Shown here piece by piece: positions 1 to 64,000 of a DNA stretch of 64,000 nucleotides (position 1 is its first letter; each line of letters begins with the position of its first letter). The translations under genes and the position numbers were made by a program. Source of the DNA: Actinophytocola algeriensis (GTDB taxonomy: Bacteria; Actinomycetota; Actinomycetes; Mycobacteriales; Pseudonocardiaceae). Below the pieces are notes generated by a model. It had not been told where the DNA came from. It saw only the letters and a program-made list of their open reading frames with translations, and searched no databases. Location of the stretch: NCBI RefSeq assembly GCF_014203735.1, contig NZ_JACHJQ010000003.1, positions 357,326-421,325 of the forward strand, written 5' to 3'.

Positions 1-699
1 GCAGGGCTGCGATCGGGGCCGGTCGGGCCGACGCTGCCGAGGGAACAGACGCGGGAAGGGCGGCAGCTGCGGCGCTGGCTCGTGCAGGTGCTGGTGGCCG
101 AGCGGCTGGTGGCGGTCGAGGCCGCGGCGCGCGGGCTCGACGCGTCGGACGCGCCCGGCCTGTTCGACCTCGCGCCGGACCGGGCCGCGATGCTCGGGCT
201 CGGCAGCGTGGCGGCGGACCTGCTGACGCGGAGTCCGTTGGCGCGCGCGGTGTTCGTGGCGGTGACCGCGCGGGTGACGGTCCCGCCGGACGTGGTGGCG
301 GAGTTCTACGAGCGGAACCCTGAGCGGTTCCGGGTGCCGGAGGAGCGGGTCGTGACGCACACGGTCGGCGGCGGGGCGCCGCGGCGGCGGGTCCTGCGGC
401 GCGGTCAGCTGGCCGGGCCGGTCGAGGCGGCGGTGTTCGCGGCCACCGCCGGGGAGACGGCCGGGCCGGTGCGGGACCCGCTCGGCACGCACACGGTGGT
501 GGTCGAGGAGGTGCGGCCCGCGCGGGTGCGGCCGCTCGCCGAGGTGCGGGACGAGATCACCGCGCACCTGGTGGCGGGTGCGCGGCGGCGGGCGTTCACG
601 GCCTGGCTCGACCGGCACGCGGCGGCGGAGGTGGCGCTCGCGCCCGGGTTCGAGCATCCCGGCGACCCCGGTCAGCCCGACAACACCCACAGGCACTGA
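1..699 (+). CDS. PpiC/parvulin-like peptidyl-prolyl isomerase domain protein (5' partial)
   Basis: The reading frame is open from the first base, so the gene begins upstream and the GTG at 82 is probably internal. The layout fits parvulin-like foldases: a helical N-terminal part, then a stretch with PPDVVAEFYERNPERFRVPEE that matches the linker before PpiC domains, then a short rotamase-like domain ending near AEVRDEITAHL. In actinomycetes such short proteins are sometimes mislabelled as acyltransferases. No signal peptide can be judged because the start is missing. The C-terminus ends in His/Asn-rich residues. The ROK kinase starts 2 bp after its stop, so the two are probably co-transcribed. 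Function is inferred from the domain only. Confidence 0.6.
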   Translation, partial: AGLRSGPVGPTLPREQTREGRQLRRWLVQVLVAERLVAVEAAARGLDASDAPGLFDLAPDRAAMLGLGSVAADLLTRSPLARAVFVAVTARVTVPPDVVAEFYERNPERFRVPEERVVTHTVGGGAPRRRVLRRGQLAGPVEAAVFAATAGETAGPVRDPLGTHTVVVEEVRPARVRPLAEVRDEITAHLVAGARRRAFTAWLDRHAAAEVALAPGFEHPGDPGQPDNTHRH

Positions 700-701
700 C
701 G

Positions 702-1571
702 ATGCTGGCACTGGACATCGGCGGCACGAAGATCGCCGGAGGACTCGTCGACCCGGGCGGCAAGCTGCTGCGGCACGCGACGAGACCCACCGGCGCCGAC
801 CCGTTCGCGTCGGTCGAGGCGGTGGTGGCCGAGCTGGCGCCGGGGCGGGTCGACGGGGTCGGCATCGCGTGTGCCGGGCCGGTGGACACCGTCGCCGGCA
901 CGGTCGCGCCCATCAACATCCCGTCGTGGCGGGACTTTCCGCTGGTGGCGCGTGTGCGAGCGCTGACCGGTGCGCCCGTGTCGCTGGCGGGTGACGGGTT
1001 GTGCATGGCGCTCGGCGAGCACTGGGCCGGTGCCGGGCAGGGCTCGTCGGCGATGCTCGGGATGGTCGTGTCGACCGGGGTCGGCGGCGGGCTCGTGCTG
1101 AACGGGCGGCCGTTCGGCGGGCGCAGCGGCAACGCGGGGCACGTCGGGCACGTGGTCGTCGAGCCGGACGGGGTGCCGTGCACGTGTGGTGGGCGCGGGT
1201 GCGTGGAGACCGTGGCGAGCGGGACGCACCTGGTGCGGTGGGCGCGTGCGCAGGGGTGGGCGGGCACGGACGGCATGGCGCTCGCGGCGTCCGCGCACGC
1301 CGGTGACCCGGTGGCGGCGGAGGCGTTCCGGCGGGGTGGGCAGGCCGTCGGGATGGCGATCACGGCCACGGCCGCGGTGTGCGACCTGGACCTCGTGGTG
1401 ATCGGCGGTGGTGTCGCGCAGGTCGGCGACCTGCTGTTCGAGCCGGTGCGGGCGACGCTCGCGACGTACGCCCGGCTGTCGTACCTGCGTGGCCTGCGGG
1501 TCGAACCGGCGAAGCTCGGTCCGTCGGCGGGTCTGTACGGTGCGGCCGCCCTGGCCTATTCTTTGACTTAG
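702..1571 (+). CDS. ROK family sugar kinase (glucokinase/NagK-like)
   Basis: A 289-residue ROK kinase expected to phosphorylate a hexose or amino-hexose in the cytoplasm. The N-terminal phosphate-binding motif LALDIGGTKIAGG is at residues 2-14. The ROK zinc site is clear: H147/H150 followed by PCTCGGRGC at 159-167. The catalytic-base region reads LAGDGLCMALGE (D98) where relatives have a more Asn-rich ENDAN-type sequence, so substrate identity is open. The ATG is 2 bp after the upstream stop, indicating coupling. The stop codon lies inside the TTGACT/AGTCAA dyad at 1563-1575 that precedes the MarR-type gene. Kinase class is secure; the sugar is not. Confidence 0.85.
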   Translation: MLALDIGGTKIAGGLVDPGGKLLRHATRPTGADPFASVEAVVAELAPGRVDGVGIACAGPVDTVAGTVAPINIPSWRDFPLVARVRALTGAPVSLAGDGLCMALGEHWAGAGQGSSAMLGMVVSTGVGGGLVLNGRPFGGRSGNAGHVGHVVVEPDGVPCTCGGRGCVETVASGTHLVRWARAQGWAGTDGMALAASAHAGDPVAAEAFRRGGQAVGMAITATAAVCDLDLVVIGGGVAQVGDLLFEPVRATLATYARLSYLRGLRVEPAKLGPSAGLYGAAALAYSLT

Positions 1572-1575
1572 TCAA
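1563..1575. promoter_or_regulatory. Candidate MarR-type operator
   Basis: TTGACT-T-AGTCAA is a perfect 6-bp inverted repeat with a 1-bp centre. It overlaps the ROK kinase stop codon and lies 31 bp before the MarR-GNAT gene. Size and position suit an autoregulatory MarR operator. The assignment is by position and symmetry only. Confidence 0.5.
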
Positions 1576-1605
1576 CGAATTGTTTCACGGGAAACGAGGC
1601 TCACC

Positions 1606-2538
1606 ATGGCCGCCACGGTCTCGCCCGACCGGATCGCCGCAGTACGCGCGTTCAACCGCAGTTACACGAAGTTCCTCGGCGCGTTGAGTGAACATCTGCT
1701 CAGCACACCATTTTCCTTGACTGAGGCAAGAGTCCTGTTCGAGCTGGGCCAGCGCGACGAGACCGAGGTGTCCGCGCTGCGGCAGGTCACCGGCCTGGAC
1801 GCCGGGTACCTGAGCCGTCTGCTCAGCCGGTTCGAGGACAACGGGTTCGTGCGCCGCGGGAAGTCGGGCGCCGACGCGCGGCGGCAGGTCATCCGGCTGA
1901 CCAACAAGGGGCAGGACGCGTTCCGGGTGCTCGACACCAAGTCGGCCGGGCAGATCCGCGAACTGCTGGCCGACCTGACCGAGGAGGAGCAGGTCCGGCT
2001 GATCGAGGCCATGGAGATGATCCGCAACCGGGTCGACCGGCCGACCTCGCGGCCGGACGTGGCACTGCGCGACCCGGCACCGGGCGACTGGGGCTGGGTG
2101 ATCGAGCGCAACGGCGCGCTGTACGCCGCCGAGCACGGGTTCGACTCCTCGTACGAGGCGCTGGTGGCGCGGATCGTGGCCGGTTACCTGGACAAACACG
2201 ACCCGGAACTGGAGCGGGCGTGGATCGCGGAACTCAACGGCGAACGGGTCGGCGCGATCTTCTGCGTACGGGACGACCAGAAGCCCGGCACAGCGAAACT
2301 GCGACTGCTGCACGTCGAGCCGAGCGCGCGGGGCGCCGGGGTCGGGTCGGTGCTGGTGGAGGAGTGCGTCCGGTTCGCGCGGACGGTGGGGTACCGCGAG
2401 ATGGAGCTGTGGACGGTGTCGCTGCTCGCCCCGGCCCGCCGGATCTACCAGCGGGCCGGGTTCACACTCGCCGAGGAGGACACCGCGCTGCGGTTCGGGC
2501 AGGAGCTGACGGGGCAGACGTGGCGGCTCACCCTCTAG
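1606..2538 (+). CDS. MarR-family regulator fused to GNAT acetyltransferase
   Basis: A 310-residue two-domain protein. Residues 1 to about 145 form a MarR winged helix (ALRQVTGLDAGYLSRLLSR recognition region, RRQVIRLTNKG wing). Residues about 155-310 form a GNAT domain with the acetyl-CoA loop around LLHVEPSARGAGVGSVLVEE and the C-terminal YQRAGF strand. This fusion architecture is common in actinobacteria and is usually annotated as a bifunctional HTH/GNAT protein; the acetylated substrate is unknown. ATG at 1606 follows a purine-rich stretch (GGGAAACGAGG). The gene converges on the AhpD-like gene, and the two coding ends overlap by 11 bp. Probably autoregulated through the dyad at 1563-1575. 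Confidence 0.85.
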   Translation: MAATVSPDRIAAVRAFNRSYTKFLGALSEHLLSTPFSLTEARVLFELGQRDETEVSALRQVTGLDAGYLSRLLSRFEDNGFVRRGKSGADARRQVIRLTNKGQDAFRVLDTKSAGQIRELLADLTEEEQVRLIEAMEMIRNRVDRPTSRPDVALRDPAPGDWGWVIERNGALYAAEHGFDSSYEALVARIVAGYLDKHDPELERAWIAELNGERVGAIFCVRDDQKPGTAKLRLLHVEPSARGAGVGSVLVEECVRFARTVGYREMELWTVSLLAPARRIYQRAGFTLAEEDTALRFGQELTGQTWRLTL

Positions 2539-3109
2539 GGATGCGGCCCATCAGGTAGAACTCGTCGTTCGGGCGCAGCGCGGACAGGTGAGCGATGCGG
2601 TTCGAGAGGGCGAACAGGGCGGTGATCGCGCCGACGTCCCAGATCTCGTCGTCGGTCAGGCCCGCGTCACGGGCGTCGTCGAGGTCCTGCTCGCCGAAGG
2701 TGTTCGGCTCGACCGCAAGGGCCAGCGCCAGGTCGACGATCGCGCGCAGGCGGTGGTCGAGCTCGACGGTCCACGGGTTGGTGGCGACGCGGTCGGCGAT
2801 CGTGGGGTCCTTGGCGCGGATGCGCAGGATGGCGCCGTGCGCGACCACGCAGTAGGTGCAGCTGTTGGCACCGGACGTGGCCACGACGATCAGCTCCCGC
2901 TCGGCCTTGGAGAGGCTGCTGTCCTCGCGCTCCATGACCGCGTCGTGGTAGTCGAGGAAGGCACGCAGCTCACGCGGCCGGTGCCCGAGGGCGGTGAAGA
3001 CGTTCGGCACGAAGCCGGACTTCTCGGCGATCGCGTTCACCCGTTCGCGCAGGTCGTCGGGCAGGTCGTCGGGTTCCACGACAGGGAACCGGCTGATGTT
3101 CTCGGCCAT
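2528..3109 (-). CDS. AhpD-like alkylhydroperoxidase / peroxidase-related protein
   Basis: 193 residues starting MAENISRFPVVEPDDLP; a longer upstream start (3136) is possible but would add nine unrelated residues. The carboxymuconolactone decarboxylase/AhpD core is visible with the redox motif SCTYCVVAHG (CxxC followed by a His three residues later), which in AhpD is the peroxidatic thiol pair. The helical region after it (LRAIVDLALALAVEPNTF) fits the peroxidase-related subfamily. It probably reduces organic peroxides or acts as a thiol-disulfide enzyme in the cytoplasm. Transcribed divergently from the DGPF protein across 62 bp. Confidence 0.8.
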   Translation of the reverse strand: MAENISRFPVVEPDDLPDDLRERVNAIAEKSGFVPNVFTALGHRPRELRAFLDYHDAVMEREDSSLSKAERELIVVATSGANSCTYCVVAHGAILRIRAKDPTIADRVATNPWTVELDHRLRAIVDLALALAVEPNTFGEQDLDDARDAGLTDDEIWDVGAITALFALSNRIAHLSALRPNDEFYLMGRIPRG

Positions 3110-3171
3110 GTGTCGATTGTGGGTCGCCCCGCGCATCTAGGTGGTGTTGGGTCGATGCACAGGAGGTCGGT

Positions 3172-3501
3172 ATGACTGAGTTCGTCGGGTTTCTCCGCGG
3201 TGGTCCGGCGCGGGACCTGAGCCCGGAGGAGGCGCAGCAGACGTTGGAGCGGTACCTCGCCTGGAACGCCGCGCGGACACCGTCGCCGGGTGGTGGCGGG
3301 TTGTCGCGGCAGGGGCGGGTGGTGGACGGGTTGTCGGTGTCGGACGGGCCGTTCGCCGAGGGCGCCGAGGTGGTGGGCGGGTTCATCACGATCGAGGCGA
3401 CGTCGCTGGACGAGGCGACCAAGATCTTCGGCGACCACCCGCACCTGGAGTTCGGCACGATCGAGGTGCGCAAGATCGGCGAAAAGGGCTGCGAGGACTG
3501 A
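3172..3501 (+). CDS. YCII/DGPF-domain protein
   Basis: 109 residues. The DGPF signature is present as SDGPFAEGAEVVGGF, together with the ferredoxin-like fold pattern of YCII-related proteins (FLRGG at the start, IEVRKI at the end). An AGGAGG Shine-Dalgarno sits 6 bp before the ATG. DGPF proteins occur next to ECF42-type sigma factors, exactly as here, and are thought to belong to that sigma factor's regulon. Biochemical function is unknown. Confidence 0.85.
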   Translation: MTEFVGFLRGGPARDLSPEEAQQTLERYLAWNAARTPSPGGGGLSRQGRVVDGLSVSDGPFAEGAEVVGGFITIEATSLDEATKIFGDHPHLEFGTIEVRKIGEKGCED

Positions 3502-3539
3502 TCCAGGGCTGTGGTGCTGCGGGGGCTGTGGGGCCGGTT

Positions 3540-3567
3540 GGCCTCCGGCCCCCGGTTTCCACGCTAC
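3540..3567 (+). repeat. Interspersed repeat copy R1
   Basis: Begins GGCCTCCGGCCCCCGG and ends CCACGCTAC. Related copies lie at 36715-36743 and 37154-37182 (same strand) and 36847-36874 and 37052-37078 (opposite strand). As at R2 and R5, a TGTGGACAACTC box follows downstream (3608-3619). Confidence 0.7.
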
Positions 3568-3608
3568 AGGTGGGGTACGACGGTTTCGGGTTGGTGAGGA
3601 GCCGGGTT

Positions 3609-4787
3609 GTGGACAACTCGCGGGTGGTGGTGGAGCGGTTGTTCCGGCGTAGTGCCGGGCGGATCACCGCCACGTTGGTGCGGGTGCTCGGGCCCGCCCA
3701 CCTCGACGTCGTCGAGGACGCCGTGCAGGAGGCGTTGCTGCGGGCGCTGAACCGGTGGCCCTTCACCGGCGTGCCCGAGAACCCCGCCGGGTGGTTGTTC
3801 ACCGTCGCGCGCAACCACGTGCTCGCCGCGGTCCGGCACGACGAGGTCGTGCGGGCCAGGTTGCCGGTGCTCGCCTCCGATGACGTGGCCGAGCTGCCGG
3901 ACGGCGACGACGAGCTTGCGCTCGTCTTCCTCTGCTGCCACCCGAGACTCGCGGTCGCTTCGCAGGTCGCCCTGACGTTGAAGACCGTCGGTGGGCTCGG
4001 GGTCGGTGAGATCGCGGCCGCCTTGCTGACCACGCCGGCCGCGGTGGCCCAGCGGATCGTGCGGGCCAAGCGGGTGTTGCGGGGCGAGTCGTTCTCGGAC
4101 CTGGGTGATCTCGACGCGGTGCTCGCCGTGCTCTACCTGCTGTTCAACGCCGGGTACGACGCGCCTTCCGGGGACCGGGTCGTGCGTGGGGAGCTGTGTG
4201 CCGAGGCGATCCGGCTGTGCGGGCTGCTCGTCGCCGATCCGCGGACCGACCGGCCGCGGGTGCGGGCCCTGCTCGGGCTGATGCTCCTGCACGGTGGCCG
4301 GCTCGGGGCCCGCGTGGACGACAACGGGGACCTGCTGCTCCTCGCCGACCAGGATCGCGCGCGGTGGGATCGGCGGATGGTGGCCGAGGGGGTCCGGGTG
4401 TTCTCCTCGGCCTGTGCCGGGGACGAGCACTCGCCCTTCCACACCGAGGCCGCCATCGCGCTCTGCCACGTCGTGCCCGAGACCGACTGGGGCCTGGTGG
4501 TCCGGCTCTACGACGAGCTGCTCGCGGTGAAACCGTCGCCGGTCGTCGCGCTCAACCGGGCGGTCGCCGCGGCCATGGCGGGTGGTGCCGACCCCGACGA
4601 GCTGCGGCGGCTTCGACAGGACCCCGTCCTGCGGGACTACCACCGCCTGCCCGCGGCGCTAGGGGCGCTCTGGTTGCGGGCCGGGGAGCCCGACATCGCC
4701 GCCGAGCTGTACTCCGAGGCCCTGAGCAGAGAGTGCTCGGCACCCACTCGAAGGTTTCTCCTCCGGCAACTCGAGCGGTGCCGGTAA
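3609..4787 (+). CDS. ECF RNA polymerase sigma factor, ECF42 type with C-terminal TPR-like extension
   Basis: 392 residues with start GTG 3609, chosen because AGGAG at 3597-3601 is 7 bp upstream; an in-frame ATG at 3528 would add 27 residues translated from the repeat element. Sigma region 2 (LVRVLGPAHLDVVEDAVQEALLRALNRWPF) and region 4 (VGEIAAALLTTPAAVAQRIVRAK) are followed by about 220 residues of helical repeats (DUF6596-like), typical of ECF42/SigJ-like factors. It probably directs core RNA polymerase to its own small regulon, including the upstream DGPF gene. No anti-sigma gene is adjacent, consistent with ECF42 control by its own C-terminal domain. The GTG start lies inside a DnaA-box-like TGTGGACAA. 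Confidence 0.85.
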   Translation: MDNSRVVVERLFRRSAGRITATLVRVLGPAHLDVVEDAVQEALLRALNRWPFTGVPENPAGWLFTVARNHVLAAVRHDEVVRARLPVLASDDVAELPDGDDELALVFLCCHPRLAVASQVALTLKTVGGLGVGEIAAALLTTPAAVAQRIVRAKRVLRGESFSDLGDLDAVLAVLYLLFNAGYDAPSGDRVVRGELCAEAIRLCGLLVADPRTDRPRVRALLGLMLLHGGRLGARVDDNGDLLLLADQDRARWDRRMVAEGVRVFSSACAGDEHSPFHTEAAIALCHVVPETDWGLVVRLYDELLAVKPSPVVALNRAVAAAMAGGADPDELRRLRQDPVLRDYHRLPAALGALWLRAGEPDIAAELYSEALSRECSAPTRRFLLRQLERCR

Positions 4788-5046
4788 CACGTTCGGCGGG
4801 ACCCAAGTGACTGCCGGTGACATCCACATCTGTGGACAAACTGGGTGTCCACAGGATGAAGTCGACGTGTCTGACGCGTGACGTCGGCGTCGTCGCTGGT
4901 CACGACCTGGGGGTCGACTCCACAGGCTGTGCACAGGGTTATCCACAGGCTGTGGACAAACTAGGAGCGCCCAACCCGATCGGTGATGCTCGGCCGGGTG
5001 ACGCCCCACGAGGAGCAGACCCGCGAGTGCCACACCGCGCACACAG
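4788..5046. other. Intergenic DnaA-box cluster
   Basis: Between the sigma factor and the pckG terminator there is no plausible gene. It contains TGTGGACAA at 4831-4839 and 4951-4959 (reverse complements of TTGTCCACA), TTATCCACA at 4939-4947, and GTGTCCACA at 4845-4853 (one mismatch). The 13-mer CTGTGGACAAACT recurs exactly 120 bp apart, at 4830 and 4950. These match the bacterial DnaA-box consensus TTRTCCACA. No dnaA or dnaN is adjacent, so this is probably an accessory DnaA-binding site rather than oriC. Confidence 0.6.
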
Positions 5047-5077
5047 AACGGGGACCACCCGCAGGTGGTCCCCGTTT
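5047..5077. terminator. Bidirectional terminator, sigma factor / pckG
   Basis: A perfect 13-bp stem: AACGGGGACCACC at 5047-5059, four-base loop, GGTGGTCCCCGTT at 5064-5076, then T-rich TTCTC. It lies 13 bp beyond the pckG stop and ends the converging transcripts. Confidence 0.85.
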
Positions 5078-5089
5078 CTCGTCGTGCGA

Positions 5090-6916
5090 CTACCCGGCCA
5101 GGCGGGTCTTCAGTGCGTCCAGCTCCGCACGCAGCAGCGTCGGGAGCTTCTCGCCGATCTTCTCGAACCACTCCTCGATGAGCGGGATCTCCGCGCGCCA
5201 CTCGTTGGCGTCGAACCTCAGGGACGCCTCGACGTCGTCCTTCGACACGTCGAGGCCCGACAGGTCCAGGTCGGCGGCGGTCGGGACGTAGCCGATGGGC
5301 GTCTCCACCGCGGCGGCCTTGCCCTCGAGGCGTTCGACGGCCCACTTCAGCACGCGCGAGTTCTCGCCGAAGCCCGGCCACAGGAACTTCTTGTCGGCGC
5401 CGCGGCGGAACCAGTTGACGTAGAAGATCTTCGGCAGCTTGTCCGCGTCGGCGCGCTTGCCCGTGTCGATCCAGTGCTGGAAGTAGTCACCGGCGTGGTA
5501 GCCGATGAACGGCAGCATCGCCATCGGGTCGCGGCGCACGACGCCGACCTTGCCCTTCGCGGCGGCGGTGGTCTCCGACGACAGCGTGGCGCCCATGAAC
5601 GTGCCGTGCTGCCAGTCGCGGGACTCGGTCACCAGCGGGATGGTGTCGGCGCGGCGGCCACCGAAGAAGATCGCCGAGATCGGCACGCCCTTCGGGTCGT
5701 CCCACTCCGGGGCGAGGATCGGGCACTGCGACATCGGCGTGCAGTACCGCGAGTTCGGGTGCGACGACAGTTCGTCGGAAGCCGGGGTCCAGTCCTGCTT
5801 CTTCCACGAGGTGAGGTGCGCGGGCTTCTCGCCCATGCCCTCCCACCAGATGTCGCCGTCGTCGGTCAGCGCGACGTTCGTGAAGATCGAGTTGCCCTTC
5901 TCGATCGTGCGCATCGCGTTCGGGTTGGTGTGGTAGTCGGTGCCGGGCGCGACGCCGAAGAAGCCGGCCTCCGGGTTCACCGCGTACAGGCGGCCGTCGT
6001 CGCCGAAGCGCATCCACGCGATGTCGTCACCGAGCGTCTCGACCTTCCAGCCAGGGATGGTCGGCTCCAGCATCGCGAGGTTCGTCTTGCCGCAGGCGCT
6101 GGGGAACGCGGCGGCGACGTAGTAGACCTTGTCCTCCGGGGAGATCAGCTTGAGGATCAGCATGTGCTCGGCGAGCCAGCCCTCGTCCCGGCCCTGCACC
6201 GACGCGATCCGCAGCGAGTAGCACTTCTTGCCCAGGAGCGCGTTGCCGCCGTAACCCGAGCCGTAGCTCCAGATCTCGCGGGTCTCGGGGAACTGGGAGA
6301 TGTACTTCTCCTCGTTGCACGGCCACGGCACGTCGTCCTGGCCGGGCTCGAGCGGCGCGCCGACGCTGTGCAGCGCGGGCACGAAGTCACGCTCGGTGCC
6401 GTCGGGCGCGGTGAACTGCTCCAGCGCCCTGGTCCCCATCCGGGTCATGATCTTCATCGAGACCACGACGTAGGCCGAGTCGGTGATCTCCACGCCGAGC
6501 ATCGGCTTGTCCGCGGTCAGCGGGCCCATGCAGAACGGGATCACGTACATCGTCCGGCCACGCATCGAGCCGCGGTACAGCTCGGTCATCGTGGCCTTCA
6601 TCTCGGCCGGGTCCATCCAGTTGTTGGTGGGACCGGCGTCGTCGGGGTTCGTGGAGCAGATGAAGGTCCGCTGCTCGACGCGTGCCACGTCGTCGGGGTC
6701 GGAGGCAGCCCAGAACGAGTTCGGCTTCTTGGCGAGACGCGTGAACGTGCCCGCTTCGACCAGTTCGTCGGTCAGCCGGGTCCACTCCTCGTCGGAGCCG
6801 TCCACCCAGACGACGCGGTCCGGAGTGGTCAGCTCGGCCACCTCCCGCACCCAGGAAAGAAGCCGCTCGTGCGTCGTCGGTGCGCTATCGACACCTGGGA
6901 TTGCCACTGCCGTCAT
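5090..6916 (-). CDS. pckG: GTP-dependent phosphoenolpyruvate carboxykinase
   Basis: 608 residues, the normal length for the GTP-type enzyme, which converts oxaloacetate plus GTP to PEP, CO2 and GDP in gluconeogenesis. The hypervariable-loop/P-loop motif [13 protein letters not shown] is at 271-283. The substrate-binding region NNWMDPAEM (98-106) and the metal- and GTP-binding residues typical of PckG are in place. The ATG is preceded by AGGAG (6927-6931 on the complement). It is monocistronic between a strong downstream terminator and a hairpin-containing leader. Confidence 0.97.
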
Positions 6917-6947
6917 CTCGCTTCATCTCCTGACTGGACACCGAATG

Positions 6948-6993
6948 ACTCAGGACGCCGTTGTCCGTCGATCCGGACTTCGGCGTCCTGAGT
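6948..6993 (-). promoter_or_regulatory. Nested hairpin in the pckG leader
   Basis: Outer arms ACTCAGGACGCCG (6948-6960) and CGGCGTCCTGAGT (6981-6993) are perfectly complementary. Inside them GTCCG (6963-6967) pairs with CGGAC (6974-6978). It lies 31 bp upstream of the pckG ATG and would be transcribed if the promoter is further upstream. It could be a leader attenuator or an operator. Confidence 0.45.
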
Positions 6994-7160
6994 GAACGGC
7001 GACGCCCCCGTCCGGACTCCGAACGGGACTTCGCTTGGGGATGTCAATGAGGTTAGCCAGGTGACGACCACTCAAACGAGAGCTGACGTGTCGGCTCTGC
7101 CACAAGACCGATTCGGATATCGATTCAGTACACAGATGTACGAGTGGTCTACCGCACAAA

Positions 7161-7199
7161 AGCCGATCCCGGCAGGCAGAGCGCCTGCCGGGATCGGCT
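7161..7199. terminator. Strong hairpin downstream of the dynamin operon
   Basis: A perfect 17-bp stem: AGCCGATCCCGGCAGGC at 7161-7177, five-base loop AGAGC, complement at 7183-7199. It follows the last gene of the minus-strand operon by 31 bp, and an A-rich run (ACAAA, read as U on that strand) comes next. Likely intrinsic terminator. Confidence 0.8.
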
Positions 7200-7230
7200 G
7201 CGTAGCTGTTTGGTGACCGAGTGGTTCAGG

Positions 7231-7989
7231 TCACCGCTCGGCCCAGACGGCGTCCGAGGACGACGCGCCGCTGTCCGGCACGTACTCGCCGGAGGAGTCG
7301 ATGTGGCCCTCCTCGGTGGTGGTCCACTCGTCCTCGCCCGTGTGCTCGGCGACCGTCACGTCACCGTCGGCCTCGATGATCACTGCCTGGTCGGCCTCGT
7401 TGTCGCCGTCGGTGTCGGTGAAGGCGTACGTGGTGCCGTCCGCGTCCGTGACGACCGAGGTGTCGTTGTCGCCGTCACCGTCGGTGTCGTACGTGGCCGG
7501 ACCCGCGTCCACGTCCTCACCCGGCAGGTCGACGGTCATGCTCTCACCGTCGGTGCTCGTCGTGTCGGTCGTGTCCGTCGAGTCGGTCGTGTCGGTGCTG
7601 TCGGTGCCGGACCCATCGGCATCGTCAGCGCCGTCACCGGTCGGCGTCGGGAGGGTCTCGACGTCCTCCTCGGTCCACTCGCCGGTGGTCGCGTCGTACT
7701 CGGCGCCCGCGATCGGGTTGCCGTCCGCGTCGTACTCCACGGCCACGTCGGCGGTCCCGTCACCGTCGGTGTCCGCGAACGCGAGGTAGCCGTCCTCGGT
7801 CTCGACCACGGCGGCGTCGTTCTGGCCGTCCGCGTCGATGTCGACGTTCTCTTCGGCGGTGTACTCCTCGCCGTCGATCTCGACGGTCAGCTCGTCGTCG
7901 CCGGTCGTGGCCGACGAGTCGTCGCTGTAGTCAGTCGTGTCCTCGGTGGTGTCGGTCGTGTCGGTGGTGGTGTCGTCGTCCACGTACAC
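7231..7989 (-). CDS. Very acidic Asp-Gly repeat protein (DUF6802-like)
   Basis: About 252 residues dominated by D, T, E, S and G. The start is GTG 7989 after AAGGGGGC. There is no signal peptide. Four motifs of the type DxDxDGxxD recur (DIDADGQNDAAVV, DTDGDGTADVAVE, DTDGDGDNDTSVV, DTDGDNEADQAVI), each followed by a beta-strand, resembling calcium-binding TSP3/dockerin or FG-GAP loops. A Ser/Thr/Asp-rich linker separates two such pairs. The DUF6802 assignment is from memory and uncertain. It is the last gene after the dynamin-GrpE genes, 89 bp downstream, and may serve the same process. Calcium binding is inferred. Confidence 0.65.
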   Translation of the reverse strand: MYVDDDTTTDTTDTTEDTTDYSDDSSATTGDDELTVEIDGEEYTAEENVDIDADGQNDAAVVETEDGYLAFADTDGDGTADVAVEYDADGNPIAGAEYDATTGEWTEEDVETLPTPTGDGADDADGSGTDSTDTTDSTDTTDTTSTDGESMTVDLPGEDVDAGPATYDTDGDGDNDTSVVTDADGTTYAFTDTDGDNEADQAVIIEADGDVTVAEHTGEDEWTTTEEGHIDSSGEYVPDSGASSSDAVWAER

Positions 7990-8078
7990 GGGGTGCCCCC
8001 TTATGTGTTCTTCTGGCTTTCTGGCAGGTATGACTGACCGTAGGGCCGGTCGGTTCCCTCAACAATTCATGGCGGAGG

Positions 8079-9917
8079 TCAGGCCCGGTCCCGTACGGAC
8101 CGGATGCTCGCGAGGAGCTTCTCCGCCCGGTCCCGGCCGGCGCTGACGTCGGTCAGGCGCTTGTTCACCGCGTTGAGGCGCTTCGTCCGCTCCGCGGTGT
8201 CCAGTCGCAGTGCCTTGTCTACCTCACGCAGCTCTTCTTCGATACCCGTGATGCGTTTTCCGAGCGCCTCGTCGAGGGAGAGCGACAGCTGCTGCTCCGC
8301 CTCGATGAGCTGTTCGGCCAGCAGCTGGTCCACAGTGGAGCGCGCGTCGGCGATGGCCTCGGTCAGCCACTGCTTCATGTGCTGCTTGTTGGCCGAGTGC
8401 TTGCGGGTCGAGGAGAGCCACCAGCCAGCGCCGAGCGCGATGGCGATCGTCGGCACGAGGAGGATCGGCGCCGCGACCACACCGGCCAGCGGCAGGAGGG
8501 CCATCTTGCCCGCGCTGAGCCCGCCGGTGGCACCCATGAAGACGAGCAGCTTGTCCTCGGTGGTGGGCGGGCGCTTCTCTGCGGGCCGCACGACGATGGG
8601 CTGCCCAGTCCGCGCGAACTGGGCACGGATCACCGACAGCTCGTCGGGCGTGAACAGCTCGCCCAGCACGATCTCGGCGACCTGGTTGAGCCGGAAGGCC
8701 ACGGACTGGCTGATGCGGCCGGACACCATCTGCAGCGCGGCGTCCACCTGGGCGGGCAGCTCCCGCAGGTTGTCCCGGTCGGCGGCGTCGATCGCCTGCC
8801 GGAACCACGACTGCACGTCGCGCATCTGCCGTTGCACTTCGTGGTTGTTCTCGACGCGGGTGCGCTGGATCTCCGAGCGCATGCGGACCTGCCAGCCCTT
8901 GGTGGACGACCGCCGCTCCGAGGTCAGCTCGTCCTTGCGGGCGCGCAGCTTCTCGGCCTCGTCCTCACCGGTCGACAGGGCGCGCTTCTCGGACTCGAGC
9001 CGGACCTGCAGCTCGGCCAGCGCGGTCGACAGGGCACGCATGGTGTTGGCCTCGCCGAGCATCGCCGACCGGCCACCGATGAGGGTCTCGAGCGCGGACC
9101 GCAACTCCTCCACACCGGACCGCTCGCGCAGCATGGCCGCGGCCTCGGGGCTGGGTGCCTTCGCGGCCATCTCGTACATCCGGGCGGAGACCGGGTGGAA
9201 CTTGGCGCCCGCGAACCGGGGCGCGTGCTCGGCGAGCAGCGCCTGATCCTCCTCGAGCACCTGGCGCCAGCCGCGGTAGGCATCCACTTTGGACAACGCG
9301 AACACGACGGTCTCGACGCTCTCGCCGACGGTCGCGAGGAAGTTCAGCTCGCCGATGGTGAACGGCGCGGACGCGTCCACCACGAACAGCAGCGCGGTCG
9401 CGGAGGCGGCGGCCTCCTTGGCCAGCTCGCCGTGCATCGAGTCGAGGCCGCCGACGCCCGGCGTGTCCACGACGGACACCTTGCCGAGCAGCTCGGAGGG
9501 GCCGTCGATCTCCACGTACCTGGGCGGGATGTGGTTGCCGGGCAGCTCGTGCGCCGCGGACACCCAGTTGACCAGTTCCGGCAGCTCGATCGGCACCGGC
9601 GCGACCTGGCCCGGGTAGCAGGCGCGGGCCTGCCATTCCTCGGCGTGGCCGAACACCAGGTAGGTCGCGGTGGCCACCTCGGCGTCCACCGGCGACAGCC
9701 CGGACTGGCCGATGAGCGCGTTGACGAGCGAGCTCTTGCCGCGGTTGGTCTCGCCGACCACCACCGCGGACGGGGCGCTCCTGCGCTTGCCCCTGATCTC
9801 CTCGACCCAGCGGGCCGAGTCCGGGTTGACGTCCTTGAGCAGCGTCAGGAGCTTCTCGCGGGTCGCCTTGACCTGCTGGGGTAACGAGGGTTTCTGCTGC
9901 TGCGCTGGCGCGGTCAC
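8079..9917 (-). CDS. Dynamin-like GTPase with C-terminal membrane hairpin
   Basis: 612 residues, start GTG 9917. The GTPase motifs are G1 GETNRGKSS (55-63), G3 DTPG (151-154) and G4 SKVD (209-212). Long coiled helices follow. A hydrophobic pair of segments (MALLPLAGVVAAPILLVPTI, then ALGAGWW) lies near residues 480-520, so the protein probably inserts in or tubulates membrane as bacterial dynamins do. The GTG overlaps the GrpE-like gene stop (GTGA), so translation is coupled. Known relatives include Streptomyces DynA/DynB, which stabilise FtsZ rings during sporulation septation, and mycobacterial IniA/IniC. The role here is inferred. Confidence 0.85.
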   Translation of the reverse strand: MTAPAQQQKPSLPQQVKATREKLLTLLKDVNPDSARWVEEIRGKRRSAPSAVVVGETNRGKSSLVNALIGQSGLSPVDAEVATATYLVFGHAEEWQARACYPGQVAPVPIELPELVNWVSAAHELPGNHIPPRYVEIDGPSELLGKVSVVDTPGVGGLDSMHGELAKEAAASATALLFVVDASAPFTIGELNFLATVGESVETVVFALSKVDAYRGWRQVLEEDQALLAEHAPRFAGAKFHPVSARMYEMAAKAPSPEAAAMLRERSGVEELRSALETLIGGRSAMLGEANTMRALSTALAELQVRLESEKRALSTGEDEAEKLRARKDELTSERRSSTKGWQVRMRSEIQRTRVENNHEVQRQMRDVQSWFRQAIDAADRDNLRELPAQVDAALQMVSGRISQSVAFRLNQVAEIVLGELFTPDELSVIRAQFARTGQPIVVRPAEKRPPTTEDKLLVFMGATGGLSAGKMALLPLAGVVAAPILLVPTIAIALGAGWWLSSTRKHSANKQHMKQWLTEAIADARSTVDQLLAEQLIEAEQQLSLSLDEALGKRITGIEEELREVDKALRLDTAERTKRLNAVNKRLTDVSAGRDRAEKLLASIRSVRDRA

Positions 9918-10444
9918 GACGCGCCCTTGCTGTACACCGTCACGATCGGCACGCGCAGCACCTCGCCGCGGTCGGCGAAGCCGACGACCTCGGTCTCGGC
10001 GACCACGCCGTCGAGGGTCTCGTCGGTGGTGGCGACGGTGCCGCCCGCCTCGTGGTGCGCCGGGTCGAACCGGACGCCGTCCGGGCGGATGGCGTCGACC
10101 CCGACGCCGGCCAGGCCCTCCTGCAGCCGCTCCGCCACACCGGCGCTCTTGGCCCGGTCGAGCGCGTAGAGGCACAGCTGCACCAGCGACCTGCGCTCGG
10201 CGAGCGCCTGGTCGAGTGCGATGGCCGCCGCGCTCTGCGGCGTCTCGTCCGGCTCGACGAAGTCACCGCCCGCCACCAGGCCGTCGGACGCTATCCCGGC
10301 GGCAGAGCCCGCCTGTGCCTGCTGTTGCTGGTCGGCGGCACGGACCGCGTCCGCGATCACCTGTGCCTTCACCTCGATCGTCGGGTCGGTCTCCGCCTCG
10401 TCGACCGTGTCCTCACCGTCGCGGCGCTTGAACCACGATGCCAT
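9914..10444 (-). CDS. GrpE-like nucleotide exchange factor in dynamin operon
   Basis: 176 residues from MASWFKRRDGEDT (the ATG at 10444). An acidic, charged N-terminus (DTVDEAETDPTIEVKAQVI) leads to a helical region, then a small beta domain (DAIRPDGVRFDPAHHEA through VVGFADRGEVLRVPIVTVYSKGA) that matches the C-terminal beta-wing of GrpE proteins. No DnaK gene is adjacent. It sits between two dynamin genes, 5 bp after one and overlapping the other by 4 bp, which suggests it helps a chaperone act on, or itself regulates, the GTPases. Confidence 0.75.
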   Translation of the reverse strand: MASWFKRRDGEDTVDEAETDPTIEVKAQVIADAVRAADQQQQAQAGSAAGIASDGLVAGGDFVEPDETPQSAAAIALDQALAERRSLVQLCLYALDRAKSAGVAERLQEGLAGVGVDAIRPDGVRFDPAHHEAGGTVATTDETLDGVVAETEVVGFADRGEVLRVPIVTVYSKGAS

Positions 10445-10449
10445 GTGCC

Positions 10450-12036
10450 TCACCCCGCCTGTTCGCGAAGCTGTTGCCAGATAAGGAAATACGCGCGGTG
10501 CACCACGTGTGCGACGCGGCTCTGCGCCGGTGTCGCGCCGAACGACGCGAACGACCGCCACCACCCGGCCCGCTCCAGGGCGTAGGCGGAAAGCTCTTTG
10601 GCGGGTCTGCCCTTCAGCCCGAGCTGCTCGCCGATGTCGGCGCTGCTGCCCACCCGCAGCACCTCCTCCGCGAGGTCCTCCGGCATGGCGACCGCACCGG
10701 ACGTGACGAGCGTGAGCGCCTCCAGCAGGCGCAGCTGGTGCGCCTCCGGCTTGGCGAGCAGCACCTCGATCGCGTCGTGGACCCGTTGCCGCTCACCGGG
10801 ATCACCGGAGGCCTGGGCCAGTGCGGTGACCGAGGCGAGCGCGGCGGCGGCCTTGATGCCGTCGGCGCGGGCGCGGAACACGGCGTCGAGCTTGCCGCGC
10901 ACGCCGGAGAGCCCGGACGCGGTCAGCAGCACGCGGCGCAGTGTGCCCGCGGTGATGTCGGGGTCGCGGCGCAGCGCGTCGACCGCGGTGCGGATGCCGT
11001 AGAGGTCGAGCTTCTCGAGCAGCAGCGTCCTGGTTGCCGTGGGCACCTCGCAGTCCCAGGTGGCGAAGATGTCCGCGGACATCAGCATCGTCTCCCAGGT
11101 CGCGTCGTCCAGTTTGGACAGTGCGCGCAGCGCGTCCGCGTCGGCGGAGGTGAACCCGCCGGACTCGGCGGACTCGGCGAGCAGGCCGATGACCGGGATG
11201 ACGTCGGCGACGCGGGGTTTCAGCGTGGCGGCCTGCTTCTCGGCGAGCAGTGTGGCGGCCTTCCACACGTCCCCGTCCGAACCAGCGACGGACTCCGGCG
11301 CGATCGTGTCGGCCTTGTTGAGGATGGCGATCGCGTTGACCGGGCCCGCCTCGCGGGACGCGGTGGCGGCGGTGAACGCGGCGAGTGCCTGCTGGTCGTC
11401 GGCCCGGACGCCCTGCGTCACGACGTAGAGGACGGCCTCCGCGCCTGCGACGGCGTTGCGGGAGGTGTCGTCGAGGTCGTCGGAGCCCTCGTCATCATCC
11501 GCACCGTCGGCACCGTCCTCGGGCTTGCGGTGCTTGGCGGCGCCGAGGAGCTGCTCGGTGCGCTTGACCGACGCGGCGTCCAGCGAGCCGAGGCCGGGCG
11601 TGTCGATCACCGTGAGGTCGCGCAGCACGGCGTTGGTCAGGTACGCCTCGAGGTGCGAGACCTTGTCGAAGTCGACCTCGAGGTCGTTGGGGATCATGCC
11701 GTCCGCCGAGAACGGCAGCACCTGCTTGCGCCCGTCGTCGAACACGATCTCGACGCGGTCGACGGTGCCGTACTGGAAGCGGGTGACCAGCCGGGTGCAC
11801 TCACCGACGTCCGTCGGCGCGACCCGCCGCCCGATCAGGGCGTTGACCAGCGTGGACTTGCCGGACTTGATACGCCCGGCGACCGCGACCTGCAGTGGTG
11901 CCGACAGCCGCCGCAGCACTTCGCGGAACCCGGCGGCCGTACGCGCGGAGACCTGCGGCTGCAGGCGCGTGCACAGGTTGGCCACCGCGGCGGACAACGG
12001 ACCGGCGAGGTGCTGCTGCTCGGTAGCCGTCGTCAT
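10450..12036 (-). CDS. Dynamin-like GTPase (soluble partner)
   Basis: 528 residues from MTTATEQQHLAG; GGGGGTG precedes the ATG at 12036. GTPase motifs: G1 GRIKSGKS (54-61), G3 DTPG (145-148), G4 NKAD (240-243). Between G3 and G4 there is an Asp-rich insert (about 173-190). The C-terminal half is helical with no clear membrane segment, unlike its partner, so this is the soluble member of a two-dynamin pair. It is first in the operon (dynamin - GrpE-like - dynamin - acidic protein). Heteromeric assembly with the partner is inferred from the DynA/DynB and IniA/IniC precedents. Confidence 0.85.
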   Translation of the reverse strand: MTTATEQQHLAGPLSAAVANLCTRLQPQVSARTAAGFREVLRRLSAPLQVAVAGRIKSGKSTLVNALIGRRVAPTDVGECTRLVTRFQYGTVDRVEIVFDDGRKQVLPFSADGMIPNDLEVDFDKVSHLEAYLTNAVLRDLTVIDTPGLGSLDAASVKRTEQLLGAAKHRKPEDGADGADDDEGSDDLDDTSRNAVAGAEAVLYVVTQGVRADDQQALAAFTAATASREAGPVNAIAILNKADTIAPESVAGSDGDVWKAATLLAEKQAATLKPRVADVIPVIGLLAESAESGGFTSADADALRALSKLDDATWETMLMSADIFATWDCEVPTATRTLLLEKLDLYGIRTAVDALRRDPDITAGTLRRVLLTASGLSGVRGKLDAVFRARADGIKAAAALASVTALAQASGDPGERQRVHDAIEVLLAKPEAHQLRLLEALTLVTSGAVAMPEDLAEEVLRVGSSADIGEQLGLKGRPAKELSAYALERAGWWRSFASFGATPAQSRVAHVVHRAYFLIWQQLREQAG

Positions 12037-12110
12037 GTCACCCCCGTTCGAACAACAAGCGTCCGTGCAGGGTTGATCGTGCCATGACGGCTCCGCACGC
12101 GGGCCGGGTC

Positions 12111-12500
12111 CTACCGATCGGACGGCCACGCGGCGAACACGGCGGCCGCGGCCGTGTGCGGGTCGGCACCCAGCTCCACGGCCCGCGCCACGTACGCGGC
12201 CGCGGCGAGCGCCAGCTCGTTGCCCGGCGCGGCGGGCACGCTCGCCACGACCGTGCCCTGCCTGCGTGCGGTCCGCAGCACTCCGTCCGCCTCCAGCTCC
12301 CGGTAGACCCGCGCGACGGTGCCCGCTGCGAGCCCGAGGTCACCGGCGAGCTGGCGGATCGCCGGCAGCCGCGCACCGACCGGCAGGGCGCCAACGCGGA
12401 CGAGGTGCATCAGCTGGTCGCGCACCTGCCGCCATGGCGCGACCCCGCTCTCGGGGTCGACGGTGATCCGCGGCCCGCTCACGGACGGGTGGCCGGCCAT
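12111..12500 (-). CDS. GntR-family regulator, YtrA-like short form
   Basis: 129 residues starting MAGHPSVSGPRITVDPESG. The winged-helix GntR domain covers 15-85 (PWRQVRDQLMHLVRVGALPVGARLPAIRQLAGDLGLAAGTVARVYRELEADG), with only a short helical tail, as in the YtrA subfamily. Such regulators usually control a linked transporter or membrane protein. It overlaps the upstream membrane-protein gene by 22 bp, so the pair is one operon. The likely operator is the dyad at 13259-13288. Confidence 0.85.
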   Translation of the reverse strand: MAGHPSVSGPRITVDPESGVAPWRQVRDQLMHLVRVGALPVGARLPAIRQLAGDLGLAAGTVARVYRELEADGVLRTARRQGTVVASVPAAPGNELALAAAAYVARAVELGADPHTAAAAVFAAWPSDR

Positions 12501-13258
12501 TGTCTGCTCGGTACCGCCACCCAGTGCCAGCACACGAGCGCCGCGACGATGACCGCGACGCGGGCGATGGTGAGCACGTTGTCGCCGGGCTCGTACCACA
12601 ACGGATCCTGGGGGAACCAGCGGTCCTGGAACTGCCCGAAGGCGATGCTCAGCGCGGTCACGAGCCAGCCGAACCCGATCCCGACCGCGACCCGCGCGGT
12701 CCTGGTCCGCAGAGCGGCGTCCACGGCCTCGTCGTCCACGGCGGGCCGCCGCACCGCGAGCGCGATGAGCCCGCAGACGAGGAGGAGGCACGCGAGGACG
12801 TACCCGAGCGTGAGCCACGAGGCGCCTGCCACGGCGAGCACGGCGGTGACGACCGCACCGCCCACGGTGGTGCGCACGGCCCAGCGGGGAACCAGGTCCC
12901 GCCAGGTGCGCCGGTCGAGCGAGGCGGTGCGGACACCGGACACGGGCCGCAGGGTGGCGATCGCCTCGGCGACGAGCATGGCGACGAGCAGCGGGACGAG
13001 GATCACGACGCCCGCGGGACTGTCACCACTGTCTACCGCGCCGGCCACCGAGGGGAACAGGAGGAAGAGGGCCACGTAGAGGACGCGCCGCTGCCGGAGG
13101 TAGCGGACCGCCTCGGTGACCTGCGCCGGTTCCGGTCGCGGGACGCCCCACCGCTGGAGGAGCCGCCCGCCGCTGTGCTTGGTCGGCCAGAGGACGAGGA
13201 GAAGCAGGCAGGCCGCGAGGGCGGCGGGCAGGACGGAGGTCTCGAGCCAGTGCGCCAC
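12479..13258 (-). CDS. Integral membrane protein coupled to GntR regulator
   Basis: 259 residues, start GTG 13258 after AAAGGGGTG. About six hydrophobic segments can be seen: residues 9-25, about 60-75, about 82-100, 128-147, 150-168, and a C-terminal segment around 231-247. An amphipathic region (LRQRRVLYVALFL) lies between the first two. It resembles the permease-like proteins co-transcribed with YtrA-type regulators in actinomycetes; the substrate is unknown. The ribosome-binding site lies inside a perfect dyad, so regulator binding would block expression directly. Confidence 0.7.
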   Translation of the reverse strand: MAHWLETSVLPAALAACLLLLVLWPTKHSGGRLLQRWGVPRPEPAQVTEAVRYLRQRRVLYVALFLLFPSVAGAVDSGDSPAGVVILVPLLVAMLVAEAIATLRPVSGVRTASLDRRTWRDLVPRWAVRTTVGGAVVTAVLAVAGASWLTLGYVLACLLLVCGLIALAVRRPAVDDEAVDAALRTRTARVAVGIGFGWLVTALSIAFGQFQDRWFPQDPLWYEPGDNVLTIARVAVIVAALVCWHWVAVPSRQWPATRP

Positions 13259-13288
13259 TTTGTATCACCCCTTTGATACAAAGTATCA
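13259..13288. promoter_or_regulatory. GntR-type operator dyad between divergent operons
   Basis: TTTGTATCA (13259-13267) and TGATACAAA (13274-13282) form a perfect 9-bp inverted repeat with 6 bp between. A further GTATCA at 13283-13288 makes a second dyad TGATAC-AAA-GTATCA. It covers the Shine-Dalgarno of the membrane-protein gene and lies 84-113 bp before the sensor-kinase start. Confidence 0.6.
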
Positions 13289-13371
13289 GCAACGCCGTCA
13301 GCCGTGCGGCGTACGCGCGATCAGACCTCGGCCTGACGCCGTTGGCGGCCGGGGCTGCTTACGCTGAGCGG

Positions 13372-14550
13372 GTGCGGCGGTTCAGCCTGTGGATGAAGGC
13401 ACACCCCATGGTCGGGGACTCGCTGCTCGCCGCCCTCATCGCGTCGCTCGACCTGCTCCTCTACATCAGCCGGGTCGCCGTGTCGCCGGAAGGGGAGCTC
13501 GAGCCGGAGCCCTGGTACATCACGCTGCCGCTGGTCTTCGGGGTGGTGGCGCCGCTCGTGTTCCGGCGCAAGTACCCGATCACCGCCGCCTACCTGACGC
13601 TCGGCATCGGGGTCGCGCACTCGGTGCTGGAGATCGGCATCGCCAGCATGTTCACCACGTGCATCGCGCTGTACACGCTGGTCGCGTACGTGAGCAGGCG
13701 CAGCGCGCTGCTGTTCTTCGCGGTCAACGAGGTCATCACGCTCGTGCAGTCGCCGTGGCAGTTCCCGCAGCAGTGGATCACCACGTTGATCGTCGTGAAC
13801 CTGTCGCTCGCGTTCTCCTGGGCGCTCGGCGAGTTCGTCGGGGCGCGGCGCGCCTACCACGCGGAGCTGGAGCAACGGCTGCGGCTGCTGGAGACCGAGC
13901 GGGGTCAGCAGGCGCGCATCGCGGTCGCCGAGGAACGCGCCCGCATCGCCCGTGAGCTGCACGACGTGGTCGCGCACGCGGTCAGCGTGATGGTGGTGCA
14001 GGCCGACGGTGCCGCCTACGCGGTGCGGACCCAGCCCGAGCTCGCCGAGCGGGCCGTGAAGACGATCGCAGGCACCGGGCGGGACGCGCTCACCGAGCTG
14101 CGGCGCCTCCTCGGCGTGCTGCGCAGCGAGGACACCGGCGGCGAACGCACCCCGCAGCCCGGCACCCAGTCGCTCTCCGAACTGGCCGCGCGCGTGCGCG
14201 CGGTGGGGCTGCCGGTGCAGCTCGACATCGTCGGGAACGTGGACGACCTGCCGGCCGGCGTGGGACTCGGGATCTACCGGATCGTCCAGGAGGCGCTCAC
14301 GAACTCGCTCAAGCACGCGGGCCCCGGCACCGCGGCGACCGTGCGCGTCGAGCGGACCGGCGACCGCGTCGAGTTGTCCATTGTGGACAACGGACGGCGG
14401 TCCAGCAGATCACTGGTCGGGGTGTCCGGCGGGAACGGGCTGATCGGCATGCGGGAGAGGGCGCTGGTGTTCGGCGGCACGCTCGAGGCAGGGCCGCGCT
14501 CGGTAGGCGGCTGGCAGGTGACGGCGAGCCTGCCGTTCGGCAACATATAG
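13372..14550 (+). CDS. NarL-type sensor histidine kinase
   Basis: 392 residues. GTG 13372 was chosen because a -10 box TACGCT (13360-13365) sits 6 bp before it, the pattern of leaderless actinobacterial genes; an upstream TTG at 13273 would lie in the operator dyad. Five to six membrane segments occupy about 15-155, then a coiled region, then HisKA_3 with the phospho-acceptor in ELHDVVAHAVSV (H197) and a C-terminal HATPase (NSLKHAGPGT, SIVDNG, GNGLIGMRERA). It probably senses a membrane signal and phosphorylates the response regulator 20 bp downstream. Confidence 0.88.
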   Translation: MRRFSLWMKAHPMVGDSLLAALIASLDLLLYISRVAVSPEGELEPEPWYITLPLVFGVVAPLVFRRKYPITAAYLTLGIGVAHSVLEIGIASMFTTCIALYTLVAYVSRRSALLFFAVNEVITLVQSPWQFPQQWITTLIVVNLSLAFSWALGEFVGARRAYHAELEQRLRLLETERGQQARIAVAEERARIARELHDVVAHAVSVMVVQADGAAYAVRTQPELAERAVKTIAGTGRDALTELRRLLGVLRSEDTGGERTPQPGTQSLSELAARVRAVGLPVQLDIVGNVDDLPAGVGLGIYRIVQEALTNSLKHAGPGTAATVRVERTGDRVELSIVDNGRRSSRSLVGVSGGNGLIGMRERALVFGGTLEAGPRSVGGWQVTASLPFGNI

Positions 14551-14570
14551 GGGCAACTAGTTTGGGCTAC

Positions 14571-15227
14571 GTGATCCGGGTGCTGCTGGTCGACGACCAG
14601 GAACTCATGCGTGTCGGTTTCCGCATGGTGCTGGGTGCGCAGGACGACATGGAGATCGTCGGCGAGGCGGGCAACGGCGCGGAGGCGGTCGAGCTCGCGG
14701 AGGAGCACCGCCCGGACGTCGTGCTGATGGACGTCCGGATGCCGGTGCTCGACGGGGTCGAGGCCACCAAGCTGATCACCGGGCGGGGCCTCGCGAAGGT
14801 CCTCGTGATGACGACGTTCGACCTCGACGAGTACGCGCTGTCCGCCCTGCGCAACGGCGCGAGCGGGTTCCTGCTGAAGGACACGCCGTCGGTGCAGCTG
14901 GTCGCCGCGCTGCGGTCGGTCGCGTCCGGCGACGCGGTCGTCTCGCCGAGCGTCACCCGCCGCCTGCTGGACCGGTTCCTCGGCGCCACGGGCGGGGAGC
15001 TGCGGGACGCCTCGATGCTCGACGTGCTCACCGAACGCGAGCGTGAGGTGCTCCTGCTGATGGCGCAGGGCCTGTCCAACACCGAGATCGCGCGGAAGCT
15101 CTTCCTCTCCGAGGCGACGGTGAAGACCCACGTCGGCCGTGTGCTGTCCAAACTGGACCTCCGCGACCGGGTGCAGGCCGTGGTGCTCGCGTACGAGACC
15201 GGTCTGGTGCGCCCAGGCGAGGCGTGA
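14571..15227 (+). CDS. NarL/LuxR-type response regulator
   Basis: 218 residues counted from GTG 14571 (an in-frame TTG nine bases earlier is less likely). The receiver domain has DD at 8-9, phospho-acceptor D54 in VVLMDVRMP, and K103 in FLLKD. The LuxR-type helix-turn-helix near the C-terminus contains LTEREREVLLLMAQGLSNTEIARKL. It pairs with the upstream kinase, and with the ABC transporter genes 230 bp downstream makes a typical TCS-ABC module. Repeated TCAGGGT motifs just after the gene may be its binding sites. Confidence 0.9.
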   Translation: MIRVLLVDDQELMRVGFRMVLGAQDDMEIVGEAGNGAEAVELAEEHRPDVVLMDVRMPVLDGVEATKLITGRGLAKVLVMTTFDLDEYALSALRNGASGFLLKDTPSVQLVAALRSVASGDAVVSPSVTRRLLDRFLGATGGELRDASMLDVLTEREREVLLLMAQGLSNTEIARKLFLSEATVKTHVGRVLSKLDLRDRVQAVVLAYETGLVRPGEA

Positions 15228-15245
15228 CCGGGGGTTACCCCTACC

Positions 15246-15279
15246 TCAGGGTGACACCGAATCAGGGTTGCCTCAGGGT
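15246..15279. promoter_or_regulatory. Three TCAGGGT direct repeats before the ABC genes
   Basis: TCAGGGT occurs at 15246-15252, 15262-15268 and 15273-15279, spaced 16 and 11 bp. They lie about 180-210 bp before the ABC ATPase, between it and the response-regulator gene. Candidate response-regulator binding sites. Confidence 0.45.
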
Positions 15280-15411
15280 GGTAACCGATTTCGCCAGCCT
15301 TTCGGTTGATGGAGGCTACTCCCAGCGGTTGACCCGAACTGGCGACCACAGGTGGACGTGCGCGAACACCGCGTACCGACAGGATTCACACCATGGGGAA
15401 CACCGACCTTC

Positions 15412-15435
15412 GCGGAGCTTGCGGAGCGCAGCATC
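15412..15435 (+). repeat. GCGGAGCTTGCG-type short repeat
   Basis: GCGGAGCTTGCGGAGCG followed by CAGCATC, in the leader of the ABC ATPase gene. Similar sequence is found downstream of rplI (42845-42904) and, inverted, before serS (55002-55026). Confidence 0.5.
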
Positions 15436-15456
15436 TCAACATCTCAGGGAGAGACC

Positions 15457-16407
15457 ATGATTGAGGCAGAAGGCCTCAGCAAGCGATACGGGAAGACGCT
15501 CGCCGTCGACAACCTGTCGTTCTCGGTCCAGTCGGGGCGGGTCACCGGCTTCCTCGGCCCGAACGGGGCGGGCAAGTCCACGACGATGCGGATGATCCTG
15601 GGCCTGGACAAGCCGTCCGGCGGCAACGTCCGCATCGACGGCAAGCGCTACAAGGAACTGCACAACCCGCTGCGCACCGTCGGCGCGCTGCTCGACGCGA
15701 AGTGGGTGCACCCGAACCGGTCCGCCCGTGCGCACCTGCGCTGGCTCGCGAAGTCCAACCGGCTGTCGCCCAAGCGCGTGGACGAGGTGCTCGACCTCGT
15801 CGGCCTCACCGACGTGGCGAACCGCCGCGCCGGCGGGTTCTCGCTCGGCATGTCGCAGCGGCTCGGCATCGCGGCCGCGCTGCTCGGCGACCCGCAGGTG
15901 CTGCTGTTCGACGAGCCGGTCAACGGCCTGGACCCGGAGGGCATCCTGTGGATCCGCCGGTTCATGCACCGGCTGGCCGAGGAGGGCAGGACCGTGTTCG
16001 TGTCCAGCCACCTGCTGTCGGAGATGGCGCTCACCGCGCAGGAACTGATCGTGATCGGCAAGGGGAAGCTGATCTCGCAGTGCAGCACCGAGGAGTTCGT
16101 CGCGCAGGCGACGGAGAACACCGTGCTGGTGCGCAGCCCGCAGCTCGCGCTGCTGCGCTCCGCGCTCGGCGAACTGGGGGCGAGCATCCGCGACGACGGC
16201 GAGAGCCTGGTCGTCTCCGGCATGGACATCGCCAAGATCGGCGAGCTGGCCGCCGCGAAGAACGTCGCACTGCACGAGCTGAGCCCGCAGCGCGGCTCGC
16301 TCGAGGAGGCGTTCATCCAGCTCACCGGCGACGCCGTCGAATACCACGCCGCGCTGGGCGACGCCGCACCGGCGCAGCCCGCCGACCTCATGCCGCTGGG
16401 GAAGTGA
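15457..16407 (+). CDS. ABC transporter ATP-binding protein
   Basis: 316 residues from MIEAEGLSKRYG; the ATG follows AGGGAGAG. Walker A GPNGAGKST (34-42), signature FSLGMSQRL, Walker B VLLFDEPVNGLDPEG and the H-loop SSHLLSEMA are all present. The C-terminal extension after about 220 is of the NatA/BcrA (drug or ion export) type. It acts with the permease starting 4 bp after its stop. Control by the upstream two-component system is likely. Confidence 0.92.
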   Translation: MIEAEGLSKRYGKTLAVDNLSFSVQSGRVTGFLGPNGAGKSTTMRMILGLDKPSGGNVRIDGKRYKELHNPLRTVGALLDAKWVHPNRSARAHLRWLAKSNRLSPKRVDEVLDLVGLTDVANRRAGGFSLGMSQRLGIAAALLGDPQVLLFDEPVNGLDPEGILWIRRFMHRLAEEGRTVFVSSHLLSEMALTAQELIVIGKGKLISQCSTEEFVAQATENTVLVRSPQLALLRSALGELGASIRDDGESLVVSGMDIAKIGELAAAKNVALHELSPQRGSLEEAFIQLTGDAVEYHAALGDAAPAQPADLMPLGK

Positions 16408-16411
16408 CCCG

Positions 16412-17173
16412 ATGACTCTGCTCGCAGTCGAACGCATCAAGCTCTTCACCACGCGGTCGCCGCTGTGGTGCACCCTGGCCGCGCTCGCGGTCACCATCGG
16501 CTTCGCCGCGCTGCTCGCCGGCGTCGACACCGAGAACCTGCCCACGATCGCCTCGACCCAGTTCGGCATGAACTTCGGCCTGATGGTGATCATGGTGATG
16601 GCCACGCTGGCGATCACCACCGAGTACCGGTTCGGCACGATCCGGGCCACGTTCCAGGCGGTGCCCAACCGGTCCGCCACGCTGATCGCGAAGACGACCG
16701 TCGTCGCGCTGTTCGCCGGCATCGTCGGTGAGCTGGCCGCGTTCGGCGCGGTCGGGATCTCCAAGCTCATCCAGTCGGGCGCGGACCTGTCCATCAACAC
16801 GCCGTTCGAGTGGCGTGCCACCGCGGGCGTCGGCCTGGTCTACGCGCTGGCGGCGGTCATCTCGGTGGCGGTCGGTGTCATGATCCGCCACTCGGCGGGC
16901 GCGGTGTCGCTGACGCTGATCTACGTGCTGCTCGTCGAGAGCCTGGTCGCGCTGATCCCGAACGTCGGCGACGACATCCAGAAGTGGATGCCGTTCTACG
17001 TGGTCAACAAGTTCCTGACCGGGGACCCGGACATCACGAACCGGCCGATCCAGGAGGGCCCGCCGCCGTCGCTGTCGTCGCTGAGCCCGTGGTGGTCGCT
17101 GGCCTACTTCGCCGGGTTCGCACTGATCATGTTGCTGGCGGCGCTGTTCACCGCCAACAAGCGGGACGCGTAG
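16412..17173 (+). CDS. ABC transporter permease (ABC-2 type)
   Basis: 253 residues with six hydrophobic segments (VKRIKLFTTRSPLW then about 20-40, 55-75, 95-115, 140-160, 168-185, 230-250). It is an ABC-2 export permease like those paired with BcrA/NatA ATPases. The region before the last membrane segment is Pro/Ser-rich (PIQEGPPPSLSSL). It is the last gene of the TCS-ABC module and ends before two hairpins at 17196-17216 and 17241-17281. The exported compound is unknown; peptides or cell-wall antibiotics are typical. Confidence 0.85.
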   Translation: MTLLAVERIKLFTTRSPLWCTLAALAVTIGFAALLAGVDTENLPTIASTQFGMNFGLMVIMVMATLAITTEYRFGTIRATFQAVPNRSATLIAKTTVVALFAGIVGELAAFGAVGISKLIQSGADLSINTPFEWRATAGVGLVYALAAVISVAVGVMIRHSAGAVSLTLIYVLLVESLVALIPNVGDDIQKWMPFYVVNKFLTGDPDITNRPIQEGPPPSLSSLSPWWSLAYFAGFALIMLLAALFTANKRDA

Positions 17174-17195
17174 CACTCGGGGGAGGGACCGGGGG

Positions 17196-17281
17196 TCTGG
17201 GGGATCGCTCCCCAGATAGATGCTGCGCCGTCACGGGGGAAAGGGACCCGGGTCACCTTCGGGGGGTGGCTCGGGTCCCTT
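17196..17281 (+). terminator. Tandem terminator of the ABC operon
   Basis: First hairpin: TCTGGGGG (17196-17203) with TCCCCAGA (17209-17216). Second and stronger: AAGGGACCCG (17241-17250) with CGGGTCCCTT (17272-17281), extended inside by GTCACC/GGTGGC, followed by TATTTTGTCT. The second is a classical intrinsic terminator. Confidence 0.85.
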
Positions 17282-17448
17282 ATTTTGTCTGCCAAACGGG
17301 TGAAAAAGCCACAAGATGCCCACCGTAAGGTAACGGCCGGACTTAGGTGGTCGATGTGCCATGTGGGCGGGATTTGGTGTTGTACAGCACACCGCGCGGT
17401 TAAGACCACGTAAAGCCGCCGTGATCCTGCCCACAGCGTGCGGACAGA

Positions 17449-17462
17449 CTCAGTTTACTGAG
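17449..17462. promoter_or_regulatory. CTCAGT-TT-ACTGAG dyad
   Basis: A perfect 6-bp inverted repeat with a 2-bp centre, 62 bp before the GTG of the hypothetical gene. Position suits an operator; the regulator is unknown. Confidence 0.35.
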
Positions 17463-17524
17463 GTCAGATCGAATCAGTAGTCCCCAACCCGCCCCCACTG
17501 CAGGGCGCACCTGGAGGTGGACTT

Positions 17525-18133
17525 GTGACGGTGGTTGACACCGGCCCCATTACTGATGCCGCCGCGGCGGCTGAGGAGCAACGGCGCTCGTCACACCAAC
17601 CGTCCACGGCCGAAGCGCTGCGGGTCGAGCCCATGATCGGGCTCGAGTGGTCGCAGGCCGTCGAACAGTGGGGTGGGGAGAACGACGCCACCACCCCGGC
17701 GGAGACCAGACGCTCCTGGCTGCACCGCGCCCCGGAGCAGCAGGTCCTCACGCTCTACCGCGCCATCCAGGAGGCCGACCCGGACGCACCAGCGCCCTGG
17801 TGGCTGCGTGCGCTCGCGGCGGGCACGCTGACCTCCCGCCTGGAGGGGTTCACGGTCGAGGACCGCGTGTCGAAGCTGCTCACCGCCCGCACCGGCTGGG
17901 TGTACGTGCCCTGGGGCGCCGACGGCGACTCCGGTTTCTGGGAGTACGTGCCCTCCGAACGCAAGCTGACCGCACCCGGCGTGCCCACCACCCTCATGCT
18001 GACCGACCGGCACACCGGCTGGATCGACGTGATCCGCGTGCACCCCAGCGAGGCCAGCACGGCGCCGATCGCGGTGGCCGGCCTCGCGGACCTGCGCGCG
18101 AACCTCGCGAGGGTGGAATCGCTCGCCCCCTAG
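17525..18133 (+). CDS. Conserved hypothetical protein upstream of trmB
   Basis: 202 residues, GTG 17525 with GGAGGTGG 5 bp upstream. I do not recognise a domain. The N-terminal 30 residues are Ala/Glu-rich and probably disordered. The remainder has alternating helices and strands with aromatic-rich motifs (TGWVYVPWGADGDSGFWEYVPSERKL, HTGWIDVIRVHPSEAS). There is no signal peptide or membrane segment. It precedes trmB by 11 bp, in the same direction. A dyad at 17449-17462 may regulate it. Confidence 0.6.
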   Translation: MTVVDTGPITDAAAAAEEQRRSSHQPSTAEALRVEPMIGLEWSQAVEQWGGENDATTPAETRRSWLHRAPEQQVLTLYRAIQEADPDAPAPWWLRALAAGTLTSRLEGFTVEDRVSKLLTARTGWVYVPWGADGDSGFWEYVPSERKLTAPGVPTTLMLTDRHTGWIDVIRVHPSEASTAPIAVAGLADLRANLARVESLAP

Positions 18134-18144
18134 GCTCTCCACCC

Positions 18145-18846
18145 GTGGACGCACCCAGGCGCACTGTCGTCAGCTTCGTGAACCGCGGCGGTCGGATGAC
18201 CGTCGGGCAGACCCGCGCGTGGGAACGGCAGTGGCCGTCGATGGGCCGGGACATCACGTCCCTGCCGCCCGGCCCGCTGGACCTCGACGCGTGGTTCGGC
18301 CGGTCCGCGCCGGTGGTGCTGGAGATCGGGTCCGGCATGGGCGAGACCACCGCCGCGCTGGCCGAGGCCGCGCCGGAGGTCAACTACGTCGCGGTCGACG
18401 TGTACCAGCCGGGGCTCGCGCAGCTGATGATGCGTGCCGAGACCGCGGACCTGAAGAACCTGCGCCTGCTGCGCGGTGACGCGGTCGTGCTGCTGGAGGA
18501 GCACCTGCCGGAGCAGTCGCTGTCCGGGGTGCGGATCTTCTACCCGGACCCGTGGCCTAAGAAGAAGCACCACAAGCGCAGGCTCGTGCAGCCCTCGCTG
18601 GTGTCGGTGGTGGCGTCGCGGCTCGTGCCCGGCGGCACGCTGCACCTCGCGACCGACTGGGAGCACTACGCGGAGCACATGATGGAGGTGTGCTCCGCCG
18701 AGCCAAGCCTGCGGAACCGCCACGCGGACGAGCCGGGTGGTTGGGCGCCCCGGCCGGTGTGGCGGCCGCTGACGAAGTTCGAGAGCCGCGCCGAGCAGGA
18801 CGGCCGGGTCAGCCGCGACCTCATCTTCGAACGGACCGTGAGCTGA
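18145..18846 (+). CDS. trmB: tRNA (guanine-N7-)-methyltransferase
   Basis: 233 residues from GTG 18145 (a -10-like TAGGCT lies 8 bp upstream). It methylates G46 of tRNA at N7 using SAM. The SAM motif VLEIGSGMGE, the acidic AVDVYQPGL strand and the TrmB signature IFYPDPWPKKKHHKRRLV are all present, as is the C-terminal LATDWEHYAEHM. Length is normal for the family. No membrane or export signal. Confidence 0.95.
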   Translation: MDAPRRTVVSFVNRGGRMTVGQTRAWERQWPSMGRDITSLPPGPLDLDAWFGRSAPVVLEIGSGMGETTAALAEAAPEVNYVAVDVYQPGLAQLMMRAETADLKNLRLLRGDAVVLLEEHLPEQSLSGVRIFYPDPWPKKKHHKRRLVQPSLVSVVASRLVPGGTLHLATDWEHYAEHMMEVCSAEPSLRNRHADEPGGWAPRPVWRPLTKFESRAEQDGRVSRDLIFERTVS

Positions 18847-19086
18847 GCGAAGGAGCGGGCGCCGTCTGGACTGAGGAGCGCGCGCAGGCGCGCCAGCGCC
18901 GAGCACGTGACGAGGGAAGACGGCGTGAGTGACACCGTGACCGGATTGGGTGGTCCGCGGGTTCCCGACGGAGCACGGCGACGGCGAAATGACCGGATCC
19001 GGACCAACCGGCGGTAGCTTTCTCACCCGGCCCGCCACACGTCCAGGTAATCCAGTACTGCACAACCGGGGCCGATACCCAATGGT

Positions 19087-20127
19087 GTGACCGCACTGCG
19101 CGACGAGCCCGTCCTCACCCCGGTGCCCGCCTCCGCGCGACCGCGGCTGCGAGCGCAGTCGCTCTACGGCGAGGCCGAGGAGTTCATCCGCGCGTTCCAC
19201 CACGCCAGACCCAGGGCGGGGCAGGTGGAGGCGCGGCTCGCGAAGGTGCGCGAAGAGATCATGGCCACGGGCACCTACCGCCACAAGCCCGCCGAGCTGG
19301 CGTACGGCGCGCGGCTCGCGCTGCGGGACAGCGGGTGGTGCCCGGCGAACGTGCCGTGGCGCGGGCTGCTGGTCCGCGACCTGCGGCAGATCCGGGACAG
19401 CACCGAGGTCGCCACCCAGTGCGTGCAGCACCTGCGGATGTCGACGAACGACGGCGCCGTGCGGCCCATGGTGAGCGTGTTCGCGCCGGACACCCCGTGG
19501 CGGCCGGGCCCTCGGATCCGCAACGACCAGCTGGTCCGGTACGCGGGCTACGCCGAACCAGGCCGCGTGCTGGGCGACCGCAGGTACGTCGACTTCACGA
19601 CCGCCGTGTGCCGCCTCGGCTGGCGCCCGCCGACCGGCCGCACCGCGTTCGACAAGCTGCCGCTGGTGGTGCAGACCCCGCACGAAGGGGTCGCGGTGTT
19701 CCCGCTGCCCAGGGACGTGGTGCACGAGGTGCCCCTCGAACACCCGGAGCTGCCCTGGTTCGCCACGCTCGGGCTGCGGTGGCACGCGGTGCCGGTGATC
19801 AGCAACCGCAGGCTGCGGATCGGTGGCATCACCTACCCGGCTGCGCCCTACAACGGCGTGTACATCTGCCAGGCGATCGGTGAGGACGTGCTCGCCGACG
19901 ACTCCGCCTACGGCCTCGCGCGGGTGATCGCCGACCGGCTCGGCCTGGACACCACGTCCGCGCGGACGCTGTGGCGCGACCGCGCGGTGGTGGAGCTGAA
20001 CCGCGCGGTGGTGCACTCGTTCGACGCGGCCGGCGTGACGATCAAGCACTCGGTGGACGGGTTCCTGCCCACGACGGGCGGCGGTTCCCGGCCGTCGTTC
20101 ACCACGTGGGAGGACGCGTCGCCCTAG
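19087..20127 (+). CDS. Divergent nitric oxide synthase oxygenase-like protein
   Basis: 346 residues aligning by eye along most of the bacterial NOS oxygenase domain (LYGEAEEFI, EIMATGTYRH, NDQLVRYAGY, LPWFATLGLRWHAVPVIS, LWRDRAVVELNRAVVHSF). Normal NOS makes NO from arginine with heme and a pterin. Key differences: the heme Cys is kept (C85), but the RCIGR signature reads WCPAN. The arginine-binding Glu of NGWYMGTEIG is Ala (NGVYICQAIG, A263) and its Trp is V258. The chain ends about 40-50 residues early, without the C-terminal pterin/heme-propionate segment. The fold is probably intact but arginine oxidation is doubtful. No reductase gene is adjacent. GTG start, no clear Shine-Dalgarno, possibly leaderless. 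Confidence 0.85.
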   Translation: MTALRDEPVLTPVPASARPRLRAQSLYGEAEEFIRAFHHARPRAGQVEARLAKVREEIMATGTYRHKPAELAYGARLALRDSGWCPANVPWRGLLVRDLRQIRDSTEVATQCVQHLRMSTNDGAVRPMVSVFAPDTPWRPGPRIRNDQLVRYAGYAEPGRVLGDRRYVDFTTAVCRLGWRPPTGRTAFDKLPLVVQTPHEGVAVFPLPRDVVHEVPLEHPELPWFATLGLRWHAVPVISNRRLRIGGITYPAAPYNGVYICQAIGEDVLADDSAYGLARVIADRLGLDTTSARTLWRDRAVVELNRAVVHSFDAAGVTIKHSVDGFLPTTGGGSRPSFTTWEDASP

Positions 20128-20173
20128 CTGTGTCCGATGGGGCGCTCCGCTGCCGCCCTGGCAGGATCGCGGC

Positions 20174-21475
20174 ATGTTCCGTCTGCGTGCCCCGATCGTC
20201 CTGCCCTGCGATCCTTCGTGCGCTGTCCTGCGCGACGCGGTGGTGGACGTCGACTCGTCCGGCCGCCTCGGTTACGTCGGCCCGGCGGACGGTGCGCCCG
20301 CGACGGACGCGCCGGTGCGTTCGCTGGACGGCATCCTCCTGCCCGGCATGATCAACCTGCACGCGCACAGCCCGATGACGGTCCTGCGCGGCATGGGCGG
20401 CGACGTGCCGCTGATGCGGTGGCTGCGGGAGATCATCTGGCCCGCCGAGGCGAAGCTGGTGCCGTCGGACATCGAGGCCGGGATGCTGCTCGGCTCGGTG
20501 GAGATGCTGCGCAACGGCATCACGACCAGCGTCGAGCAGTACTTCCAGCCCGACCACGTGGTGCGCGCGGTGCTCGCGACCGGCGGGCGGATGGTGCTGG
20601 GGCCCGCGATCGTGGACACGGCAGGGTGGAGCTGGCGCGCGCAGCTCGACGAGGTGAGCGCGCGCATCGACGTCGACGGCCTGCGCCCGCACGACCGGAT
20701 CGAGATCGGCTACGGCCCGCACTCGGCGTACACGCTGTCGCCGGAGTCGCTGACGATGGTGGCGGAGGCCGCCCGCGCACGGGACGCGTTGCTGCTGATC
20801 CACGTGGCGGAGTCGCAGGGCGAGGACGCGGCGCAGCGGGCGTCGCACGGGTCGGTGCCGAAGCTGCTGGCGAAGATCGGGCTGCTCGGCGGCCGGGTGC
20901 TGGCGGCGCACTCGGTGCACCTGTCGGAGGAGGACATCCGGATCTTCGCGGACAACGGCGTCGCCGTGGCGCACTGCCCTGGCTCGAACGCGAAGCTCGC
21001 GTCGGGCATCGCGCGGGTGCCGGAGCTGCGGGCGGCCGGGGTGCCGGTGGGGCTGGGCACGGACGGCCCGGCCAGCAACGACGACCTTGACCTGTGGGAG
21101 GAGATGCGCCTTGCCGCGCTCGTCGCCCGCCTGTCGGCCATGGACTCGGCGGTGCTGACCGCGGCGGACGTGCTGCTGATGGCGACCCGCGGTGGCGCGG
21201 AAGCCCTTGGCCGCGAGGACATCGGTGTGCTGGCGGCCGGCCGCTGGGCGGACGTCGTGCACGTCGACACGTCGACCGAGGCGTTCGCGGCGGGCCTGTC
21301 GGTGCCGGACGAGCACCTGCTGGCGAACCTCGTGTGGGGCGCGGGCGCGCGGAACGTGCGGGACGTGTGGGTGGGCGGCGAGCAGGTGGTGGCCGACCAC
21401 GAGCCGACGAAGGTGGAGCGCGCGAAGGTCCAGGCACAGGCCGGTGCGGTGACCGCCCGCCTGCGCAGGTCCTAG
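20174..21475 (+). CDS. Amidohydrolase (MTA/SAH deaminase / chlorohydrolase-like)
   Basis: 433 residues of the metal-dependent amidohydrolase family. The HxH metal motif is NLHAHSP, the third His is in LIHVAES, a fourth in AAHSVHLSEED, and the metal Asp in GLGTDGPASNDDLDLWEEM. This subset covers S-adenosylhomocysteine/methylthioadenosine deaminases and triazine hydrolases (TrzN, AtzA); the natural substrate is likely an aminated purine or related compound. Not in an obvious operon: 46 bp after the NOS-like gene, and convergent with the following minus-strand gene with overlapping ends. Confidence 0.8.
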   Translation: MFRLRAPIVLPCDPSCAVLRDAVVDVDSSGRLGYVGPADGAPATDAPVRSLDGILLPGMINLHAHSPMTVLRGMGGDVPLMRWLREIIWPAEAKLVPSDIEAGMLLGSVEMLRNGITTSVEQYFQPDHVVRAVLATGGRMVLGPAIVDTAGWSWRAQLDEVSARIDVDGLRPHDRIEIGYGPHSAYTLSPESLTMVAEAARARDALLLIHVAESQGEDAAQRASHGSVPKLLAKIGLLGGRVLAAHSVHLSEEDIRIFADNGVAVAHCPGSNAKLASGIARVPELRAAGVPVGLGTDGPASNDDLDLWEEMRLAALVARLSAMDSAVLTAADVLLMATRGGAEALGREDIGVLAAGRWADVVHVDTSTEAFAAGLSVPDEHLLANLVWGAGARNVRDVWVGGEQVVADHEPTKVERAKVQAQAGAVTARLRRS

Positions 21476-22107
21476 CCGCTGCTGGCGAACTCGTAGACGA
21501 TCGTCGTGCGGTGTTCCTGGGCGGCGAAGGCCTCGGCCTCGCCCGTGTAGACGGCGATGAGGGTGTCGTCGTCGCGCCACCACGAGTCGGCCAGGCCCTC
21601 GACCTCCGGCACCAGCTCGTACTCGTCGAGGTCGATGATCTCCACCTCGTCGCCGGTGAGGCGGGTGACCCGGTGTGCGGAGGCGATGGCGTGGTGGGCG
21701 AGCGAGAGCGACTCGACCCAGCCCTCGACGGACGCGTGCAGCGGCACCCAGTGGTCGCCGTGGATGCCGAACTCGCCGGTCGGGCCGATCATGAACCCGT
21801 ACTGCACGGCCGTGCGCCGCAGACCGGCCTCGAACCACCAGCCGTCGTCCGGCGACGGCTCCGGGGTGTCGGCGTTGAGGTAGCGGGGACCGCCGCCGTA
21901 CATCAGCGCGGGCGGGAGGACGAGCCCGCCCCAGCTGCGCTGGTAGGCCGCGACCCGGTCGATCTCCTCGGCGGGGATGCCGAACCCGAGCCACGGTTCC
22001 CGCCACCGCGTGACGTCGAGCGCGTCGACGCGCACGCCGTTCTGACGCACGAACGCGCGGGCACGCTGGGTCAGCCCCTCCGGTACCCCAACCGGGTCGT
22101 CGTCCAT
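21472..22107 (-). CDS. Hypothetical protein, Trp-rich, coupled to SDR
   Basis: 211 residues from MDDDPVGVPEGLTQ; the ATG overlaps the SDR stop as TGATG, so the two are translated together. I do not recognise a family. The sequence suits a soluble SUKH/SMI1-like or immunity-type fold (WREPWLGFGIPAEEIDRVAAYQRSWGG at the start, many Trp residues), but that is a weak impression. There is no export signal. The 3' end overlaps the amidohydrolase stop by 4 bp. Confidence 0.55.
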   Translation of the reverse strand: MDDDPVGVPEGLTQRARAFVRQNGVRVDALDVTRWREPWLGFGIPAEEIDRVAAYQRSWGGLVLPPALMYGGGPRYLNADTPEPSPDDGWWFEAGLRRTAVQYGFMIGPTGEFGIHGDHWVPLHASVEGWVESLSLAHHAIASAHRVTRLTGDEVEIIDLDEYELVPEVEGLADSWWRDDDTLIAVYTGEAEAFAAQEHRTTIVYEFASSG

Positions 22108-22796
22108 CAGCGGTTGGGCTGCCGGATCACGATCTCGTGCACGTGGGCGTCGCGCGGGGTGTCGACCGCGGCCTTGACGACCGCCGCCACCGACTCGGGG
22201 CGCATGTACTTCTCGGGCACGTAGTCGCCGCCCTCGAAGTCGCGGACCGCCTTCTGCATGCCGGTGGCGGTGCGGCCGGGGTGCACGGACGTGACGCGCA
22301 GGCCGTTCGGCTCTTCCTCCGCGCGCAGGACGTCGGCGTACGCGCGCAGTGCGAACTTGCTGGCCGCGTACGGGCCCCACTTCGGGTTCGCCTTGATGCC
22401 AGAACCCGAGTTGATCAGGACCACATGACCTTCCGCCGCGCGCAGGGCGGGCAGCAGGAGCCGGGTCAGTTCCACGACGGCGACCACGTTCAGCTCGTAC
22501 GACTCGCGCCAGTCCGCCGCCGTGACCTCGGTCAGCGGGCCGAGGCGGGAGATGCCCGCCGAGTGCACGAGCACGTCGAGGCGGTCGATGTCCGCGACGG
22601 CCGCGGCCAGGGCCCGCTCGTCGGTCAGCTCCACCGCCCACGGGCGGGCCGACGGCAGCCCGGCGGCCAGCGACGCGAGTGCTTCCTCGTCGCGGCCGCC
22701 GAGCAGCAGGTCGTGCGTACCGGCTAGGGAGTCGGCGACAGCCCGGCCGATCCCCTTCGACGCGCCGGTGATCAGAGCGAGCGGACGATCAGTCAT
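22107..22796 (-). CDS. Short-chain dehydrogenase/reductase
   Basis: 229 residues, a classical SDR with the dinucleotide motif TGASKGIG (10-17), the NSGSG serine and the catalytic YAASK pair. It oxidises or reduces an alcohol/ketone with NAD(P)H. Its N-terminal Rossmann half (GGRDEEALASLAAGL) favours NADP because of the Arg after the second strand. Followed in overlap by the Trp-rich protein. The substrate cannot be named. Confidence 0.88.
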   Translation of the reverse strand: MTDRPLALITGASKGIGRAVADSLAGTHDLLLGGRDEEALASLAAGLPSARPWAVELTDERALAAAVADIDRLDVLVHSAGISRLGPLTEVTAADWRESYELNVVAVVELTRLLLPALRAAEGHVVLINSGSGIKANPKWGPYAASKFALRAYADVLRAEEEPNGLRVTSVHPGRTATGMQKAVRDFEGGDYVPEKYMRPESVAAVVKAAVDTPRDAHVHEIVIRQPNR

Positions 22797-22805
22797 GCCC
22801 CCACT

Positions 22806-24854
22806 CTACGAACGGTAGACGGCCACGACCGAGGGACGTGGTTGCGAGTCACCGCCGTCCGGCCAGTGCGACAGCGGGTTGTCCGCGCTCGCGCCGTCCA
22901 GCTCACCCGGGTGCTGCACCGACACCAGCACGAAGTCGTCCTCGATGATCGGGCCGCACGTCTCCGCACCGGCCGGGACCGTCAGGAACTGCTTCACGTG
23001 CCCGCGTTCGCGGCCTTCCAGCGGCACGGCGAAGAGACCGTCGTTGAAGTCCAGCGCGTTGCCGTCGGTGGAGATCCACAGGTTGCCCTTGCTGTCGAAC
23101 GCGACATTGTCGGGACAAGAAATCGGGCTGACCTGCGACTTGTCGTAGCCGCCGAAGTACGTGTCGTCGGCGGCCGGGTCGCCGCAGACGAGGAACAGCT
23201 GCCACGAGAACGTGGTCGCCGTGTTGTCGCTGCGGCGTTCCTCCAGCTCCAGCACGTGACCGTGCCGGTTCCTGACGCGCGGGTTGATCTCCGTGGCGCC
23301 TTCCTTGCCGGGGTTGCCGCGTTCGCTGTTGTTGGTCAGCGCCGCGTACATCCTGCGGTTCTTCAGGCTCGGCTCGACGTCCTCCGGGCGGTCCATCTTG
23401 GTGGCGCCCACGACGTCGGCGGCCGCGCGGGCGAAGACGTACACCTCCTCGGCGGTGAAGCCGTCCACGAGGGACTTGTCGTTGTGCGCCAGCGGGATCC
23501 ACTCGCCCCTGCCGTCGAACTCGCCGTCGGAGGGGAGGCGGCCGGAGCCGTCGATCTCCGCGGCGGGGCTGTCGCCGGTGAACCTGGCGACGTACAAGGT
23601 GCCGGAGTCGAGGAGCTTCTTGTTGTGCTCGCGGGCGTGGCGGCTGTTGCCGGGCTTGTACTTGCCGTCGGACACGAACTTGTACAGGTACTCGAACCGC
23701 TCGTCGTCGCCCATGTACGCGACGACCCGGCCGTCGTGCGCGATGATGACGTTCGCGCCCTCGTGCTTGAACCGGCCCAGGGCCGTGTGCTTGACCGGGT
23801 TCTCGTGCGGCGACAGCGGGTCGATCTCGACGATCCAGCCGAACCGGTTGGCCTCGTTGGGCTCCTTGGCCAGGTCGTAGCGGTCGTCGAAGCGCTCCCA
23901 CTTGCGTTCGGTCGCGCCGGCGGGGAAGCCGTAGCGCGCGAGCCGGGCGCGGGCGACCGGGTCGGTCACCGCGTCGGCGTTCGCGAAGTACTGGTTGATG
24001 TTCTCCTCGCCGGACAGGATGGTGCCCCACGGCGTGACCCCGCCGGCGCAGTTGTTCTTCGTGCCGAACACGGTCCGGCCCGCCGGGTCGGCGTTGGTTC
24101 GCAACAGTGGTGATCCCGCCGCGGGCCCACGCACGGTGAACGGCGTGGTGAGCGTGATCCGGCGGTTGTAGTGCCGGTCGAGCTTCACCTCGAGCTTGCC
24201 GCGCCGGTCGCGTTCCACGACGACGACCGACAGCCCGTGCGCCTGCCAGGCGATCTCGGTCTGCTCACGGGTCGGGTTGTCCGGGTCCCAGCCGTGGAAC
24301 ATGTAGTTCTCGCTGGTGTACTCGTGGTTGGACACCATGAGGTAGCGCTCGCGGTGCCGACCGTGCTGCCCCGGCAGCGGCACCAGGCCGCAGTAGTCGT
24401 TGTTGAACCCGAACTGCTTGGCCTGCGCGGCCGCGGTCTGGTTCGCGAAGTCCCACTCGGGTGCGCCCGGCAGCACCGGGTCGCCCCAGCGGATGAGGAT
24501 GTCCTGCTCGTAGCCGTCCGGCACGACCACCGCGTCGAGGGTGTTGGGGGCGACCGGGTCGAAGTCGAGACCGGTGCCGTGTCCCGGCTCGCCCGGGTTA
24601 CCCGGTGCGGCGGCGACCGGCGCGGCGACCACGCCCACGCCGGCACCGGCGACGGCGAGGACGGCACCCGCCTTCAGCACGTTGCGGCGGCTGACGATCT
24701 CGCGGACGACGTCGCCGAAGTAGGGGTTGTCCGAGGTGTTGGGCGCTTCGTGGGCGCATGCGTTGCCGCAGCGGTACCGGCAGGTCGCGGCGGCACGCCG
24801 AGGTGTATGGCCGGTGAACAGTGGCAGAAGTTTGCGTTCATCAGCAGGGAACAT
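22806..24854 (-). CDS. phoX: PhoX-family alkaline phosphatase, Tat-exported (copy 1)
   Basis: 682 residues beginning MFPADERKLLPLF; homology with the second copy starts at the same residue, which fixes the ATG at 24854. A long n-region carries the Cys motif CRYRCGNACAHEAPNTSDN (about 23-41), then the twin-arginine signal [18 protein letters not shown]. The rest is the DUF839/PhoX beta-propeller, a calcium- and iron-dependent phosphomonoesterase fold. There is no Shine-Dalgarno; instead the start codon lies in a hairpin (24844-24886). It follows copy 2 by 64 bp. Confidence 0.85.
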   Translation of the reverse strand: MFPADERKLLPLFTGHTPRRAAATCRYRCGNACAHEAPNTSDNPYFGDVVREIVSRRNVLKAGAVLAVAGAGVGVVAAPVAAAPGNPGEPGHGTGLDFDPVAPNTLDAVVVPDGYEQDILIRWGDPVLPGAPEWDFANQTAAAQAKQFGFNNDYCGLVPLPGQHGRHRERYLMVSNHEYTSENYMFHGWDPDNPTREQTEIAWQAHGLSVVVVERDRRGKLEVKLDRHYNRRITLTTPFTVRGPAAGSPLLRTNADPAGRTVFGTKNNCAGGVTPWGTILSGEENINQYFANADAVTDPVARARLARYGFPAGATERKWERFDDRYDLAKEPNEANRFGWIVEIDPLSPHENPVKHTALGRFKHEGANVIIAHDGRVVAYMGDDERFEYLYKFVSDGKYKPGNSRHAREHNKKLLDSGTLYVARFTGDSPAAEIDGSGRLPSDGEFDGRGEWIPLAHNDKSLVDGFTAEEVYVFARAAADVVGATKMDRPEDVEPSLKNRRMYAALTNNSERGNPGKEGATEINPRVRNRHGHVLELEERRSDNTATTFSWQLFLVCGDPAADDTYFGGYDKSQVSPISCPDNVAFDSKGNLWISTDGNALDFNDGLFAVPLEGRERGHVKQFLTVPAGAETCGPIIEDDFVLVSVQHPGELDGASADNPLSHWPDGGDSQPRPSVVAVYRS

Positions 24855-24886
24855 CAGCCGACCGTAGAACGGCTGATGCTCCCTGC
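24844..24886 (-). promoter_or_regulatory. Hairpin covering the first phoX start codon
   Basis: GCAGGGA-A-CATCAGCCG (24844-24860) pairs with CGGCTGATG-C-TCCCTGC (24870-24886), with one mismatch and a 9-base loop. In the minus-strand mRNA the ATG sits in the 3' arm. It could act as a translation switch or as a partial terminator between the phoX copies. Confidence 0.55.
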
Positions 24887-24918
24887 CAAGTGGCACGCGG
24901 TGATCGGTTTGTTCCGGG

Positions 24919-26985
24919 TCAGCGGCGCTTCTTCCACACCGCGACGACCGACGGCCGCGGCTGCGAGGTGCCGCCGTCCGGCCAGTGCGACAGCGGGGTG
25001 TCGGCGCTCGCGCCGTCCAGCTCACCCGGGTGCTGCACCGAGACCAGCACGAAGTCGTCGGTCACGACCGGGCCGCAGGTCTCCGCGCCGTCGGGCACGG
25101 TGAGGAACTGCTTGACGTGCCCGCGCTCGCGGCCCTCGACCGGCACCGCGAACAGGCCGTCGTTGTGCGACAGCGCGTTGCCGTCCGTGGAGATCCACAG
25201 GTTGCCCTTGCTGTCGAACGCCACGTTGTCCGGGCAGGAGATAGGGCTGACCTGCGACTTGTCGTAGCCGGCGAAGTAGGTGTCGGGAGAAGCCGGGTCA
25301 CCGCAGAGCAGCAGCAGCTTCCAGGAGAACCGGGTGCCGGTGTGGTCGCCCCTGCGCTCCGCCAGCTCCAGCACGTGGCCGTGCTTGTTGGCGACGCGCG
25401 GGTTGGGCTCGGTAGCGCCCTCCTTGCCCGCCTTGCCGCGGTCGGTGTTGTTGGTGAGCGCGGCGTAGATCCGGCCGTTCTTGAGGCTCGGCTCGACGTC
25501 CTCGGGACGGTCCATCTTGGTCGGGCCGACCACGTCGGCCGCGAGGCGCGTGAAGACGTAGACCTCCTCGGCGGTGAAGCCCGGCACGAACGACTTGTCG
25601 TTGCGCACCAGGGGGATCCACTCGCCGCTGCCGTCGAACTCGCCGTCCGACGGGACCGCGCCGGAACCGTCGATCTCGGCGGCGGGGCTGTCACCGGTGA
25701 GCTTGGCGACGTACAGCGTGCCGGAGTCGAGCAGCTTCTTGTTGTGCTCGCGGGCGTAGCGGCTGTTGCCCGGCTTGTACTTGCCGTCGGTGACGAACTT
25801 GTACAGGTAGTCGAAGCGCTCGTCATCGCCCATGTACGCGACCACGTGCCCGGACTTGGCGACGATGACGTTCGCGCCCTCGTGCTTGAACCGGCCCAGC
25901 GCGGTGTGCTTCACCGGCGTCGAGTGCGGGTCGAGCGGGTCGATCTCGACGACCCAGCCGAACCTGTTGACCTCGTTGGGGTTCTTGGCCAGGTCGAACC
26001 GCTCGTCGAACCGCTCCCACTTGCGCTGCGACGCGCCGCCGGTGACGCCGTAGCGGGTGTTGCGCGCCTTGGCGACCGGGTCGGTGACGCCGTCGGCGTT
26101 CGCGAAGTACTGGTTGAAGTTCTCCTCGCCGGACAGGATCGTGCCCCACGGGGTCACCCCGCCCGCGCAGTTGTTCTGCGTGCCGAGGACGCGGCGGCCG
26201 GTCGGGTCGGCCTTCGTCTTCAGGTACTTCGACCCGGCGGCGGGGCCACTGACCTCGAACGGCGTGGTCATCGTGATCCGGCGGTTGTAGTGCCGGTCCA
26301 GCTTCACCTCGAGGCCACCTCGGCGGCCCTCCTCCACGACGACGACCGACAGACCGTGTGCGGCCCAGGCGATCTCGGCCTGCTCGCGGGTCGGGTTCTC
26401 CGGGTCGTAGCCGTGGAACATGGCCGACTCGGTCGTGTACTCGTGGTTGGACACCATGAGGTACCGGTCGCGGCCCAGCGGCACGAGCCCGCAGAAGTCG
26501 TTGTTGTAGCCGAACTGCCTGGCCTGCGCGGCCGCGGTCTGCTTCTCGAAGTCGAACCGCGGCGCGCCCGGCACGACCGGGTCGCCCCAGCGGATGACCA
26601 CACCCTGCTCGTAGCCCTTCGGCACGACGAGCGCGTCGAGGTCGTTCGGGGCGACCGGCTCGAAGTCGAGTCCGGTGCCACCGTGACCGTGACCGCCGCC
26701 GTGGCCACCACCGTGACCGCCGCCGTGACCGGGCGTCGCGGCCGCGGTCCCGGCGGCGGTGGCCATGCCGGCACCCGCGACCGCGATCACCGCGCCTGCC
26801 TTGAGCATCTTGCGGCGGTTCACGACGTCGGCGACCACGTCGGCGAAGTAGGTGTTGTCCGAGGTGTTCGGCGCGTCGTGCGCGCAGGCGTTGCCGCACC
26901 GGTACAGGCAGGTGATCGAGGACCGCCCGCCCTTGGGGTTGGTGGTGAGCAACGGGAGGAGCCGGGGTTTGTCGGCTGAGGACAC
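24919..26985 (-). CDS. phoX: PhoX-family alkaline phosphatase, Tat-exported (copy 2)
   Basis: 688 residues, clearly paralogous to the downstream copy over its whole length. N-terminal Cys motif CLYRCGNACAHDAPNTSDN, twin-arginine signal NRRKMLKAGAVIAVAGAG, then a Gly/His-rich linker (GHGGGHGGGHGGGHGHGG, about 86-103) that copy 1 lacks; such a linker could bind metal. The catalytic DUF839 domain follows. Probably secreted folded through the Tat system to release phosphate from organic esters. A candidate PHO box at 27054-27075 and a -10-like TAGCGT lie upstream. Confidence 0.87.
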   Translation of the reverse strand: MSSADKPRLLPLLTTNPKGGRSSITCLYRCGNACAHDAPNTSDNTYFADVVADVVNRRKMLKAGAVIAVAGAGMATAAGTAAATPGHGGGHGGGHGGGHGHGGTGLDFEPVAPNDLDALVVPKGYEQGVVIRWGDPVVPGAPRFDFEKQTAAAQARQFGYNNDFCGLVPLGRDRYLMVSNHEYTTESAMFHGYDPENPTREQAEIAWAAHGLSVVVVEEGRRGGLEVKLDRHYNRRITMTTPFEVSGPAAGSKYLKTKADPTGRRVLGTQNNCAGGVTPWGTILSGEENFNQYFANADGVTDPVAKARNTRYGVTGGASQRKWERFDERFDLAKNPNEVNRFGWVVEIDPLDPHSTPVKHTALGRFKHEGANVIVAKSGHVVAYMGDDERFDYLYKFVTDGKYKPGNSRYAREHNKKLLDSGTLYVAKLTGDSPAAEIDGSGAVPSDGEFDGSGEWIPLVRNDKSFVPGFTAEEVYVFTRLAADVVGPTKMDRPEDVEPSLKNGRIYAALTNNTDRGKAGKEGATEPNPRVANKHGHVLELAERRGDHTGTRFSWKLLLLCGDPASPDTYFAGYDKSQVSPISCPDNVAFDSKGNLWISTDGNALSHNDGLFAVPVEGRERGHVKQFLTVPDGAETCGPVVTDDFVLVSVQHPGELDGASADTPLSHWPDGGTSQPRPSVVAVWKKRR

Positions 26986-27053
26986 GCTTGGCCTCCACTG
27001 TCAGGTCTGGGAACGGCCCGACGCTAGGAGGCGAAGACCAGCGGCACGCGTGG

Positions 27054-27075
27054 TGCAGGTGAAGTCAAGATGAAC
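27054..27075 (-). promoter_or_regulatory. Candidate PHO box
   Basis: On the minus strand two adjacent 11-mers read GTTCATCTTGA and CTTCACCTGCA, close to the direct-repeat PHO box (GTTCAYYYRSG-like) of actinobacterial PhoP. A -10-like TAGCGT follows (27021-27026), 36 bp upstream of the second phoX start. Confidence 0.45.
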
Positions 27076-27110
27076 AGCTGGATCATCTGCCCAGGTCACA
27101 CGGACTGTGA

Positions 27111-27848
27111 TCAGGTGATCGCACTCTCCAGCACGTCACCGGCGTAGTCCCGCGCGGTGTAGCCGAAGCCCTGGGTCGATGACTTGAAGTCGGCGACGTA
27201 CAGCGTCGCCCCGGCGAGCGTCTCGAACCGCTCCGGCTGGACGTACGAGCCGTCGCCCCGGTACACCTCGAGGGCCTCGACCGCCGGGGCGGTCATGAAC
27301 ACCATCAGCCCCGGCACCGGGCCGCTGTCGGGGACGCCCGTGGACAGCACCGACCTCGACACGACGTACGAGCCCCGTCCCGGTTCCGTCGGCCAGTCCG
27401 GCACGGCGACACACGAGGTGCCGACGATGGCGCCCGGCGTGCGGTCGGTCGAACCGCCGACACCGACGTGGTGCCCCTCGGCCATGCACAGGTCACCGTC
27501 CCGCAGCCAGACGACGGCGTCGACGGCCGCACCGTCCTTCGTGAAGGTGGCGACGACGTACGGGCCGCCGTCGGCCTGCAGCCAGTCGTAGTCCCGCGAC
27601 CACACGAGCCCGTCTCCGTCCTGCTCCTCGGCGGCGGGCGGAGCGGGCGTGTCGCGCAGGCTCAGCGGGATCGCCACGCCCCCCGCCGCGATGACCGCGG
27701 CCACCGCGGCCGCGACCAGCACCGGCCTGCGGATGCCGCGGCGGCTCACGAGCCGCCGCTCGAAGTCGGCCTTCGGGTTCTCGCTACTCGGCACGGTGTC
27801 GGCGAGCTCGTGGAGCGTGTAGCGCAGGCGCTGCTCGAGGTCCTTCAT
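27111..27848 (-). CDS. Membrane-anchored protein coupled to SigE-type sigma factor
   Basis: 245 residues from MKDLEQRLRYTLHELADTVPS. A short cytoplasmic N-terminus (1-48) precedes one membrane helix (VLVAAAVAAVIAAGGVAIPL, about 48-68), followed by an extracytoplasmic domain of mixed strands with four Cys or fewer. The ATG overlaps the sigma factor stop by 4 bp (ATGA). This arrangement is typical of anti-sigma factors or sensors for SigE-type ECF sigma factors. The anti-sigma role is inferred from position and topology; no ZAS (HxxxCxxC) motif is visible. Confidence 0.7.
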   Translation of the reverse strand: MKDLEQRLRYTLHELADTVPSSENPKADFERRLVSRRGIRRPVLVAAAVAAVIAAGGVAIPLSLRDTPAPPAAEEQDGDGLVWSRDYDWLQADGGPYVVATFTKDGAAVDAVVWLRDGDLCMAEGHHVGVGGSTDRTPGAIVGTSCVAVPDWPTEPGRGSYVVSRSVLSTGVPDSGPVPGLMVFMTAPAVEALEVYRGDGSYVQPERFETLAGATLYVADFKSSTQGFGYTARDYAGDVLESAIT

Positions 27849-28402
27849 CGGTCGTCCTCCTCGGGGAGCGCGGCGCGCAGTGCGGTCATGGCGTGGCTGG
27901 TGGTGGCCTTCACGGTGCCGACCGCGATGCCGAGTGTCTCCGCGATGGCCTGCTGGTCGAGGTCCAGCCAGTACCGGAGGACGAGCACCTGGCGCTGGCG
28001 CGGGGTCAGCCCCAGCAGTGCCTCGTGCACGGCGCGGTTGGCGTGCCCGGCGAGGACCGTGGCCTCCGCGGACACGATGTCGCGGTTCGGTTCCTTCGGC
28101 GCCCTGCGCACCACCCGCAGGTGCCGCAGCCGCGAGCGCGACAGGTTGACCACGGTCCGCCGCAGGTAGGGCAGCGCCTTGTCGGGACCGCCCAGGCTCC
28201 GCCACCTGCCGTGCAGCCGGGTGAACGCCTCCTGCGCGATGTTCTCCGGGTCGTCCGCCCCGAGGAGGAACGCCAGGCGCTTCATGCGCTCGAAGGACTC
28301 GTCGAACAACGCGTCGAACCCCGCACTGTCCGCGCGGGGTTCCGACGCGTGGCCGGATGCGGCGGTCCGCGCGGCTCGCGGAGCGGACTGTTGATACTGC
28401 AC
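27845..28402 (-). CDS. SigE-family ECF sigma factor
   Basis: 185 residues; sigma region 2 begins at FDALFDESFERMKRLAFLLGADDPENIAQEAFTRLHGRW and region 4 includes LTPRQRQVLVLRYWLDLDQQAIAETLGIAVGTVKATTSHA. This is the actinobacterial SigE-family (SigE/SigM-like, ECF) short sigma pattern. The N-terminal 28 residues are Ala-rich and probably disordered; a start closer to ADSAGFDALF is possible. Translationally coupled to a single-pass membrane protein. Target promoters cannot be told from this window. Confidence 0.85.
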   Translation of the reverse strand: MQYQQSAPRAARTAASGHASEPRADSAGFDALFDESFERMKRLAFLLGADDPENIAQEAFTRLHGRWRSLGGPDKALPYLRRTVVNLSRSRLRHLRVVRRAPKEPNRDIVSAEATVLAGHANRAVHEALLGLTPRQRQVLVLRYWLDLDQQAIAETLGIAVGTVKATTSHAMTALRAALPEEDDR

Positions 28403-28433
28403 GGCCTCTTGACGCCTGCCCCGGCTCCCGGGT

Positions 28434-29075
28434 TTAGAAGCCGATCGCCTCCCTGGTCAGCACCACGGTCGCACGGTCGTCCAGGAACTCCCGCTCCAGG
28501 ATGAGGGTCTTGCCCATGAACGAGTCCGTGCCCCGCTCCCGCATCACGTTCCGCACGATCGGCAGGCTGTGGGTGCGGACGCGGCGCAGCGCGGTGTCGA
28601 GGTCGGGGACGACCTTCTGCGCGCCGACGAGGTAGACCACCTGCTCCGCGCCCGCGGCGTACGGGCCGAGCTGGCTGCCGCTGAAGGAGGTCACGACCAG
28701 CAGGCCGTCCTCGGTGACCGCGTGCACGCTGCCGAGGATCACGTCCGGCGTGGCGCCCATGGTGATCTGCGCGCGGATGTCGGCCGGGTCGGCCCCGGCG
28801 AGCTTGGCGCGGACGGAGACGAACTCGCCGCCCTCGTCGATGTCGGCACCCAGGCCGGAGAGGCGGACGCTCTCACTGTTGGCGGTGAAGATCGCCTTGT
28901 CGCGGGGGAGCAGGTCGCGGACGAGCGCACGGGCGGCGGCGACGGTGTCGACGACGTGCGTGGTGTAGTTGCGCTCGGACAGGCCCTTGGCGGCCCGGCT
29001 GATCGCCTCGTGGTCCGCGGGCCGGGCGAACGCCTCGTCGACGTGCAGCGGGTCTGCGGTGGCCTCGATCGTCAT
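28434..29075 (-). CDS. LUD-domain protein (lactate-utilisation type)
   Basis: 213 residues from MTIEATADPLHVD, with AAGGGAAC before the ATG at 29075. The LUD/YkgG fold is recognised by SERNYTTHVVDTVAAARALVRDLLP, TANSESVRLSGLG, the GATPDVILGSVHAVTEDG motif and VVYLVGAQKVVPDLDTALRRVR near the end. LUD proteins (LutC-like and its many relatives) take part in L-lactate oxidation or related redox reactions. No lutA or lutB is adjacent. It is divergent from an HxlR regulator, which probably controls it. Confidence 0.85.
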   Translation of the reverse strand: MTIEATADPLHVDEAFARPADHEAISRAAKGLSERNYTTHVVDTVAAARALVRDLLPRDKAIFTANSESVRLSGLGADIDEGGEFVSVRAKLAGADPADIRAQITMGATPDVILGSVHAVTEDGLLVVTSFSGSQLGPYAAGAEQVVYLVGAQKVVPDLDTALRRVRTHSLPIVRNVMRERGTDSFMGKTLILEREFLDDRATVVLTREAIGF

Positions 29076-29093
29076 GAAGTTCCCTTTCAAGGG

Positions 29094-29132
29094 CAGTTCC
29101 GATTGGTAACTGACCCCATCGTGAGGAACTAT
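29094..29132. promoter_or_regulatory. Divergent LUD/hxlR promoter region with dyads
   Basis: CAGTT-N9-AACTG (29094-29112) and AGTTCC/GGAACT (29095-29100, 29125-29130) are overlapping inverted repeats. TTGGTA (29103-29108) and AACTAT (29127-29132), 18 bp apart, resemble a promoter for the regulator gene. Likely HxlR operator. Confidence 0.45.
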
Positions 29133-29185
29133 GGTGGCGCTGAGAAGACGGCACCTTTTTCTGCCTCGGTGAGCTGGAGGTAACC

Positions 29186-29563
29186 GTGGAGCTACCGGCC
29201 ACACCGGATCCCCGGCTGTGTCACGCACGCCACATCCTGGACCGGGTCGGCGACAAGTGGTCGATCTCGGTGATCTACGCGCTCGGTGCCACCACCCTGC
29301 GGTTCACCGAGCTGCGCCACGCGATCGACGGCATCAGCCAGCGCATGCTGACCTCGACCCTGCGGACGCTGGAACGGGACGGGCTCGTCGAGCGCACCGT
29401 CCACCCGGTGGTGCCGCCACGTGTGGACTACCGGCTCACGAAGCTCGGCCTGACCCTGTCCGAGACCGTGTGCGCGCTGATGAACTGGGCCGTCGACCAC
29501 GGCGACGAGATCGACGAGGCCCGCGCGGCGTACGACCGCCGCGCGGACCACCAGGCGGGTTAG
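29186..29563 (+). CDS. HxlR-family transcriptional regulator
   Basis: 125 residues, GTG start with GGAGG 5 bp upstream. The HxlR winged helix is clear: [23 protein letters not shown], then [31 protein letters not shown] and the wing [14 protein letters not shown] Cys near the N-terminus (C12) is conserved in redox- or aldehyde-sensing members. Divergent from the LUD gene. Its stop TAG shares bases with the ino1 stop TAA on the other strand (TTAG, 29560-29563). Confidence 0.92.
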
Positions 29564-30651
29564 CGCTCCAGCTCGCCCGCGATGAACTTCTCCACCGCGT
29601 CGTAGGCCTCCGTGTCGGAGTACTGCTCGGGCGGCGACTTCATGAAGTACGACGACGCCGACAGGATCGGGCCGCCGATGCCGCGGTCCAGCGCGATCTT
29701 CGCGGCGCGCACCGCGTCGATGATCACGCCCGCTGAGTTCGGGGAGTCCCAGACCTCGAGCTTGTACTCCAGGTTCAGCGGGGTGTCCCCGAACGACCTG
29801 CCCTCGAGGCGCACGTAGGCCCACTTGCGGTCGTCCAGCCACGGCACGTGGTCCGACGGGCCGATGTGCACGTCGGCCTTCGCCATCTCGTGCGGGATCT
29901 GCGAGGTCACCGACTGCGTCTTGGAGATCTTCTTCGACTGGAGCCGCTTGCGCTCCAGCATGTTCATGAAGTCCATGTTGCCGCCGAAGTTGAGCTGGTA
30001 GGTGCGCAGCAGCTCCACCCCGCGGTCCTCGAACAGCTTTGCCATCACTCGGTGGGTGATGGTCGCGCCGACCTGCGACTTGATGTCGTCGCCCACGATC
30101 GGCACGCCCGCCTCGGTGAACTTCGCCGCCCACTCCGGGTCCGACGCGATGAACACCGGCAGCGCGTTGACGAACGCGACCTTCGCGTCGATCGCCGCCT
30201 GGGCGTAGAAGCGGTCCGCCTCCTCGGAGCCGACCGGCAGGTAGGACACCAGCACGTCGGCCCGCGACTCGCGCAGCGCGGCCACGATGTCGACCGGCTG
30301 CTCGTCGGACTCGGTGATCATCTCGCTGTAGTACTCGCCGAGACTGTCGAACGTGTGCCCGCGCTGCACGGTCACGCCGAGCGGCGGGACATCGCAGATC
30401 TTGATCGTGTTGTTCTCGCTCGCGACGATCGCCTCGGAAAGGTCGCGGCCGACCTTCTTGGCGTCCACGTCGAACGCTGCGACGAACTCCACGTCGCGGA
30501 CGTGGTAGTCGCCGAACTGGACGTGCATCAGGCCGGGGACGCGGGCCTCCGGGTCGGCGTCACGGTAGTAGTGGACGCCCTGCACCAGCGACGCGGCACA
30601 GTTGCCGACGCCCACGATGGCCACCCGGACGCTGCGACGCTGTTCGCCCAT
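29560..30651 (-). CDS. ino1: myo-Inositol-1-phosphate synthase
   Basis: 363 residues from [22 protein letters not shown], after GAAGGAGA. It converts glucose 6-phosphate to inositol 3-phosphate with NAD, feeding phosphatidylinositol, PIMs and mycothiol in actinobacteria. NAD motif [21 protein letters not shown] region, the catalytic [10 protein letters not shown] and the [12 protein letters not shown] motif are all present; length equals M. tuberculosis Ino1. The padR gene lies 97 bp upstream, in the same order as in mycobacteria. Confidence 0.95.
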
Positions 30652-30747
30652 GCCGGTTCTCCTTCTCCCTGTGTGGACCACGACTCGCGAGTCGTGGTGG
30701 TCCGAAGTCGCAGATCCGCGCTGACCTGCCGGTGTCAGTCAGCGCCG

Positions 30748-31317
30748 TCACTCGACGCCGTCCTGCCGTTCCTTCTGCTCCCGTTGTTCGGTCGCGATCA
30801 GCTCGTTGAGCCAGCGCACCTCCCGCTCGCTGTGCTCGAGCCCGAGCCGGTGCAGCTCGCGGGTGTAGCGGTCGATCTGCTCACCCGCCCGCGCCACCGA
30901 GGAGCGCAGCCCTTCCCGTCGTTCCTCCACCCGGCGCCTGCGGCCTTCGAGGATGCGCATCCTGATCTCGGCCGGCGTGCGGGAGAAGAACGCCATGTGA
31001 ACGCCGAAGCCCTCGTCGTCGTAGGCCTGGGGGCCCACGTCGGCGAGCATCTCGGCGAAGCGCTCCTTGCCTTCCGCGCTGAGCTTGTAGACGCGCTTCC
31101 CGCGCTTGCCCCACGTGCGGGCGGCACGCTCGTCGTCCGGCTCGCTCGGGTCGTCCTCGACGATCAGGCCGGCCTTCAGCAGTCTGCGCAGCGTCGGGTA
31201 GAGCGAGCCGTAGGAGAACGCGCGGAGCGTTCCCAGCATGTCGAACAGGCGTTTCCGCAGTTCATAGCCGTGCATCGGGGCCTCGTGCAGCAACCCGAGG
31301 ATCGCGAACTCGAGCAT
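30748..31317 (-). CDS. PadR-family transcriptional regulator
   Basis: 189 residues. The PadR winged helix fills the N-terminal half (MLEFAILGLLHEAPMHGYELRKRL, SYGSLYPTLRRLLKAGLI), and a long coiled C-terminal helix region (RTPAEIRMRILEGRRRRVEERREGL) gives the dimer interface. It precedes ino1 as in mycobacteria (Rv0047c), so control of ino1 is a reasonable inference. Two dyads lie just upstream of its own start (31341-31355 and 31359-31371). Confidence 0.9.
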   Translation of the reverse strand: MLEFAILGLLHEAPMHGYELRKRLFDMLGTLRAFSYGSLYPTLRRLLKAGLIVEDDPSEPDDERAARTWGKRGKRVYKLSAEGKERFAEMLADVGPQAYDDEGFGVHMAFFSRTPAEIRMRILEGRRRRVEERREGLRSSVARAGEQIDRYTRELHRLGLEHSEREVRWLNELIATEQREQKERQDGVE

Positions 31318-31340
31318 CCGCCACTCCTCTCGTGCGCACT

Positions 31341-31371
31341 TGACCTACTCGGTCACTATATCGCGCCGATA
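31341..31371. promoter_or_regulatory. Tandem dyads upstream of padR
   Basis: TGACC-TACTC-GGTCA (31341-31355) and TATCG-CGC-CGATA (31359-31371) are two adjacent perfect inverted repeats 24-54 bp before the padR ATG. Likely autoregulatory or promoter-overlapping sites. Confidence 0.4.
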
Positions 31372-31582
31372 CATCAGAGAGGTGACATGAAGGTGGACGT
31401 GGCCGTGATCACGAACTCTCAGGACACGGTGACGTCTCGGTGAGGTCACAGCGCAACCGCAGGTCACGGCCGTTGACAACCGGTGACCACATCACTTCTT
31501 CAACGCAGAGTGGCGACACTGCCGCGCGCCGTATGCCAAACAGCGCATGGACGTGGTAACGGGGCCGCGTACGCTGTGCTCC

Positions 31583-31987
31583 GTGCGTACACAGCGGCAG
31601 GTGGTCGACTACGCGTTGCAGCGCAAAGCGCTGCTCGCGGAGGTGCACTCCGGTCGTGTCGGCACGATGGACGTGTGCGACGCGAATCCGTACCTGCTGC
31701 GCGCCGCCAAGTTCCACGGTGAACCCAGTGACGTGACCTGCCCGGTCTGCCGCAAGGAACCGGTGACGAAGGTGTCCTGGGTCTACGGTGACGAGCTCAA
31801 GCACGCGTCGGGCTCGGCGCGCGCGACCGACGAGCTCGCGCGGATGGCGGCGCTGTTCACCGAGTTCACTGTGTACGCCGTCGAGGTTTGCCGCACCTGT
31901 GGGTGGAACCACCTGGTGCAGTCATACGTCCTGGGGACGGGTGGACTCGACACCCATAAGCCACGGAGGAGGACAGCGGCGGAGTGA
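31583..31987 (+). CDS. DUF5318 protein
   Basis: 134 residues from GTG 31583, chosen because TACGCT (31570-31575) lies 7 bp upstream, the leaderless pattern; an ATG at 31547 would lie ahead of this promoter. It has two Cys pairs, CPVC and CRTC, that look like a zinc ribbon, and the conserved N-terminal RQVVDYALQRKALLAEVHSG. Equivalent to M. tuberculosis Rv0049 by position. Function unknown; probably nucleic acid or protein binding. Confidence 0.8.
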   Translation: MRTQRQVVDYALQRKALLAEVHSGRVGTMDVCDANPYLLRAAKFHGEPSDVTCPVCRKEPVTKVSWVYGDELKHASGSARATDELARMAALFTEFTVYAVEVCRTCGWNHLVQSYVLGTGGLDTHKPRRRTAAE

Positions 31988-32069
31988 CACGCTCGATTCT
32001 GCCTGCTCAGCCGCCGATGACCACCACACGGCGCACCCTGTCGTGCGCCGCTCTGGGAGGCCTGTTCAC

Positions 32070-35012
32070 GTGAACGACCATCGCAACCACCGGTATCGCG
32101 AGAGCGAACCGGCATGGCCGAGTGGTGACAACCCGGACCCGCGCGCGTCCGCCCGAGGCGCACAGGAGGAGTCCCAGGAGCGAACCGGCTTCTGGAGCCC
32201 CCTGTGGGAGGACGACGACGAGCAGGCCGGCCGTCCCGCGAACGGGCACGGCCGCGCCGCGCACTCGAACGGGCACGCGCGCCACGAGGCCGCGGGCAAC
32301 GGGCACGCACGCCACCAGGCCGCTGACAGCGCCGGTGGTGCCGGTCACGCCTGGCCGGACGCCGACGCGAGCGACCACCGCTGGCCCGACGCCGAGCCGC
32401 CCGCCGCACCGCGGCCTGCGCCGCGCCGTCCTGCCCCGCGCTCGTCAGCCCCCGCGTGGCCGAGTGCCGAAGCCGGCACGCCGGCGGGCCCCGGTACGCC
32501 CGGTGGCCGCAGGCCCGGTGGCCCCCACACGCCGCCGCCCGGCGCGGGCTTGCCGAACGGTGCCCCCGGTCCGAACGGTGCGCCCGGCCCCGGCGGTCCC
32601 CGGCCGCCCGCCGGTCCGACCACCCGCATCGTGCGACCCCGTCCCGCGGGCCCGCCGCGCCAGGGTGGTCCGGTAGGCCCCGACGTCGAGGGCCCGACCG
32701 AGCTGCTGCCGAGGACGCACCACGGCACCGGCCCGGAGCCGCAGCTGCTGACCCACCGCGAGCCGGACTACGACGAGGACCTCAACGACGACCCGGACCT
32801 CTACTACGACGAGGACGAGGACGCCCCGCTCAGCGACGGGGACCGCAGGCAGCGGCGCAAGAAGATCTGGCGCCGGGTGCGGCGCACGGCCTACGTGCTG
32901 ACCGCGCTGGGGGTCATCGGCCCGATCGTCGCGTTCTTCGTCGCGTACCAGGTGGTCGAGGTGCCCGACGCGAAGGCCGTGGCGGACAGCCAGGGCCAGG
33001 TCGTGACGCTGACGTACTCCAACGACTCGCAGCGCGAGAAGCTGTCGGAGATCGTGCCGCCGGACGGCACCCGGCAGATGGTCACCTACGAAGAGCTGCC
33101 GGACGTCGTCAAGCACGCCGTGTTCGCGGCGGAGGACGCCGAGTTCATGACGAACCCGGGCTTCGACATCGGCGGTGTGCTCCGCGCGGGCTACAACCAG
33201 GTCACCGGTGGTGCCGGCGGTGGCTCCACGATCACGCAGCAGTACATCAAGATGGCGACCGGCAACGACGAGGCCTCCGGCCTCAGCGGCTACTCGCGCA
33301 AGGCCACCGAGGTGGTCAAGGCGTACAAGATGAACAACACGTACACCAAGGAGCAGATCCTCACCTCCTACCTGAACACGATCTACTTCGGCCGCAGCGC
33401 CAACGGGATCGTGGCGGCCGCCAAGGCGTACTACGGCAAGGAGCTCGACAAACTGACCGCGTCCGAGGCGGCGCTGCTCGCGGGCATGATCCAGCGGCCG
33501 GGCGAGTACAGGAACGAGAAGTACATGCAGCGCCGCTGGAAGTTCGTCATGGACCAGATGCTCGACAAGGGCTGGGTCACGGCGGAGGTGCGGAAGGCCG
33601 CGACGTTCCCGGACCGGATCCCGCTGGAGAAGGCCCGCCCGCAGGCCATCACCGGTCCCGGCGCGCACATCCAGCAGGCCGTCCTCGAAGAGGCCGAGGA
33701 CGCCGGTTACCCGCTGGAGACGCTGCGGCAAAAGGGCTACAAGATCCAGACCACGATCAACAAGGCCGCACAGAAAACCGCCCAGGACGCGATCGCGGAA
33801 ATAATGGAAGGCGAACCCGGGAACCTGTTCCCCGGCATGGTCGTGATCGACCCGAGGAACGGTGCGGTGCTCGCCTACTACGGCGGCGAGGACGGCAACG
33901 GTCTCGACTGGGCCAAGGCCCGGCAGGAGCCCGGTTCGTCGTTCAAGCCGTTCGACCTGGTCGCGCTGCTCGAGGAGGGCAAGGGCCTCGGCGAGACCTA
34001 CGACGGCCGCACCGACCGGATCCTCGGTGGCCGCAAGGTCCGCAACTCCGGCGGCGCGACCTGTGGCGAGAACTGCACGGTCGCCACGGCCATGAAGAAA
34101 TCGATCAACACGGTGTTCTACGACATCGCGCTGAACGAGGTCGGGACGAAGAAGGTCGCCGACGCCGCGCGCCAGGCGGGCATCACGTCGCCGCTCATGC
34201 CGGAGGAGGGCGGGAACCCGGACGCCAACATCTCCATCGGCGGCGGTAAGACACTGGTCAGCACGTACGAGATGGCGTCGGCGTATGCGACGTTCGCCAA
34301 CGGCGGCACCTACTACAAGCCGCACCTGATCGAGGCGATCATCGGCCCCGAGGGTGACATCGTGTGGAAGCCCGGCGTGAAGGGCAAACCCGCGTTCGAC
34401 GCGGGCAACGGCGAGCGCAACCGGCAGATCGCGCGGAACGTGACCGAGTCGCTGCTGCCGATCCCGGAGTACTCGGACATCGGGTGTGACGACAACCGCC
34501 AGTGCGCGGGCAAGACCGGCACGCACCAGTTCGGCGCCACCGAGGACAACGCCAAGGCCTGGATGGTGGGGTACACCCCGCAGATCTCGGTCGCCGTGTC
34601 GCTGGCCGCCGAGGAGAACCAGAAACAGGTGCCGCTGAAGGACCAGGACGGCGACATCATCTACGGCTCCGGTCTGCCCGGCGAGATCTGGCAGGCGTTC
34701 ATGAACAGCTGGCTGGACGGCGCCACGAAGATGACCTTCGGCAAGTTCGACCCGATCGGCAAGGTCGCGTCGGACGAGGACGAGAACAAGGGCGGCGACA
34801 ACGACCGCGGCGACCGGAGATCGAACGACAACCGGTCGTCCGGCAACGACAAGCCGCCGTCGGGTGGCGACAAGCCGCCGACCGACAGCGAGCCGACGAC
34901 GGAGACGGACGACACCGAGACCTCGGAGGACCCCCCGCCCAACTCGACGGAGCCCGGCGACCCGCCCATCCCGACCCTGGGTCTGGGCGGCAGGCCCCCG
35001 AGCGAGAACTGA
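32070..35012 (+). CDS. ponA: Bifunctional class A penicillin-binding protein
   Basis: 980 residues from GTG 32070 (GGGAGG 9 bp upstream). A long disordered N-terminus, rich in Pro/Gly/His with repeated NGHARH, covers 1-265. One membrane helix (274-294) follows. The glycosyltransferase domain has EDAEF (355-359) and the STITQQ motif (386-391). The transpeptidase has SSFK (S623), SIN (678-680) and KTG (815-817). A Pro/Thr/Asp-rich tail follows. It polymerises and crosslinks peptidoglycan; position matches M. tuberculosis ponA1. The very long cytoplasmic N-terminus is larger than in most homologues and could bind regulators or be phosphorylated. Confidence 0.95.
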
Positions 35013-35013
35013 A

Positions 35014-35046
35014 CGAACAGAGGCCCCCGAGCGGGGCCTCTGTTCG
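35014..35046. terminator. Terminator after ponA
   Basis: A perfect 14-bp stem: CGAACAGAGGCCCC (35014-35027), 5-base loop, complement (35033-35046), followed by TTTC. It starts 2 bp after the stop codon. Transcription of the next gene must restart, fitting its own leaderless promoter at 35089. Confidence 0.85.
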
Positions 35047-35101
35047 TTTCCGGGGAGAGGTGCGCGGCCGGACGATCACCGGGCCCCGTAGCATCGCGGC
35101 C

Positions 35102-36709
35102 GTGCCAGGCGAGACGGAGCCAGACGGGGTGGCGGACGCGAAGGACGACGCGCGCACCGGTGCCTCCGACGCCTCCGACAGCACCGACACCGCGACGCTC
35201 AGCCCGTCGGACCGGGTCATCCCGACGTGGACGGAGCCGCTGGCACGGGCGGGCAGCGCACCGATCGGCGGACCGCTGGGTGTGCACGCGGTCATCGGCC
35301 GCCACTGGTTCTGGACGCCGCTGCGGGTGGCACTGCTGATCGCCGTGATCGGCCTGACCATCGGCTGGTTCGGCAAGGCCGCGTGCGTGCAGCAGTACTA
35401 CAACGAGGACGCGAAGCAGCTGGAGCTGGACTGGCGGTCGAACCGCCCGTTCACCGCCATGTGCTACTCGGACATCATCCCGCTGTACTCCGCGGAACAG
35501 CTCGACAAGGGCGGCTTCCCGTACAAGACCAGCTGGTACGACGACGCGGGCAAGCCGACGCAGCACGAGCGCTGGATGGAGTACCCGGTGCTGACCGGGC
35601 TCTTCCAGTGGGTGAACGCGAAGCTCACCGACGGCTGGCTGAAGATCGCGGACTCCGGCTGGCTCCCGACCGGCCTGGCCGTCACCGTCTTCTTCGACAT
35701 CTCCGCCTTCTGGCTGGCACTGGCGTGGCTGGTGACGATCTGGGCGGTCACCAGAACCGCGCGCAGACGCCCGTGGGACGCGGTGCTCATCGCGGCGTCA
35801 CCGCTGGTCCTGGTGCACGCGTTCACCAACTTCGACACCCTCGCCACCGCCTGCGCCGCCACCGCGCTGCTGGCATGGGCCCGACAACGCCCGCTGCTGG
35901 CAGGCGTCCTGCTGGGCATCGGCGGCGCGGCGAAGCTGTACCCGCTGTTCCTGCTGGGTGCCCTGCTCGTGCTGTGCCTCCGTGCGGGAAAGATGCGCGC
36001 CTTCACGACCACGGCGGTGGCCGCGGTGGTGACGTGGGCGGCGGTGAACCTGCCCATCGCCCTGCTCTACCCGAGAGGCTGGTGGGAGTTCTTCCACCGC
36101 AACAGCCTCCGCGGCGCCGACCCGGACTCGCTGTACAACGTGGTCGCCCAGTTCACGGGCTGGCAGGGCTTCGACGGCCCACTGCCGTTCGGCCAGACAC
36201 CCGCGGTGTTGAACACGGTCACGGCGGTCCTGTTCCTGGCGTGCTGCGCGGGCGTCGCGTTTGTCGCCCTCCACGCCCCGACGAGGCCGCGCGTGGCACA
36301 GCTGGCTTTCCTCGTGGTGGCGGCGTTCCTGCTGACCAACAAGGTGTGGAGCCCGCAGTACTCGCTGTGGCTGGTGCCGCTGGCGGTGCTGGCGCTCCCG
36401 AGATGGCGCCTGCTACTGGCCTGGATGACGATCGACGCGCTGGTCTGGGCCCCGCGGATGATGTTCTACCTCGGGGACGACAAGAAGGGCCTGCCGATCG
36501 ACTGGTTCCTGTCGTTCGTCGTGCTGCGCGACCTCGCCGTGGTGGCCCTGTGCGTCCTGATCATCTACGAGATCTACCACCCCGCCCGGGACCTGCTCCG
36601 CCACAACGGCGACGACGACCCGGCGGGCGGCGTGCTGGACGGCGCCCCGGACAAGGTGGTGCTGGGCGGCCGCCGCCGCGAGAAGGTGGCTATCCCGGAA
36701 CCGGTGTGA
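35102..36709 (+). CDS. GT87-like polyprenol-phosphate mannosyltransferase, multi-pass
   Basis: 535 residues from GTG 35102 with a -10-like TAGCAT (35089-35094) 7 bp upstream. About ten membrane segments follow a 60-residue polar N-terminus. The loop motif [19 protein letters not shown] and the aromatic [13 protein letters not shown] resemble GT-C (GT87, DUF2029) mannosyltransferases that use polyprenyl-phosphate sugars for PIM/lipomannan-type glycolipids. Located as in M. tuberculosis (Rv0051 next to ponA1). Donor and acceptor are not proven. The C-terminus is Arg-rich (LGGRRREKV). Confidence 0.8.
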
Positions 36710-37230
36710 GGGCCGGCCTCCGGGCCCCGGTCACCACGCTACCGGCGACCACCGACAGGCTCGCCCGCCCGCGCAGCGCCCTGTGGACAACTCGCTCCGC
36801 TGTGGACAACTCCCTTCACAGCGCCGAGGACCGTCGCCCCGGCCCCGTACGCTGGAATCCGGGGGCCGGAGGCCACCGGGGTCGCGAATCCAGAGCATCG
36901 CGAGAGCAGACCAGTGCCGCGTGGACCACCCGGCGCCGACGTCCGAAGTGCCCGTTGTCACCCCGCGTATCGCAGCGTTCGCCCGTTGTGGATAACTCCC
37001 AGACCTGTGGATAACTCGGCTCGTGAAGACCAGCGCTGTCGGTGGCCGCGCGTACGCCGGCAACCGGGGCCGGAGGCCGCCCCGCGGCACGGGCGCGGAC
37101 CGAAATGCTTGGGGTGCCTGGGTTTCCGGCCCGTCGCGCGCCGGGCCGGGCTTGGCCTCCGGCCCCCTCGAACCACGCTACCCGGGGCCACCGACGGTTT
37201 TCGTGTGCGAGAAGCGGGCCTGTGGACAAC
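36710..37230. repeat. Intergenic repeat island with five DnaA boxes
   Basis: 521 bp without a gene. It holds four copies of the GGCCTCCGG element (36715-36743 and 37154-37182 forward; 36847-36874 and 37052-37078 reverse). Five DnaA boxes lie on the minus strand, at 36782, 36801, 36987, 37006 and 37221: three TGTGGACAA and two TGTGGATAA on the plus strand, each followed by CTC. No plausible promoter or reading frame with normal codon use was seen. Confidence 0.65.
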
Positions 37231-37722
37231 TCAGCGTGTGCGCAGTTTCAGGCGGCCGTTCGACCTTGTCAGCAACTCGTCCAGCAGCCGGTCCGCGGAC
37301 AGGGGTTGCAGGCGGCGGCGCATCGCGTTGAAGAACTGTTCGCCCGGCCACCAGACCGATGCCAGCACCAGCGTGCCCAGCACTCCGGTCAGCAGCATTC
37401 CGCGTTCCTGGCCGACGAACGCGATCAGCAGGCCGGCCAGCATCGGCACCTCGATCGCGGGCAGCCTGCAGAGCACCGTCTTCGACAGCCAGATGTGGAT
37501 CTCGTCGCGGGTGGGCGGGTGTTTCGGGGTCAGCACCGGGTCGACCACCAGCATCATCACCAGGAACGCCGCCGCACCCAGCAAGAGTGGAACGAGCGTC
37601 GCGCCGGTGATGCCGAAGGTGGTTCCCGACAGCGCGGCCAGCCCTGCCACGCACAACGCCAGCGACGACGCCACGACGATGCCCGCCAGTACGCTCGCGT
37701 CGGTGCCCTCGCCTGCCACCAT
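37231..37722 (-). CDS. Small membrane protein, unknown function
   Basis: 163 residues from ATG 37722. Start chosen because the minus strand reads TACATT-CGCGC-ATG, a leaderless-type promoter; an upstream GTG (37746) would bring in a rare TTA codon. Four hydrophobic segments (about 12-28, 40-58, 88-102, 108-122) with a basic, Arg-rich tail (LQPLSADRLLDELLTRSNGRLKLRTR). I do not recognise a family. It follows the second glycosyltransferase gene on the same strand and may be co-transcribed. Confidence 0.55.
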   Translation of the reverse strand: MVAGEGTDASVLAGIVVASSLALCVAGLAALSGTTFGITGATLVPLLLGAAAFLVMMLVVDPVLTPKHPPTRDEIHIWLSKTVLCRLPAIEVPMLAGLLIAFVGQERGMLLTGVLGTLVLASVWWPGEQFFNAMRRRLQPLSADRLLDELLTRSNGRLKLRTR

Positions 37723-37746
37723 GCGCGAATGTAAGGGCAGCGCCAC

Positions 37747-39198
37747 TCACACTGTCAAGCGTTCGCGTTCCGGCCGGAACATCTCCTTCGCCGTCAGGAA
37801 CGCGCAGAACAGGCCCACCAACAACGCCGCTCGGCCCCACACGCCGATCATGACCGCCTGTGCCGCGAAGCCGTCGAAGATGTCACCGTGCTTGTCGTAG
37901 AAGATCTCGTAGTACCAGCGGAAGATGCCGATGCCCATCGCCAGGTCCGCGACGAGGTACGCCAGGATCCAGCCCCACCGGATCCGCAGCAGCACGAACA
38001 TCGGGATCAGCCACAGCGTGTACTGCGGCGAGTGGACCTTGTGCAGCAGCAGGAACCCGCACAGCATCGCCGCCGACACCGGCAGCCACGGGTACGTGCC
38101 CTCGCGCTGGTAGCGCACCCAGCCGATGCCGCAGGCCACCACGAAGGAAATGAGCATCAGCAGCGGGGACAGGACGCCGATCAGCTCCTGCACCGGCACG
38201 TTGTCCGGGTCGGAGTCCGGGCGCAGGCCCCAGAACCAGATCGAGTTCGTCGTGATGTCGGCCTTGCGCAGCAGCTGGAACGTGAACGACGCCCGCCAGC
38301 CCTCGAAACCAGCCACCACGAACGGCACGTTCACCGCCACCGCGGTGCCGAGCGCGATCACGGCGACCCGCACCGCGCCCTTCCAGTCCGGCCCGGCGCG
38401 GCCCCCGTACTCCGCGCCGCCTCGGCCGCCGGTCAGCACGTAGAGCATCAGCGGCAGCACGAAGATCGCCGGGTACACCTTGAACGCGAAACCCAGCCCC
38501 AGCAGCACCGCGGCGACCGCCGCGCGGGTCATCAGCGGACGGTCCGCGCCGCGTTTGCCCCAGCCCTTGTGCACGACGTAGAACGCCGCCGTCGCGCACA
38601 GGACGACCGGCAGCTCCCAGTTGTGGAACGCGTACAGCACCAGCGGTGGGCTGATCGCCCACAACAGCGCCCGCCAGCCCGCCATGCGGCCCAGCAGCCA
38701 CGCCGTGGCCAGGCCGAACGGAGCCAGCAGCAGCGCCGAGTACAGCAGGAAGTCGGCGTCGGTGTGCGCGAAGATCGCCGACGCCCAGATGAACACACCC
38801 GTCAGCACCGGGTACTCGACGACGCCGCCGACCGGCTGGCCCTCGTCGGTCAGGCTGCCGTGGACGTACGGGAAGACGTGCCGGTCGATGTCCCGGCCGA
38901 TCCACAGCGTCTGGATGTCCGAGTAGCAGAAGTCCTGGTAGCGGCGCTGGTCGAAGTCCGGCTGGCTGCGGCCGTACTCGTCGAAGCGGGGCCCCGTGCA
39001 GCGGTCCTTGTTGACGAACCCGAGCACGAGCGTGATCCCGCACAGCACCGTCAGCACGATCAGGCCGAGCGAGGTGAGGCGAGCACCGACACCCGGCCCG
39101 GCGGCGTCCGCCGCCGCGCCCACCTCCTCGGGCACCTCGTCCTCTCCTGACCTCGGTTGCGACTCGGGTGCCGCCGCACCGGCGGGCACGATACTCAC
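37747..39198 (-). CDS. GT87-like multi-pass glycosyltransferase (second copy)
   Basis: 483 residues, start GTG 39198 overlapping the endonuclease stop (GTGA). Ten or so membrane segments after a polar N-terminus of about 40 residues. Shares with the gene at 35102 the pattern VVEYPVLTGVFIWASAIF, the DFCYSDIQTLW stretch, and the KVHSPQYTLWLIPMFVLL block near the C-terminus, marking it as a paralogue of the DUF2029/GT-C family. Its likely role is transfer of a sugar from a polyprenol phosphate outside the membrane. Confidence 0.8.
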   Translation of the reverse strand: MSIVPAGAAAPESQPRSGEDEVPEEVGAAADAAGPGVGARLTSLGLIVLTVLCGITLVLGFVNKDRCTGPRFDEYGRSQPDFDQRRYQDFCYSDIQTLWIGRDIDRHVFPYVHGSLTDEGQPVGGVVEYPVLTGVFIWASAIFAHTDADFLLYSALLLAPFGLATAWLLGRMAGWRALLWAISPPLVLYAFHNWELPVVLCATAAFYVVHKGWGKRGADRPLMTRAAVAAVLLGLGFAFKVYPAIFVLPLMLYVLTGGRGGAEYGGRAGPDWKGAVRVAVIALGTAVAVNVPFVVAGFEGWRASFTFQLLRKADITTNSIWFWGLRPDSDPDNVPVQELIGVLSPLLMLISFVVACGIGWVRYQREGTYPWLPVSAAMLCGFLLLHKVHSPQYTLWLIPMFVLLRIRWGWILAYLVADLAMGIGIFRWYYEIFYDKHGDIFDGFAAQAVMIGVWGRAALLVGLFCAFLTAKEMFRPERERLTV

Positions 39199-39965
39199 CG
39201 CCCCGTGGCCTCACGCAGGAACGCGATGTCGTCCGCCTGACCGTCCGCCGGTGTCTCCACCACGACGGGCGCGCCGGCCTCCTTGACCACCGCGGCGAGC
39301 TGTTCGGCATCGATCATGCCAGTCGCGATGTTGGCGTGCCGGTCCCGCGACGAGCCGAACTCGTCGCGGGAGCTGTTGAGGTGCACCAGGTCGATGCGGC
39401 CGGTGATGGCCTTGACCCGCTCGACGATGCCGACCAGGTCCTCACCCGCGGCGAACGCGTGGCAGGTGTCCAGGCAGAACCCGGCACCGAACTCGCCGAC
39501 CTCGTCCCACAACCGCGCCAGCATGTCGAAGCTGCGCGCCATCGCGTTGTCGCCGCCCGCGGTGTTCTCGATGAGGATCGGCAGCGGGAAGCCACCGGCC
39601 TCGGCCTGGCGCTCGAAGAACTTGCGCCAGTTCACGAGCCCCTGCGCCGGGTCGTCCTTCTGCGTCACGTGCCCGCCGTGCACGATCAGCCCCTTCGCCC
39701 CGGTCTTCGCCGCCGACTCGGCGTACTGCGTGACCGTCTTCCGGGACGGGATGCGGATCCGGTTGTTCGTGGAGGCGATGTTCACCGGGTACGGCGAGTG
39801 CACGAACACGTCGATGCCCGCTTCGCGCAGCGCGTCGGCCTGCGGGTGCGGCGGCTGCGACTTCCAGCTCTGGGGGTCGCCGAGGAAGAACTGCACGACA
39901 TCCGCGTTCCGCTCCCGTGCGGCGCCGAGGGGATCGTCGCTGTGAATGTGGGCGCCGATGCTCAT
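39195..39965 (-). CDS. nfo: Deoxyribonuclease IV (AP endonuclease)
   Basis: 256 residues from MSIGAHIHSDD, with a -10-like TACGCT 8 bp before the ATG on the minus strand. Endonuclease IV cleaves at abasic sites and removes blocked 3' ends. The TIM-barrel metal ligands are visible: GAHIH, IVHGGH, ENTAGGD, FCLDTCHAF, and HLNSSRDEFGSSRDRH. Length is normal for the actinobacterial enzyme. Translationally coupled to the GT87-like gene, an unusual partner for a repair gene. Confidence 0.92.
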   Translation of the reverse strand: MSIGAHIHSDDPLGAARERNADVVQFFLGDPQSWKSQPPHPQADALREAGIDVFVHSPYPVNIASTNNRIRIPSRKTVTQYAESAAKTGAKGLIVHGGHVTQKDDPAQGLVNWRKFFERQAEAGGFPLPILIENTAGGDNAMARSFDMLARLWDEVGEFGAGFCLDTCHAFAAGEDLVGIVERVKAITGRIDLVHLNSSRDEFGSSRDRHANIATGMIDAEQLAAVVKEAGAPVVVETPADGQADDIAFLREATGR

Positions 39966-40155
39966 GGCCCGCGAGCGTAGTCGGCCGGGCCGACGCAAAG
40001 AGAGAGGTGTCCGGTCCTGCGCCTGCCGTGCGGCCGGTTGGGCCGGATGGGGTAACCGCATCGGTCTGGTCACGGATTGACCTGGTCACCGTCACCAACC
40101 CGGGTTACCGTCGTTGAATCCGTAGGTGTTACCGGCGAGTACCAGGAGGGACGGC

Positions 40156-41163
40156 ATGCGCAGGCGAGTGAGGAGCCTTGCCACCGCGGTCGCGCTCGTC
40201 CTGAGCCTGTCGACGGCCGGTCTCCTGGCAGGCAGCGGCACCGCCACCGCGGCCGAGCCCATCGTCATCGGCTCCTGCGCCGCCTCGATCGAGGGCGCGC
40301 CGGGACAACCCGTGTCGCTCGCCCCCGCGGCGGTGATCGAGGTCGTGCTCGACGTCGTGCGCATCGTGCCGCTGGGAGGACCGCTGCTGGCCAACGCGGT
40401 GCGCCCGATCTTCGCCGCGCTGCCGCCCATCCCGATCGGCGCGCTGCCCAACGGCACCGGCTACATCACCGGCGGTTCCATCGCGAATGCCGTGACCGCC
40501 GAGCTGAAGAAGATCCCGCTGCTCGGAGTCGTGCTCGCGGCCGTCGTGCGGGGCGTGCAGTCCGCGCTGACCGCGGGCTGCGGCGTGACCGTCAAGGGCG
40601 TCAACACTGCCACGGCCCCCGTCCAGGACGGCGCCGACGCCGTCGCGGACGCGTCCGAGGACGCCACCGCGAAGGTCATCGAGAGCCTGCCCGGCCTGCC
40701 GGGTGGCGGCGGTGGCGGCCCCGGCGGTGGTGGCGGCACCGAGACGCCCGGCCCCGGTGGTGGCACAGGTGGCGGCAGCGGCATGCCTGCCCCCAACCAG
40801 CCGCCGCTCGGCGGACTGCCCGGCATGGGTCTCGACCTCTACCAGCCTGGCCTGTGGAACTTCGGCCGCTGGCCCATGGCCGACTACTCGAACATCCCGT
40901 TCGCCCGCGCCGGCCTGTGGGCACCCTCGCCGGGCGTCCGCTACGGCGGCGGCGTGCCCGGGTACTCGCCGGAGTTCGGCATCGTCGGCGACACGCCGCC
41001 CGACGACGGCGTGTCCGTCGCGGGCCGCGCCGAGGCCATCGACCCGCCCATCGGTCAGCGGGTGGAGTTCCCCGTGCTGCTCGCGGTGCTCGTGCTGTCC
41101 GGTGTGACGGCCGCGCTGGTCCGCACGTGGGTCCTGCGCAGGGCCCCGCGACCGGCCCTGTAG
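40156..41163 (+). CDS. Secreted, Gly/Pro-rich, C-terminally anchored protein
   Basis: 335 residues from ATG 40156 after AGGAGG. A signal peptide (MRRRVRSLATAVALVLSLSTAGLL, cleavage near ATAAEP) is followed by a hydrophobic helical domain with two Cys (C47ish and the CGVTVKG Cys), a Gly/Pro linker (about 185-225), a Trp/Tyr-rich segment (LYQPGLWNFGRWPMADYS) and a C-terminal membrane helix with Arg tail. I do not recognise a family. The rpsF promoter overlaps its stop codon. Confidence 0.65.
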   Translation: MRRRVRSLATAVALVLSLSTAGLLAGSGTATAAEPIVIGSCAASIEGAPGQPVSLAPAAVIEVVLDVVRIVPLGGPLLANAVRPIFAALPPIPIGALPNGTGYITGGSIANAVTAELKKIPLLGVVLAAVVRGVQSALTAGCGVTVKGVNTATAPVQDGADAVADASEDATAKVIESLPGLPGGGGGGPGGGGGTETPGPGGGTGGGSGMPAPNQPPLGGLPGMGLDLYQPGLWNFGRWPMADYSNIPFARAGLWAPSPGVRYGGGVPGYSPEFGIVGDTPPDDGVSVAGRAEAIDPPIGQRVEFPVLLAVLVLSGVTAALVRTWVLRRAPRPAL

Positions 41164-41181
41164 CCTGTTGCGAGCAAGACC

Positions 41182-41224
41182 CCTCCTGCCACGGAAAGTC
41201 CGTGGCCGCCGAGTCCACAGGAGG
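41182..41224 (+). promoter_or_regulatory. rpsF leader structure, S6:S18-type
   Basis: CCTCCTG (41182-41188) pairs with CAGGAGG (41218-41224), the rpsF Shine-Dalgarno. Inside it CCACGGA (41189-41195) pairs with TCCGTGG (41199-41205), and the 3' bulge begins CCGCCG (41206-41211). This matches the known S6:S18-binding leader motif with its conserved CCG, which lets the two proteins repress their own operon. Confidence 0.6.
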
Positions 41225-41236
41225 TGAGTGGTCTTC

Positions 41237-41533
41237 ATGCGTCATTACGAGGTAATGGTCATCCTCGATCCCACTTTGGACGAGCGGACCGTGCAGCCGA
41301 CCCTCGACAACTTCCTCAACGTGATCCGCACTTCGGGCGGGAACGTCGAGAAGGTCGAGGTGTGGGGCAAGCGTCGCCTCTCGTTCGAGATCAACAAGCA
41401 CACCGAGGGCATCTACGCCGTGCTCGACGTGAACTCCGACCCCGACGCGGTCAAGGAACTCGACCGCCAGCTGGGCCTGCAGGAGTCGGTGCTGCGGACT
41501 AAGGTCCTGCGGCGCGACACCGCGGGGGCCTGA
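41237..41533 (+). CDS. rpsF: Ribosomal protein S6
   Basis: 98 residues from [23 protein letters not shown], almost the mycobacterial sequence. The ATG is 12 bp from the AGGAGG; a GTG at 41228 is possible but too close. S6 binds S18 in the 30S platform. First gene of rpsF-ssb-rpsR-rplI. Probably autoregulated through the leader hairpin. The C-terminus ends in [13 protein letters not shown]. Confidence 0.97.
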
Positions 41534-41550
41534 ACACCGGAGGTAACAAC

Positions 41551-42057
41551 ATGGCCGGCGACACGATCATCACCGTAATCGGCAACCTGACCGCGGATCC
41601 CGAGCTGCGTTTCACGCAGTCCGGCGCGGCGGTGGCCAACTTCACGGTGGCGTCGACGCCCCGCACCCTCGACCGCCAGAGCGGCGAGTGGAAGGACGGC
41701 GAAGCCCTCTTCCTGCGGTGCAACATCTGGCGGCAGGCCGCGGAGAACGTGGCGGAGTCGCTCACGCGTGGCGCTCGCGTCATCGTCAGCGGCCGGCTCA
41801 AGCAGCGGTCCTTCGAGACCCGTGAGGGCGAGAAGCGCACCGTCGTGGAGCTCGAGGTCGACGAGATCGGCCCCTCGCTGCGCTACGCCACCGCGAAGGT
41901 CAACAAGGTCGCCCGCGGTAGCGGCGGCGGCGGCGGTGGTGGCGGCAATGGCGGTGGCGGCGGCTACGGCGGCGGTGGTGCCCCGGCCGACGACCCGTGG
42001 GGTTCGGCCCCGCCCGCCGGCTCCAGTGGCGGGTTCTCGGACGAACCGCCGTTCTGA
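41551..42057 (+). CDS. ssb: Single-stranded DNA-binding protein
   Basis: 168 residues. The OB-fold core ([68 protein letters not shown]) is followed by a Gly-rich linker (123-146) and the acidic tip SDEPPF, the usual protein-interaction tail. It coats ssDNA in replication and repair. The ATG is 17 bp after rpsF. Confidence 0.97.
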
Positions 42058-42116
42058 CCAGCTTCGTTCTTCTCGAACAAGCATCGTGGGATTGAGACAG
42101 ACTCAGGAGTAATACC

Positions 42117-42377
42117 GTGGCCAAGCCACCCATTCGCAAGCCGAAGAAGAAGGTTTGCGTGTTCTGCAAGGCCGAGAAGAAGGCCAAGACCAAGTCGGAC
42201 CTGCAGGACATCGACTACAAGGACACCACGCTGCTGCGGAAGTACATCTCCGACCGCGGCAAGATCCGTGCCCGCCGGGTCACCGGCAACTGCAGCCAGC
42301 ACCAGCGCGACGTCGCCATCGCGGTGAAGAACGCGCGTGAGATGGCTCTGCTGCCCTACACCTCGACCGCGCGCTGA
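42117..42377 (+). CDS. rpsR: Ribosomal protein S18, zinc-binding type
   Basis: 86 residues, GTG start after CAGGAGT. It has CVFC and the downstream NCSQHQ, so it is the C+ (zinc) form like mycobacterial rpsR1. The S6-contacting region [25 protein letters not shown] is normal. Binds S6. Zinc-free paralogues elsewhere in such genomes often replace it under zinc starvation. Confidence 0.97.
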
Positions 42378-42391
42378 TCTGAGGAGTCACG

Positions 42392-42844
42392 ATGAAGCTC
42401 ATCCTCACCGCTGATGTCGCGGGCCTCGGTGGCCCCGGCGACATCGTCGAGGTCAAGGACGGCTACGGCCGCAACTACCTGCTGCCGCGTTCGCTCGCGA
42501 TCGTCGCCAGCAAGGGCGCCGAGAAGCAGGTACAGACCATCCGCCGTGCGCAGCGGGCCAGGGCCATCCGTGGCCTCGACCACGCGCAGGAGGTCAAGGC
42601 CGCGATCGAGAAGATCGCGCCGGTTCAGCTGAAGGCCAAGGCCGCCGCCGGTTCCGGCAAGCTGTTCGGCTCGGTCACCACGTCCGACATCGTCTCCGCG
42701 GTCAAGGCCGCCGGGGGTCCGGTGCTGGACAAGCGTGCGGTCGAGCTGTCCAGTCACATCAAGACCATCGGCAAGCACTCGGTGAACGTGCGCCTGCACC
42801 CTGAGGTCACCGTCGCTTTCAAGCTCGAGGTCACCGCTTCCTGA
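42392..42844 (+). CDS. rplI: Ribosomal protein L9
   Basis: 150 residues: N-terminal domain [32 protein letters not shown], long connecting helix, C-terminal domain ending in [17 protein letters not shown]. The last gene of the ribosomal operon, followed by 30-bp tandem repeats and a hairpin. Start ATG 14 bp after rpsR with GAGGAG. Confidence 0.97.
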
Positions 42845-42920
42845 GCGGAGCTTGCGCAGCGAGCATCGTTGTCGGCGGAGCTTGCGTAGCGAGCATCGTT
42901 GTCGGCGGAGCTTGCACCTC
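42845..42920 (+). repeat. Tandem 30-bp repeats after rplI
   Basis: Two 30-bp units at 42845-42874 and 42875-42904 differ only by one base (GCGCAGC versus GCGTAGC); a third partial unit starts at 42905. Each begins GCGGAGCTTGCG and ends CATCGTTGTCG. Confidence 0.85.
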
Positions 42921-42951
42921 AGCTTTTGTTGACGGAGAGTAACCACCAACG

Positions 42952-42993
42952 CGTCAGCCCCGTGTCGGGTCCACCACTCGACCGGGGCTGACG
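42952..42993. terminator. Hairpin after the ribosomal protein operon
   Basis: CGTCAGCCCCG (42952-42962) pairs with CGGGGCTGACG (42983-42993), 20-base loop. No T-run follows, so it is a weak or U-less terminator. Confidence 0.5.
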
Positions 42994-43314
42994 GGTGTTG
43001 GCCGCGCTCCCGTTCGACGACACGCCGAACGTGCGGATCCGCCCGACACGCCGGTGGTTGACGGGTTAGTTTTTCCACAACCTGTACACAGCCCTTGATC
43101 AGGGGTTTCTTTGGTGATCGCGCAGGCTGTCCCCAAGTTATCCCCAGGCTGCGCACCGGGCTGTCAACCGGTGTCGGCGAACCATCCCCACGCTGTCCAC
43201 AGGGCTGTTTTGCGGAACGCGCGTGCGGGCCCTAGGTTCCGCCTGGTCCACTGGCTCTGCGTGCGCGGAGCTGGGCGCCTTGCCGTCGACGCCGTAGGTG
43301 CTTATCGTGGGTGT

Positions 43315-43330
43315 TCGAACATTTGTTCGA
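43315..43330. promoter_or_regulatory. SOS (LexA) box before dnaB
   Basis: TCGAAC-ATTT-GTTCGA is a perfect match to the actinobacterial LexA consensus TCGAAC-N4-GTTCGA. It lies 20 bp before the GTG of dnaB and 6 bp after the -10-like TATCGT, so LexA binding would block initiation. Confidence 0.75.
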
Positions 43331-43350
43331 TGAAGTGAGGGGGCATTTCG

Positions 43351-45792
43351 GTGGCTCTGACCGACGACCGGGCAGCCGCGCCAGGGGCGGAGGGCGGCAA
43401 CGGGTTCGACCGGCAGCCACCGCAGGACCTCACGGCCGAACAGAGCGTGCTCGGCGGCATGATGCTGTCCAAGGACGCGATCGCCGACGTCGTCGAGGTG
43501 CTCCGCCCGAACGACTTCTACCGGCCCGCACACCAGCTGGTCTACGACTGCATCCTCGACCTGTACAGCCGGGGTGAGCCGGCCGACGCCGTGACCGTCG
43601 CCGCCGAACTGGAACGCCGCGGCGAGATCCGGCGGGTCGGCGGCGCCCCGTACCTGCACACGCTGATCGCGACCGTGCCCACGGCCGCGAACGCCAGCTA
43701 CTACGCGGAGATCGTCGCCGAGAAGGCGACGCTGCGCAGGCTGGTCGAGGCAGGCACGAGGATCGTGCAGCTCGGCTACTCGGGCGCCGAGGGCGCGGAC
43801 ATCAACGAGGTCGTCGACCGCGCCCAGTCGTCGATCTACGACGTCACCGAACGCCGCACGACCGAGGACTACGTCGTGCTGGAGGAACTCCTCCAGCCCA
43901 CGATGGACGAGATCGACGCGATCGCGTCCCGCGGCGGCACCTCGCTCGGCGTCCCCACCGGCTTCGCCGACCTGGAAGCCGTCACCAACGGCCTGCACCC
44001 CGGCCAGATGATCATCGTCGCGGCCCGGCCCGGCATCGGCAAGGCGCTGGCCCTGGACACACCACTGGCGACGCCTGACGGCTGGGTGACCATGGGGACC
44101 GTCGAGGTCGGCGACCACCTCATCGGCGCGGACGGCCGCCCGACCCGGGTCGTCGCCGCCACCGAGGTGATGCGTGACCGCCCCTGCTACGAGGTCGAGT
44201 TCTCAGACGGCACCGTCATCGTCGCCGACGCCGAGCACCAGTGGCTGACCGAAACCCGGGCGTCACGCCGCTCCGCCCGGACAGCCGCTGCCGGACGCGA
44301 CCGACAGGAGAATCAGCGCACGTTCCCCGCCGTCCGGACCACCGCGCAGATCGCGGACACACTCCGCTGCGAGACCGCTGGTCGCGGGCTGAACCACTCG
44401 ATCAACAACGCCAAGCCACTCGACCTGCCCGAACGTGACCTACCGCTCCCGCCCTACACCTTCGGTGTCTGGCTTGGTGACGGCCATTCCGCGAGCGCTC
44501 GATTCACGTCGGCGGACCCCGAGATCGTCTGGTACGTGGAAGAGGAAGGCCTGACGGTCATTCCGCGAGGCGATCTGCGCTGCAGTCTCCGACTTCCGGC
44601 CAATCCCGCTGTCGGCCACAGGACGGTGGATGCGATCCTCCGCGCCCTCGGTGTGCTCGGGGACAAGCACATTCCCGTCGACTACCTCCGTGCGAGCGAG
44701 TCGCAGCGGCGTGCGCTACTTGCCGGGTTGCTCGACACCGGCGGCACGGTGTGCACGACGGGTGCTGTGCAGTTCTCGGTAACGAACCAGCGGCTCGCCA
44801 TGGACACCTACGAGCTGGTCGTGAGCCTCGGGTACCGCTGCTCCTTGACGACCAGGAAGGTCGAGGGTCGCGGCGAGCTGTCGTCGACGGCGTACACCCT
44901 CACCTTCAGCACCGAGGACGAGGTGTTCCGGCTCGAACGGAAGCGTCTGCTGCACAAGGAGCACAACCGGGCGAAGAACGCCGAACGGTTCGGCTCGCGG
45001 TACATCGTCGATGTGCGGCCGGTGCCGAGTGTTCCGGTGCGGTGTGTGGAGGTCGACAACGCCGATCACCTCTACCTCGCGGGCGCGGCCATGGTGCCGA
45101 CACACAACTCGACGCTGGGACTGGACTTCGCCAGGTCGTGCTCGGTGACCCACCGGATGACCAGCGTCATCTTCTCGCTGGAGATGAGCCGCACCGAGAT
45201 CGTCATGCGCATGCTCTCCGCCGAGGCGAAGATCCGGTTGCAGGACATGCGTGGTGGGCGCATGACCGACGACGACTGGACCCGGCTCGCGCGGCGGATG
45301 AGTGAGATCAGCGAGGCGCCGCTGTTCGTGGACGACTCGCCGAACATGACGATGATGGAGATCCGGGCGAAGGCCAGGCGGCTCAAGCAGCGGAACGACC
45401 TGAAGCTCGTGGTCGTGGACTACATGCAGCTGATGACGTCCGGCAAGCGGGTCGAGTCCCGGCAGCAGGAGGTCTCGGAGTTCTCGCGGCAGCTCAAGCT
45501 GCTCGCCAAGGAGCTCGAGGTGCCGGTGGTCGCGATCAGCCAGCTGAACCGTGGTCCGGAACAGCGCACCGACAAGCGGCCGATGCTGTCCGACCTGCGT
45601 GAGTCCGGCTCCCTGGAGCAGGACGCGGACATGGTCATCCTGATCAACCGCCCGGACGCCTTCGAACGCGACGACCCCCGCGCGGGCGAGGCGGACCTGA
45701 TCCTGGCGAAGCACCGTGCCGGCCCGACCGCCACGATCACCGTCGCCCACCAGCTGCACTACAGCCGCTTCACCGACCTGGCCCAGTCCTGA
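43351..45792 (+). CDS. dnaB: Replicative DNA helicase DnaB containing an intein
   Basis: 813 residues precursor, 458 after splicing. GTG start after AGGGGG. The N-terminal helical domain (LTAEQSVLGGMMLSKDAIADVVEVL) is followed by the RecA-like ATPase. The intein splits the Walker A motif between ARPGIGK (K231) and STLGLDFARS (S587). Exteins carry VVVDYMQLMTSG (Walker B) and RESGSLEQDADMVILINRPDAF. It unwinds DNA ahead of the fork as a hexamer; activity needs splicing since the P-loop is interrupted. The upstream LexA box suggests damage induction. Confidence 0.95.
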   Translation: MALTDDRAAAPGAEGGNGFDRQPPQDLTAEQSVLGGMMLSKDAIADVVEVLRPNDFYRPAHQLVYDCILDLYSRGEPADAVTVAAELERRGEIRRVGGAPYLHTLIATVPTAANASYYAEIVAEKATLRRLVEAGTRIVQLGYSGAEGADINEVVDRAQSSIYDVTERRTTEDYVVLEELLQPTMDEIDAIASRGGTSLGVPTGFADLEAVTNGLHPGQMIIVAARPGIGKALALDTPLATPDGWVTMGTVEVGDHLIGADGRPTRVVAATEVMRDRPCYEVEFSDGTVIVADAEHQWLTETRASRRSARTAAAGRDRQENQRTFPAVRTTAQIADTLRCETAGRGLNHSINNAKPLDLPERDLPLPPYTFGVWLGDGHSASARFTSADPEIVWYVEEEGLTVIPRGDLRCSLRLPANPAVGHRTVDAILRALGVLGDKHIPVDYLRASESQRRALLAGLLDTGGTVCTTGAVQFSVTNQRLAMDTYELVVSLGYRCSLTTRKVEGRGELSSTAYTLTFSTEDEVFRLERKRLLHKEHNRAKNAERFGSRYIVDVRPVPSVPVRCVEVDNADHLYLAGAAMVPTHNSTLGLDFARSCSVTHRMTSVIFSLEMSRTEIVMRMLSAEAKIRLQDMRGGRMTDDDWTRLARRMSEISEAPLFVDDSPNMTMMEIRAKARRLKQRNDLKLVVVDYMQLMTSGKRVESRQQEVSEFSRQLKLLAKELEVPVVAISQLNRGPEQRTDKRPMLSDLRESGSLEQDADMVILINRPDAFERDDPRAGEADLILAKHRAGPTATITVAHQLHYSRFTDLAQS
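44044..45108 (+). other. Class 3 intein with LAGLIDADG endonuclease domain
   Basis: 355 residues (232-586). It begins with Ala (ALALDTPLATPDGW), not Cys or Ser, and ends PTHN before Ser587. The W-C-T signature of class 3 inteins is present: W298 (block B, HQW), C565 (block F, RCVEVDN), T584 (block G, PTHN). The endonuclease motifs are FGVWLGDG (371-378) and LAGLLDTGG (457-465). In the second the catalytic Asp at position 8 is Gly, so cleavage is probably lost. The insertion point in the P-loop is a known intein site in bacterial DnaB. Confidence 0.9.
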
Positions 45793-45815
45793 GCACGTCG
45801 CATACCGTGTGAGGC

Positions 45816-46856
45816 ATGGCTGATCGGCGCGCCTCGCTCGGGCGGGTGCAGGCGTACCTCGGGCGTTGCAGTGCCGCCGAGGCGCTGGCCAACCGGGACG
45901 CGTTCGGCGGGGTCACCTTGCAGGGGGTGCACGGGCTCAAGATCGCGCGGGTGCTGGACCGGGCCGGGGAGCTGAAGGGCGTCGACCTCGATCCAGCCGC
46001 CTATCTGGCCAGGGGGAAGCCCACGGCTCCTGTCGTACGGGGACAGCTGGGGTTCGACCTCGACCTGCCCGTCTTCGACTGGGTCGAGGTGCAGGCCGAA
46101 CTCGGGTTGCCCGTCGTCCGGACGGCCGGGCCTCGGTTGCGGGTCGGGCAGTTGGACGAGCTCAAGGCCGAGTTGCACCGGGACTACCCGGTGCCGGTTT
46201 CCGTGACGCTGGTGCTCGACGGCGGATGGCTCGGGTCCAAGCACAGCGGGGTGCTCGCCGAGCAGTTGCGCGCTGCGGACCGGGACATCTCCCTGGTGTT
46301 CGGGGCGCCCTTCGACCCCGTGGACTCCTCGTACAAGGTCCTGGGACTTCGGCGCCTGCTGCGGTGGAGCAACCGGACCGGGCGCAAGCTGGAGTTGTTG
46401 CGCACCGGGCCGATCGGGATTCCCGCTGTCGCCGCCGGTGCGAAGGTCGCTGCCATCGGCGCCTCCTCGTCCACCCGGCATCTGGGTGGGCCGGTCGCGC
46501 GGCGGGCCGACGGGGTGCGGCCCAAGCGGAGTCCTCAGGTGTTCGTGCCTCGGCTGCTGCACTGGCAGCGCGGGGTGGACCTCAAGGGCACGGAGATCAC
46601 CCACTGTTCCTGCGCCGCCTGTGCTCGCGCGGGGACCGGGTTGCAGCGGTTCGATGTCGCCTTCGACAGTTCGGTGCCCGCGGGGGTGCGGAACGCCGCG
46701 CGGGAGCACGACCTGCACGCGCTCGCCGGGGTCGTCCGGGGGCTGGGGACCGCGGCCGACCCGCGGGAGGAGCTGGCCCGGTTGCGGCAGGACGCCCAGG
46801 AACTCGCCGAGGCGACCGGGGTGACCCTGCCCAAGTGGCTGGGCAACTGGGACTAG
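45816..46856 (+). CDS. Conserved hypothetical protein downstream of dnaB
   Basis: 346 residues from ATG 45816, 23 bp after dnaB. I do not recognise a family. It looks like an alpha/beta protein with barrel-like periodicity (VSVTLVLDGGWLGSKHSG, DISLVFGAPFDPVDSSYKVLGLRRL, IPAVAAGAKVAAIGASSSTRHLGG). It has a Cys cluster HCSCAACARAG (about 266-276) that could bind metal. No export signal or membrane segment. Could be co-transcribed with dnaB; function unknown. Confidence 0.65.
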   Translation: MADRRASLGRVQAYLGRCSAAEALANRDAFGGVTLQGVHGLKIARVLDRAGELKGVDLDPAAYLARGKPTAPVVRGQLGFDLDLPVFDWVEVQAELGLPVVRTAGPRLRVGQLDELKAELHRDYPVPVSVTLVLDGGWLGSKHSGVLAEQLRAADRDISLVFGAPFDPVDSSYKVLGLRRLLRWSNRTGRKLELLRTGPIGIPAVAAGAKVAAIGASSSTRHLGGPVARRADGVRPKRSPQVFVPRLLHWQRGVDLKGTEITHCSCAACARAGTGLQRFDVAFDSSVPAGVRNAAREHDLHALAGVVRGLGTAADPREELARLRQDAQELAEATGVTLPKWLGNWD

Positions 46857-46870
46857 CCATCCAGCATGGG

Positions 46871-46905
46871 AAAGGGCCCGGGAGCGTGGTGCTCCCGGGC
46901 CCTTT
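46871..46905. terminator. Bidirectional terminator
   Basis: Perfect 15-bp stem: AAAGGGCCCGGGAGC (46871-46885), loop GTGGT, complement (46891-46905). It separates the plus-strand dnaB-linked gene from the minus-strand repeat protein. Confidence 0.9.
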
Positions 46906-46916
46906 CGGTTACCCGG

Positions 46917-49900
46917 TCAGGCGATCGGGTGGGTGGTGAAGAGGTTCGCCAGCGCGGCGCGGGTCGAGTCGAGCGACGACCCGCCCAGCTCCGGAGCCGC
47001 GACCTCGGACCCCGCCGGGACCAGGGTGCCGACGCTCGGCGCCTGCGCGATCGGGGCGGCGGTGATGTCGCCGACGCCCGGGGCGGCCGGAATGACCGGC
47101 AGGACCGTGGTGATGTCGGTCAGGTCACCCGTCGCGGGGATCACGGGGATGAGGGTCGTGACCTCGGTCAGGTCCACCGGGACGTTCGAGCGGCTGCCGA
47201 AGCCACCGAAGCGGTCCAGCGAGACCGGCGACAGCGGCGCGAACACGTCACCGACCATCGGCATCGCCGGGACGTGCGGCAGGTCACGCTGCACCGGCAG
47301 GTCACCCGTTGGCAGCCCACCGACGATGGTGTCCGTCGGCAGGTCCGCACGCTGCACCGGCAGCGCCACCGGCAGACCACCCGAGGGCAGGCCACCGACG
47401 ATGGTGTCCGTCGGCAGATCGCGCTGCCGACCGGGCAGGCCGATCGGCAGGCCACTCGTCGGCAGGTCACCGGTGATGCCGTCCGTCGGCAGGTCCGTGG
47501 TCAGCCGGTAGGACGGCAGGTCCTGGTTCACCAGGCCGCCCGGCACGCCACCGGCGGGCAGACCGGGCACGTCGGACGGCAGACCGCCCTTGATCGCGTC
47601 GATCGGCAGCGCCGGGGCCTCGGTGGGGAGGCCACCGGTCACCTCGGTGCCGCTCAGCGAGCTGGACGGCACACCGGGCACGGAGGTCGGGAGACCAGCG
47701 TTCAGCGAGTCGATCGGCAGGCCGGGCGCCTCGGTGGGCAGACCGGGCAGGGCGACCGGGAGACCGCCGGGCAGGCCCGGGACCGGCGTCGCGTCGGCAC
47801 GGGCCGGCGCGGGCAGGATCTGCGGCACCTCCGGCAGACCGTCCGCCGACAGGTCGGTGACCGGAACCTGGACGGGCAGGCGGGCCGGGAAGCCCGACAG
47901 CACGCCGGTGAACGCGCCGCGGAGGTCCTGGGCGGGCATGGAGCGCGGCGACGAGAAGCTCGGGAGCTCCGTCGCGCTCATGACACCCTCGGCGGGCAGG
48001 CGCAGCATCTGCACCTCACCCTCGCCGGCCCGCAGGTCGCTGGTGTTCGCGGATTCCGTCATCGCCTTGGCAAGCACCTCGACCGGGATGTCGTAGTACG
48101 GGCCGTTGGCACCGGCCGGCAGCGTGGCGTCGAGACCGGACAGCGAGCCCATCGCACCGCTGGTCGTGGACGTGCCGCCGACCTCACCATCCGTGCTGGA
48201 GATGCCCTGGGCGTGGGAGCGGCCCGCCCACGCCGACACCGCGTCGCCGAACGGCTGCACGACCGCGGCCGCCGGCACGTCGACCAGGTTGCCGGACAGG
48301 TAGCCGTCGTCACCGGTGGTGTCGATGTCGCCGCCGGACCCGGCCTCGGTCTTGTTCATCGCCGACGAGGAGCTGCCCCCGCCGACCCCCGACGCCGCGG
48401 TGGCGAAGCTCTGCGCGAGCGGCAGAGCCTGCGGCGAAGCCACGTTGCCCGACATCAGGCCATCCCGACCGCTGGTCTCGGTGTCGCCACCGGCCTCGGT
48501 CTCCGTCTGCGACCCGGCGAGCGAGTGGTTGGAGCCAAGTGCGGTGGCGGACTCGCCGTACACCTGGCCTGCCCCCGCGACCGGAGCGTTCATCACGTTG
48601 CCCGTTCCCGCGCCGTGCGTGCCGTCGCTCATCGAATCACCGCCAGCCTGCATCTCGGTTTGGTTGACCGCGGCCTGCGTGCCCTTGGCGAGACCGCTGG
48701 CCCCGGTCCCGAAGACCTGGGCCGGGACGGACACCGGGACCTGCCCGATGTTGCCGGAACCCAGACCCGCGGTACCGGTCGCCTTGTTGTCGCCACCGGA
48801 GGTGACGTGGTTGTCGGCGGACGCCGCGGCGTTGGTGGAGCCCACCGCACCGGCGCTGTTGCCGAACGCCTGCGCCGCCGTCGCGACCGGGGTGGTCACG
48901 AGGTTGGACGCGGCCAGACCGTAGTCGTCGTCGGTGTTGTTGCCGCCACCGGAACTGGTCTTCTTGCTCTCCGACGCCGCCGTGCCCGCGCCACCCGCGC
49001 CTGCCGCGCCGTTGCCGTACACCTCGCCCGGCGTGTTCACCGGCGCGGTGGCCATGTTGCCGCCGGCCACCGAGTTGTCGCCGGTGGTGCCGGTGTTGCC
49101 GCCCGAGCTGGTGTCGACGTAGTTCTGCGCGGTCGTCCCGGCATCGCCAGCACCCGCCGCGGCGTTCGCGAACACGTCGGCCGTGCCGGTCATCGGCGCG
49201 TTCGCCGTGGTGCCGGACACGATGCTGTCGTGGCCGCGGGTGTAGGAGTCGCCGCCCGCCGTCGAGTCGACGCGGTTGGTGGCGTCCGCCGTCGCCTCAC
49301 CGACCGCGGCGGCCCCGTTGCCGAAGCCCTCGACGGGCAGCGTGACCGGAGCGGCCGCGATGGCGCCGGAGGCGACCGAGCCCTCACCGGTGGAGCGGCT
49401 GGTGCCGCCCGCGTCGGTGGTGGTGGCGGTGTCGCAGGTCGCGTCGGCCGAGCCGATCGCACCACCCGCGTTGCCGCACAGCATGGCCGGGCCGGACAGC
49501 GCGGGCTGTGCGACGTTGCCCGCCGCGTAGGCCGGGTCGCCGTTCGTCTCGACGTAGGTCGGGACGCGGTACTTGCCGGTGCGGGTCGTACCCGCGGCGG
49601 CGTCGGCGGCCGAGTCGGCGGAGGCGTCGGACTTGCCGAGGCCCATGATCGCGTTGCCGTTGACCCGCGCCGGCACGGCAACCGGCACCGGAACGGCGTT
49701 GCCGCCGCCGACGCTGTCCGCACCGGCGGTGAGGACCGAACCGCCGGCCTCCGCGGAGGTCGAGGCCTCCGAGGTGGCTTCGGCCGAGCCGCCGCCCGCG
49801 ACCGCGTTGCCGTCGGCCTGGACCGGCGTCGCGAACTGCGGCGCGACCACGTTGCCACCGAGGAAGCTGTGCGACCCGTTGGTGTCGATGTCGCCGGTGG

Positions 49901-50678
49901 TCCAGGCTTCCTGGTGGGTGGTGCCCTCGGCGGACGCCGTGCCTGCGCCCGCGACCGCGTTGTTGGTGACCTGCACCGGGAGCGCCCAGTCCAGGTCGAC
50001 CACGTTGCCACTGACGAAGCTGCCGGACCCGTCGGTCTCGGTGTCGTGCTTCCAGCCGTAGCTGTGGTCCGACTCGTTCGTCGTCTCGGCGCGCCCGATC
50101 GCCGCGACCGCGTTGCCGGAGATGTCGACCGGGACCACCATGTCCGCGTCGATCTGGTTGCCCTGCGCCGGGGTCCCGGCCATCTTGTCGACGGCGGGGA
50201 CGCGCACCTTGTCCGTCGACGGGAGGTTGGTGACCTTGTCGCCCACCACGGGCAGCGACGTCACCTTGCCGGTGACCGGCGCGGCCTTGTCCGCGAGCGG
50301 TGCCGCGAAGTCACGGCCTTCCCGCGGCAGCGGCGCGATGGCGTTCTGGACCTTGCTGACAACGGGTGCGGCGGGCCCGGTCGCCTTGCCGGCGATCGGG
50401 CCCGTGACAGCCGTGACCTTCGCGAGCGGCAGAGCGCCGGTGATCCGCGAACTGTCGACCGCGATGTCCCGGTGGATCGCCGGAAGGGCCTTCTGGCCGA
50501 GCGGCGTGCCGAACACGTTGTTGTCGATGTGCACAGGGACGGCGACCGAACCGTCAAGCGGCGATGCCGGCTTGTCGGGGTTGACGTCCTCGTCGGCGGA
50601 AGCGATGCCGGTACCCAGCATCAGCAAACCACCGGTGACCAGCGCTGTCTGAAGACCGCGCTTCGCCCACGTTTGCAT
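46917..50678 (-). CDS. Giant secreted chaplin-like repeat protein
   Basis: 1253 residues, ATG 50678 after AAAGGAGC. Signal peptide (KRGLQTALVTGGLLMLGTGIASA, cleavage near residue 28). A Pro/Val-rich linker reaches residue 176. Residues 177-850 hold thirteen tandem repeats, nine or more exactly 51 long. Each opens with a PV-x-V-x-GNA-x-G core and ends in an AGGD...SGNV segment, resembling chaplin beta-strand units (GN..PV..PV..GN). One unit carries a Cys pair (CGNAGGAIGSADATC, about 401-415). The C-terminal 400 residues have short repeats such as LPTDTIVGGLP. No membrane anchor or LPXTG. Probably a surface amyloid-like or adhesive protein; inference. Confidence 0.75.
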   Translation of the reverse strand: MQTWAKRGLQTALVTGGLLMLGTGIASADEDVNPDKPASPLDGSVAVPVHIDNNVFGTPLGQKALPAIHRDIAVDSSRITGALPLAKVTAVTGPIAGKATGPAAPVVSKVQNAIAPLPREGRDFAAPLADKAAPVTGKVTSLPVVGDKVTNLPSTDKVRVPAVDKMAGTPAQGNQIDADMVVPVDISGNAVAAIGRAETTNESDHSYGWKHDTETDGSGSFVSGNVVDLDWALPVQVTNNAVAGAGTASAEGTTHQEAWTTGDIDTNGSHSFLGGNVVAPQFATPVQADGNAVAGGGSAEATSEASTSAEAGGSVLTAGADSVGGGNAVPVPVAVPARVNGNAIMGLGKSDASADSAADAAAGTTRTGKYRVPTYVETNGDPAYAAGNVAQPALSGPAMLCGNAGGAIGSADATCDTATTTDAGGTSRSTGEGSVASGAIAAAPVTLPVEGFGNGAAAVGEATADATNRVDSTAGGDSYTRGHDSIVSGTTANAPMTGTADVFANAAAGAGDAGTTAQNYVDTSSGGNTGTTGDNSVAGGNMATAPVNTPGEVYGNGAAGAGGAGTAASESKKTSSGGGNNTDDDYGLAASNLVTTPVATAAQAFGNSAGAVGSTNAAASADNHVTSGGDNKATGTAGLGSGNIGQVPVSVPAQVFGTGASGLAKGTQAAVNQTEMQAGGDSMSDGTHGAGTGNVMNAPVAGAGQVYGESATALGSNHSLAGSQTETEAGGDTETSGRDGLMSGNVASPQALPLAQSFATAASGVGGGSSSSAMNKTEAGSGGDIDTTGDDGYLSGNLVDVPAAAVVQPFGDAVSAWAGRSHAQGISSTDGEVGGTSTTSGAMGSLSGLDATLPAGANGPYYDIPVEVLAKAMTESANTSDLRAGEGEVQMLRLPAEGVMSATELPSFSSPRSMPAQDLRGAFTGVLSGFPARLPVQVPVTDLSADGLPEVPQILPAPARADATPVPGLPGGLPVALPGLPTEAPGLPIDSLNAGLPTSVPGVPSSSLSGTEVTGGLPTEAPALPIDAIKGGLPSDVPGLPAGGVPGGLVNQDLPSYRLTTDLPTDGITGDLPTSGLPIGLPGRQRDLPTDTIVGGLPSGGLPVALPVQRADLPTDTIVGGLPTGDLPVQRDLPHVPAMPMVGDVFAPLSPVSLDRFGGFGSRSNVPVDLTEVTTLIPVIPATGDLTDITTVLPVIPAAPGVGDITAAPIAQAPSVGTLVPAGSEVAAPELGGSSLDSTRAALANLFTTHPIA
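48129..50150 (-). repeat. Thirteen tandem about 51-codon repeats
   Basis: The coding repeats of the secreted protein (residues 177-850). Unit length is 51 codons except one of 61 (residues 330-390, a 10-codon insert) and one of 52. Sequence similarity between units is in pattern rather than bases, so they are old duplications. Confidence 0.8.
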
Positions 50679-50919
50679 CGTCGGATGCTCCTTTCGTAGT
50701 CCCTTGGGGAGGGGGTTTGGCGGGTGGCCGGACGCGGAGGGGCACACGCGTCGGGGCAGTCGGCCACCCGTGTCTGTGGGTGGTCGCGGGGATGTCCGCG
50801 GGGGGTGAAAGGCGCGTGGCAACACGACCGTGTCGGTGGTTCGCTCCGCACGCTCCGCGAGCGCGGTGCGTCGGATCCGCTCAGCGCTCAGGGCTGATGG
50901 CGGACGCGCCAGTCAGTGT

Positions 50920-51735
50920 TCAGTCAGGTGCGACACCGGGCTGTGTGCCCGGACGCCCGAAGGTGGCCGCGTCGGAAACCGCGGCGACACCGCCGCGCGT
51001 GAGGCCGAAAACGCTGTCCTGCCACGGAAGCGCGGCGAACAGGTGCGAGTCGAACGAGTTGCCCGCGGAGCCGTGGCCGACCGTCGTCGGCACGCCGGCC
51101 GGCGGGGTGAACGGGAGCGGGTTGGGGACACCCGGGAGGTCCGGGAGCGTGGGCAGGACCGGCTCGGGGGAGCCGCGCCTGCTCATGCCGTCGGCGAAGG
51201 CCCGGTCCGTGGCGGACCGGTGGACGACGGACTGGAGGTCGACACCGGGCACGGTGACGTCCTCGGCAGTCGCGCTGGGCAGGGGCACCGGGAAGGCGGG
51301 CATGTCCGAGCGGCCGTAGCCGGCGGAGGAGTACTCGCCGGCCTCGTCGGCGCCGGGCAGCTGCTCGAAGCCGCGTCCCGCGTCGGAGCGGAACTTCTGC
51401 GCGGCGTCCTTCACCCTGTCGCCGAGGTCCTTCAGCGGCTGCTTCGGCGGGGGCGGCGGATCCTGCAGGTACCGCGTGACGGTGTGGACCGCGGTCTCGA
51501 CCGGCCCGGTGACGGGCGCGGCGAAGTCCTGGACCTCGGTGGTCACGTGCTGCACGGTCCGCACGTGCTGTTCGGCCGACCGCGGCGGTTGCACGTCGGC
51601 CGACGCGGAGGCGGTGGAGAGCCACCAGGCGAGGGCGGTCCCGGCGGCAACGCCACCGATGACCGTCAACGTCCGGCGGACGACACGCCGCGCGAACGCG
51701 GGCGTCTGCCGGACGTCGTTCTTCGCCTGAGCCAC
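50920..51735 (-). CDS. Secreted hypothetical protein next to the repeat protein
   Basis: 271 residues from GTG 51735 after GCGAGGTT. Twin basic N-region (FARRVVRRTL), hydrophobic segment (VIGGVAAGTALAWWL) and ASA cleavage near residue 42, so it is exported. The mature part is Pro-rich with a helical region (KQPLKDLGDRVKDAAQKFRSDAGRGFEQLPG) and ends in a Gly/Asp/Pro-rich tail. No Cys. Not recognised. Same strand as the repeat protein, 241 bp upstream of it, and probably involved in the same surface structure. Confidence 0.6.
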   Translation of the reverse strand: MAQAKNDVRQTPAFARRVVRRTLTVIGGVAAGTALAWWLSTASASADVQPPRSAEQHVRTVQHVTTEVQDFAAPVTGPVETAVHTVTRYLQDPPPPPKQPLKDLGDRVKDAAQKFRSDAGRGFEQLPGADEAGEYSSAGYGRSDMPAFPVPLPSATAEDVTVPGVDLQSVVHRSATDRAFADGMSRRGSPEPVLPTLPDLPGVPNPLPFTPPAGVPTTVGHGSAGNSFDSHLFAALPWQDSVFGLTRGGVAAVSDAATFGRPGTQPGVAPD

Positions 51736-51989
51736 TGAACCTCGCTGGTTGGGACGGGGCGCGCATGCGCGCTGATCTCGAGACGCGGAGCGATCGAACG
51801 AGCACGTTCGGTGTCGCATGCCGTGCAGCGAGACACTTTCATCGATGGGCCCCGGCTCGCACGTCCCAACGGGACAGTCCGCCCGATCGTGTGACGAACA
51901 CAGTGTGCAATCGAACATGACACAACGTAGTCATCGGTGGTGGGGCTGATCTGCTGCCAAATGTCCGATCCCCTCGATACCTTTCGTAG
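51736..51989. other. Divergent promoter region
   Basis: 254 bp between the secreted protein and the permease. CGAACG-AGCA-CGTTCG (51795-51810) is a perfect dyad. TACCTT (51978-51983) is a leaderless -10 for the permease GTG. Confidence 0.45.
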
Positions 51990-53195
51990 GTGACCTCGCC
52001 CCCCGAAGAGAAGTCCCCTCCACCGACCAGAAGACGACGCAGGACACCACCGCAGGACGTGACCGGGCTGGTGCCGACCGGTCTGCGTGTGAGCGCCGCC
52101 CTCGCGTGGCGCTTCCTCATGGTCATCGCCGCGCTGTACGTGATCATCTGGCTCGCCGGCTACTTCTCGCACCTCGTGGTGCCCGCGGCGATCGCGTTGC
52201 TGCTGGCGGCTTTGATGGCGCCGGGGGTGGAACGGCTCGTGCGGTGGAGCGTGCCCCGCGGCCTGGCGGCGGCGATCGTGATGATCGCCGGGATCGGCGT
52301 GCTCGGCGGCCTGCTGACGTTCGTGATCATCCAGTTCACGCAGGGCCTGCCGGAGTTGCAGTCCCAGGTCTCGGACAGCCTCGACCAGATCAGGACCTGG
52401 CTGACCGAGGGGCCGCTGCACCTGCGGGACGAGCAGATCACGTCGTTCATCGACAACACGATCGACACGATCCAGGAGAACCAGGCGGCGATCACCGAGG
52501 GCGCGCTCACCACGGCGACGACCATCGGCGAGATCCTGACCGGCTTCCTGCTGACCGTGTTCGTGCTGATCTTCTTCCTGTACGACGGCCCTGGCATCTG
52601 GAAGTTCGTGACCCGCGGCGTGCCGTCGCGGGTGCGGGACCGGGTGGACGTGGCCGGGCGGCGCGGGTTCGGCGCGCTCGTCAGCTATGTGCGCGCGACC
52701 GCCGCGGTGGCGCTCGTCGACGCCGTCGGCATCGGCATCGGGCTCGCGATCATGCAGGTGCCACTGGTGATCCCGCTGTCCGCGCTGGTGTTCCTCTCGG
52801 CGTTCGTGCCGATCATCGGTGCGGTCCTGGCAGGCACGGTCGCGGTGCTGATCGCGTTGGTGGCCAACGGGTTCATCGCCGCGGTGGTCGTGCTGGCGAT
52901 CGTGGTCCTCGTGATGCAGCTGGAGAGCCACGTGCTGCAACCGTGGCTGCTCGGCCGCGCGGTGCGGCTGCACCCGCTCGCGGTGGTGCTGGCGATCACC
53001 GCGGGCCTGCTCGCGGCCGGGATCGCGGGCGCGCTGCTGTCGGTGCCGCTGCTGGCGGTGCTGAACGCGGGCGTCAAGTCGCTGGTGAACGACACCGACA
53101 CGGAGCCGGAGGACATCGACGTCCTGAACCAGGACGACCAGGCCCCGCCCGGCGGCGATGCGGAAGAGGACACGAAGGCGACCTGGAAGCCGTGA
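51990..53195 (+). CDS. AI-2E/PerM-family permease
   Basis: 401 residues from GTG 51990, which has a leaderless promoter (TACCTT 7 bp upstream). Eight membrane segments, split by the large loop after the third (QGLPELQSQVSDSLDQIRTWL), is the UPF0118/PerM pattern. Family members export or import small molecules (AI-2, Na+, others). The cytoplasmic C-terminal tail is acidic (DTEPEDIDVLNQDD). Its stop overlaps the sensor-kinase start (GTGA), so the three genes form one operon. Confidence 0.85.
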   Translation: MTSPPEEKSPPPTRRRRRTPPQDVTGLVPTGLRVSAALAWRFLMVIAALYVIIWLAGYFSHLVVPAAIALLLAALMAPGVERLVRWSVPRGLAAAIVMIAGIGVLGGLLTFVIIQFTQGLPELQSQVSDSLDQIRTWLTEGPLHLRDEQITSFIDNTIDTIQENQAAITEGALTTATTIGEILTGFLLTVFVLIFFLYDGPGIWKFVTRGVPSRVRDRVDVAGRRGFGALVSYVRATAAVALVDAVGIGIGLAIMQVPLVIPLSALVFLSAFVPIIGAVLAGTVAVLIALVANGFIAAVVVLAIVVLVMQLESHVLQPWLLGRAVRLHPLAVVLAITAGLLAAGIAGALLSVPLLAVLNAGVKSLVNDTDTEPEDIDVLNQDDQAPPGGDAEEDTKATWKP

Positions 53196-54331
53196 ACAAC
53201 CAGCAGGGTCGGGATCCGACGCTTCCCTTGTGGCGCGCGGCGGTTCTGCTGCGGGTCCTGACCCTGCTGTTCGCGCTGGGCGTGATCATCTACCACCTGG
53301 ACGAATACCGGCGGCCATGGCTGGCGCTGGTCATGGGTGGCGTGATGACCGTGTGGACGGTCGTCGTCGCGGTGCGGTACCTCAAGCCCACCGAGAAGCT
53401 GCTCGCGTTCACGGTGTTCGACCTCGCCGTGTGCTGTGCGGTGATGACCAGTTCCCTGCTCGTGCTCACACCGCTGCAGCTGGAAGGCGAACCGGTGCCG
53501 CTGGTCCCGACGGTGTGGGTCACCGGTGTGGTCGCCGCCGGTGCGGTGGCGGCCGGGCCGGTCGCGGGCGGGGTGTTCGGCGGTGTGGTGGCCGCGTTCA
53601 ACTACGGCGTGCGCGGCTACGTCGACACCGACCTGACCCGCGACCTGATGCTGCTCGTCGGGGTGGGTTTCGTGCTGGGGCTGGCGGCCGCGTCGTCGCG
53701 GCGGTCGGCGGCACGGCTCGAGACCGCGTTGCGCACGGAGGCGGCGACGGCCGAGCGGGAGCGGCTCGCGCGGTCGATCCACGACAGCGTGCTGCAGGTC
53801 CTCGCACACGTGCGCAGGCGCGGCGGCGAGCTGGGCGGGGACGCGGCGGAGCTGGCGAAGCTCGCCGGTGAGCAGGAGGTCGCGTTGCGGGCGCTGGTGT
53901 CGAGCGCGCCGGCGTCGACCGAGGACGGCGCCGCGGACCTCGGTGCGCGGCTGAAGATCCTGGAGACCGAACGGGTCTCGGTGTCGGTCCCCGCGACGCC
54001 GGTGCCACTGCCGGCCGCGGCGGCGAACGAGCTGGCCTCGGCCGTGCGGGAGGCGCTCGCGAACGTCGGGAAGCACGCCGGTGTGACAGCCAAGGCGTGG
54101 GTGTTGCTCGAAGACCTCGGGTCGGACATCGTGGTCAGCGTCCGGGACGACGGGGTCGGCATCGCGCCCGGCCGGGTGGCCGCGGCGGAACGGGAGGGTC
54201 GCATGGGCATCGCGCGGTCCCTCCGCGGCCGGGTCGCGGAACTGGGTGGCAGTGTGACGCTCGAGACCGCGCCAGGGGAGGGGGTCGAGTGGGAACTCCG
54301 GGTGCCGCGGGAACGGAGCGGAGCGAAGTGA
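53192..54331 (+). CDS. MacS-like sensor histidine kinase
   Basis: 379 residues. N-terminal membrane region (six segments, 12-165; DUF5931-like), then a dimerisation helix with IHDSVLQVLAHVRRR (H197), and a HATPase with ALANVGKHAGVTAKAWV, RDDGVGI and EGRMGIARSLRGR. No extracellular domain, so the signal is probably membrane-borne. It overlaps both the permease and the response regulator genes, indicating tight coupling with the permease. Confidence 0.88.
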   Translation: MNNQQGRDPTLPLWRAAVLLRVLTLLFALGVIIYHLDEYRRPWLALVMGGVMTVWTVVVAVRYLKPTEKLLAFTVFDLAVCCAVMTSSLLVLTPLQLEGEPVPLVPTVWVTGVVAAGAVAAGPVAGGVFGGVVAAFNYGVRGYVDTDLTRDLMLLVGVGFVLGLAAASSRRSAARLETALRTEAATAERERLARSIHDSVLQVLAHVRRRGGELGGDAAELAKLAGEQEVALRALVSSAPASTEDGAADLGARLKILETERVSVSVPATPVPLPAAAANELASAVREALANVGKHAGVTAKAWVLLEDLGSDIVVSVRDDGVGIAPGRVAAAEREGRMGIARSLRGRVAELGGSVTLETAPGEGVEWELRVPRERSGAK

Positions 54332-55002
54332 CCCATTCAGCGCCAGTCTCGGTGATGGTCGTCGACGACCACCCGATGTGGCGGGACGGCGTCGCACGCG
54401 ACCTGGCCGAGCGCGGCTTCGACGTGCGGGCGACCGCGGGGGACGCGGGCTCGGCGGTGCGGATCGCACGAACGGTGCGGCCCGACGTGGTGCTGATGGA
54501 CCTCAACCTCGGTGAGGGTTCCGGCGTAACGGCCACCGGGCAGATCACCGCCGAGCTGACCGATACGCGCGTGCTGGTGCTGTCCGCGTCCGGTGAGCAC
54601 GCGGACGTGCTGGAGGCGGTGAAGGCGGGCGCGTCCGGCTACCTGCTGAAGTCCGCGTCGGTGGCGGAGCTGGTCGACGCGGTCACGCGGACCGCGGCGG
54701 GCGACGCCGTGTTCACGCCCGGGCTCGCGGGCCTGGTGCTGGGTGAGTACCGGCGCATGGCCGCCGACCCGGACCCACGCGACCAGCCGAGGCTGACCGA
54801 CCGGGAGACCGACGTGCTGCGGCTCGTGGCGAAGGGCCTGACCGCCCGGCAGATCGCGACGCGGCTGGTGCTGTCGCACCGGACCGTGGAGAACCACGTG
54901 CAGTCGACCCTGCGCAAACTGCAGCTGCACAACCGGGTCGAGCTGGCCCGCTACGCCATCGAGCACGGCCTCGACGGAGAACCGGATGGCACCCGCCAGT
55001 AG
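54328..55002 (+). CDS. NarL/LuxR-type response regulator
   Basis: 224 residues from GTG 54328 (GTGA overlap). Receiver with DD (13-14), D58 in VVLMDLNLGEG, and K in YLLKSASV; LuxR-type HTH from LTDRETDVLRLVAKGLTARQIATRLVLSHRTVENHV. Partner of the upstream kinase. Binding sites are not evident. Confidence 0.9.
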   Translation: MTHSAPVSVMVVDDHPMWRDGVARDLAERGFDVRATAGDAGSAVRIARTVRPDVVLMDLNLGEGSGVTATGQITAELTDTRVLVLSASGEHADVLEAVKAGASGYLLKSASVAELVDAVTRTAAGDAVFTPGLAGLVLGEYRRMAADPDPRDQPRLTDRETDVLRLVAKGLTARQIATRLVLSHRTVENHVQSTLRKLQLHNRVELARYAIEHGLDGEPDGTRQ

Positions 55003-55026
55003 CAACGCTCGCTCCGTAAACTCCGC
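55002..55026 (-). repeat. Inverted copy of the GCGGAGCTTGCG repeat
   Basis: The reverse complement reads GAGCGGAGTTTACGGAGCG and then AGCGTTGC. It is similar to the units at 42845-42904 and 15412-15435. It lies directly before the serS promoter. Confidence 0.45.
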
Positions 55027-55043
55027 TCAGTAGGCTGTCAACC

Positions 55044-56336
55044 ATGCATGACCCGCGCCTACTGCTCGACCCCGCCACGGACGCGGTGCGCAAGCTCGCG
55101 CGCCGTGGCTTCACTCTCGACCTGGTCGCCCTGGAGAAGCTGTTCTCCCAGCGCACGACCGTGATCGGGCAGACGGACGAGTCCCGTGCGGAGTCCAACC
55201 GGGCCGCGAAGGAGATCGGCGCGGCGGCCAAGCGCGGTGAGGACGTCACCGCGGTCAAGGAGAACGCCCGCGCGCTGAAGGCCCGCGTCCAGGAGCTCGA
55301 GGAGCAGCAGCGGCAGCTGGCCGCCGAGCTGGACGAGGTCATGCTGGGCATCCCGAACCTGCCGAGCGACGACCTGCCGGACGGCAACACCGACGAGGAC
55401 GCCGAGCTGGTCAGCAGCTGGGGCGAGCCGCCGTCGTTCGACTTCGAGCCGAAGGACCACGTCGCGCTCGGCGAGCAGCTGGGCATCCTCGACTTCGCCC
55501 GTGCCACCAAGCTGTCGGGCCCCCGGTTCAGCGTGACCCGCGGTGCGGGTGCCCGGCTGGAGCGGGCGATCGCCACGTTCCTGCTGGAGCTGCACACCGA
55601 GAAGCACGGCTACACCGAGTACTCCATGCCCGTGATCGTGAACCGGCCGACCATGACCGGCACCGGGCAGCTGCCGAAGTTCGAGCAGGACCTGTTCCGC
55701 ACGGCCGTCGCCGACCGCGAGCTGTTCCTGATCCCGACGGCCGAGGTGCCGCTGACGAACCTGCACGCGGGCGAGACGCTCCCCGCGGAGGACCTGCCGT
55801 TCGGGTACACGTCGAACACGCCGTGCTTCCGCTCGGAGGCCGGTTCGTACGGCAAGGACACCCGCGGCCTGATCCGCCTGCACCAGTTCCAGAAGGTCGA
55901 GCTGGTGCGGTTCTGCACGCCGGACCGGGCGGACGCCGAGTTCGACGTGCTGCTGTCGCACGCCGAGACGTGCCTGCGGGAACTGGGACTCGCCTACCGC
56001 GTCGTGAAGCTCGCGGCCGGTGACCTCGGTTTCTCCGCCGAGCGGACCTACGACCTCGAGGTGTGGCTGCCTGGGCAGGGCCGGTACCGGGAGATCTCGA
56101 GCGTGTCGGACTTCGGCACCTTCCAGGCCAGGCGTGCCGGCATCCGCACGAAGGCCAAGGACGGCACGCGCGGCTTCGCCAACACCCTCAACGGCTCCGG
56201 GCTGCCGATCGGCCGCACGCTGGTCGCGATCCTGGAGCAGAACCAGCAGGCGGACGGGTCGGTCGTGATCCCGCCCGCGCTGGTCCCGTACACCCGCTTC
56301 GAACGCATCGACCCGGATGGCACCGTGGGGGAGTGA
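55044..56336 (+). CDS. serS: Seryl-tRNA synthetase
   Basis: 430 residues. ATG 55044 has TAGGCT (55031-55036) 7 bp upstream, a leaderless start. The N-terminal coiled-coil arm spans about 35-105. Class II motifs: TAEVPLTN, FRSEAGSYGKDTRGLIRLHQF (motif 2) and the late FQARRAGIR region (motif 3). It charges tRNA-Ser, and also makes Ser-tRNA-Sec where that exists. Normal length. Confidence 0.97.
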   Translation: MHDPRLLLDPATDAVRKLARRGFTLDLVALEKLFSQRTTVIGQTDESRAESNRAAKEIGAAAKRGEDVTAVKENARALKARVQELEEQQRQLAAELDEVMLGIPNLPSDDLPDGNTDEDAELVSSWGEPPSFDFEPKDHVALGEQLGILDFARATKLSGPRFSVTRGAGARLERAIATFLLELHTEKHGYTEYSMPVIVNRPTMTGTGQLPKFEQDLFRTAVADRELFLIPTAEVPLTNLHAGETLPAEDLPFGYTSNTPCFRSEAGSYGKDTRGLIRLHQFQKVELVRFCTPDRADAEFDVLLSHAETCLRELGLAYRVVKLAAGDLGFSAERTYDLEVWLPGQGRYREISSVSDFGTFQARRAGIRTKAKDGTRGFANTLNGSGLPIGRTLVAILEQNQQADGSVVIPPALVPYTRFERIDPDGTVGE

Positions 56337-56341
56337 TCAAG

Positions 56342-56968
56342 GTGAGCGAGCAACCCGGACCCGTCGACCCGCGCGAACTGCGGGTGTCCGACGCAGAACG
56401 CACACACGTGGTGAACGTGCTGCAGAAGGCCATCGGGCACGGGATGCTGTCGCTCGACGAGTTCACCGAGCGCACCGACAAGGCGCTGGCGGCGAAGACC
56501 CGCGGCGAGCTGAACGCGGTGCTCGTCGACCTGGCCGGCGTCACGCACACGGACGCGGAGGCGCCGGTGCGGGAGAAGCCGGTGGAGCTGCGTGCCAGCT
56601 TCGCCACGCTCAAGCGCAACGGTGACTGGACGGTGCCGCGCGAGCTGGTGATCTACAACCGGCTCGGCTCGACCGACCTGGACTTCTCCGAGGCCCGCAT
56701 CAAGCACGGCGAGGTGCGGATCCAGCTGAACTGCGGTGGCGGGTCGGTGAAGCTCGTGCTGCCGGAGGGCGCGTCGGTGGTGCACGACGAGGTCCGGATG
56801 ACCGCGGGCAGCATCAAGGACAAGGTCGGCAGCGGTGGCGGCAGGCCGAGGTTCGTGCTGACCGGTTCGGTCACCGCGGGCTCGCTCGTGATCCGCAGGC
56901 CGAGCTACCTGCGGATCGGCAACCTGCTGATCCACTCGTCGTTGCGGATCACCCGCGCGGCGGACTGA
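56342..56968 (+). CDS. DUF1707 / LiaF-like stress protein
   Basis: 208 residues from GTG 56342, chosen because GGGGGAG lies 8 bp upstream; a GTG at 56333 overlapping the serS stop is the alternative. The DUF1707 domain ([47 protein letters not shown]) is at the N-terminus. The rest is a beta-rich LiaF/cell-wall-response domain. No transmembrane segment, so it is the soluble form. Linked to envelope stress regulation in actinobacteria, mechanism not known. Confidence 0.8.
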
Positions 56969-56979
56969 GGAGGGAACGC

Positions 56980-58011
56980 GTGAAGGCTCTGGTCAAGGCG
57001 GCCAAGGGTCCCGGGCTGGAGCTCACCGAGGTGCCCGAGCCGGTGGCCGGGCCAGGTGACGTGCTCGTCCGCGTGCTGCGGACCGGGATCTGCGGCACGG
57101 ACCTGCACATCCAGTCCTGGGACGAGTGGGCGGCGAACACTATCAAGCCGCCGCTGGTGATCGGGCACGAGTTCGCGGGCGAGGTCGTCGAGGTCGGCGC
57201 GGCCGTCACGAAGGTCAAGCCGGGCGACCTGGTCTCCGGCGAGGGGCACTTGATCTGCGGCACCTGCCGCAACTGCAAGGCCGGGCGGCGGCACCTGTGC
57301 GCCAACACCGTCGGCCTCGGGGTGCACACGGCGGGCGCGTTCGCGGAGTACGCGGTGCTGCCGGAACAGAACGCGTGGGTGCACACCCACGAGGTGGACC
57401 TCGACGTGGCGGCGATCTTCGACCCGTTCGGCAACGCCGTGCACACCGCGCTGTCGTTCCCGGTGCTGGGTGAGGACGTGCTGATCACCGGCGCGGGCCC
57501 GATCGGCCTGATGGCGGCAGCGGTCGCGAAGCACGCGGGCGCCCGGCACGTGGTGATCACGGACGTGTCCGAGCCGCGGCTGGAGCTGGCCGGCAAGATC
57601 GGCGCCGACCTGGCGCTGAACGTCGCCACCACCAGGATCTCCGACGTCTACGGCCAGCTGCGGATGAGCGAGGGCTTCGACGTCGGCATGGAGATGTCCG
57701 GCCAGCCCTCCGCCCTGCGCGACATGATCGCGAACATGACGCACGGCGGCCGGATCGCGATGCTGGGCCTGCCCGCGCAGGAGATCCCGATCGACTGGTC
57801 GCACGTGGTGCTGAAGATGCTGACGATCAAGGGCATCTACGGCCGCGAGATGTTCGAGACCTGGTACGCGATGTCCGTCCTGCTACAGGCGGGGCTGGAC
57901 ATCTCCCCGGTGATCACCCACCGGTTCCACTACACGGAGCACGAGGCCGCGTTCGCCACCGCGCGCGACGGCCGGTGCGGCAAGGTCCTGTTGGACTGGA
58001 CGGAGGCCTGA
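56980..58011 (+). CDS. tdh: L-threonine 3-dehydrogenase
   Basis: 343 residues, a zinc medium-chain dehydrogenase. Catalytic zinc region GICGTDLH (about 37-44) and IGHEFAGE (61ff), structural zinc Cys [18 protein letters not shown] motif [11 protein letters not shown]. It makes 2-amino-3-oxobutanoate from threonine. GTG start after GAGGAGGG. Forms an operon with kbl (TGATG overlap). Confidence 0.95.
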
Positions 58012-59189
58012 TGTTCGGCACGATGCGGGACAACCTGCGCACGGAGCTGGCGGAGATCCGCGCGGCGGGCCTCTACAAGGCCGAGCGGGTGATCTCGACC
58101 CCGCAGAACGCGGCGGTCCGGGTCGGCACCGAGCCCGAGGTCCTGAACTTCTGCGCCAACAACTACCTGGGCCTGGCCGACCACCCCGTGCTGGTGGCGG
58201 CCGCGAAGGACGCGCTCGACCGGTGGGGCTTCGGCATGGCGTCCGTCCGGTTCATCTGCGGTACGCAGGAACCGCACAAGGAGCTGGAAGCCAAGCTGTC
58301 CGAGTTCCTGAGCACCGAAGACACGATCCTCTACAGCTCCTGCTTCGACGCGAACGCGGGACTGTTCGAGACCATCCTCGGCAAGGACGACGCCGTGATC
58401 TCGGACGAGCTGAACCACGCGTCGGTGATCGACGGCATCCGCCTGTGCAAGGCCTCCCGGTTGCGCTACAAGAACCGCGACATGGCCGACCTGGAGCGGC
58501 AGCTGAAGGAAGCGGCCGGCGCGCGGTATCGCCTGATCGCCACGGACGGCGTGTTCTCGATGGACGGCTACCTGGCGCCGCTGGACGAGATCTGCGCGCT
58601 GGCCGACCGCTACGACGCCCTGGTGATGGTCGACGACTCGCACGCGGTGGGCTTCACGGGCCCGACCGGGCGCGGCACCCCGGAGCTGTTCGGTGTCCAG
58701 GACCGCGTGGACGTCGTGACGGGCACGCTCGGCAAGGCGCTGGGCGGCGCGAGCGGCGGTTACACGTCCGGCCGTGCGGAGATCGTGGAGATGCTGCGGC
58801 AGCGATCGCGCCCGTACCTGTTCTCGAACTCCCTTGCCCCGTCGATCACCGCGACGACACTGGCGGCGCTGAACCTGCTCGAGTCGTCCGGCGAGCTGCT
58901 GTCGCGGCTCCGCGCCAACACCGAGTTGTTCCGCGCGAAGATGACGGACGCGGGCTTCGACCTGCTGCCGGGCGAGCACCCGATCATCCCCGTCATGATC
59001 GGCGACGCGGCCGAGGCCGGCCGCATGGCCGACCTGCTGCTGGCACGCGGCGTGTACGTGATCGGCTTCTCGTACCCGGTCGTGCCCCACGGCAAGGCCC
59101 GCATCCGCACGCAGATGTCGGCGGCCCACTCGACGGAGGACGTCGAGCACGCGGTGGAGGCATTCGTGTCCGCGAGGGGCGCAATGTGA
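58011..59189 (+). CDS. kbl: 2-Amino-3-ketobutyrate CoA ligase (glycine C-acetyltransferase)
   Basis: 392 residues of the alpha-oxoamine synthase family. PLP lysine in [15 protein letters not shown], the DDSHAVGF motif and [14 protein letters not shown] are present. It splits 2-amino-3-oxobutanoate with CoA to glycine and acetyl-CoA. ATG shares its A with the tdh stop. With tdh it makes the threonine-to-glycine route. Confidence 0.96.
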
Positions 59190-59280
59190 ACACTCTTCGC
59201 AATCACTCGAACACGACATCCGGTGATTCGTGCGCAACTGCTAACGATTAGTTAGCACCAGGCCAACGGGGTGCCACAAT

Positions 59281-59407
59281 GTCCCCGACTCTGACATGTC
59301 AGAGCCCCAACGCCGGCTAAGTCGAGCGTCGGGGCCCGGCTACGGCCGGGCTTCGCGCCGCTGGCATCGGTCGCGTAGCCCCCCGAGCGATCGATGCCAG
59401 TGGCGCG
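59281..59407. other. Structured intergenic region with several hairpins
   Basis: Between kbl and the minus-strand small gene there is a palindrome CTCTGACA-TGTCAGAG (59289-59304), a GCCCGGC/GCCGGGC stem near 59334-59351, and a 21-bp imperfect stem (59354-59374 with 59387-59407) whose two mismatches are G-T pairs. No gene. Likely terminators of the converging transcripts, but more than usual. Confidence 0.6.
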
Positions 59408-59414
59408 GTCCATC

Positions 59415-59615
59415 TCACCGCACCTTCCGGCTGCCGAGGCTCTTCGCGTACCGGCCCGCCGCCTCCAGCACCGCCGCCCTCTCCGCCGCGGGACACCCGG
59501 TCAGCGCCTGCTTGGTCCGCTCGTTCGCCACCGCCAGCCGCTTGAGCGCCACCACCAGCCAACCGATGCTGCCGATCGCGGTCGTGACCGCGGGCACGAC
59601 CAACCACCAGGTCAT
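59415..59615 (-). CDS. Small membrane protein coupled to methylase-like gene
   Basis: 66 residues, MTWWLVVPAVTTAIGSIGWLVVALKRLAVANERTKQALTGCPAAERAAVLEAAGRYAKSLGSRKVR. One N-terminal membrane helix (3-24), then an amphipathic basic tail. ATG overlaps the upstream stop (ATGA), so it is co-translated with the methylase-like protein. Not recognised; phage-holin-like size but no second helix. Confidence 0.65.
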   Translation of the reverse strand: MTWWLVVPAVTTAIGSIGWLVVALKRLAVANERTKQALTGCPAAERAAVLEAAGRYAKSLGSRKVR

Positions 59616-61363
59616 CCGTCCACCGTCCTCGGATCGATGATCGGGGCGGCCCCCGCTGCCAGTGCCTCGAGAGTCCTGGTCGTGAGCGCCTCCGCGGCTT
59701 TCGCCACCTCGGCAGCTTCCCGGCGCACCTCCGCCAGGTGGTCGAGGGCGGCCACGACCCGCTCGCACTCCTCGTCGCTCGGCCAGCGCAGGAGGAGGTC
59801 GCGCACGTCGGCGTAGCGCAGGGCGTCCTGACCGGCCGACAGCTGGGCGGCGATCGTCCGCGCCCTCGCCATGGACGGTTTGCGCAACCTGAGGCAGTGG
59901 TCCGGGAGCAGCACCAACGCGCCTCCCCGCGTGACGGCGTGGGCCTCGACCCGCCCCCTGCCGACGGAGATCAGGACGTCACCGCGCCGGTTCGTGATCT
60001 CCTCGGTCCGCTCCCCGTCCAACCGGACGCCGCGGATCAACTCGACCTCTCCCGCGGCGATCAGCTCGTGCACCGGTCGACGCGGCGCTGTCGACGCGAC
60101 CAGCTCACGCGGCACCGCCGCGGCCAGCGTGGTCGCGGTCCGGTCGAGCCGCACCCGGGCACCGTCGTACCGCGTCAGGGCTTCTGGCAGGTCGACGTCG
60201 TCGCGCCAGGACGCGACGTCCAGCCAGCACTCGCCGTCGAGGAGCGACTCCCTGGGCACGGCGGTGGCGGGGAATCGGTCAGGCAGATCACCGGTCTCCT
60301 GCCAGCTGCGGCAGGCCCGCACGAGGTCGTCGAGGTCACGCTGGTCCACCCTGCCGTCGGTGCCCGTGGCACGCCGGGCGTCGACGAGCAGCACGTCGGG
60401 GACGGTCGCCTCGCCGGGTGGCCGCAGGAGCCACAGCGCGGTGTGCTCGAACCCGCCCCCGTACAGATCGTGCGGCAGCTCGATCACCGCCTCGACCACG
60501 CCCTGCCGGACGAAGTGCTTGCGGCGGGCCTGGTCCTTTCTGTGCACGAGCAAGGAGTGTGGCGAGACGTGGAAACCGCGGCCGCCCGGCCGCAGCGCAC
60601 GCACCGTCCGGTCGAGCAACTCCGCGCTCTCGGTCCAGCTGGTGTCCGATGCCGTGAGGACGACATCCGCCACCGGGCCGGGCGGGTCCTCCGCGCGCCG
60701 CACGTCGACGTCCACGCCGTGGATCATCAGCCGGAGCGTCGCGATCCGGTGTTCGGTCTTGTCTTCGCAGTCTCCGGTGAGCCGCACGGCGCTGCCGGAA
60801 CCGGCCACCGCGAGCAGGAGCGTGCCGATTCCGCAGTGCGGGTCGTGGACGGCGCCGGAGAGGTCACCCGCGAAGGCGAGCACGAGGTCCGCGACACCTG
60901 GCGGGGTGGCGCGCCAGTACACGCGCTGCTCCCGTGCCGTCGCCTCGGCGATGAGCGCCTCGCACACGGCCACCTCGCCGTGTGTGTCGACGAGCCGCGG
61001 CAACAGGCTGACGACCGGCGCCGCGCCCGCCACCGCCGGTGCGGGTTCCCGGCGGCCCTCGGTGACATAGCTGGCGAGGACCTGAAGGCAGAGCTCGACC
61101 ACCTTGCCGACGCCGATGTCGGCACGAACCGTGTTCAACGCGGCGGCGATCTCGTCGCGCAGCGACGGGCGGACCAGCTCCTTGCCGTGCGCCGTCAACC
61201 ACGCCCGGATGTCGGCGAGGGTGAACAGGGCGGCCGCGTCCGTCTCGCGGACGGGGACCGGGAAGTCCTTGTGCCTGCGGCGCCAGTTGCTGACGGCCGG
61301 GCGGGTCACGCCCGCGAGCCTCGCGACGTCGGCGAGGCTGACCAGGGTGGTGTCGTCCGGCAC
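59612..61363 (-). CDS. HTH - N6-methylase-like - TRD-like protein
   Basis: 583 residues, GTG 61363. N-terminal HTH (SLADVARLAGVTRPAVSNWRRRH, 9-31) of excisionase/MerR style; a Type I HsdM-like methylase core with SAM motif DPHCGIGTLL (174-183); C-terminal part (about 440-583) resembling an HsdS-type target-recognition half with coiled coil. The catalytic NPP(F/Y) motif IV is not visible: the expected place reads ADVVLTASDTSW (232-243). So it may bind DNA and SAM without methylating. No restriction or helicase genes are nearby. Confidence 0.75.
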   Translation of the reverse strand: MPDDTTLVSLADVARLAGVTRPAVSNWRRRHKDFPVPVRETDAAALFTLADIRAWLTAHGKELVRPSLRDEIAAALNTVRADIGVGKVVELCLQVLASYVTEGRREPAPAVAGAAPVVSLLPRLVDTHGEVAVCEALIAEATAREQRVYWRATPPGVADLVLAFAGDLSGAVHDPHCGIGTLLLAVAGSGSAVRLTGDCEDKTEHRIATLRLMIHGVDVDVRRAEDPPGPVADVVLTASDTSWTESAELLDRTVRALRPGGRGFHVSPHSLLVHRKDQARRKHFVRQGVVEAVIELPHDLYGGGFEHTALWLLRPPGEATVPDVLLVDARRATGTDGRVDQRDLDDLVRACRSWQETGDLPDRFPATAVPRESLLDGECWLDVASWRDDVDLPEALTRYDGARVRLDRTATTLAAAVPRELVASTAPRRPVHELIAAGEVELIRGVRLDGERTEEITNRRGDVLISVGRGRVEAHAVTRGGALVLLPDHCLRLRKPSMARARTIAAQLSAGQDALRYADVRDLLLRWPSDEECERVVAALDHLAEVRREAAEVAKAAEALTTRTLEALAAGAAPIIDPRTVDG

Positions 61364-61375
61364 CGATCCAGTGTC

Positions 61376-61418
61376 GTGTGAACCCCCTTAACAAGTCAAC
61401 TGTTAAGGGGGTTCACAC
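61376..61418. promoter_or_regulatory. Perfect 18-bp inverted repeat between leuS and methylase-like gene
   Basis: GTGTGAACCCCCTTAACA (61376-61393), 7-base centre, exact complement (61401-61418). It lies 12 bp before the GTG of the HTH-methylase gene and 8 bp after the leuS stop. It could be a leuS terminator or the operator of the HTH protein. Confidence 0.6.
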
Positions 61419-61426
61419 GTGAACAC

Positions 61427-64000
<2,574 letters not shown>

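Follow-up and report, generated by a model that had tools for sequence, protein, structure and literature searches.

A conserved Pseudonocardiaceae protein with fourteen fused chaplin-type units and a partner gene

Chaplins are model functional amyloids. The available excerpts of PMC7766987 describe the long chaplins as two chaplin domains followed by a sortase signal, and those of PMC5618249 describe the short chaplin ChpE as a chaplin without cysteines. CwpA and CwpB of Actinoplanes missouriensis, hyphal surface proteins encoded by paired genes, have been likened to long chaplins; they are sortase-anchored, and their authors conclude, in the part of the paper available, that they have no chaplin domains (PMC13251363). 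Chaplin-like proteins outside Streptomyces are named in the excerpted text of PMC4255298, none of them there in Pseudonocardiaceae.

Here we analyse a gene for a long repeat protein in a 64,000-nucleotide stretch of DNA from the soil actinomycete Actinophytocola algeriensis (hereafter the window; contig NZ_JACHJQ010000003.1). Its product is a member of a conserved Pseudonocardiaceae family and carries 14 units related to chaplins. In a search of open-licence papers, as far as their retrieved excerpts go, we came across no protein of this kind described from this bacterial family.

Layout of the protein and its locus

The array protein is a single chain, as a first-pass annotation had proposed, with GAAAGGAG at 50695-50688 just ahead of its ATG (Table 1). 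On the opposite strand, 46866-50699 (+) is also open; this long frame was set aside, by judgement, as a shadow of high GC content. The signal peptide, judged by eye, is strongly conserved in alignments across the family. It is followed by a unit-like segment ("unit 0"), whose AlphaFold2 strands resemble those of an array unit and give way to a short helix. Residues P48 and N54 of this segment are invariant in 20/20 aligned sequences; the segment goes unreported by the unit profile, and the canonical chaplin profile described below gives it 1.0 bit at 44-57. From the model, unit 0 is a possible N-terminal cap. The linker that comes next differs in length between homologues.

Table 1 Features of the array locus in window coordinates
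Feature	Position	Strand	Basis or remark
Replicative helicase DnaB with apparent intein, conserved-locus marker	43351..45792	+	Recognised from sequence
Array protein CDS, 1253 residues, stop included	46917..50678	-	ATG at 50678, stop at 46917
Pro/Leu-rich C-terminal tail, residues 897-1253	46920..47990	-	Composition; AlphaFold2
Array, 14 chaplin-type units, residues 172-879	48042..50165	-	Unit profile; AlphaFold2
Unit 5, sole Cys-bearing unit (C401, C415)	49422..49556	-	Unit profile
Linker, residues 86-167	50178..50423	-	Predicted disordered, pLDDT <50
Unit-like N-terminal segment ("unit 0"), residues 41-82	50433..50558	-	AlphaFold2
Signal peptide MQTWAKRGLQTALVTGGLLMLGTGIASA, residues 1-28	50595..50678	-	By eye and homologue alignments
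Companion gene, product ends QPGVAPD	50920..51735	-	Probable GTG start 51735, by eye
AI-2E family transporter, conserved-locus marker	51990..53195	+	Pfam PF01594

The repeats of about 51 residues are real, and there are 14 of them rather than the thirteen counted at first. Ten of the 13 spacings are exactly 51, two are 52 and one, between units 4 and 5, is 61, each unit having been projected to the start of the unit profile; this is in line with the regular spacing originally noticed. The units have diverged, with a pairwise identity of 0.30 on average and 0.50 at most, and a DNA tandem-repeat scan does not report the array. C401 and C415, the only cysteines of the whole protein, lie together in unit 5 at chaplin positions: the single pair had been correctly singled out. 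The array is acidic and non-hydrophobic, with a GRAVY of -0.16 and a charge of -49. This composition speaks against a plain chaplin function.

The absence of an anchor holds up family-wide: a pattern search finds a sortase-like tail in 0/93 family proteins. A 19-residue stretch of GRAVY >1.6 occurs beyond residue 60 in 44/93 of them, in no case within the last 60 residues.

The companion gene lies upstream of the array gene on the same strand. Its product, for which we found no Pfam family, is conserved at both ends, the N-terminal one being a hydrophobic signal or membrane segment, and variable in between. In 80/80 homologous loci an upstream frame encodes a product ending in PGx[TNSA]PD, an ending carried by only 81 of the 12,323 frames of at least 60 residues in those loci. 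The P, G, P and D are present in 81/81 aligned rows, which were selected by the tail itself, none of the 80 being dropped. Among 21 further array loci (L002-L022), 19 have the companion tail; it is absent beside L019, where 1155 upstream bases were scanned, and L020, with about 225 upstream bases, is too short to judge. The tail also occurs beside the array-less loci L024 and L027-L030, and was not found beside array-less L139, L142 and L143 or beside L140, at a contig end. Of the two marker genes, AI-2E transporter relatives occur in 77/78 loci and DnaB relatives in 63/78, some loci ending early.

A conserved family related to chaplins

Scanning contigs brought up 184 relatives; the 78 loci retained come mostly from Amycolatopsis, Lentzea, Saccharothrix, Actinokineospora and Prauserella. 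Within Pseudonocardiaceae, 85/150 genomes in 29/46 genera match the array profile (E 1e-10), a few matches being short or weak. Outside the family, 26/194 genomes drawn from the class match at E 1e-6; the count includes the source genome, and the matches cover part of the profile only.

Unit numbers were counted in 93 proteins: the window protein, 80 from homologous loci and 12 further ones. We left out L001, which is the window, along with the fragmentary L021, L023-L030 (array absent or distant) and identical sequences; L017 and L019, within the set, are cut by the locus end, and units below 5 bits were excluded. There are 14 units in 78 proteins, 15 in nine, 16 in two and 18 in four. Array and short flanks together span 714-757 residues in 72 14-unit homologues. 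The set A2 consists of 53 of 72 eligible homologues plus the window protein, and A3 holds 33/80. Between orthologues, units at the same position are 47% identical and those at different positions 30%, so that the 14-unit array probably predates these genera. A recent tandem expansion is rejected on the same comparison. Some orthologues, two of them in the source genus, have lost or eroded the array and keep signal peptide and tail.

The kinship to chaplins, previously proposed from the look of the repeats, is borne out by Pfam, by our own profiles and by profile-profile comparison alike. The only Pfam match in the array protein is ChpA-C (PF03777), at 47.8 bits against a cut-off of 21; taken by itself, no stretch of the protein passes E 0.001 with Pfam, and the match adds up from many weak units. 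At E 0.001, 27/34 family members match and 7/34 miss. We then used two profiles, whose domains were picked by a chaplin-like pattern with two cysteines: a canonical one of 33 domains (L031-L046), almost all of which come from a single genus, Streptomyces by our reading, and a multi-unit one of 48 domains from multi-unit proteins (L047-L059). The array protein scores 42.8 bits with the former and 97.7 bits with the latter; the best of 1000 shuffles reach 11.4 and 8.6 bits, respectively. Its best single unit has 15.3 bits with the canonical profile. Across the 93 family proteins the medians are 17.3 (canonical) and 46.1 bits (multi-unit), against -9.4 and -11.0 for reversed sequences, and some members score below 0 with the canonical profile.

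Profile-profile comparison of 400 of the family's 1331 units gives 96.5% against the canonical profile (38 columns) and 97.6% against the multi-unit one (44 columns). The controls yield 6.4% and 0.5% when reversed and less than 0.2% when columns are shuffled; with Cys-free units the values are still 95.3% and 96.7%. Asn17 is present in 84% of units, and GN motifs, of which a chaplin domain should have three, occur as G16N17 in 985, G31N32 in 466 and G38N39 in 370 of the 1331.

The array protein is thus related to chaplins without being a chaplin in the strict sense, since it is acidic and non-hydrophobic, has cysteines in one unit only and lacks a sortase tail. In place of two cysteines per domain, a pair occurs in 1/14 units here and in 108/1331 in the family; in place of a median GRAVY of 0.52 (33 canonical domains), the array has its value of -0.16; in place of a single domain, or of two domains plus a sortase signal, there are 14 units and no sortase-like tail in any of the 93 proteins.

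Where cysteines do occur in the family, they follow a chaplin-like pattern. Exactly two are found in 108 units, one in 13 and none in 1210; random placement within each protein predicts 16.9 two-Cys units (maximum 27 in 2000 draws). These counts are inflated by the relatedness of the proteins. In 105/108 two-Cys units, column 30 or 31 is paired with one of columns 42-48, at or beside the chaplin columns. The 105 units are spread over 72/93 proteins and, in 14-unit proteins, over units 1, 4, 5, 6 and 7. The first chaplin Cys of both the canonical and the multi-unit set falls on column 30. As for the second Cys, that of the multi-unit set falls on column 44, and that of the canonical domains lies outside the aligned columns. 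Such pairs, recurring in differing units, are what two facing columns would lead one to expect. Those multi-unit proteins elsewhere in which almost every unit carries a Cys pair suggest a Cys-rich ancestor. Other arrays, outside the family, are without any Cys.

Predicted fold and possible roles

AlphaFold2 predicts the array with high confidence (pLDDT 93.7, pTM 0.89) as one strand pattern repeated; the output was judged by strand strings and confidences. Disorder, which would have refuted the first-pass annotation, is predicted for the linker and for the modelled part of the tail (residues 897-1200); the array itself is predicted to have regular beta-strands.

The family's sequences point the same way. 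Couplings between adjacent units concentrate at zero offset, where the mean z is 3.10 and 16 of the top 25 fall, against a mean z of 0.51, a maximum of 0.76 and at most 6/25 in 20 permutations. The zero-offset z falls with distance, to 1.63 two units apart and 0.62 four apart, and with 21 representatives of less than 60% identity it is 1.88 (10/25). Gene conversion between neighbouring units could contribute part of this coupling. In 1220 Cys-free units, i+j=25 and i+j=74 stand out as the strongest antiparallel diagonals, and the top pairs include columns 30-44; by our own mapping, the two diagonals join strands of the AlphaFold2 model. This co-variation is drawn from the same family's sequences as the model.

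A Foldseek search of the array model against the PDB gave no match at E 0.001. A structural second look at PDB chains has six rows, including antigen 43 and EtpA, both surface proteins of bacteria; we take its chains to be parallel beta-helix proteins (SufB/SufD, a phage depolymerase, a PL6 lyase, antigen 43 and EtpA). With these the array shares only 5-10% identity in alignment, and the Foldseek result is non-significant. Altogether, from the strand pattern, the co-variation and this second look, we read the array as a predicted chaplin-type beta-solenoid rod with a disordered tail, on support that is partly independent.

AlphaFold2 is known to build confident yet unrealistic beta-solenoids from near-perfect repeats (PMC11795689, available excerpts). 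The units of the array are diverged, unlike such repeats. The solenoid could nevertheless be an artefact of that bias, the protein being secreted largely unfolded and forming chaplin-like intermolecular amyloid: its chaplin ancestry and the lack of a clear PDB match would fit, as would the insertions between homologues, which do not spare predicted strands (104 versus a shifted-control mean of 86), deletions being the ones that avoid them. We consider this improbable in view of the unit divergence, in an alignment of 54 rows, of the in-register and antiparallel co-variation that persists in Cys-free units, of the conserved unit number (14 in 78/93) and of the array's low hydrophobicity.

The units could also be beads on a string: independent chaplin-like modules by which other amyloid proteins are seeded or tethered. 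The same has been proposed for the Streptomyces long chaplins, whose scaffold role is a published model (PMC7766987, available excerpts). Multi-unit proteins of other actinomycetes do have linkers, and most of them anchors as well. Against this arrangement, most of the array is linker-free with its ten exact spacings, neighbouring units are coupled in register, and no anchor was found in the 93 proteins. In 150 family genomes, moreover, a search for short frames returned one strong match (G272, 76 bits), the rest being weak or array-sized, although it was insensitive and missed the window's own array. Free modules of this kind therefore seem to us a poor prospect.

We favour, with some reserve, a secreted rod: chaplin-type units stacked into a structural protein held at the surface, with a disordered tail. 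The signal peptide would be cleaved off; the unit-like segment and the 14 units of about 51 residues would then stack in register, one per rung, as a beta-solenoid, and the C-terminal residues, about 350, would remain disordered. Such a rod would be the covalent counterpart of a stack of chaplin domains, its length fixed by the gene and not by polymerisation. As there is no sortase signal, we propose that the disordered tail or the co-inherited companion may keep it in the extracellular matrix or on the surface of hyphae or spores; the conserved C-terminal tail of the companion product could act as a docking peptide. We infer that the rod is secreted, lies at the surface and serves a structural purpose in the coats of hyphae or spores, and that the companion assists it; any attachment, and any contribution to adhesion, to aerial growth or to spores, are suggested by analogy with chaplin biology, as described in the available excerpts of PMC7766987, PMC5618249 and PMC4255298. 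The observation behind the original interpretation is confirmed and the interpretation itself partly supported: the chaplin kinship, the signal peptide judged by eye, the missing anchor, the Cys pair and the regular strand prediction bear it out, the hydrophobicity of chaplins is absent, and self-assembly into fibres and roles in aerial hyphae or adhesion would be conjecture.

An adhesin or matrix receptor would use the same parts differently: tail or companion would bind polysaccharide or another cell, and the chaplin ancestry would be mere history. The acidic array and the presence of antigen 43 and EtpA in the second look are in its favour; we think it unlikely.

The rod reading can be extended, tentatively, to the structure of chaplins. 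The array may be a genetically concatenated chaplin protofilament, in which amyloid rungs are fused into a soluble solenoid of fixed length; the rung fold would then be the chaplin amyloid fold, and the QPGVTPD-type tail of the companion a dedicated docking or capping peptide. Read from the co-variation, the rung would have two beta-arcs, columns 5-20 and 28-46. If the protofilament reading is true, the second arc would be bridged by the chaplin disulphide and Asn17 would form a ladder. A PDB sequence search with one chaplin domain gave nothing at E 1. With 14 diverged units per chain, within-chain variation is enough to infer the unit fold, and this fold could be tested on a possibly soluble monomer. 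The protein is also a candidate surface-layer protein, without a description that we found, in Pseudonocardiaceae, which include the antibiotic producers Amycolatopsis, Lentzea and Saccharothrix.

Comparison with known systems

The array protein and the long chaplins ChpA-C of Streptomyces (PF03777) both appear secreted; their domains are related by profile and share the first Cys column where cysteines occur. They differ in that 14 units are fused here and no anchor was found, and in hydrophobicity, the canonical chaplin domains having a median GRAVY of 0.52 and the units here about 0. ChpE, in turn, is a single small surface-active peptide.

The closest relatives in architecture are multi-unit chaplin-domain proteins of other Actinomycetia, with 3 to 10 units (among L026, L047-L060 and L158-L176, several loci repeating one gene). 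Some of them resemble the array protein in an MxTWAK-type signal and a tail rich in Pro and Leu, and the second Cys column matches. Theirs, however, are fewer units, joined by linkers and mostly followed by a C-terminal membrane or sortase-like anchor, and in several of these proteins almost every unit carries a Cys pair. The PGx[TNSA]PD tail is absent from the short loci L026 and L031-L060.

The chain had at first been taken for a kind not yet described. A multi-unit chaplin-type fusion as such is already present in other actinomycetes, so that this claim narrows to the 14-unit kind, for which we found no published description. What is new here is the combination: no anchor found, at least 14 units that are mostly without linkers and cysteines, and a fixed partner gene.

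The companion gene and the array gene

All 80 named relatives of the array gene, which encodes the tandem chaplin-type units, have at their side a companion whose product ends in PGx[TNSA]PD (80/80). A companion with this ending was looked for beside four compared loci from other genomes, L019, L139, L142 and L143, and was not found there. Two further loci, L065 and L066, each contain the array gene in two copies, with a separate companion for each copy. The array is absent or eroded in the orthologues at L139-L143, L145 and L146, of which L139 and L140 belong to Actinophytocola, the genus of the window.

Other neighbouring genes

Relatives of the DnaB gene occur in 63 of the 78 loci kept from the contig scan; judging from the sequence, the DnaB frame appears to hold an intein, placed within its Walker A motif. 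Relatives of the gene adjoining the array gene were sought in the same 78 loci, and none was found.

Genes neighbouring the array gene (window coordinates)
Feature	Position	Strand	Remark
DnaB frame	43351-45792	+	Apparent intein
Gene adjoining array gene	45816-46856	+	No family in Pfam search
Companion gene	50920-51735	-	Product's C-terminal end QPGVAPD
Histidine-kinase-like protein with DUF5931	53195-54328	+	Downstream of AI-2E transporter

Chaplin-type matches elsewhere

Outside Pseudonocardiaceae, the loci L158, L160, L161 and L163 encode arrays of 6 to 10 units devoid of Cys pairs, in proteins with a hydrophobic C-terminus. Among 150 Pseudonocardiaceae genomes, the sole strong short-frame match to the Pfam chaplin domain family ChpA-C is an 87-residue frame at L147, scoring 76 bits.
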